A stretch of 24,453 nucleotides of DNA from a virus. The notes under the pieces were generated by a model. The model saw nothing but the letters and a program-made list of their open reading frames with translations. It ran no database searches and was not told the DNA's origin. Below are positions 1-24,453 of the stretch, piece after piece (the first letter of the stretch is position 1; each line of letters opens with the position of its first letter). A program made the translations under genes and the position numbers. Where the stretch lies: positions 1 through 24,453 of the IMG/VR virus record IMGVR_UViG_3300049595_002672. The stretch is one strand, 5' to 3'.

Positions 1-150
1 GATGTCGATGCCTAACTCGGTCAGCGCGTCGAGGTCGCGATGATCGATGGTGGTCTTTCCGGTCAGACGTTGGACATAAGGGCCAAGGTGTCCGGTCGGA
101 TAGATGCTCTGGCGTCCGTAGACGCTGCGTTCAAACAGTTGCAGTCTCAT
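1..150 (-). CDS. Small phage protein, C-terminus cut by window edge
   Basis: A minus-strand reading frame starts with ATG at 150 and runs off the window, so only the first 50 residues are visible (MRLQLFERSVYGRQSIYP...). An AAAGGAAA ribosome site lies just upstream, as in the neighbouring genes. The fragment is soluble, with an aromatic FERSVYG-x-x-x-x-YP stretch followed by TGKTTID, a shape I recall from short uncharacterised phage proteins. No function can be assigned. It is the most downstream visible gene of the minus-strand accessory block. Confidence 0.7.
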   Translation of the reverse strand, partial: MRLQLFERSVYGRQSIYPTGHLGPYVQRLTGKTTIDHRDLDALTELGIDI

Positions 151-179
151 GGTTTAGTTTCCTTTCTCTTGTGGGGTTA

Positions 180-362
180 TTACGAAGCCGCATCGAATTC
201 GATGGGCAGGGTGAGTTGCGGGTCGGCTTGCTTTTTCCGGGCAAGCTGGACGAGGTGCGCGTGACGCACGACCGCAGCGGACAAACGCAGTGCCGCGTCG
301 ATGTCGTAGTCGTGCGTCTCGTTGAAATAAGCCGCCGACTGAAGGATCAGTGATGTGTTCAT
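180..362 (-). CDS. Small hypothetical protein (60 aa)
   Basis: Begins MNTSLILQSAAYFNETHDYD. The ATG at 362 is preferred over the upstream non-ATG extension because GAAAGGAAAC lies directly before it. The protein looks mostly helical, with a central His/Arg-rich stretch (VVRHAHLVQLARKK) and an acidic end. No family is recognised. It is 29 bases upstream of the partial gene at the window edge and is probably cotranscribed with it. Its leader overlaps the 3' end of the preceding gene only by the ribosome-site region, so the spacing is tight. Confidence 0.7.
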   Translation of the reverse strand: MNTSLILQSAAYFNETHDYDIDAALRLSAAVVRHAHLVQLARKKQADPQLTLPIEFDAAS

Positions 363-382
363 GTGGTTTCCTTTCTGTTTGG

Positions 383-721
383 TTAAGCGGCCTCGCACGA
401 AACGCTTCGCGCAAAAGCCAAGACTTGTTCCGGCGTGTCCAAGACAAAGTGAACAGTCGGGGTGGAGTTGTCTGCCGGATCGCCGTCGATATGCCAGATC
501 TCCGACCTCTCATTGCTGATGTGCCGGATGCTGACATGGATCCGGTCGCCGACTTCGGGGACGCTGGCATCCTCAAATGCGGTGAGCATGATCTCGGTGT
601 TCCAGTTCTCGTCGGTGAACTCGGGGTATCGATGGGTGACGAGGGCATCGCAGCCCCCGCCAGTCCCGATCTTGCAGAACCCGCACTTGCGGAGTTCTTC
701 GTGTAGTTCTTCGGTTGTCAT
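383..721 (-). CDS. Hypothetical protein (112 aa) with N-terminal Cys cluster
   Basis: Starts MTTEELHEELRKCGFC at an ATG preceded by AAAGGAT. Cysteines at CGFC and in TGGGCDAL, near residues 13-25, could bind a metal, though a third and fourth ligand are not clear. The rest looks like a compact alpha/beta domain with a GDRIHVSIRHIS strand pair. A late Cys lies in SVSCEAA. No family is recognised. The leader repeats the ACCAAA...AAAGGA pattern of the gene below it. Confidence 0.75.
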   Translation of the reverse strand: MTTEELHEELRKCGFCKIGTGGGCDALVTHRYPEFTDENWNTEIMLTAFEDASVPEVGDRIHVSIRHISNERSEIWHIDGDPADNSTPTVHFVLDTPEQVLAFARSVSCEAA

Positions 722-740
722 GGTGTGTATCCTTTCTTTG

Positions 741-1244
741 CTATTTGGTTAGTTCGGTGACGACGTAATCGTTCTTCACTCGGGAGTCCTTGAGGATGTC
801 GCGGATGTCGGCCTTGGTGAACGCACTCGTGGCATACGCTTGCACTTGGTAGTCGTCACCCGCCGAAGGATGAATCCACGCAGACAAGCGGTGCTTGTAT
901 CCCTGCCGGATCATCTCGGCATCCACCGCCGCTTGCTCCTTGGCTTTCTTCGCTTCGATCTTGGCCCACTCGCGTTGGAACTTTGCGGCCCGCTTGGCGT
1001 AGCTCTTCTCCTTGCGCTCCAACTTGGCGATGCCTTTGCCGTCGATGAACTCGGCAAGCAACTCCTTGGCTCGCTTGTTGAAGTCCTCCTTGTCGATGGT
1101 CTTGTCGCGCAGGAACTCGGACTCGGCATTACAAGCGCCATTACGGAGCGCGACTTTCAACTGCAAGCCGTAGCCCGCATACATATTGGAACATGGGCTG
1201 ATCTCGTAGTAAACGGACTGCCCTTTGCGTGTGTATTTCTTCAT
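741..1244 (-). CDS. Hypothetical coiled-coil protein (167 aa)
   Basis: ATG at 1244 follows a perfect GAAAGGAAAA site, itself directly after palindrome copy 1261-1275. Residues 1-45 look like a small beta-rich domain with Cys18 and Cys38. Residues 50-115 are highly charged and helical (runs of KRAKEL, ERKEKSYAKRAAK, KAKEQAAVDAEM), consistent with a coiled coil. The C-terminus (HPSAGDDYQVQAYATSAFTKADIRDIL) resembles a second small domain. No function is recognised. Confidence 0.75.
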   Translation of the reverse strand: MKKYTRKGQSVYYEISPCSNMYAGYGLQLKVALRNGACNAESEFLRDKTIDKEDFNKRAKELLAEFIDGKGIAKLERKEKSYAKRAAKFQREWAKIEAKKAKEQAAVDAEMIRQGYKHRLSAWIHPSAGDDYQVQAYATSAFTKADIRDILKDSRVKNDYVVTELTK

Positions 1245-1260
1245 GTGTTTTCCTTTCGTT

Positions 1261-1275
1261 GTCCGGTGATCGGAC
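1261..1275. repeat. Palindrome copy 1 (GTCCG-GTGAT-CGGAC)
   Basis: Stem GTCCG/CGGAC with a 5-base spacer. On the minus strand its first base pair is shared with the TAG stop of the 1275-1547 gene. The GAAAGGAAAA ribosome site of the 741-1244 gene begins three bases after it. Confidence 0.85.
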
Positions 1276-1547
1276 TAATCATTGGTGATAGTGGTTTTCG
1301 GTGTGACGCCTTCGTTCTCCATCCACGCAAACAAGCGGGGTTCGAGGTCGGCGAGTTTGTCGGAGATGAACGAGTCGTTCTCGAGGACGAGCATATATTT
1401 GCCGTTGTCGGTCTCCTCGATGATGTAGTTGGCATACGGCTCCACCGGATCGTGGATGCCGTTGTAAACCCATGCGACCATTGGGCCATCAGGGTTCTTG
1501 AACTCGTCCTTCGGGAACGTGTGCAGTTGTTTCGGGTATGTTTTCAT
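1275..1547 (-). CDS. Hypothetical protein (90 aa)
   Basis: Starts MKTYPKQLHTFPKDEF at 1547, not four codons further upstream, because GGGAGGTCAA sits just before this ATG. The start overlaps the stop of the upstream gene as ATGA, so the two are probably translationally coupled. The protein is acidic and aromatic, with a GKYMLVLENDSF strand. It shares the MKTYP start with the gene at 1873-2238 but not the rest. No family is recognised. Confidence 0.75.
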   Translation of the reverse strand: MKTYPKQLHTFPKDEFKNPDGPMVAWVYNGIHDPVEPYANYIIEETDNGKYMLVLENDSFISDKLADLEPRLFAWMENEGVTPKTTITND

Positions 1548-1870
1548 TTGACCTCCCATTTGATTTCTTCAGTTAGCTTCACGACTTCCGACCAATCGTT
1601 CGTCGCAAGCAGTGTCTTCATCTCGTTCTCACCAGCGTGAGGAGTGAGCAGCACTACGGCATAGCGAAACCCTTGGTCGCCGTTCTCGCGTAGTGACGGG
1701 TCTTTGTAATCGACGAAGACCATGAGCGTCTTCGGGTGAACAGCACCCGCGTCGATCTCTCGTGCGATACTCGGACACGCATCGTGGCTCCACGATGAGT
1801 CGTTGAATCCTTCCAACTCTGGAAGGGTGTCGTCGTAATCAGGGAACATTACTTTGTATTTTGGTTTCAT
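1544..1870 (-). CDS. Hypothetical acidic protein (108 aa)
   Basis: The ATG at 1870 (MKPKYKVMFPDYDDTLPELEGFN) follows AGAAAGGAAACTGAAT. This ribosome site lies inside the last codons of the upstream gene, which ends two bases before the ATG. The C-terminal half reads as strand-rich (LMVFVDYKDPSL, FRYAVVLLTPH) with a final helix. No family is recognised. It forms a three-gene overlapping group with 1873-2238 and 1275-1547. Confidence 0.75.
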   Translation of the reverse strand: MKPKYKVMFPDYDDTLPELEGFNDSSWSHDACPSIAREIDAGAVHPKTLMVFVDYKDPSLRENGDQGFRYAVVLLTPHAGENEMKTLLATNDWSEVVKLTEEIKWEVK

Positions 1871-1872
1871 AT

Positions 1873-2238
1873 TCAGTTTCCTTTCTGTGGTAGGTTTGCT
1901 TCTTCGATCCCCAGCCAAGACCAACGCTCCAAGGTGCGCTTGTATCCGGTGGGCTTTTCTTTCGTGCTGCTCAAGCTGGCGATGATGCTGTCGGCATACT
2001 CGCACAGCGTGTCGGTGTCGGTGTCGATGGGTAGCCCTGTGCAGTAGGACGCATCGTCCAGTCCCTCCCAATCGCTGTTGGCGTTTTCGCGCCAGTCGAT
2101 TGAGAAGCGCAAGAGCGGCGTATCGTCTGGATCTTCATCGTTGTAGTCGCCGCTCCATCCCTCGCCGATGTCCTCCCAAACGAAGCGGATGTTGTCTTTG
2201 ATTACTTCGATGTCGGTGAATGGTGGATATGTTTTCAT
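1873..2238 (-). CDS. Hypothetical acidic protein (121 aa)
   Basis: Starts MKTYPPFTDIEVIKDN after GAAAGGAAACTGAAT. By eye it has about 27 Asp/Glu against about 11 Lys/Arg, with a dense acidic stretch (GDYNDEDPDDTP near residues 30-41) and a basic C-terminal third. Acidic small phage proteins can be DNA mimics, but nothing here demonstrates that. The last codons (QKGN-stop) also form the ribosome site of the next gene. Confidence 0.75.
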   Translation of the reverse strand: MKTYPPFTDIEVIKDNIRFVWEDIGEGWSGDYNDEDPDDTPLLRFSIDWRENANSDWEGLDDASYCTGLPIDTDTDTLCEYADSIIASLSSTKEKPTGYKRTLERWSWLGIEEANLPQKGN

Positions 2239-2254
2239 ATTCAGTTTCCTTTCT

Positions 2255-2530
2255 TTAGTTGTTGAGTTTGGGATGCTGCTGCACCCACTTCAGTTCCTTG
2301 TGCGCCTTACTCATCTCAAGCATGACGCACAGTTTCCGCCACGCCTTGCGGGCATGGTCGTTGGCAATACCGAATTGCCTCTCGTCGAGAGCGTGCGAGG
2401 CACGCTCCATCTCCGCATCGGCACAATCGAAGTGCTCCACGATGCACGCTTCATGCTGCATGATGCGGTAATCCAGCCACGGGATCATCGTGCCGCCCGT
2501 CTCGATCGGCTTGAGTAGTGTCCTGCTCAT
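2255..2530 (-). CDS. Hypothetical helical protein (91 aa)
   Basis: Starts MSRTLLKPIETGGTMIPWLD and looks all-helical (CADAEMERASHALDERQFGIANDHARKAWRKL). Unlike its neighbours it has no good ribosome site. Palindrome copy 2540-2554 occupies the position where the site would be, with its GGA 12 bases before the ATG. A second ATG at residue 15 (2488) has no better site. It follows the glutamine amidotransferase by 23 bases and is likely in the same transcript. Confidence 0.7.
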   Translation of the reverse strand: MSRTLLKPIETGGTMIPWLDYRIMQHEACIVEHFDCADAEMERASHALDERQFGIANDHARKAWRKLCVMLEMSKAHKELKWVQQHPKLNN

Positions 2531-2539
2531 AGGTCAGTT

Positions 2540-2554
2540 GTCCGGTGACCGGAC
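2540..2554. repeat. Palindrome copy 2 (GTCCG-GTGAC-CGGAC)
   Basis: Same stem as copy 1 with spacer GTGAC. Its end is shared with the TAG stop of the amidotransferase gene. It lies 9 bases upstream of the ATG at 2530. Confidence 0.85.
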
Positions 2555-3672
2555 TACACGATGCCGTCGAGAAGACGCTGGCTCTGCGGGATAAAGCTGC
2601 TCATACCCTGCAACTGTTCGAGTTCCTCTTCCGCCGTCAGATCGACCTCGCGCATCGTGGCGTAGGTCGCCAGATCGTCGTCGAGGTTGTGCTGCGTCAG
2701 ACCGATGTCCTCGGAACGTGCAGCCAAGCCGTCATACTTTCCGCTCGGCACTGTGACTGTGCTGTATGCACCCTCGGACTTCTTCTCGAAGCGGAACTCC
2801 GAGAGCTTGGGCTGCGAACCTCGGGGGCCGGAAGCCCATGAGGTGTCGATGGGGGCAAGGCTGCGACCGAGGCTGGCCGAAGCATATTGCGACTCGCGGC
2901 TGGTCGTGTCGCCGTGCAGCCAGCGACTCACTTTAGGATCGCCGCCGTTCTTCGGGAACTCCAACCATGACCAGTCGTCGATGGCGAAGGCTTCGAGCGA
3001 CTTGCAACGCCACGCATCGCCGATCGCTTCGACAATCTCCGGCTTCGTGCCGAAGATCCAGCGACCTTTCTTGGTGATGCCAGCATACAACGACGCCATC
3101 GAATCGACGGCGACGATGAGCTTGCCGCTCGGAGCGAGGGCGAGGAACGCAGCGTAGCCCGTGATGTGCATCATGGCTTCCCGCTGTTTCTCCGGATCGC
3201 CAGCGTTGTCGGTCAACGCATAGAGCAAGTGCTGCGAATCGCACGTTGCCTTGTTGTGGTGCTTGGTCTGCTTGCCGTGCCAAGTGACCACGCCATTGTG
3301 GGCCAACGACCAGCCGTCATGCCGGAACGGATGCGTGTTGCCAAGGTTCACGGCACACGTTGCAGTGCGTCCGTGGACGATGGTGGACTTCATCCGGTTG
3401 TAGTATCCGGTCTGCTCGAACCGCTTGCTGGCGGCGAAGGCGGAGAAGCCGTCTCCCGCGAGCTTGGACAACTGGGGCAACGCATCGAGCGTGCGGAAGT
3501 CATCGGGTTTCACATAGCGACCGCGCAGACCATTGGGTCCGGCTTGGGCGAAACCGAAGCCGTGACGCTCGGTTCTGCCGATTGCTTCTGCCGCTGCGAC
3601 AAGGGCTTTGTCGGCGGAGTGTCGGGTCAAAGGCGAGGCTTTGCTCGCTGTCCATCCTGCTAATTTACACAT
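2554..3672 (-). CDS. Class II glutamine amidotransferase (Ntn hydrolase)
   Basis: Members of this family hydrolyse glutamine and channel ammonia to a partner enzyme, using an N-terminal Cys exposed after Met removal. Here Cys2 is in place (MCKLAGW). Other family signatures follow: HGRTATC (100-106), NTHPF (112-116), the oxyanion-type LAHNG (123-127) and CDSQ (144-147). The catalytic domain spans roughly residues 1-230; the remaining 140 residues have no recognised match. ATG at 3672 has AAAGGAAA upstream. No synthase domain is fused, so the ammonia acceptor must be separate. The next gene upstream is a GS-like amidoligase, which fits that role. The substrate is unknown. Confidence 0.85.
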   Translation of the reverse strand: MCKLAGWTASKASPLTRHSADKALVAAAEAIGRTERHGFGFAQAGPNGLRGRYVKPDDFRTLDALPQLSKLAGDGFSAFAASKRFEQTGYYNRMKSTIVHGRTATCAVNLGNTHPFRHDGWSLAHNGVVTWHGKQTKHHNKATCDSQHLLYALTDNAGDPEKQREAMMHITGYAAFLALAPSGKLIVAVDSMASLYAGITKKGRWIFGTKPEIVEAIGDAWRCKSLEAFAIDDWSWLEFPKNGGDPKVSRWLHGDTTSRESQYASASLGRSLAPIDTSWASGPRGSQPKLSEFRFEKKSEGAYSTVTVPSGKYDGLAARSEDIGLTQHNLDDDLATYATMREVDLTAEEELEQLQGMSSFIPQSQRLLDGIV

Positions 3673-3708
3673 GGTATTTGTTTCCTTTCGTTATGGTTGA
3701 TGTTGTTT

Positions 3709-3723
3709 GTCCGGTGATCGGAC
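3709..3723. repeat. Palindrome copy 3 (GTCCG-GTGAT-CGGAC)
   Basis: Lies in the 55-base gap between the amidoligase stop (3728) and the amidotransferase start (3672), about 20 bases before the AAAGGAAA site. Confidence 0.85.
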
Positions 3724-3727
3724 TAGT

Positions 3728-5059
3728 TCACTGATCGTCCGTGCTGCAAACGGCAGTCACGGCTTGGCGCGGCATCCGGCGGTAGCCGGACAAGCGCGTG
3801 TCGGAAGCGTCGAAATGACGCACGAACTCGTCGCACTTGAGCGCCCCGTAGCGGTCAACATTGCGCGAGGTGTTGTTGATGGTGCGGACTTTGGCCTTCA
3901 TCGCTTTGATGATTTCCTTGAGCGTCTCCGGCTCATGGATCGCAGCCCACCGATAGAACGATGCCCACGCTTGCGGCGCGGTTTCGTTGGTGACGGACGC
4001 CTCGGGCGTCACGTTGTCCTCGCTCCACCGGGCGATGGCTTGCATGAGGGCGGCACGCATCCGCCACTCGCTCGGCTTGCGGCTCGTCGGCCACAAGCGG
4101 ACTTCGATCGTGCCGAGTCGCTCGAACTGGGCGGCACTGACCGCCGAATACTTGCGACCCAAGGCGTCATCCCAATTCTCGCAGCAAGCGTTGACCGCAC
4201 ACCAACGAGAGCGGCGGCGGGTCAACGGCGCAAGATACCGGAACCACGACAAGTGGTAACGCAACGAGTAGTAGACGGCTTGGCCGTAGTCCTCGGCACG
4301 TTTGCAGTTGATGTGGATGTGACCGCCGTTGCGCTCGATCGAACCGAGGTTGCTGACCAAGTTGCAAGCGACATCGGGCAACTTCTGCGTGATGCGGAAG
4401 CGGATCTCATGCTGACCGCCGCCATCGCGACCGACATCCCAGTAGGGTTTCTGGTAGCTGCGGATGCGGTTGGTGCTGACGCTGCGTCCGGTCGGCGTGG
4501 TCTTGTAACCATGCAAGCCAGTCGCTTCCAACTCACCACTGCACTCGTAGAGCGGAAGCCGATCCCAATACTCCGGAGTCAGAGGCTCGGGGAGCATCTG
4601 CTTGATCTTGGACTTCTCGATCGACTTGAGGAACTGGCCGACTCCCTTAACGACCTCGCGCTGATTTGCAGATCCGAACCAGTCGTTGCCGAAGTGACAG
4701 CGGATGCGCTCGATGAGATCCTGCAACGTGCCGCCATCCTTGCGGAAGGTGCGACGATACAGCTTGCGATGCCGGAGACATCCGACGATGACCGAAGCCA
4801 CGCCGCGCAAATGCCGACGCTGACGCTCGGCCCGCTCGTCGCGGTAACGCCGATAGACTCGTTCATAAGCCCTCTTGAGCACCGCCTTGTCGTCGTAATT
4901 GAGGACGTAGTAGTTCGGTGCTGAGTCGAGCGTGACCGGACTGTCCTTGGACTTCGCCCAGTTGTTGCGGAGATACCAATAGGCATACCGACCATCCTCC
5001 GAGAGATGCATCGGCTTCGATGCGACCTCGGCCAGTTGTAGTGTGGAGTTATTACTCAT
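3728..5059 (-). CDS. Glutamine-synthetase-like amidoligase (COOH-NH2 ligase, Amidoligase_2-type)
   Basis: The family uses ATP to join a carboxylate to an amine or ammonia. Visible signatures are GELEATG (175-181, metal-binding Glu pair), HEIRFRI (from 217), GGHIHI (245-250, the characteristic GxHxH strand) and EVRLWP (319-324). Residues 60-110 are very basic and may bind a nucleic acid or an acidic partner; this is inference. ATG at 5059 is chosen because GAAAGGAAAG lies upstream; an extension to 5140 would run through palindrome copy 5100-5114. Adjacent to the class II glutamine amidotransferase, the pair could form an amide from glutamine-derived ammonia. From memory such pairs are known in phages with unsolved substrates. 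The small-molecule or peptide target is not identifiable here. Confidence 0.75.
   Translation of the reverse strand: MSNNSTLQLAEVASKPMHLSEDGRYAYWYLRNNWAKSKDSPVTLDSAPNYYVLNYDDKAVLKRAYERVYRRYRDERAERQRRHLRGVASVIVGCLRHRKLYRRTFRKDGGTLQDLIERIRCHFGNDWFGSANQREVVKGVGQFLKSIEKSKIKQMLPEPLTPEYWDRLPLYECSGELEATGLHGYKTTPTGRSVSTNRIRSYQKPYWDVGRDGGGQHEIRFRITQKLPDVACNLVSNLGSIERNGGHIHINCKRAEDYGQAVYYSLRYHLSWFRYLAPLTRRRSRWCAVNACCENWDDALGRKYSAVSAAQFERLGTIEVRLWPTSRKPSEWRMRAALMQAIARWSEDNVTPEASVTNETAPQAWASFYRWAAIHEPETLKEIIKAMKAKVRTINNTSRNVDRYGALKCDEFVRHFDASDTRLSGYRRMPRQAVTAVCSTDDQ
5042..5054 (-). repeat. Junction motif TAATAACTCCACA, copy a
   Basis: Perfect 13-base copy on the minus strand. Unusually it lies inside the first codons of the amidoligase (AGT AAT AAC TCC ACA) rather than before the start. 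This either questions the assigned start or shows that the motif is not a ribosome site. Confidence 0.75.
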
Positions 5060-5099
5060 AGGTCTAACTTTCCTTTCATGTGTTGTTTGGTTGTTGCTT

Positions 5100-5114
5100 G
5101 TCCGGTGATCGGAC
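5100..5114. repeat. Palindrome copy 4 (GTCCG-GTGAT-CGGAC)
   Basis: Flanked by TT and AA, giving TTGTCCG-N5-CGGACAA. It lies upstream of the amidoligase leader. Confidence 0.85.
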
Positions 5115-5133
5115 AACTCTGTCCGGTTTGAAC

Positions 5134-5173
5134 AAGCCATCCGCCCCCTCGCATGGAAGGGGCGGTGCGGCTT
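5134..5173 (-). other. GC-rich stem-loop between genes
   Basis: CCGCCCC (5141-5147) pairs with GGGGCGG (5159-5165) around an 11-base loop. An outer AAGCC/GGCTT stem (5134-5138, 5169-5173) extends it. Minus-strand bases after it (TTGTTCAAACC) are only weakly T-rich, so a terminator or attenuator between 5183 and the amidoligase is possible but not clear. Confidence 0.5.
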
Positions 5174-5182
5174 GCACAGTTA

Positions 5183-5542
5183 TTACTTGTCGGCGAACTG
5201 ACCGACGAACTTGCGAGGGTTGATCCACTCGCCGTGCGGCATCTCGATTGCCGAGAGCCACATCGGTTCGAGGTTAGATGCACGCACATGGACGTTGACC
5301 TTGGTCACGCCCCGATCACGGAACACCGAGAACGATGCGCGGCGTCCGACTCCATTGAGCCGCTCGCGTGTCGTCACAGTGTCCCATCCAGCCAACGTGA
5401 TCTCGATGTCGCCGTTGTCTGCATGACGCGCAATCGCATTGCCATGCAGCCAGATCGTCGTGCCATCGGTTCGGGTATTGCCGCACTTGCGGGGACGCCG
5501 ATTGAAGAAGGCGTCAGTCACTTCTCTCGTTACTTTTCTCAT
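5183..5542 (-). CDS. Hypothetical phage protein (119 aa)
   Basis: Starts MRKVTREVTDAFFNRRPRKCG. A mid-section reads TIWLHGNAIARH...IEITLAGWDTVTTRERLNGV, a pattern I recall from widespread short phage proteins of unknown role (a paired LHG and GW-x-T-x-TT-x-ERLN motif). The C-terminal 45 residues look like a separate strand-rich extension. The ribosome site is weak (AGAGA). It lies directly upstream of the amidoligase but is separated from it by a stem-loop and a palindrome, so whether it belongs to the amide pathway is open. Confidence 0.75.
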   Translation of the reverse strand: MRKVTREVTDAFFNRRPRKCGNTRTDGTTIWLHGNAIARHADNGDIEITLAGWDTVTTRERLNGVGRRASFSVFRDRGVTKVNVHVRASNLEPMWLSAIEMPHGEWINPRKFVGQFADK

Positions 5543-5562
5543 ACTGTTTCTCTCTTTCTAAA

Positions 5563-5580
5563 TGTCCGGAATTCCGGACA
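5563..5580. repeat. Perfect 18-bp palindrome TGTCCGGAATTCCGGACA
   Basis: A fully symmetric relative of the GTCCG-N5-CGGAC copies, with AATT at its centre. It sits upstream of the 5183-5542 gene and 4 bases from junction motif copy b. Confidence 0.9.
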
Positions 5581-5584
5581 AGGT

Positions 5585-5597
5585 TGTGGAGTTATTA
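5585..5597 (-). repeat. Junction motif TAATAACTCCACA, copy b
   Basis: Perfect copy whose first TAA is the stop codon of the 5595-5693 gene. The next gene start is 43 bases further on, so here the motif is not next to a start codon. Confidence 0.75.
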
Positions 5598-5693
5598 CTT
5601 GGTGATCTCGATGAGGAGCCAGACGGCAACGAAGCACAAGGCCGCGAAGCTGAAGAGCAATTCGTCGAGTTGATTCGGGGTGGGCCGTTTCAT
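5595..5693 (-). CDS. Tiny membrane protein (32 aa)
   Basis: Minus-strand frame with ATG at 5693: a polar start (MKRPTPNQLDELL) followed by a single hydrophobic segment of about 17 residues and a short IEITK tail. The start lies 3 bases after junction motif copy c and the stop is part of copy b. The hydrophobic segment would span the inner membrane once. Candidate roles such as a holin-like or superinfection protein are speculation. Confidence 0.6.
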   Translation of the reverse strand: MKRPTPNQLDELLFSFAALCFVAVWLLIEITK

Positions 5694-5695
5694 CG

Positions 5696-5708
5696 TGTGG
5701 AGTTATTA
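5696..5708 (-). repeat. Junction motif TAATAACTCCACA, copy c
   Basis: Perfect copy. It begins with the TAA stop of the 5706-5921 gene and ends 3 bases before the ATG at 5693. Confidence 0.8.
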
Positions 5709-5921
5709 TCCGAGTTGAGCCACCTTGGGAAGCAAATCCGCAAAGGGGTTGAACGTGAGCGGATTAGCCGCCGCCCGATAATCGTTGCCGCCGATCAGAT
5801 CGACCGCAGCGTTGCGCTTCTCCTCAACCGAAAGACCGCGAGCGTTGCGCTCGGATGTCCGGTCAAGTCTGTAGTCTGTTTTGCTGGCACTCGCCAACAG
5901 GATGTGGATGGTTCGTTTCAT
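5706..5921 (-). CDS. Hypothetical protein (71 aa)
   Basis: Starts MKRTIHILLASASKTDYRLD. The ATG at 5921 is chosen; an in-frame TTG at 5957 would read through palindrome copy 5941-5955. AAGGAA lies about 16 bases upstream, further than usual. The middle is charged (RTSERNARGLSVEEKRNAAVDLIGG) and the end hydrophobic. Ends with tandem TAA stops. No family is recognised. Confidence 0.6.
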   Translation of the reverse strand: MKRTIHILLASASKTDYRLDRTSERNARGLSVEEKRNAAVDLIGGNDYRAAANPLTFNPFADLLPKVAQLG

Positions 5922-5940
5922 CTGTCTGTTTTGATTCCTT

Positions 5941-5955
5941 GTCCGATCACCGGAC
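5941..5955. repeat. Palindrome copy 5 (GTCCG-ATCAC-CGGAC)
   Basis: Spacer ATCAC is the reverse complement of the usual GTGAT, so this copy is inverted relative to copies 1, 3, 4 and 7. Flanks extend the symmetry to CTTGTCCG-N5-CGGACAAG. Confidence 0.85.
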
Positions 5956-5983
5956 AAGTCTCGCCGTATTGGGCAAGGGACAA

Positions 5984-6008
5984 CGCAAGACGGATGGAAC
6001 GTCTTGCG
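5984..6008. other. Stem-loop in gene-free interval
   Basis: CGCAAGACG (5984-5992) pairs perfectly with CGTCTTGCG (6000-6008) around a 7-base loop. No T-run follows on either strand. Confidence 0.7.
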
Positions 6009-6034
6009 CTGATACTTTGCTCACCTCGGACATG

Positions 6035-6069
6035 ATGCACCGCAACGGGTCGGACGTTGCATGGTGCAT
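6035..6069. other. Bulged stem-loop in gene-free interval
   Basis: ATGCACCGCAACG (6035-6047) pairs with CGTTGC-(AT bulge)-GGTGCAT (6055-6069), a 13-bp stem with loop GGTCGGA. Short ATGGTGCATGGTTCATGGTTC reiterations follow. With two palindromes and the stem-loop at 5984 this 143-base gene-free stretch (5958-6100) is dense in structure. Confidence 0.65.
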
Positions 6070-6100
6070 GGTTCATGGTTCACGCTGCGGGGTTCGCGTT

Positions 6101-6115
6101 GTCCGGTCACCGGAC
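6101..6115. repeat. Palindrome copy 6 (GTCCG-GTCAC-CGGAC)
   Basis: Inverted form of copy 2. Its end overlaps the TAG stop of the 6115-6516 gene, as in copies 1 and 2. Confidence 0.85.
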
Positions 6116-6516
6116 TATTTACGGAACAGACGAGCGACGACAGCGCGATACAGCTTCTTGTCTCCGCCTACGAGTTTGAGCAACGCGGCTTCCGCCTTGG
6201 GCAGCATGGCGTCGATCTTCTCGCTGGCCTCTGCACGGCTCTTCGATTTGGCGCGGCGGGTGATGCCGTAGGATTGGAGCAACTCACTGATGCGCTGTTT
6301 CGCGTAGCCATTCGCCTTGAGCGTGGCGGTGACCTCTGCAACGTCGATTGCTTCGCGATTGTCCTTGATGAACGCGCAAAGCGTTTCGCGTTGCATTGTC
6401 GCTGCTTGGGTCAGGGTTTCGATTTGATGGATCTCGCGAGCGATTGCATCGTTCACGCTGTCCTTCGTTTCTGCCACGCTGTAGTTGATGCTGATGGTGA
6501 TGTGGTTCTTTTTCAT
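6115..6516 (-). CDS. Hypothetical helical protein (133 aa)
   Basis: Starts MKKNHITISINYSVAETKD after AAAGAAAGATCAGCAT, a weaker version of the block's usual ribosome site. Residues 20-75 look helical. GYAKQRISELLQSYGITRRAKSKSRAEASEK resembles a helix followed by a basic patch and could bind DNA, but no HTH is certain. It is the first minus-strand gene of the accessory block, divergent from the plus-strand gene at 6636. Confidence 0.7.
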   Translation of the reverse strand: MKKNHITISINYSVAETKDSVNDAIAREIHQIETLTQAATMQRETLCAFIKDNREAIDVAEVTATLKANGYAKQRISELLQSYGITRRAKSKSRAEASEKIDAMLPKAEAALLKLVGGDKKLYRAVVARLFRK

Positions 6517-6545
6517 ATGCTGATCTTTCTTTCTGTTTGGTTGTT

Positions 6546-6560
6546 GTCCGGTGATCGGAC
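6546..6560. repeat. Palindrome copy 7 (GTCCG-GTGAT-CGGAC)
   Basis: Lies in the divergent interval 6517-6635 between the first minus-strand gene of the block and the plus-strand gene at 6636, where an operator could act on both directions. Confidence 0.85.
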
Positions 6561-6635
6561 AGCGTCTTGCTGCCCTTTCCGGTTCATTAATAAGTGACCA
6601 GCAGCGCGATTTACTCTGTTACGAGAGGGGGAAAT

Positions 6636-7253
6636 GTGCGATTATTACGGATGCCCAGACCGCCCCTTTCTGTAGACTGGCAAGCTATTCGCGGACTCTA
6701 CCTCCAAGGAGTCGAGCCTTTGACGTTAGCGAATAAGTTTGCAATCAAGATAAGCACCTTGAATTCAAGGATTTACAGAGAGAAGTGGCATGAGATATTG
6801 CAAGGGGAAAAGAAAACGAATGAGAAGTTGAAAGAGGAAAGCGTAGCAATCGCAAGGGACATCTGGACAGAGAGACGCGAGACAATCCGAGAGCGCATCC
6901 ATCTCATAGGTGATCGAATGACCCTTGCTGCATCGCAACTCTCTGAAGATCAACTAATTAACAAGGCAGACAAGATCAAGATTGCGACAGAGATTGCAGG
7001 AAAATCAGTAGGGCTGGACAGAGAGGAAGACCGGAACCAAGTAAACATCGCCATTTTGGGCGCAATAGGCTCAAAATCAGGTGCTTATGATGATATTGTG
7101 CAAGGTGAGGTCTGGTCAGAATCGGGTCGAAAGCTACCCTCTAACAGTGTAGAGCACACGGAATCCGAATCCGTGAACACCACCACCCAACCCACCACTG
7201 TCCCCCTCGACCCAGCCGCGCCACTGTATGATAATATAAATAATGGGTTCTAA
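6636..7253 (+). CDS. Putative small terminase subunit or HTH DNA-binding protein
   Basis: GTG at 6636 is chosen because GAGG (6625-6628) lies 7 bases before it; ATG at 6651 is the alternative. Near the N-terminus, WQAIRGLYLQGVEPLTLANKFAIKISTLNSRIYREKW reads as a helix-turn-helix of the type found at the start of small terminase subunits. A long charged helix follows, then DKIKIATEIAGKSVGLD. The last 50 residues are Ser/Thr/Pro-rich and likely disordered. The gene is visibly more AT-rich than its neighbours, with codons such as ATA, AAG and TTA, which hints at a separate origin. The large terminase is 15 kb away on the same strand. A regulator is the main alternative. Confidence 0.6.
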   Translation: MRLLRMPRPPLSVDWQAIRGLYLQGVEPLTLANKFAIKISTLNSRIYREKWHEILQGEKKTNEKLKEESVAIARDIWTERRETIRERIHLIGDRMTLAASQLSEDQLINKADKIKIATEIAGKSVGLDREEDRNQVNIAILGAIGSKSGAYDDIVQGEVWSESGRKLPSNSVEHTESESVNTTTQPTTVPLDPAAPLYDNINNGF

Positions 7254-7292
7254 ATTTTTTGCCCGTTTTTAGAATTATTAACTTTTAGGGGA

Positions 7293-7321
7293 GGGGAGAG
7301 CCGGATCGGACGGAACTCCCC
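7293..7321. other. Stem-loop between convergent genes
   Basis: GGGGAG (7293-7298) pairs with CTCCCC (7316-7321) in the interval between the convergent genes ending at 7253 and 7330. A T-rich stretch lies to the left but not adjacent. It could be a bidirectional terminator, weakly supported. Confidence 0.3.
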
Positions 7322-7329
7322 CTGGCGCG

Positions 7330-7467
7330 TTAGAGAAGTGAACACAGATACTTCAGGAAACGACGCCACCGGAAAGAAGTCACGACAGCCTTCCGGTCAC
7401 CCCGCTCGAAGTATCCAAGCCCGCCGTAGGGTCCGTAGACCAAGCCAAGATCGTTCGATCGATACAT
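7330..7467 (-). CDS. Small basic hypothetical protein (45 aa)
   Basis: A minus-strand frame preceded by AAAGGAGGTGA, the strongest Shine-Dalgarno sequence in the window. Two in-frame ATGs exist. The one at 7467 has 9-base spacing and is chosen; 7473 is only 3 bases from the site. The product reads MYRSNDLGLVYGPYGGLGYF then a basic tail (RKAVVTSFRWRRFLKYL). No family is recognised. It runs against the plus-strand genes around it and follows the possible membrane-protein frame at 7474-7590 without a gap. Confidence 0.6.
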   Translation of the reverse strand: MYRSNDLGLVYGPYGGLGYFERGDRKAVVTSFRWRRFLKYLCSLL

Positions 7468-7473
7468 ACACAT

Positions 7474-7590
7474 TCACCTCCTTTCATCGGCGCGTAATAA
7501 AGCACGGATCAGGCCAAGTGCTATAATAACTGCGGCGAGGATGCCGGCAGTGGCGACATGGTGGTAATGCTGCCTGCCGGCGTCCCGCCT
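7474..7590 (-). CDS. Possible tiny membrane protein without a normal start codon
   Basis: This 38-codon minus-strand frame lies between a TAG (7591-7593) and a TGA that touches the next ATG. It encodes QHYHHVATAGILAAVIIALG then a charged tail (RALLRADERR): one clear membrane segment with flanking charges. No ATG, GTG or TTG is present in frame, so it is a gene with an unusual start, a decayed gene, or chance. The ribosome site of the 7330-7467 gene lies in its last codons, which favours a real operon. Confidence 0.35.
   Translation of the reverse strand, partial: RRDAGRQHYHHVATAGILAAVIIALGLIRALLRADERR
7540..7584. other. Stem-loop upstream of the 7679 gene
   Basis: GATGCCGGCAG (7540-7550) pairs with CTGCCGGCGTC (7574-7584), 11 bp including one G-T. 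CTATAATAACTG at 7521-7532 just upstream resembles a -10 box and partly matches the junction motif. Plus-strand leader structure or a minus-strand coding constraint are both possible. Confidence 0.45.
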
Positions 7591-7678
7591 CTAAATGACG
7601 GGGGTCGTGCAGCGGAGAGATAAACCGTGCGGCTCGTTTACTGGGAATCACCCGGACCTCGTCCCACTTCTACAAAAT

Positions 7679-8071
7679 ATGGACAAAATCTTCGGCTACG
7701 AAATCAGAACTCCCTACGACTCGGAATTGGATTTCTTCAAAAAGAACTTAAACACCACCGGTATGGCCACTGAAGACGGCCGCATCATCCTCAACCCCTT
7801 CTCTGACTTAGACCCGGCGTCCCAGAAGTCCGTTGCCACGAACGAGGCTGCACGGCTCTTGATGTGGGAAAACAAGATCAAGCCAGACTTCGATGTGACC
7901 GAGGAACAGAAGAATGCCTTCAAGGGAACCGCATACGAGGAGAACGAGGAAGCATTGAAGGAGACGATTATCGCCAGGGCTATCGCAGGAGACCCGTCGG
8001 CCGGGAAACTTACGACCCGACAGAAAGAGTGGGCGAACCTAGTCGGAGCGCAGCTTCGGGCGCGTAAATGA
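7679..8071 (+). CDS. Conserved-type phage protein of unknown function (130 aa)
   Basis: Starts MDKIFGYEIRTPYDSELDFF at 7679. No ribosome site is visible, and an in-frame ATG at 7595 gives a less protein-like extension. The middle reads GMATEDGRIILNPFSDLDPASQ, then NEAARLLMWENKIKPDF and ARAIAGDPSAGKLTTRQKEW. This order of motifs is one I recall from many environmental phage genomes, without known function. It overlaps the next gene as ATGA and heads a three-gene plus-strand unit. Confidence 0.75.
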   Translation: MDKIFGYEIRTPYDSELDFFKKNLNTTGMATEDGRIILNPFSDLDPASQKSVATNEAARLLMWENKIKPDFDVTEEQKNAFKGTAYEENEEALKETIIARAIAGDPSAGKLTTRQKEWANLVGAQLRARK

Positions 8072-8289
8072 AAGCCATCCTCGAATTCACCCTGCCGGAA
8101 GAAAGCCACGAGCACCAAGACGCCCTCCAGGGCTCTGAGTGGAAGTGGGCGGTGTCAGACCTCTCGGACTACCTCCGGAACCAGATCAAGCACGTCGACC
8201 ACTCGGCCGAGGAATACCGCATCTTGGAGGCCGTCCAAGAGCGACTTTTCGAGATCCTTGATGACCGAGGGCTCAACCTTTACGAATGA
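8068..8289 (+). CDS. Conserved-type small phage protein (73 aa)
   Basis: Starts at the ATGA overlap with the preceding stop. MKAILEFTLPEESHEHQDALQGSEWKW followed by helices (LSDYLRNQIKH, ILEAVQERLFEILDDRGLNL) matches a small acidic alpha protein I recall in many phages, often next to replication or structural genes and without assigned function. Coupled translation with both neighbours is likely. Confidence 0.75.
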   Translation: MKAILEFTLPEESHEHQDALQGSEWKWAVSDLSDYLRNQIKHVDHSAEEYRILEAVQERLFEILDDRGLNLYE

Positions 8290-8441
8290 CCTTCTGGCCT
8301 CTACTGATAACGACACTGCTTTATCTCATTACCGCGGCCGGCTGGTATCGCGAGGGTAATGTAGGACTTGCGATAGCCTTCGCAGGTTATGCCGCAGCGA
8401 ACCTCGGGTTTCTGTATATAACGATGTTCGGACAGCCTTAA
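8286..8441 (+). CDS. Small membrane protein (51 aa)
   Basis: Begins at the ATGA overlap with the upstream stop. Two hydrophobic segments, residues 3-19 (FWPLLITTLLYLITAAG) and 27-47 (GLAIAFAGYAAANLGF...), flank a short charged loop WYREGN. This predicts an inner-membrane hairpin. Similar two-segment proteins in other phages have no assigned role; a holin would fit the topology, but there is no lysis enzyme nearby. Confidence 0.7.
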   Translation: MTFWPLLITTLLYLITAAGWYREGNVGLAIAFAGYAAANLGFLYITMFGQP

Positions 8442-8465
8442 AGGCTCGATTTCGGCCGATTAGGT

Positions 8466-8780
8466 GGGAACTCACTTGTCAGTTCCCCTAAGTTCCCACC
8501 CTGAGTTCCCGAGGTTAAGTCACTGATTTACAGTATACTTACGACAAAAGGGAACTGAGGAACTTACCCCTATATCTTTTCTTATAAAAAAGAGTATATA
8601 TACCCCGTAAGTTCTCCCCCCACGGTCGCCGGGGGCGGCACCCCAGTCCCCCCGAAAACCACCATGCCTCTACCCCCTAAAATGAGTTCCTCAGTTCCCT
8701 TTTACCCTAAACCATTAACCATGAACCAGTTACCCTTGGGAACTTAGGGTGGAACTAAGAACCTGAGTTCCCCAGTTCCC
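8466..8780. repeat. AGTTCCC iteron array, candidate replication origin
   Basis: Nine perfect AGTTCCC/GGGAACT heptamers occur at 8466, 8481, 8491, 8504, 8550, 8693, 8738, 8766 and 8774. Four one-mismatch copies are at 8558, 8610, 8685 and 8750. Three pairs have 8-base spacing. AAAAGGGAACTGAGGAACT (8546-8564) is repeated exactly in inverse at 8685-8703. Between these arms is an AT-rich stretch (8570-8602) followed by a C/G-rich one. AACCATT/AACCATG/AACCAGT lies at 8710-8730. Iterons plus an AT-rich core are typical of replication origins. No gene was found in 8442-8943, and the array faces the minus-strand replication genes. Confidence 0.7.
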
Positions 8781-8832
8781 CTGCATCTTATAGCCCTGTA
8801 TCATGTTCCTCTGTAGCGTTCACCTTGAGCCT

Positions 8833-8881
8833 TGAAGTCGAACCTTTCGACTTCATCGAACAGTCGATCGACTGCATGAAG
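8833..8881. other. Overlapping stem-loops beside the iteron array
   Basis: TGAAGTCGA (8833-8841) pairs with TCGACTTCA (8847-8855). CAGTCGATCGACTG (8861-8874) is a perfect palindrome. CTTCAT (8851-8856) can pair with ATGAAG (8876-8881). The stems share bases, so two alternative folds are possible. Confidence 0.6.
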
Positions 8882-8943
8882 CAAGCAATCTGGTCCCGAT
8901 GTCCAAGCCAAACTTGGACTACTGCGTAAAAGCTACTCCGCGG

Positions 8944-9369
8944 TCAGACCCACCGGACCACGCAGCCCGCTTCATGGAACATGGTGCGTGCTGCATGGAA
9001 CGAGTCAGCCCACCTGGAGGCGTCGGGCACCTCGGGGCAGATGACTTCGGTGATCCCCGCCTGGATGATGGCGGCGGCGCACTGAGCGCATGGCTGGAAG
9101 GGGTAGACCACGATCGAGCAGCCGTGGAGCGGCTCGCGGGCAGCAAGGATCGCGTTAAGCTCTGCGTGGACCGTGTAGAGGAGTTTCTGGTCTCGGTCGG
9201 CCAACCGTGCCGGATCGTCGGAAACGGCCCTGGGGAGGCCGTTGAAGCCCACGCTGGCCACCGAGCGGTCGGGCCGGATAATAACCGCGCCGACTTGGGT
9301 CGAGTCTTTTGACCAGCCGGCAACGTGTGCGGCTAGGTTAATAAACCTCGCGGTCCACTTGGCGTTCAT
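8944..9369 (-). CDS. Deoxycytidylate (dCMP) deaminase
   Basis: Converts dCMP to dUMP, feeding thymidylate synthesis in the cytosol. The zinc-binding motifs are clear: HAE at 68-70, with the catalytic Glu, and PCAQC at 93-97. TQVGAVIIRPDRS (24-36) and GFNGLPR (41-47) match the substrate-side motifs of phage and bacterial dCMP deaminases. Length 141 is normal. No ribosome site is visible before the ATG. No thymidylate synthase is in the window, so the product would use the host enzyme or a gene elsewhere. A general deoxycytidine deaminase is a less likely alternative. Confidence 0.9.
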   Translation of the reverse strand: MNAKWTARFINLAAHVAGWSKDSTQVGAVIIRPDRSVASVGFNGLPRAVSDDPARLADRDQKLLYTVHAELNAILAAREPLHGCSIVVYPFQPCAQCAAAIIQAGITEVICPEVPDASRWADSFHAARTMFHEAGCVVRWV

Positions 9370-9407
9370 ATTTTAGGCGGCGGTGGCGGGACTCGACACC
9401 CGCTCTT

Positions 9408-9435
9408 GTCACATATTCGTGTGTTATTTTGTGAC
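9408..9435. other. Weak inverted repeat between deaminase and primase genes
   Basis: GTCACA (9408-9413) pairs with TGTGAC (9430-9435) in the 111-base gap between the primase-helicase stop and the deaminase start. No other signal was recognised there. Confidence 0.3.
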
Positions 9436-9480
9436 GCTCCGCTGTCCGGCCGCGTGTCCTTCCACGCCGCACCGCCATGA

Positions 9481-11799
9481 TTAAAATGGGTTGTGGTCTT
9501 CTTCCGCCGTCTCCGGGGTCGGCTTGGTCAGCCGGTATTTGTGGAGCTTGGCCTTGCCGCAGCGTTTGGCGATCAACTCGACGTTCGGGTCACCTTGGGT
9601 CTGGAGTTCGGCGAGGCGGCGTCCGAGGACGCGAACCGGCCACTCACGGGTCAGGGAGACGTTGTCGAAGACATCGTTGAAGGATTGGTGCAGTTCGACC
9701 GCGGTTCCCTCCCACGGTTCGTCGGTGCCACGGCGCTCCCACCAAGCGTTGAGCGTGTCGCGCAATTCGGCGGTGCGGCTTGAGGCTTCGATCTTCTCGC
9801 GCACTTCTTGGGCGATGTAGCTACGGATGAAGTAGCGGTTGGCTGCGTCGATGTATTTCGGTGGGATATCCCACCCCTTGAGCCAAGCGAGGAGGGCGGG
9901 GAGTTCGGATTCCACGTCCTTGAGTTCATCGACCGTCGGGCCTTCCTCGAAGGTTCTCATAGCCAGCGCGATGATCTTGTCCTCATTCGAGATGTTGAGC
10001 GCCGGCACAGCCTTGATTGACACTGGATCGTCGTTGGCTGCGATGACCACCCGCCCGCGCCACTCAACCATGATCGGTGTCAGGTATTTCTCGTGATACT
10101 TGTGGGTGCCGTGGGCGACCAGCTTCTTGATCGCGCTCGCGTAGCGGTTGAGTTGCGCCTCGGATTCCGCGGCACGGGAGTCATCAATGATGGCCAGTGG
10201 CGACTGGAAGAGGTCGGCGTTGAATCCGTTGCCTTCGCCCGAGACGATCGAGGAGAGATCCGCGTAGCCGCCCATCGCGGGCTTGAGGAACTTCTCGATG
10301 AAGAAGGTCTTATAGCAGTGGACCGGACCAACCAAGATCATGGCTTGGCCCATGCAGAGTTTGCCACGTTCCGCCGATTCGTAGAACCGTTTGAACCACG
10401 CGAGGAAGATGTCGCGGTATTCATCGGAGGCGAAGACGTTGTCGAGGATGGCCGCGTAGCGTGGGAAGCCTTCACCCCAAGCCCCGGCGGTCTCGGCCGC
10501 TTTGACGATATGGACGTTCTTGGCGGTGTTGAGGTATTTCTTCCCGCCCTCGAACCAGAGTTCGTTCGGGTTGTAGAGGGAGGGGCCCGCACCATCGACA
10601 CGGCGATTTTCTCTGATAAAAGCCTTGGCGCGATCCATTGGGGACATTGCAGCGCCTTTAGGGGCCCGGTCCGAAAACCCGCGGCATTTGAGTTCGCTGG
10701 ACAGCATCGCGACCATCTCGTAGCGCCAGATCCCGTCGGCTGCTTTCATAAAGAAGGTTTTGCCGTCGTAGTAGATGTCTTCAAACTGCCCACTCTTGTT
10801 CGCCTTGGTGGACGGTTTGGACACCTCTGGTGAGGTGCTATCCCCAGCAAGGGGGGTGGCAGATTGTCCCCCTCCCTCTAATCCCGTCGAATTCGATGGG
10901 TTTAGACGCCCAGCCTCCGGGTTGAAGTAGATGAGGGTCTGTGCCTTTCCGGTGTCTTTCCTCATGCACCCTGGCACACGAGTCAGGCGCACGGCCGACA
11001 TGGCAGCGGGATCGGCACCGAGCGGGACGAGGACATCGGCAATCTCGGAGGCTTTCTCCAGATACTCGGCACGGTTTTTAGTATTTACGCGGACGAGAGC
11101 GTGAGCCGACTTCGAGCCGGAGGTCGTGACCGAGACGATCGGGAGGTTGAGATTGGAGAGCACACGTAGCCATAGTTCGAGATCGACCGAGTCGGATTCG
11201 ATGAGGAGGTATTCGTAGGCCACGAGATTCTCTTCGGCCCGGCGGGACTTCTTGCCGAGGCGCTCGATCGCTTTGAATTGACCGTCGACCGGATTGACCA
11301 TGATCCATGCGCCCTCTGTGTTGTTGGCGATGATTTGATCGACGGCCAGATCCGGCACCTTGTCGTGCCACACCAGCCTCCCTTGAGTCTGCTGATCGAC
11401 GAAAACGATGTTGTGCTTGCCGCCGTAGAGACGACGGAGGAACTCGGAGGTCGAGACATCGGCTGTCGGGATGGGTGAGGAGGCTTTGAAATCCTCGATC
11501 GATAGCGGGCCTTCTTTGGTCAGTTCGGCTAGGCGATCCTCATCCTTCTCGCGCTTCAGCGAAACCTTCGGGCGCGGCTCGATGAGACCCTCGGCCTCGG
11601 CGCGGACATTGGCGATTGTGTCGACGATCTCGCGAGGTTGCGGCGGGCGCTGCAAATAATGAGTCACCCATGAGTCAATAAATTGGTCATCATAGGCGTT
11701 AGCAACCAGCGCGTGCGCTGCGCCGAACATCCATGTGTGGCATCCTTGGCCGGAGGTTGGGCAGGGGTTGAGTCCGAGTTCTTCAGGTGTAGGTGACAT
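9481..11799 (-). CDS. AEP-type primase fused to D5/SF3-like helicase
   Basis: A 772-residue replication protein. The N-terminal half has a primase-polymerase look: LIESDSVDLELWL, then SGSKSAHALVRV near residue 230 and AAMSAVRLTRVPGC, a pattern found in AEP-family phage primases. The C-terminal half is an ATPase with ILVGPVHCYKT near 490 (Walker A position), LAIIDDSR near 535 (Walker B), and VVIAANDDP as the sensor strand. The Walker A lacks the usual Gly before Lys (Tyr instead). ATG at 11799 lies 7 bases after junction motif copy d. It would prime and unwind DNA for the polymerase encoded just upstream. Confidence 0.8.
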   Translation of the reverse strand: MSPTPEELGLNPCPTSGQGCHTWMFGAAHALVANAYDDQFIDSWVTHYLQRPPQPREIVDTIANVRAEAEGLIEPRPKVSLKREKDEDRLAELTKEGPLSIEDFKASSPIPTADVSTSEFLRRLYGGKHNIVFVDQQTQGRLVWHDKVPDLAVDQIIANNTEGAWIMVNPVDGQFKAIERLGKKSRRAEENLVAYEYLLIESDSVDLELWLRVLSNLNLPIVSVTTSGSKSAHALVRVNTKNRAEYLEKASEIADVLVPLGADPAAMSAVRLTRVPGCMRKDTGKAQTLIYFNPEAGRLNPSNSTGLEGGGQSATPLAGDSTSPEVSKPSTKANKSGQFEDIYYDGKTFFMKAADGIWRYEMVAMLSSELKCRGFSDRAPKGAAMSPMDRAKAFIRENRRVDGAGPSLYNPNELWFEGGKKYLNTAKNVHIVKAAETAGAWGEGFPRYAAILDNVFASDEYRDIFLAWFKRFYESAERGKLCMGQAMILVGPVHCYKTFFIEKFLKPAMGGYADLSSIVSGEGNGFNADLFQSPLAIIDDSRAAESEAQLNRYASAIKKLVAHGTHKYHEKYLTPIMVEWRGRVVIAANDDPVSIKAVPALNISNEDKIIALAMRTFEEGPTVDELKDVESELPALLAWLKGWDIPPKYIDAANRYFIRSYIAQEVREKIEASSRTAELRDTLNAWWERRGTDEPWEGTAVELHQSFNDVFDNVSLTREWPVRVLGRRLAELQTQGDPNVELIAKRCGKAKLHKYRLTKPTPETAEEDHNPF

Positions 11800-11806
11800 A
11801 TTGAGT

Positions 11807-11819
11807 GGTGGAGTTATTA
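11807..11819 (-). repeat. Junction motif TAATAACTCCACC, copy d
   Basis: 12 of 13 bases match. It begins with the tandem TAA stops of the polymerase gene, preceded by AAA, and lies just before the primase-helicase start. Confidence 0.75.
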
Positions 11820-13277
11820 TTTACGGTAATGTTTGGATACGATGGCTTCGGCTCCCAGCGGGAGGTCCGAGGCCCAAATTGGTGGGGTGGACATGATTTC
11901 TTCGATCACTTGGCGGTGATCTTCGGCGTCATATTCATCGATGAGGACGACGACTTCATCGTGGATACGCATGAGGATTTCATAACCAGCGTCTTCCAGT
12001 GCCATGCAGCGGTCCATGAAGACATCACGGGCAAGCGCCTGCGTGGCATTTTCCGCCAGCAAGCCCCCATACAGCTTTACGTCCATGAGCTTCCCGAGTC
12101 TCGGGAGCTTGGCGACGATGTTGCCGGTGATGCGCCGAACGTCGCGGTAAACGAGTTCTCGTCCGGAGGGTAGGGGAATTTCCAAAGTCTTGTCGTTTGG
12201 GTCGGTGGAGATGCGGAGCGCACGATCGAGCTTGGCCCACAGTGCGGTGATCTTCGGAGACGACTCGCGGTAGGACTGCACAATTTGTTGCGATTCCTCG
12301 AAAGATATGTCGAGTCCGGCCAGCATCTTGGCGACGAGTTGGAACTTCGCCGCACCGCAGCCATAACCAAGACCAAGCACACGGGCCTTGGCGAGAAAGC
12401 GCATCTTCGGATCCACTTCCTTTAGTGGGCGGGGGTCGTTGTATCCCATCGTCGCCCTAGCGTGCGCCTCGTAGATGTCGATACCGGAGGCGATCAGCTT
12501 GAGAAGATCATGGTCCTTGGCGAGGTAGGGGAGGCAGCGTGCTTCGATCTGGGCAAGATCGCAGATGACGAGTGTATTCCCCGCGGGTGCCTCGATGAGG
12601 TTGCGGATATCCACGCCGGCCACTTCTCCTTTGGGGATATTCTGGGCATTCCAGCCGCCCCCTCCGCTATCCCGTCCGGTCGTAGCTCCGAAGTATTTGA
12701 GTTCGTAGCCCATGCGACCGTCGGGCCGCGTCCGGGCGATCATCGCCTGCACAGTCTTCAAATGTTTGTTGGCCTTACGATAGTCGCGCACAGCGCGAAC
12801 CCACGGAAACTTGTCGGCGAACTCCGCTTCCCATGCCGCACCTTCCGGATCTTTCTCGGCAAAGGACTTGGGTGAGCGGATGCCCTCCTTCTCGCACTGA
12901 TCGCGAATCGCTTGCAGGGAGAGGGGAGGATACTCGCCACCGATCCACGGAAGGAGAGCCTCGGTCCGGCGCTTCTCCTCGATGAGCTTGGCTTCCGCGG
13001 CCTTGAGCTTCTCCATGTTGACTGGCACCCCGCGCATTCCCATCCGGCGCGTCATAGCCGAGATCCGCCACTCATGGTCGGGCATCTTATGGCCGTGCTC
13101 CTTCCAGAGCATGAAGGTGGCCTTCGCGTCATGGAGCGCGTAGCGGGCGACTTCTTTTTTGAAGTCGTTGGTCATGTAGGGTGACTTAGGCACTTGGTTT
13201 CGGAATCCGAATAGGTTGGGGGAGTAGGTAAGGCCGCAGATGTGACTTCCGACTACCGGGCTTGCGGCGGTAACCAA
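11817..13277 (-). CDS. Family A DNA polymerase, lacking Exo I and II
   Basis: Replicative polymerase. Exo III is at YALHDA (46-51), motif A at VICDLAQIEAR (237-247, Asp240), motif B at R293-x3-K297 with GLGYG, and motif C at HDE (439-441). Exo I and Exo II, normally in the same chain, are in the separate gene 13544-14038. The start is uncertain. TTG at 13277 is given because codons before the ATG at 13175 (GLTYSPNLFGFRNQVPKSPY) still look coding, with mostly C in third positions. A +1 shift from the 13186-13359 frame would also join them. Neighbours are the primase-helicase downstream and the exonuclease fragment upstream. Confidence 0.85.
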   Translation of the reverse strand: MVTAASPVVGSHICGLTYSPNLFGFRNQVPKSPYMTNDFKKEVARYALHDAKATFMLWKEHGHKMPDHEWRISAMTRRMGMRGVPVNMEKLKAAEAKLIEEKRRTEALLPWIGGEYPPLSLQAIRDQCEKEGIRSPKSFAEKDPEGAAWEAEFADKFPWVRAVRDYRKANKHLKTVQAMIARTRPDGRMGYELKYFGATTGRDSGGGGWNAQNIPKGEVAGVDIRNLIEAPAGNTLVICDLAQIEARCLPYLAKDHDLLKLIASGIDIYEAHARATMGYNDPRPLKEVDPKMRFLAKARVLGLGYGCGAAKFQLVAKMLAGLDISFEESQQIVQSYRESSPKITALWAKLDRALRISTDPNDKTLEIPLPSGRELVYRDVRRITGNIVAKLPRLGKLMDVKLYGGLLAENATQALARDVFMDRCMALEDAGYEILMRIHDEVVVLIDEYDAEDHRQVIEEIMSTPPIWASDLPLGAEAIVSKHYRK

Positions 13278-13359
13278 CCAGGGCGAAGTCCTCTCCGGAC
13301 TTGGCGAAGATCGGGAGTAGTCGACCTTGGTCGATGAGTTTTTTGATTTTAGGTGTCAT
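13186..13359 (-). CDS. Small protein (57 aa) between exonuclease and polymerase
   Basis: ATG at 13359 overlaps the upstream stop as ATGA. The first 33 residues (MTPKIKKLIDQGRLLPIFAK...EDFALVGYRRKP) look like a real small domain. The remaining residues are Arg/Pro/Leu-rich and overlap the polymerase frame, where codon choice favours the polymerase frame. So this gene may end as written, or continue into the polymerase by a +1 shift near 13260. No family is recognised. Confidence 0.5.
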   Translation of the reverse strand: MTPKIKKLIDQGRLLPIFAKSGEDFALVGYRRKPGSRKSHLRPYLLPQPIRIPKPSA

Positions 13360-13559
13360 CGTCTTACGAAGGTCTGGTCACTCAGCCACATGGCGTTGAG
13401 ATGCTCGTGAGACATGTCTGCTCTCCAAAAGAAAGCCGACTTGCGTTGGGTTTTCGGATCAGGTTCGAAGGTGACGTAGCCATCGTTGTCGTGACCGAAA
13501 TCCTCCGGTGTCTGCCATCCGCTGATCGCGGTGAATACGCGCATTAGTCCTTTGTCCAT
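13356..13559 (-). CDS. Small hypothetical protein (67 aa)
   Basis: ATG at 13559 (MDKGLMRVFTAISGW) overlaps the end of the exonuclease gene, with AAAGGGATGAT as ribosome site inside that gene. It is aromatic and acidic (DFGHDNDGYVTFEPD...AFFWRADMSHEHLNAMW). No family is recognised. Both flanks overlap their neighbours, which argues that it is translated rather than part of a silent insertion. Confidence 0.65.
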   Translation of the reverse strand: MDKGLMRVFTAISGWQTPEDFGHDNDGYVTFEPDPKTQRKSAFFWRADMSHEHLNAMWLSDQTFVRR

Positions 13560-14038
13560 ATCATCCCTTTCATGTTGGTTCGGGTGTCTTTCTTGATTTT
13601 GATTTTGAGCAGTTCGGACGACGCTTGGGCCAGACTCCTGGGGTAGCCTAGATAGGCCGCGAGGTCGGCTGTATCGAAGACGAAGCGAGGCTTCACTGGA
13701 GGCACCGTGCCGGACTCGACGAGCGCGTCGAAGAGCGTCAGGTCGAAGGCAGCGTTGTGCATGATCCAGTTGAGCCCGTCGCACTCGTCCCACGGCGCGT
13801 CGAAGGGTGATCCGACATAGGCATCCCCGTCGTCGAAATACATGCTTACCATGTAAATGTCGGTAGCGCGGGCGTAGTGCCATGCCCCCATCGTGGTGAC
13901 TGAGGTGTCGGTGTCGTAGTAGCTTTCGAAGTCGATTGCTACTGAAAGGCACCGGCTCCCGAGGACTGGTTGGCGCACCGCCTCCCCAGACGGTTTGTTT
14001 GATTCAGTGGTCTCGGGAACCGGAAAAGTTGTAGTCAT
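13544..14038 (-). CDS. Detached 3'-5' exonuclease fragment of a family A polymerase
   Basis: Holds the first half of a DnaQ-like exonuclease domain: Exo I DFES (Asp36, Glu38) and Exo II HNAAFD (94-99), then DTADLAAYLGYPRSLAQASSELL, which is typical polymerase sequence. It stops after KKDTRTNMKGM, before Exo III, and Exo III is found in the polymerase gene about 400 bases downstream. Alone it lacks a complete active site. Probably it assembles with the polymerase in trans or the halves are joined by an unrecognised mechanism. Start overlaps the previous stop (ATGA). Confidence 0.75.
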   Translation of the reverse strand: MTTTFPVPETTESNKPSGEAVRQPVLGSRCLSVAIDFESYYDTDTSVTTMGAWHYARATDIYMVSMYFDDGDAYVGSPFDAPWDECDGLNWIMHNAAFDLTLFDALVESGTVPPVKPRFVFDTADLAAYLGYPRSLAQASSELLKIKIKKDTRTNMKGMIWTKD

Positions 14039-14226
14039 AGTTCGTAAATTTGGGTGGGAGCGTGCTCCCGCAGATACTCGACCTCGGTGAAGAGTTCCCC
14101 AAGGAATAGACAGAGGTCATCGACCAGTTCCTCTTGGGCTGCGATTTCGTCAATCAACTGCCCAAGCGTTGTGAAAGAATCACGCGGCCCGAAGTTGATG
14201 CGACCTATGCTGTATTCTGCGTTCAT
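14035..14226 (-). CDS. Small acidic helical protein (63 aa)
   Basis: Starts MNAEYSIGRINFGPRDSF; residues 20-55 form a long acidic amphipathic helix region (LGQLIDEIAAQEELVDDLCLFLGELFTEVEYL). Its start lies 47 bases inside the preceding gene, in another frame, and its stop overlaps the exonuclease start as ATGA. No strong ribosome site. No family is recognised. Confidence 0.6.
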   Translation of the reverse strand: MNAEYSIGRINFGPRDSFTTLGQLIDEIAAQEELVDDLCLFLGELFTEVEYLREHAPTQIYEL

Positions 14227-14398
14227 AGTATTTTTGCCGTTGCTGCTTTGTGAATTTTCGCTTTTTGGATTTCGGAGTTGTCCGGTGCCAGTTTCCGCAA
14301 TACAGGCAGAGATAGATGTCTTGCCCGGGAAACCGTGCCTGCTCCTCGGTCAGATAGGCGCGTTTTGTCATGCAGCCAGATATAAAATCGGTCTTCAC
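14180..14398 (-). CDS. Small zinc-ribbon-like protein (72 aa)
   Basis: Begins with GTG at 14398, four bases past the upstream stop. GCMTKRAYLTEEQA...YLCLYCGNWHRT carries Cys and a CxxC-x3-H set typical of small phage proteins that bind one zinc. A basic tail follows (KSKKRKFTKQQRQKYYERR), suited to nucleic-acid binding. GGAGG lies in the end of the upstream gene. An alternative frame from an ATG at 14405 gives a less protein-like product. Confidence 0.65.
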   Translation of the reverse strand: MKTDFISGCMTKRAYLTEEQARFPGQDIYLCLYCGNWHRTTPKSKKRKFTKQQRQKYYERRIQHRSHQLRAA

Positions 14399-14401
14399 AA
14401 C

Positions 14402-14587
14402 TCATTCTTCCTCCTCTTCCGCCTTGCGATCCGCTTCACGTTCTTCCTCGCACTCACACTCACCGTAGAAGCCTTCACAATACTCGCAGTATTGTTCCAT
14501 TGGGTCGTTGCGTCTGGCCCAGTAGTGAGCTTCTTCAGCGTCCATGCCTTGCGCTTCGTCGCGGTCCTGATCTGGGTCACTCGGCAT
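14402..14587 (-). CDS. Small Cys- and Glu-rich protein (61 aa)
   Basis: ATG at 14587 (MPSDPDQDRDEAQG) is supported by GGGAGGATCAAA directly upstream. YCEYCEGFYGECEC near residues 33-46 has four cysteines as CxxC...CxC and could bind zinc. The ending is almost entirely acidic (a run of five Glu). No function is recognised. The start is inside the last codons of the membrane-protein gene 14577-14702. Confidence 0.7.
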   Translation of the reverse strand: MPSDPDQDRDEAQGMDAEEAHYWARRNDPMEQYCEYCEGFYGECECEEEREADRKAEEEEE

Positions 14588-14702
14588 TTTGATCCTCCCG
14601 TAGCTTATAGCCCATCGCCCATGCGAAGATGGCTCCGTAGGTTGCGAGTCCGCCGAGCACAATGCCGACGGCGAGACCGATGAGAAACCAACCGGCGCTC
14701 AT
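14577..14702 (-). CDS. Tiny membrane protein (41 aa)
   Basis: Starts MSAGWFLIGLAVGIVLGG at the ATGA overlap with the upstream stop. A single long hydrophobic segment (residues 4-31), rich in Gly, ends in a charged tail YKLREDQNAE, predicting one membrane span. The ribosome site of the next gene lies in the tail codons. Role unknown. Confidence 0.65.
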   Translation of the reverse strand: MSAGWFLIGLAVGIVLGGLATYGAIFAWAMGYKLREDQNAE

Positions 14703-14995
14703 AGGTTGATCCTTTCATAGGCGTAGTTGCCGCCGCCTAATTGTGCCGCCGCTTTACCTTTCCAAGCGTCACAGACCCATGAGTAGCGGATCGTCCAAGC
14801 AAGAAGATCGTCGTCCCAGACCACCATGCCTCGTGCCATTGGAATATCGGCGACGGGTAGCGGCTTGCTTTGGTCGACCACCCAAACCCCGCTGGCGTCT
14901 TTCTCGCGAGCGTATCGTTGCACGTAAACTAAAACCACATCACCTCCGGACAACTTGTTTCCGTGGATGTCTTCTAGGAGATACGTTGTTGTCAT
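14699..14995 (-). CDS. Hypothetical protein (98 aa)
   Basis: Starts MTTTYLLEDIHGNKLSGGDVVLVYVQRYAR. The strands followed by GMVVWDDDLLAWTIRY resemble a small SH3-like beta barrel, as in DUF-type phage proteins with YopX-like folds, but this is only a shape impression. It is linked to both neighbours by ATGA overlaps. Confidence 0.7.
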   Translation of the reverse strand: MTTTYLLEDIHGNKLSGGDVVLVYVQRYAREKDASGVWVVDQSKPLPVADIPMARGMVVWDDDLLAWTIRYSWVCDAWKGKAAAQLGGGNYAYERINL

Positions 14996-15264
14996 GCTGT
15001 CCTCCAGAATCGAAGCCGATCCACGCCTTCACTATCGGTGACGGCTCGGGTCGCGAACTTCATCTTGCCGCGCCGGCCGATGCTATGAGCGATCGAGCGC
15101 AGTCCGTTGAAGTGTTCGTGGGTCGAGGCTGGGTAGACGAACGAGTCGCCGACCTTCAGCTTGCCCAGCAAGTAAGACAGCGGGTGTTGATACCGCGACT
15201 GTTCGCCCGGTTTCTTGTCTGCGAGAGGAACGTCCTCGTCGATGACGACGGTGTAGGTTCTCAT
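14992..15264 (-). CDS. Conserved-type small phage protein (90 aa)
   Basis: The C-terminal half reads LKVGDSFVYP...GLRSIAHSIGRRGKMKFATRAV...GVDRLRFWRT. This matches a frequent phage domain of about 60 residues with a GDSF strand, a basic helix and a final FWRT strand. I recall no firm function; the basic helix suggests nucleic-acid binding. Start and stop both overlap neighbours as ATGA. Confidence 0.75.
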   Translation of the reverse strand: MRTYTVVIDEDVPLADKKPGEQSRYQHPLSYLLGKLKVGDSFVYPASTHEHFNGLRSIAHSIGRRGKMKFATRAVTDSEGVDRLRFWRTA

Positions 15265-15350
15265 TTAGCGTCTCCTCCCTTGGCTGCGAGCCATGCTCCG
15301 AATCCGAATAGGCCGACCCAAGAAACGAACAGTCCGACGATCGGGATCAT
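15261..15350 (-). CDS. Tiny membrane peptide (29 aa)
   Basis: ATG at 15350 is preceded by GGAGGGAGCAA. MIPIVGLFVSWVGLFGFGAWLAAKGG is one hydrophobic span with a short charged tail. It overlaps the stop of the upstream gene and the start of the next, ATGA in both cases. The strong ribosome site and double coupling support translation. Confidence 0.65.
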   Translation of the reverse strand: MIPIVGLFVSWVGLFGFGAWLAAKGGDAK

Positions 15351-15541
15351 TTGCTCCCTCCGATAAGTTCGCGTTGGCGCTCGGTGAGCAGGTTTTCTTT
15401 CCACTCTTCGAGTTGCCATTGCGCGAGTTCTTCCGACATCTGGTGGCGCTTATGAACCTCCAGATAGGCGGAGCCAAACCCGACAACCACGGCGGTGGTG
15501 ACAGCCATCGCCATGACGGAACAGAATCGACGTGCGGTCAT
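15347..15541 (-). CDS. Membrane-anchored coiled-coil protein (64 aa)
   Basis: ATG at 15541 follows GGAGTGGAA and overlaps the upstream stop. Residues 7-26 form an N-terminal membrane anchor (CSVMAMAVTTAVVVGFGS). Residues 29-60 form a charged helix (KRHQMSEELAQWQLEEWKENLLTERQREL) that would lie in the periplasm or cytoplasm. The layout resembles an inner-membrane spanin, but no lysis genes adjoin, so this is only one option. Confidence 0.65.
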   Translation of the reverse strand: MTARRFCSVMAMAVTTAVVVGFGSAYLEVHKRHQMSEELAQWQLEEWKENLLTERQRELIGGSK

Positions 15542-15894
15542 TTCCACTCCTTCCGGTGGCAGAGGAGGCCGATGATCCCGTAATTCGCGATATCCAACCA
15601 AGTGTCGGAAACCTTCTCGTGCTCTGGCGACTTGTCCTTCCAGACGAGCGTCTTGAGGCGCTCGACCTTATCATTCATCCGGACGATGATTCCCTTCTCG
15701 CCGAAGGCGGAGATGTTCGCGCTGCCGTAGTCGCGCTGTTTGGAGTCGAGGAGAACAGCAGATTCGCAAAAGGCACGGAACGCTTTACGTCCCATGTCGG
15801 TTTTGATGCCGAGAGCTTCGGCGGTTTTGTCCATCAATCCTTCGGCATCGAGTTCGAAGGCTTTCGGGTCGTAGGTAATAGTTTCAGTAGTCAT
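15538..15894 (-). CDS. DUF1599 (Nmad1) / MazG-like nucleotide-associated protein
   Basis: Reads KQRDYGSANISAFGEKGIIVRMNDKVERLKTLV...SDTWLDIANYGIIGLL. This K-x-x-DYG / RMxDKVxRL / D-x-x-LDIANY series is the signature of DUF1599, an all-alpha group related to MazG and found near nucleotide-modification genes. It probably acts on nucleoside phosphates. The ATG at 15894 has no ribosome site and lies 19 bases after a long stem-loop. With the dCMP deaminase it hints at control of the deoxynucleotide pool. Length 118 is normal. Confidence 0.75.
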   Translation of the reverse strand: MTTETITYDPKAFELDAEGLMDKTAEALGIKTDMGRKAFRAFCESAVLLDSKQRDYGSANISAFGEKGIIVRMNDKVERLKTLVWKDKSPEHEKVSDTWLDIANYGIIGLLCHRKEWK

Positions 15895-15913
15895 AAAAAT
15901 TATTTTGAAGAAG

Positions 15914-15976
15914 TCCCCGGAGAGGGAGAACACAGGGACGCCAACCAAAGCGCCCCAACAAGACCCTCTCCGGGGA
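15914..15976 (-). other. Long nested stem-loop (13-bp outer, 7-bp inner)
   Basis: TCCCCGGAGAGGG (15914-15926) pairs perfectly with CCCTCTCCGGGGA (15964-15976). Within the 37-base loop GGGACGC (15935-15941) pairs with GCGCCCC (15950-15956), one G-T. On the minus strand it is followed by an AT-rich stretch and the ATG at 15894. It could be a terminator-like, processing or translation-control element for the DUF1599 gene. Confidence 0.75.
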
Positions 15977-15983
15977 AATTCAT

Positions 15984-16181
15984 TTAGCGTTTGCTTCGTT
16001 GCCAGACTTCGACGGAGTAGCAATCTCCGCTGAAGGCCACGTCTTTGTTGTTACGCCTCGCGTCAGACACGACACGCAACAGCCAATCCTCTTGCTTGGG
16101 TGAGTAGTGACCCGCCAAGCTGACATACCCGTCGTCTTTCAACTGCTTCGGGGTATGGAAGCGGAGATTCTGGTAGCCCAT
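15984..16181 (-). CDS. Hypothetical protein (65 aa)
   Basis: ATG at 16181 shares one base with the TAA of the upstream gene. The sequence MGYQNLRFHTPKQLKDDGYVSLAGHYSPKQEDWLLRVV...FSGDCYSVEVWQRSKR is basic and reads as alpha then beta. No family is recognised. It lies between the possible ssDNA-binding gene and a long stem-loop. Confidence 0.65.
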   Translation of the reverse strand: MGYQNLRFHTPKQLKDDGYVSLAGHYSPKQEDWLLRVVSDARRNNKDVAFSGDCYSVEVWQRSKR

Positions 16182-16924
16182 TAGATGAGGCTTTTGATTT
16201 CCGCCTGAACTGCCTCCGGCACTTCGCCGGCCGTCTTGAGGGACGGCACCCACCAGGAGCCCTTGTCTCCGGTCTTGGTCTTCGCCCCGAGCAGATAGAA
16301 CCCGCCCATGAGGCCGGTCTTGTTCAAATGCCCGACGCGGTAATCCGAGTAGAGGATCTGAGCCGTCTCCGCGTAAGCGGTGGAGGACGCCGTGTAGAGG
16401 ACGCGAGCGTATTCCTTGTCTCCGAGCACGTAGAAGAACTCGGAGGACGCTTCCTCACTGAGCTTCTCGGGTTTCTCGATCAGGAACTCGATGTGCCCGA
16501 CTTTGGCAAAGATGCCTTCACCGCGGCCGTAGGCGACACGACCGCCATTCATACGAACTTGCTCGGCCGTCGCGAAGACGCGAGGACGGACGTTCGGGTC
16601 GTAGGGGAGGGACTCTTGGTATTCCACCTTAAGTCGGACCGCGATGACCTTGAGCGAGCCAGCTTCACCTTTCACGACATCGGTAAGCTGGTGCTCTTTC
16701 TTGAGAACCCACGCTCCGGGCGTGAAGAGGTTGGAGAGATCGCCAACTTTGTTGACGAGATTCAGGCGCGGCAACTTGATGTCGTCACTGCCGAACTCGC
16801 CAAAGATTCCTTTTTCCGGCGCTTCGCCGATGATGGCGACCTGTGTTTCGGGACGAACCGCGATGGCGCTGCTCTCCTCGATGACTGTAGCCTCAACGGC
16901 CTCTTCGAATGATACTTTTCCCAT
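16181..16924 (-). CDS. Putative phage ssDNA-binding-like protein (247 aa)
   Basis: An acidic N-terminus is followed by DIKLPRLNLVNKVGDLSNLFTPGAWVLKKE near residues 47-77, then VIAVRLKVEYQESLPYD, VGHIEFLIEKP and ARVLYTASSTAYAETAQILYSD. This order resembles uncharacterised phage proteins of similar length that sit beside helicase and nuclease genes. The strand-rich core and position suggest ssDNA binding, but no OB fold can be confirmed by eye. ATG at 16924 is 8 bases after junction motif copy e. Confidence 0.5.
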   Translation of the reverse strand: MGKVSFEEAVEATVIEESSAIAVRPETQVAIIGEAPEKGIFGEFGSDDIKLPRLNLVNKVGDLSNLFTPGAWVLKKEHQLTDVVKGEAGSLKVIAVRLKVEYQESLPYDPNVRPRVFATAEQVRMNGGRVAYGRGEGIFAKVGHIEFLIEKPEKLSEEASSEFFYVLGDKEYARVLYTASSTAYAETAQILYSDYRVGHLNKTGLMGGFYLLGAKTKTGDKGSWWVPSLKTAGEVPEAVQAEIKSLI

Positions 16925-16931
16925 ATATAGT

Positions 16932-16944
16932 GATGGAGTTATTA
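16932..16944 (-). repeat. Junction motif variant TAATAACTCCATC, copy e
   Basis: 11 of 13 bases match. It begins with the tandem TAA stops of the helicase-nuclease gene, preceded by AAA as in copy d. Confidence 0.65.
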
Positions 16945-19356
16945 TTTCTGTTTCTTGAGGTAGTGATACGCTCCCTCTGAGCGGGCCGCATCGGCGTCAA
17001 CCAATGCGTCACGAAGGTTGTCTTTGGCCCGTTTCATCTCACCGCGGGGTGCGGTGCGGGCGATGGCTTTCTCTAGCGCACCGATGGAGACTTCGGCGCA
17101 GGCGGCGAATGCCTCGGGGCTGATCCGGTCGCGGACCACGTCCCACGCTTTCTGGGCGTCGGTGACCTTGAAGGGGAGGGCACGTTCGGCCAGTTCGTAG
17201 CCTGGGATCTCGATACCCTCTTCGAGTCGCATTTGAAGGGCACGTTGATCGACCTTCTCAGCCCACGACTTCATAATCGGCGCGGCCCGTTTGGCGAGCG
17301 CAATAACGTGCGGGTCGGTGATGTTCGCCGGATCGTATTGCGCCGGCAGCGATAGCTCGTCGGCCTTGTATTGGGTGGCGATCGTCAGTGCGAGTGACGA
17401 CAACTTCGGGCAACTCGCCTGTTTCGCGCACCAAGCGCAATGCGATCCGGTTAAATAGGTCGCGGGGTCATCCCGCCTAGCAGCAGCTATAATGGCGGTG
17501 ATTTGCGCGGAGAGACGCTCATAGTCTTTTTCCCGAGACCACGTCTCCTTGTCGATGACCCCGCGAAAGGGTAAAAGCACATGCACAGTTATTTCACTGA
17601 CCTCCGGATGAGCGTCCCAGAGGCCGACGGCATACGCCCAGAATTGCGGTGAATCGGCGACGTATTCGCCGAAGGCAAATTTGTAATCAATCAACTCGGC
17701 TTTGTCGCCGTGTAGGATGATGTGGTCGACGTGACCGAACTGGTCCTGCATGTAATATTTTTGCTCCCGAAGCTCCTTGTGCGGGCCGACTTGTTTGCGG
17801 AGCGATGCTAGGTATTTGAGGCACTGGTCGGCCGCTTCCCGCAGCTTCGGGTCATCTGGCGGGATGACATCGAGATTCTCTTTCTCCACCGCGAGGTGGC
17901 CGAGGGTTCCACGGTTCGCCGCGCTCTTGTCGCGGGTCTGGTCGTTCCGGAAGCCGGGGCACTTTGCCTTCTCTTTGAGGCTCGAAGGGGAGTGCTCGCT
18001 GTGCTCTTTTTCTTCTAGTTGTGGAGTTATTTCAGCGGGCATGGAAGTAGAGACATCACCCCATTTACTTTCGTTCAAATTATTTTCTCCGCGGTTTAAG
18101 ATCGCCACATTTTCACGTTTTTCGGCGGTCAGTTTCAACGCAGCTTGCTCAACGGTGCCGCCAGCAAAGAGTCGGATGGCCAGCGCACGTGACTTGGCAC
18201 CGACCCGGCAAATACGACCCACCGCCTGTTCCTCAACGGTTCCGGAAAACTGTGGACATAGCAGAGCAACTCGCGGGTAACGTCCGTCCAGATCGTGAAG
18301 GTCGATGGACTGTCCTCCCGCGGCGATCTGGACGATGACTGCCCGGAGTTCATTCTTTTGGAAGGAATCTTGTGTCTTTCTTCTTTCGGTTTGTGGGACG
18401 CGGCCGTCGATGACTTCCGCTTCGGGGAACTCTTTGTGTGCTTGATCGATGCTTTCATGGAAATTCAAAAAGAGGACGACCGAGCCACCGGACTCGACGA
18501 TCTCCTTCGCCCGTTCGACGATGTAGGGCACTTTGACCAGTTCGATCGCCTGACGTTGCCGCAGGTTTTTGACCCCACCAGGATCATCCGGATCGGCCAT
18601 CTCGTCATAGAGTTCCTTGATCGTCGCCTTGTCCTTGGCACTCAGCCACAGCGGATCGTCCTCGGTCATCAACTCAGGCAACTGTTCCCGCAGTGTCTCC
18701 TCGGAGACGCGGTAGCCTCTATTCGCGAATACCGAATGGTGCAGCCGTTCCATTGCTACCTTGTTGGCCGGCAGTTTGGGATTCCATTCGAGGCCACCCC
18801 AGCGTGATTCTTCGGCCCCCATCTCACGGACCCACTTCCAGAAGTAGCCGCCCGTGAAGAGCCGGAGATTCACCCCGATCGCCTTCATTCGCAGCGGATT
18901 CTCGGCGGCGGTCGCCGAGAGCATGAGGACATAGTGCCCCGCTGCGGCTTCGAGCATCTTCGCGTTCTGTGAGTTATAGGCTCCGAACATGTGAACCTCG
19001 TCGAAAATAAAGAGACACCGCTCGGGTATATTCCACTCGAACTTTACCTTTTTACCCCCGTTCGGGATCTTTTTGAGCCAGGGCGTGTTCCCGTTCCGTA
19101 ACTTTTCTGGATTCAGGACGAAGAGCGGATCGACCCCGAAGCTGGACAGGGTATCTGTCCATTTCGAGAGGACCGACTTTGGGGCGATCACCCCAATGGG
19201 CAAAGCGAACCGAGCCGCTACACTACTGGCAATGACTGTCTTGCCTCCCCCGCACCCTGTCCCGTCGAGTGACGATCCGACAGAGTCGAGGATCTTGAGG
19301 TGGCGGTCGACTGCTTCCTTCTGGTAGGGAAAAAGGTTGAACGTCTTGGTGGGCAT
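16942..19356 (-). CDS. SNF2-like helicase fused to Cas4/RecB-like Fe-S nuclease
   Basis: An 804-residue fusion. The helicase half has GTGCGGGKT (Walker A, 32-40), DEVH (119-122), SAT (147-149) and QAVGRICRVG near 380 (motif VI). The nuclease half starts near 445: SSLKEKAKCPGF, RGTLGHLAVE, GHVDHIIL...LIDYK near 555, SPQFWAYAVGL, then CAWCAKQASC near 640. These are the PD-(D/E)XK motifs plus cysteines expected for a Cas4/AddB-type iron-sulfur cluster. It probably acts in phage recombination or replication. In phages I know the halves are usually separate genes. An internal ATG at 18042 (residue 439) lies exactly at the join, beside junction motif copy f. Confidence 0.85.
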   Translation of the reverse strand: MPTKTFNLFPYQKEAVDRHLKILDSVGSSLDGTGCGGGKTVIASSVAARFALPIGVIAPKSVLSKWTDTLSSFGVDPLFVLNPEKLRNGNTPWLKKIPNGGKKVKFEWNIPERCLFIFDEVHMFGAYNSQNAKMLEAAAGHYVLMLSATAAENPLRMKAIGVNLRLFTGGYFWKWVREMGAEESRWGGLEWNPKLPANKVAMERLHHSVFANRGYRVSEETLREQLPELMTEDDPLWLSAKDKATIKELYDEMADPDDPGGVKNLRQRQAIELVKVPYIVERAKEIVESGGSVVLFLNFHESIDQAHKEFPEAEVIDGRVPQTERRKTQDSFQKNELRAVIVQIAAGGQSIDLHDLDGRYPRVALLCPQFSGTVEEQAVGRICRVGAKSRALAIRLFAGGTVEQAALKLTAEKRENVAILNRGENNLNESKWGDVSTSMPAEITPQLEEKEHSEHSPSSLKEKAKCPGFRNDQTRDKSAANRGTLGHLAVEKENLDVIPPDDPKLREAADQCLKYLASLRKQVGPHKELREQKYYMQDQFGHVDHIILHGDKAELIDYKFAFGEYVADSPQFWAYAVGLWDAHPEVSEITVHVLLPFRGVIDKETWSREKDYERLSAQITAIIAAARRDDPATYLTGSHCAWCAKQASCPKLSSLALTIATQYKADELSLPAQYDPANITDPHVIALAKRAAPIMKSWAEKVDQRALQMRLEEGIEIPGYELAERALPFKVTDAQKAWDVVRDRISPEAFAACAEVSIGALEKAIARTAPRGEMKRAKDNLRDALVDADAARSEGAYHYLKKQK
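18020..18031 (-). repeat. Junction motif AATAACTCCACA inside a coding region, copy f
   Basis: 12 of the 13 bases match (AATAACTCCACA with GA before it). It lies in the linker between the helicase and nuclease domains, 11 bases after an in-frame ATG at 18042. This suggests that the nuclease was once, or still is, expressed separately. Confidence 0.6.
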
Positions 19357-19369
19357 AACGTCTAAAAAT

Positions 19370-19615
19370 ATGATGAAAATTATTAACTCAATAGTCGTAG
19401 CAAGTTTGTTAGCCGGAAGTGCATGGGCCGGAGAGGTTTCCTATATCGTCGACCCGAGCGGGAATAACCAAATCGTCTGGGTCCAGAGGCAGGGCAATGT
19501 CCTGTATGTCACGGAATCGGATGACATGAAGCTGGAGCGCATGTCTCGTCGCATGTCGGAACGCCGTCGCATGTCGTCGGAGAGTTTGCTTGGCGATCTT
19601 CTGGACATTCGCTAA
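19370..19615 (+). CDS. Small secreted protein with signal peptide (81 aa)
   Basis: Starts MMKIINSIVVASLLAGSAWAG: basic start, hydrophobic core and an A-x-A type cleavage site, so export through Sec is likely. The mature part begins EVSYIVDPSGNNQIVWVQRQGNVLYVTES (strands) and ends with a repetitive RMSRRMSERRRMS stretch. It is the only plus-strand gene between 8442 and 22436. Only 13 bases separate its start from the divergent helicase start, and its end overlaps the resolvase gene antisense. No ribosome site is visible. Confidence 0.65.
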   Translation: MMKIINSIVVASLLAGSAWAGEVSYIVDPSGNNQIVWVQRQGNVLYVTESDDMKLERMSRRMSERRRMSSESLLGDLLDIR

Positions 19616-19937
19616 CCACGCGGTCGGACTCCTTTACGAGTTCCAACCAATCAGCGGCGAGCATCGTGACTAACCACGGCTCGCCGTTTTTCTTGTGCGC
19701 GACGACCGGCGTCTTCGTGCCGCTATCGGCAATCGCCTGCTTCATCGCGTTGAGCACGTTGAGATTCTGCACCCCTTTCACTTCGAAGTGCATTGAAGGC
19801 AATTCAGGACAAACCACATCGGCATTGCCTGCGGCACCGCAATACTGCTGACCGCGGAAAGCCTTGAGGAATCCGGCCTCGCGGAGTTGATCCCGCCAGA
19901 GCCGCTCGACCCGTTTGCCTTTCTGCCGCGAGTTCAC
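19509..19937 (-). CDS. PD-(D/E)XK nuclease, Holliday-junction-resolvase-like
   Basis: NSRQKGKRVERLWRDQL carries the helix Glu. GNADVVCPELPSMHFEVKG supplies the catalytic Asp and E-x-K. VLNAMKQAIADSGTKTPVVAHKK completes the fold seen in Hjc-type and phage resolvases, which cut branched DNA. GTG at 19937 overlaps the upstream stop as GTGA. The last 35 residues (SECPEDRQANSPTTCDGVPTCDETC...) are Cys/Pro-rich, unlike the family, and lie opposite the secreted-protein gene, so the functional protein may end near LELVKESD. Confidence 0.75.
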   Translation of the reverse strand: MNSRQKGKRVERLWRDQLREAGFLKAFRGQQYCGAAGNADVVCPELPSMHFEVKGVQNLNVLNAMKQAIADSGTKTPVVAHKKNGEPWLVTMLAADWLELVKESDRVVSECPEDRQANSPTTCDGVPTCDETCAPASCHPIP

Positions 19938-20224
19938 GGCAACGCGCTCCCCAGTCGGCCTTGCGCCCACAGCACGAGATCATCGTCGTTGTAGACGATC
20001 TTCTTGTCCCCGAGCCGGACGAAGGGGAGACCCTGTTTTCGCCAGTAGTTCAACGAAGCGTAAGTGAAAGGTTTACCTAAAAGTTCACTCAGCCGGGCGA
20101 CAGCCTCGCCGGCACTATAGACCGCTTTGCGCGGTTGCGCGGGCTCGGCTATTTCTAGCCGGACCCGACCTTCTCCTATCGGTGTCGCCCTGAATGAGGC
20201 GCACTCGATCGTCATGGTGGTCAT
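19934..20224 (-). CDS. Excisionase-like winged HTH DNA-binding protein (96 aa)
   Basis: SAGEAVARLSELLGKPFTYASLNYWRKQGLPFVRLGDKKIVYNDDDLVLWAQGRL is a MerR-type helix-turn-helix of the HTH_17/excisionase group (recognition helix ASLNYWRKQG, wing VRLGDKKIVY). The first 37 residues are a strand-rich extension. The start follows junction motif copy g with no gap. A role as excisionase is suggested by the integrase 1 kb away, but a regulatory or replication role is equally possible. Confidence 0.7.
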   Translation of the reverse strand: MTTMTIECASFRATPIGEGRVRLEIAEPAQPRKAVYSAGEAVARLSELLGKPFTYASLNYWRKQGLPFVRLGDKKIVYNDDDLVLWAQGRLGSALP

Positions 20225-20236
20225 GTGGAGTTATTA
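20224..20236 (-). repeat. Junction motif TAATAACTCCACA, copy g
   Basis: Perfect copy running straight into ATG (CCACATG). Upstream on the minus strand, TTGCGT and GATAAT are separated by 17 bases, so a promoter giving a nearly leaderless transcript is possible. Confidence 0.75.
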
Positions 20237-20237
20237 T

Positions 20238-20414
20238 CTAGAGCCCGAAGAAGTTACGCAAAGCCTTACGTATGACCGCGCTCATTGAGCGCCCCGAACT
20301 CTCTGACTCCTTTTTAAGGCGGTCTTCAAGCTCGGGGTCGCTGGCGAATGAGCGGATCAGCTTCGGGTTGCGAAGATTACTCAGTTTCTCCGTCAAGGGT
20401 GCCTCTGAATTCAT
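20238..20414 (-). CDS. Ribbon-helix-helix regulator (58 aa)
   Basis: LIRSFASDPELEDRLKKESESSGRSMSAVIRKALRNFF is a compact MetJ/Arc/CopG-type ribbon-helix-helix: a short strand, two helices joined by GRSMS, and a basic second helix. Dimers of this fold bind operator DNA. ATG at 20414 is preferred; a TTG at 20453 would extend it through the preceding gene. It overlaps that gene by 38 bases in another frame. It could bind one of the palindrome families here. Confidence 0.7.
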   Translation of the reverse strand: MNSEAPLTEKLSNLRNPKLIRSFASDPELEDRLKKESESSGRSMSAVIRKALRNFFGL

Positions 20415-20550
20415 TGGGTTCTCTACGATACAACGCGAGACCGTCTTCGACAAACAGAGCCGCTAACTTCTCTGGGGGGAGAGAGCAACGGTGGGCAGCT
20501 TCGATTAGTTCTTGGCTGTGGGTATTATTCAAGGCTATCTGCATGGGCAT
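20377..20550 (-). CDS. Small protein, possibly antitoxin- or RHH-like (57 aa)
   Basis: Starts MPMQIALNNTHSQELIEAAH at 20550 (a second ATG is at 20544). A strand-like start, then ELIEAAHRCSLPPEKLAALFVEDGLALY, resembles the helix pair of a small ribbon-helix-helix protein, but the match is weak. Located just downstream of a strong terminator, it must have its own promoter; TATAAG-like bases lie about 25 upstream. Confidence 0.55.
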   Translation of the reverse strand: MPMQIALNNTHSQELIEAAHRCSLPPEKLAALFVEDGLALYRREPNEFRGTLDGETE

Positions 20551-20604
20551 ATCTGTATTTCTCTCTTATATGTGTGTGTGGTTGCGGTTTTATGCTGGCG
20601 TAGT

Positions 20605-20642
20605 GAAAAAAGAAGCCGCGGGGAGTGGGGCGCCCCCGCGGC
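20605..20642 (-). terminator. Rho-independent terminator
   Basis: On the minus strand GCCGCGGGG (20634-20642) and CCCCGCGGC (20615-20623) form a perfect 9-bp GC stem with a 10-base loop, followed by TTCTTTTTTC. It lies 6 bases after the stop of the 20649-20945 regulator. Confidence 0.9.
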
Positions 20643-20648
20643 GGTGAT

Positions 20649-20945
20649 TTACTTCTTCCTGAGTTTCCCCAGGACTTTGGCGAGAGCGCGTTGAGTGTCT
20701 TCATCGACGACATCTTGCATTCTTTCGCTTTTATCATCTGACAGGTTGGTGGCCAGCGTTTGCGCGATTTTACGCAAATCGCCGTCCGTATCGTGCTTGG
20801 CCAGGTATTCAGCGGTCGCTTCGCGGACGAGGGCGGACAGGTTAGTGTCTTTTGCCGCGGCCATAATATCGAGCGCCTTGTAGGTGGCGTTCTCCTCGAT
20901 GTATGACACTCTCCGCATTCCTGGTTTTGGTTGTCCTTGGCTCAT
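20649..20945 (-). CDS. Ribbon-helix-helix regulator, candidate phage repressor (98 aa)
   Basis: GMRRVSYIEENATYKALDIMAAAKDTNLSALVREATAEYLAKH is a ribbon-helix-helix core (strand RRVSYI, helices joined by DTNLS). A charged C-terminal region (residues 52-98) may serve oligomerisation. AAAGGA lies upstream of the ATG. The gene has its own probable promoter (20984-21012) and a strong terminator, so it forms a one-gene unit beside the integrase, as expected for a lysogeny or copy-control regulator. Its operator could be one of the palindromes described; this is inference. Confidence 0.75.
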   Translation of the reverse strand: MSQGQPKPGMRRVSYIEENATYKALDIMAAAKDTNLSALVREATAEYLAKHDTDGDLRKIAQTLATNLSDDKSERMQDVVDEDTQRALAKVLGKLRKK

Positions 20946-20983
20946 TGTGTGTTGTGTCCTTTCTGTGTTCTCTAACGAAAGCG

Positions 20984-21012
20984 ATAGTCTACCAAGTTAT
21001 TAAATGCGTCAA
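20984..21012 (-). promoter_or_regulatory. Probable sigma-70 promoter for the RHH regulator
   Basis: Minus strand TTGACG (21007-21012) and GACTAT (20984-20989) with 17-base spacing. The -35 is near consensus, the -10 matches only partly. It overlaps the 3' end of the integrase gene. Confidence 0.45.
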
Positions 21013-22203
21013 TCCTTGTTTCTCCGCATATTCACGCACTGATATCGGTGAGATATTAAACCACTCTTCGGCGGCACGTTTACTCACCAAGGCTACGTAG
21101 TGTTTTGATAACATCTTGATCGAGGTTCCTCCGTGGTAGGCGGTGTTGTGTGGATTCTGATAAGCTGCGAGGTGATAACTCAAGAACGAATGTCGGAGGA
21201 TATTGTCCTCCCATCCGGCTAGACCGACTTGCTTGAGCTTGGCTACGTCACGGGAAATGTTTCCGACTTTGCGCTCGGTCATTATCGGGCCGTAATCAGG
21301 GAAGGTCGCGAGGTTGAGCCATTCGAAGAGACAATCAGGGGTGAAGATGTGCCGCGGCAGAGTCTTTTTGGCGATCACCCGGTCAACGTGCGCGGTCTTC
21401 TCCTCAAAGTTGAAGTGCGCTTTGGTCATCTGAGTGCATTCGTTGCGTCTTGCCCCGCCGAACGCCATTGTCGCGACATAGGCCAATTCCTTGGGTTTCA
21501 CTACAATGAGGAACCTCATCAACTGCTCCGGCGTGAATACAGGGTAGTTACCTTCCGGTATGGCCATGAGCGTAACTTGGTCGGCGATCGTCTGGTGGTC
21601 GTCGGCGAGGTAGCGCCGTTTTTTGGCGAAGTTCTCGATCGTCCGGTAAAAGCTCAGAAACTTGTGTTGCGTGTAGGGCGCGAAATGAGATTCCCGCAGC
21701 CGACGCTCTAGGCTTTGTGGAGTGATCTGCTGCATCGTCTCTTTCGGGAACCACGACTTCAAGGTTCTCACTTGGGAATTGACCGTCTGCTCGTGGTCTT
21801 TCGAGAGCTTCTTTATCTTGATGTCGGCGACCAACTCATCGCAGATCACGCCAAAGTTCTTCCCCTTCGAACTCAAAACGTGGAACTTCCGGAAGAACTC
21901 ACACGCCTTGTGGAGTTGATGGGGGGCCACGCTTTTCTCGCACTCCAGTAGGTAGACCAGACGGGCTGCATCGACCTTGGTGTGTTCTCCCTCGGCGCGG
22001 GAGAGATGTCGGACCTTCTGCTTCGCTAGGTCGATTGCCTCGTTCTTGTCGGCGCGTGTGACCCGGAAGCGTTTGTCTCCGACATACCAAGTGAGGCGGT
22101 AGGCTGGGTAGCGCCCAGTGGATATTGCGTTTATCTTAACGACTGAATCTCCCAGCCGAACTTCTGTGCCTTTTTTCGATTCGAGAACCTTCAAATTGTC
22201 CAT
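20989..22203 (-). CDS. Tyrosine-recombinase integrase
   Basis: Joins attP to the host attB. The catalytic set is visible in the C-terminal third: GARRNE near 246 (first Arg), LRHSFLSYH near 335 (His-x-x pattern; its Arg precedes the His), HGGTS near 357 and KHYV near 367 (nucleophile Tyr). The N-terminal 90 residues look like an arm-binding domain, then a core-binding helical domain. ATG at 22203 is chosen because its CATAATCCACATG context resembles the junction motif; ATG at 22248 would extend it by 15 residues over an inverted-repeat arm. The YHLA/HGGTS/KHYV signature recalls integrases of Verrucomicrobiota. Confidence 0.9.
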   Translation of the reverse strand: MDNLKVLESKKGTEVRLGDSVVKINAISTGRYPAYRLTWYVGDKRFRVTRADKNEAIDLAKQKVRHLSRAEGEHTKVDAARLVYLLECEKSVAPHQLHKACEFFRKFHVLSSKGKNFGVICDELVADIKIKKLSKDHEQTVNSQVRTLKSWFPKETMQQITPQSLERRLRESHFAPYTQHKFLSFYRTIENFAKKRRYLADDHQTIADQVTLMAIPEGNYPVFTPEQLMRFLIVVKPKELAYVATMAFGGARRNECTQMTKAHFNFEEKTAHVDRVIAKKTLPRHIFTPDCLFEWLNLATFPDYGPIMTERKVGNISRDVAKLKQVGLAGWEDNILRHSFLSYHLAAYQNPHNTAYHGGTSIKMLSKHYVALVSKRAAEEWFNISPISVREYAEKQGLTHLITW

Positions 22204-22216
22204 GTGGATTATGACC

Positions 22217-22418
22217 AGAATTGGGTCGAATCGTTCAAAATTCGACATAACCGCATATAAAAATAAACAAAAGATCCTTCGTAAACCGCTGTCCTACAGA
22301 GAAATGGACAATCTGAAAATATGCAGCGCGCACGGGATTCGAAGCGGTGTATCATCTTGCGTAAAACTCTGACGGGCAGAGGAATGAATATTATCAAATT
22401 AGGTCTCGACCCAATTCT
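22217..22418. other. Probable attP region with inverted arm repeats
   Basis: AGAATTGGGTCGA (22217-22229) is repeated exactly in inverse at 22406-22418. The two are nearly symmetric about the tRNA-like segment. GTCGAAT (22225-22231) and ATTCGAC (22240-22246) form a further repeat. The stretch is AT-rich, gene-free and upstream of the integrase, as expected for an attachment site. Confidence 0.6.
22322..22343 (-). other. tRNA 3'-end-like segment (candidate attP core)
   Basis: The minus strand reads TTCGAAT then CCCGT then GCGCGCT-GCA, like a tRNA T-loop, 3' T-stem strand and acceptor strand. The preceding bases do not complete a T-stem and there is no matching 5' acceptor strand, so it is not a whole tRNA. 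Phages that integrate into tRNA genes carry such fragments. Confidence 0.5.
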
Positions 22419-22436
22419 ACCCAGCTTTTTAATTCG

Positions 22437-24215
22437 ATGTCTTTGATTTTAGTGAAATCCGGCATTCAACCGCCGGCCGGCTCGATCCAACGCTACGGTG
22501 CTTGGTGGCCGCAGCACACCGCTGACTGGGCGATTGAGTTGTTTTGTTTCCGTGGGATGGACACGGCGGGGATGGATGTTCTTTCGAGGGAACAGCACTT
22601 CAAAAACGCCGCCCAAATGTTCTTCCACAAGAAATCGGAGAACTTCATCTGGCACCCCTGGGCGGACGATATGCTTTACGAGTGCTGCCATCAGAAGTTT
22701 GTCGGTTTCGCTGGTTGCGGTTCGAGCGGCAAGTCGGAATTCATGGCGATCTGGGCTCTGCTCAACTGGCTTTCGGCCCCGTTCCACACGCTCTCGCTCG
22801 TCACGAGCACGAGTATTCGCGATGCCAAGAAGCGGGTCTGGGGTGCTATTCAACGCTACTGGCCGTGCATCAAGTCGGTCGCTCCGGGGAAGTTAGCGGA
22901 TACTCCGACTCCGGCCATCTACGCGATCCGCAACGGCGAGCGGATGGAACAGGCGGGTGTGTATTTGATTCCGGCCGAAGCCAAGAAGACCTCGGAGGTC
23001 ACCGGAAAAATGAGAGGCATGAAAGCCCACCGGGTCATCGTCGCGGCGGACGAGCTTTCGGAACTTGGACATGCCTTCCTCGATACCGCCCTTTCGAACC
23101 TTTCCAACAACCCCGAGCTTCACATCTGCGCGGCGGCGAACCCTGTCAGCTATTACGACCCCTTCGGCCGCTTCGTCGAGCCGACGAACGGTTGGGGGAG
23201 CATCACGGTGAACGACGAGCGGTGGGAGACGAAGATCGGCGGGGTCTGTCTACACCTCGACGCACTCAAGAATCCGAACTACTTGGCCGGTGAGAACAAA
23301 TGGCCGATCCAAAAATGGGAGAAGATCGATGAGGCCCGCGAGCGACTCGGTGAGGACAATCCGATCTTCTGGCGTGATTATCGCGGGTTTTGGCCACCGC
23401 AGGCGGTCAGCAAAGCCATCTACAGCGAGGCCGAGATCATCCGCTTCCAAGCCGACCAGAAGCCCGTGTGGAGGGGCCGCGTCGAACGAATCGTCGGCAT
23501 CGACCCCTCCTTTGTGAGCGGCGGGGATAGATGTGTGATTTATCTGGGCTCGTTTGGCCAGAACAAAGACGGAGTGGACCAAGTTTCCTTTGACGAGTTC
23601 TACTTCCTCGACGAGGAAGCGAGCAATCCCGAACCGCGCACTTTTCAGATCGCGAAGAAAATTAAAGACATCGTGACTAAGGCGGGCGTCCCTTGGAGGA
23701 ATATCGGGGTCGACGTGACGGGCGGAGGGGTGCCGTTTTGCGATGCGCTGGCGACGGTGTGTGGCTCGAATGAATTTCAGCGCGTTCACTTCGGCGGAGC
23801 CCCGTCGAGCCGATCACTCTCGGCTTACGATTCCACCCCTGCCGACGAAAAGTATGTCAACAAAGTCACCGAGCTTTGGTTCGGGGCGAAAGAGTTCCTT
23901 TCGAGCGGGCAGCTTCGCGGGATCGGTCCGGATCTGGCCCGAGAGATGACCGGCCGGAACTACGATACCAGAAAGTCCGGTTCGATGAAGGTCGTGGTTG
24001 AGAGCAAGACTGACATGAAGGCCAGGATCGGTCGCTCGCCGGACGTGGCCGATGCCGCCTTTGTCATGCTCGATGTTGTCCGCGAAAGGTTTGGGATGCG
24101 TCCGCCGCAGGAGGGTGGCAGTGGGAAAAGGGGAGGGCAGACGAAATGGAAGCACACAATGACGACCGGCAAGTTTGCTCCGAGGCGCACGGCCAATTTG
24201 CTCAGTTCTTTCTGA
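22437..24215 (+). CDS. terL: Terminase large subunit
   Basis: ATP-driven motor and nuclease that packages DNA into the head. Walker A is GCGSSGKS (93-100), Walker B is VIVAADE (200-206). The RNase H-like nuclease is marked by GIDPSF near 355, GVDVTG near 424 and SPDVADAAF near 537, each with an Asp in place. Length 592 is typical. No ribosome site precedes the ATG. It is the first long plus-strand gene after the attP region and presumably opens the late, virion-building part of the genome. A hairpin and the junction motif follow the stop. Confidence 0.92.
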   Translation: MSLILVKSGIQPPAGSIQRYGAWWPQHTADWAIELFCFRGMDTAGMDVLSREQHFKNAAQMFFHKKSENFIWHPWADDMLYECCHQKFVGFAGCGSSGKSEFMAIWALLNWLSAPFHTLSLVTSTSIRDAKKRVWGAIQRYWPCIKSVAPGKLADTPTPAIYAIRNGERMEQAGVYLIPAEAKKTSEVTGKMRGMKAHRVIVAADELSELGHAFLDTALSNLSNNPELHICAAANPVSYYDPFGRFVEPTNGWGSITVNDERWETKIGGVCLHLDALKNPNYLAGENKWPIQKWEKIDEARERLGEDNPIFWRDYRGFWPPQAVSKAIYSEAEIIRFQADQKPVWRGRVERIVGIDPSFVSGGDRCVIYLGSFGQNKDGVDQVSFDEFYFLDEEASNPEPRTFQIAKKIKDIVTKAGVPWRNIGVDVTGGGVPFCDALATVCGSNEFQRVHFGGAPSSRSLSAYDSTPADEKYVNKVTELWFGAKEFLSSGQLRGIGPDLAREMTGRNYDTRKSGSMKVVVESKTDMKARIGRSPDVADAAFVMLDVVRERFGMRPPQEGGSGKRGGQTKWKHTMTTGKFAPRRTANLLSSF

Positions 24216-24217
24216 GC
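24200..24217 (+). other. Stem-loop over the terminase stop codon
   Basis: GCTCAG (24200-24205) pairs with CTGAGC (24212-24217) around TTCTTT. No T-run follows. TTGCTC at its start and TATAAT (24220-24225) are 16 bases apart, so it may instead be part of a promoter. Confidence 0.4.
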
Positions 24218-24221
24218 GGTA

Positions 24222-24234
24222 TAATAACTCCACA
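24222..24234 (+). repeat. Junction motif TAATAACTCCACA, copy h (plus strand)
   Basis: Perfect copy, the only one on the plus strand, running into the ATG at 24234. It is preceded by TA, so it includes a perfect TATAAT, with a possible -35 (TTGCTC) 16 bases upstream. Confidence 0.8.
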
Positions 24235-24425
24235 TGTCGTATCGGGTCACAGTCGAGGAATTACGCAAAGGCGCACCGCCGCTGCGGATGATTTCGTTGA
24301 CGGGTGTTGATTGGCTTCAGGCGATTGACGCGGTGACGGAGGTGCTTTCCCGTGAGGACGGCTACTTCAACCAAGACGAGCAGGAAAACACGGCCACTGA
24401 GCCGGATGATGAATTACTTCCATAG
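24234..24425 (+). CDS. Small hypothetical protein (63 aa)
   Basis: Starts MSYRVTVEELRKGAPPLRMISLTGVDWLQAIDAV with ATG fused to the junction motif. It reads as a strand, a loop and a helix (WLQAIDAVTEVLSRED), with an acidic, probably flexible tail. No family is recognised. It overlaps the next gene by 17 bases. Confidence 0.7.
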   Translation: MSYRVTVEELRKGAPPLRMISLTGVDWLQAIDAVTEVLSREDGYFNQDEQENTATEPDDELLP

Positions 24426-24453
24426 CGGGGATCTAGGTGATGTCATCTACGCT
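24409..24453 (+). CDS. Start of a glycosyltransferase-like protein (partial)
   Basis: Only 15 codons are visible: MNYFHSGDLGDVIYA. The HSGDLGD-[VI]-IY start is one I recall from phage and bacterial proteins related to GT-B glycosyltransferases, where the Gly-rich loop follows the first strand. ATG at 24409 is in frame with another at 24406. The rest lies outside the window, so the call rests on this motif alone. Confidence 0.45.
   Translation, partial: MNYFHSGDLGDVIYA

Follow-up and report, generated by a model that had tools for sequence, protein, structure and literature searches.

Do a glutamine amidotransferase and an amidoligase that are encoded side by side in a virus act together, and if so, what would they make? 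The question is raised by a 24,453-base IMG/VR virus record, called the window here, which was analyzed over its whole length. A first-pass annotation of this DNA had stated that such pairs are already known in phages from their sequences, with no defined substrate, and this agrees with what we found. Our literature search, which covered titles and abstract openings and left subscription papers mostly beyond reach, found no test of a phage amidoligase, which is weak evidence of absence. No enzyme assay is described in the accessible text of the papers cited below.

A class II amidotransferase gene and a divergent amidoligase gene lie side by side

The features of the locus are collected in Table 1. 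The coordinates first given for both open reading frames proved correct, with the amidoligase starting at an ATG: its frame as listed opens at 5140, and the ATG agrees with the one that comes first in the relative L002/L010.

Table 1. Features of the amidoligase-amidotransferase locus in the window
Feature	Position	Strand	Basis or remark
Class II glutamine amidotransferase (GATase_6, PF13522), 372 aa	2554..3672	-	Pfam match, alignment, motifs
Amidoligase (GS-like, PF12224-related), 443 aa	3728..5059	-	ORF list, alignment, fold model, profile comparison; start at ATG 5059
Gap of 55 bases between amidoligase and GATase	3673..3727	-	Holds the palindrome 3707-3725
Palindrome within the 55-base gap	3707-3725		Between GATase and amidoligase
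19-bp palindrome TTGTCCGGTGATCGGACAA	5098..5116	.	Upstream of amidoligase; putative regulatory role
Palindrome over the GATase stop codon	2538..2556	.	Putative regulatory role

The glutamine amidotransferase (GATase) has its catalytic domain, with Cys2, at residues ~1-270; the C-terminal tail that follows (271-372) is acidic and modeled with low confidence. It matches PF13522 with an E-value of 3.9e-7 and 30.6 bits, above the cut-off of 27, and all 14 aligned GATases (alignment A2) match this family at E<=0.01. Pfam GATase_6 is a broad class, undecisive between an ammonia donor and an amidohydrolase. The annotation had described a stand-alone class II enzyme with its catalytic motifs, and rightly so: Cys2, HGRTAT, HNG and CDS are invariant in the 14 sequences. 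Also invariant are C2, presumably the N-terminal nucleophile, and R102, N126-G127 and D145, which presumably belong to the glutamine site. After trimming of the ORFs to the first Met-Cys, the glutaminase motifs were present in 37/37 GATases that are paired with an amidoligase (see below), and seven divergent GATases align to the relatives in A2 at 100% probability. An Ntn-hydrolase fold is predicted from the sequence of the protein. The structure model had a low mean confidence (pLDDT 49.9) and was not used for fold comparison; the PDB sequence search with the GATase gave no match at E<=0.01, and profile-based PDB sequence searches returned nothing relevant.

The amidoligase combines a helical, fast-evolving N-terminal arm (residues ~1-165) with a GS-like catalytic domain (~166-400). 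The window protein had no match in Pfam and did not reach the gathering cut-off of PF12224; its membership of the family was therefore tested by other routes. Among its 14 aligned relatives (alignment A1), 2/14 match PF12224 at E<=1, the best at 0.0022. We also aligned ten divergent phage amidoligases without the window protein (alignment A3), of which five were scanned with Pfam and all five lie above the PF12224 cut-off. Comparison of the A1 and A3 profiles with hhalign gave a probability of 96% (E 3.8e-9), and the HMM of A3 detects the window amidoligase at E 7.9e-10. The window protein is thus clearly a divergent GS-like amidoligase, homologous to members of PF12224.

The motifs CSGELEA, DGGGQ-E, NGGHIH-N and GT-E-R-W are invariant in A1, and the residues E176xE178, D212-GGGQ-E218, H247/H249 and E319/R321 are conserved in 14/14 sequences. 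The GxExE, GGHIHI and EVRLWP motifs pointed out at first contain invariant residues, namely G175-E176-L177-E178, G245-G246-H247-I248-H249 and E319/R321/W323. The predicted structure does show a GS-like catalytic core, as the annotation had expected. The AlphaFold2 model (mean pLDDT 83) aligns over residues ~160-400 with YbdK 1r8g (Z 12.9, 218 residues aligned, rmsd 4.2), with 1tt4 (Z 12.9, 219 aligned, rmsd 4.1) and with Dop, GS and GmaS (Z up to 11.6), while Foldseek alone matched it to YbdK at E 1.8e-3 with a TM of about 0.3. Among the viral models of BFVD it had 36 matches at E<=0.001; 20 of these are named, and 14 of the 20, including the proteins of phages Salgado and tf, are amidoligases. 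These structure searches bear on the catalytic part and barely cover the N-terminal 165 residues.

The two genes are neighbors across many viruses

Scans seeded with either gene gave 41 other contigs, which together with the window make a set of 42 that we searched with local HMMs; two weak cellular relatives of the GATase were left out of it. Homologues of the two genes adjoin on the same strand in 37 of the 42 contigs, the opposite of genes that are never neighbors. In the remaining 5, one gene is present and a contig end cuts the locus. The distance from the stop of one gene to the next frame does not exceed 154 bases in any of the 30 pairs measured (of 37). The paired contigs form 22 clusters at 90% GATase identity and 14 at 70%. 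GATases of merely 26-36% identity also adjoin amidoligases; four of these amidoligases were scanned, and all four pass PF12224.

Common descent links many of the contigs, and the neighborhood might therefore reflect shared ancestry alone, with no joint function. We regard this as very improbable, since the genes are adjacent in 14 clusters at 70% identity, their order is inverted in one lineage (GATase first in 2/37, contigs 42335 and 42389), and named phages that infect E. coli, Arthrobacter and Aeromonas have pairs as well. Over 14 contigs, the distance matrices of the GATase and the amidoligase are correlated (r 0.91, reached in 0/5000 permutations), a figure in which shared descent remains. 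In three contigs compared, dN/dS was about 0.3-0.4 with dS near 1, and both genes are therefore under purifying selection. We conclude that the pair is conserved and very probably functionally coupled.

Among cells, a scan with the amidoligase pattern, which reaches near relatives, found no cellular relative, and no amidoligase lies within roughly 11 kb around the two weak cellular GATase relatives. A tblastn search of the INPHARED phage collection with the two window proteins gave no match for one and two weak matches for the other; the GATase of the distant locus L079 had no match there. With a divergent amidoligase as query, tblastn led to proteins annotated as amidoligases in phages of Arthrobacter, Porphyromonas and Bacillus. 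Of 50,697 phage records, 98 contain relatives of the Salgado amidoligase and 332 contain relatives of the Salgado GATase, the overlap being uncounted.

Small neighboring genes are confined to the closest relatives

According to the annotation, small genes near the pair could be carriers, targets or immunity factors that accompany it. We compared the window ORFs by BLAST with 23 other loci, two of which (L002 and L004) belong to the window's own lineage and some of which are short on one flank (L022 begins within the amidoligase, L013 stops shortly past the GATase). The GATase was found in 21 of these loci and the amidoligase in 16. Genes 2255 and 5183 were found in four (L002, L004, L012 and L024), gene 5706 in three of the same four, and gene 6115 also in three. 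The small genes are thus confined to the closest relatives among the 23 loci, and a role as fixed partners of the pair is not supported. No ORF of at least 40 aa begins or ends at 5595, where a further gene had been claimed. Gene 5183 matches PF23790 and PHROG 554, which are phage families with no assigned function. Of the interpretation offered at first, the two families and their functional coupling are therefore supported, and the part on the small genes is not.

The window also encodes a dCMP deaminase, a family A polymerase, DUF1599 (nucleotide modification associated domain 1) and DUF5906. With such neighbors, and with a basic amidoligase that could bind nucleic acid, the pair might amidate a carboxyl group on a modified phage base or nucleotide. 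We consider this improbable, as Pfam recognized no base-carboxylating enzyme among the 29 window proteins scanned, and elsewhere the pair has other surroundings: it precedes a portal-like gene in L082 and lies near a T7-like RNA polymerase in L078 and L080 (genes named by eye). A lysozyme-like ORF near distant pairs was rejected as a cell-wall clue; it falls below the SLT cut-off in L073 and L076, and none was found for L079. Defence profiles matched neither the amidoligase nor the GATase, and a terminase search for placing the phage gave no match at 1e-10.

The pair in annotated phages and the search for further enzymes

Nine annotated phage records were inspected for the layout of the two genes. 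The GATase directly follows the amidoligase in Salgado, Ottawa, phiEco32 and LAh_8, and a 43-aa ORF lies between them in MW202637. Vibrio phage 1.293.O has the GATase first and two genes in between, within one cassette. No PF13522 match was obtained in C75C1, Bacillus 055SW001 and a Porphyromonas phage, in an insensitive screen that missed the known GATase of contig G001. The GGCT protein of C75C1 matches a GATase profile weakly (E 3.2e-4). GGCT was found in 6/8 phage-collection records searched and is present in the record of L079.

Profile searches for GGCT, COOH-NH2 ligase and RimK found none in 17 records (0/17), RimK staying under the cut-off even in phiEco32. Because the first profile search had missed the GATase of G001, the search for partners was repeated with local HMMs built from the named phages. 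It covered the window, six whole contigs of 44-74 kb (G001, G002, G004, G005, G006 and G008) and the loci L012, L013, L074 and L082. No GGCT, COOH-NH2 ligase or ATP-grasp protein was detected in any of these sequences, of which the contigs may be fragments, and the Pfam scan of the 29 window proteins found none of the three either. As controls, the GGCT of phiEco32, which is outside the GGCT model, was recovered at 2.4e-12, and the partner HMMs recovered 10/10 omitted members in a leave-one-out test.

Charge and divergence of the two proteins

The very basic region of the amidoligase noted earlier at residues 60-110 carries a net charge of +15 over residues 58-107, and the catalytic part is likewise basic (+12). 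The same holds for the relatives: the N-terminal part ranges from +6 to +16 in 14/14 sequences (L022 is cut short) and the catalytic part from +10 to +18. The GATase tail is acidic in 13/13 complete sequences (-3 to -10); the fourteenth sequence is incomplete. The two proteins probably touch, and we conjecture from their charges that the acidic tail of the GATase might bind the basic amidoligase. Against docking by charge, the arm does not stand out, since the catalytic part is equally basic.

The amidoligase is more divergent than the GATase in 91/91 pairs of sequences. When the nearest relative is excluded, identity to the window protein is 11-44% in the N-terminal arm and 41-70% in the catalytic part. 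Such faster divergence of the arm would be expected if glutamine remained constant while the acceptor or the partner surface changed, which we offer as a conjecture. It also bears on a role in auxiliary nitrogen metabolism, in which the pair would shift the host pools of glutamine, glutamate and ammonia. Such a role was claimed for the Planctomycetes Phage-ZRK32, for which the accessible text of PMC10945688 reports genes for an amidoligase and a glutamine amidotransferase together with growth promotion. The experiments described in that text used the whole phage and not the enzymes, and a fast-evolving arm suggests a specific partner or acceptor, not bulk nitrogen flow; this role has, in our view, little probability.

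A putative two-part amide ligase and its alternatives

Taken together, we lean, with somewhat better than even confidence, towards the pair being a two-part, glutamine-dependent, ATP-driven amide ligase; this confidence concerns the mechanism and not the target. We favor this reading because the genes are neighbors in 37 of 42 contigs, their order is reversed in one lineage, the motifs are invariant and the amidoligase has a GS-like fold. As the intact motifs suggest, Cys2 of the GATase would hydrolyze glutamine to glutamate and ammonia. In the GS-like site of the amidoligase, ATP and metal ions would serve to turn a carboxylate into an activated acyl phosphate, and attack by the ammonia from the GATase would then yield a primary amide; both steps are proposed from fold and motifs.

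Several observations count against the amide ligase. GS-like enzymes normally draw on free ammonia or on an amine. NCBIfam matches the GATase best to the amidohydrolase EgtC, at E 1.7e-4 and far under the cut-off. The two genes are two apart in Vibrio phage 1.293.O, the C75C1, Bacillus and Porphyromonas phages gave no PF13522 match, and the two cellular GATase relatives have no nearby amidoligase.

Some of these points would fit a gamma-glutamyl cycle. The amidoligase would then join glutamate to an amine, like YbdK/GCS-like enzymes, PuuA or EgtA, and the class II protein, instead of donating ammonia, would be an amidohydrolase of the EgtC or DUG3 type that cleaves off the glutamyl group at a later stage. 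Class II proteins that stand alone are in many cases hydrolases. Besides EgtC for the GATase, NCBIfam hints at YbdK (TIGR02050, E 0.0065) for the amidoligase, YbdK is among the top structural matches, and GGCT, a gamma-glutamyl enzyme, is found beside related pairs. But both NCBIfam matches are far under the cut-off and the search of the window's group detected no GGCT, and we judge such a cycle rather unlikely.

If the pair is an amide ligase, the likeliest guess as to its use, and a tentative one, is that it alters a carboxylate of the cell envelope, such as a peptidoglycan side chain, and so blocks competing phages. For phiEco32, a cell-wall change against superinfection was proposed by Iyer 2009, as cited in the accessible part of PMC10580990. 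The amide ligase could also be read as a minimal target-switching weapon, a GS-fold ligase that takes its ammonia from a charge-docked class II GATase and whose fast-diverging arm would let each lineage amidate a different host molecule. We think this decidedly unlikely and give it less weight because arm and catalytic part do not differ in how basic they are. Should the pair indeed form an amide on a carboxylate of the host or the envelope, a widespread phage gene set would be accounted for, and the ligase would be a GS-fold enzyme that has a glutaminase partner of its own.

Comparison with known systems

EgtA/EgtC and YbdK/GCS-like enzymes have a GS/GCS-like ligase fold, and the Egt system also includes a class II Ntn protein. 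The window's pair differs from them in that its matches lie under every curated cut-off and no common substrate is known. In MurT-GatD, the amidotransferase is a class I GATase; the ligase is a relative of Mur ligases, and this cellular system has no homology to the window's pair. The likeness to MurT-GatD lies in the way of working: according to the accessible text of PMC3267633, a ligase amidates peptidoglycan together with an amidotransferase partner.

Among phages, the closest parallels are cassettes with the same two families. The phages phiEco32, Salgado, Ottawa and those like LUZ24 combine them with GGCT, and some add a COOH-NH2 ligase and an ATP-grasp protein. In the LUZ24-like phage UFV-P2, the part of PMC3890496 available to us places the PF12224 and PF13522 genes in one block (ORF21-29), with an HNH gene between them and with COOH-NH2 ligase, ATP-grasp and AIG2 genes. 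Both enzymes are named for the LUZ24-like phage tf in the available portion of PMC3517423, OM43 phages carry both families according to the accessible text of PMC10580990, and a peptidoglycan modification cassette of podoviruses is described in the accessible section of PMC5498523.

In phiEco32 (Kuravirus; gp77-gp86), gp84 (PF12224) directly precedes gp83 (PF13522), in the same strand arrangement and order as in the window; gp83 has 676 aa, and the proteins are distantly alike to those of the window. The phiEco32 cassette further contains the COOH-NH2 ligase gp86, gp80, annotated as an S6 glutaminyl transferase (ATP-grasp type), and the GGCT gp77. In the Arthrobacter phages Salgado (Laroyevirus; gp98-gp99) and Ottawa (gp65-gp66), the amidoligase is followed by the adjacent GATase on one strand. 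Both have a GGCT gene immediately upstream of the amidoligase, whereas the search of the window's group detected none. The product of the cassette has been a proposal since 2009, and the two-gene version, to which the window's group seemingly reduces it in about 2.5 kb, would make the core reaction testable without the other ligases. The amidoligase and GATase pair thus looks like a known kind of phage cassette, of which the window's group would be a reduced variant.

Genomic setting of the pair

Both genes of the pair are present in reversed order, with the glutamine amidotransferase (GATase) first and the amidoligase second, in two loci from other virus contigs (L033 and L048). In two loci carrying divergent GATase and amidoligase genes (L081 and L082), a gene that looked portal-like by eye follows the pair, so the pair is not limited to one genome region. 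A terminase-like gene, also named by eye, lies upstream of the pair in L082. In four other loci with a divergent amidoligase (L073, L076, L077 and L079), a small lysozyme-like ORF was seen closely upstream of the amidoligase (at most ~1.5 kb). This ORF gave only a below-cut-off SLT match in L073 and L076, and SLT profile comparison gave no match for that of L079.

The terminase large subunit of the window had no relative at 1e-10 in 50,697 phage records, which places this phage in a group with sparse sampling.

Repeated sequences

The 12-bp string GTGGAGTTATTA (TAATAACTCCAC on the minus strand) occurs 6 times in the window. A 19-bp palindrome, TTGTCCGGTGATCGGACAA or near-copies of it, occupies 7 sites, all intergenic or at gene ends, versus 0.06 expected by chance.

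Terminase gene and repeated sequences in the window
Feature	Position	Remark
Terminase large subunit	22437-24215	PHROG 2
TTGTCCGGTGATCGGACAA or near it	1259-1277	
TTGTCCGGTGATCGGACAA or near it	2538-2556	
TTGTCCGGTGATCGGACAA or near it	3707-3725	
TTGTCCGGTGATCGGACAA or near it	5098-5116	
TTGTCCGGTGATCGGACAA or near it	5939-5957	
TTGTCCGGTGATCGGACAA or near it	6099-6117	
TTGTCCGGTGATCGGACAA or near it	6544-6562	
Palindrome variant	5563-5580	core GGAATTCC
GTGGAGTTATTA/TAATAACTCCAC	5043-5054	inside amidoligase gene
GTGGAGTTATTA/TAATAACTCCAC	5697-5708	
GTGGAGTTATTA/TAATAACTCCAC	11808-11819	closely upstream of minus-strand start codon
GTGGAGTTATTA/TAATAACTCCAC	20225-20236	closely upstream of minus-strand start codon

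In the close relative of the window (L002/L010), all 4 palindrome sites found have the core GGAATTCC, and L024, another comparison locus, carries TTGTCGGAATTCCGACAA three times in the equivalent region. The palindromes look like putative operators of a phage regulator, varying in concert between relatives.
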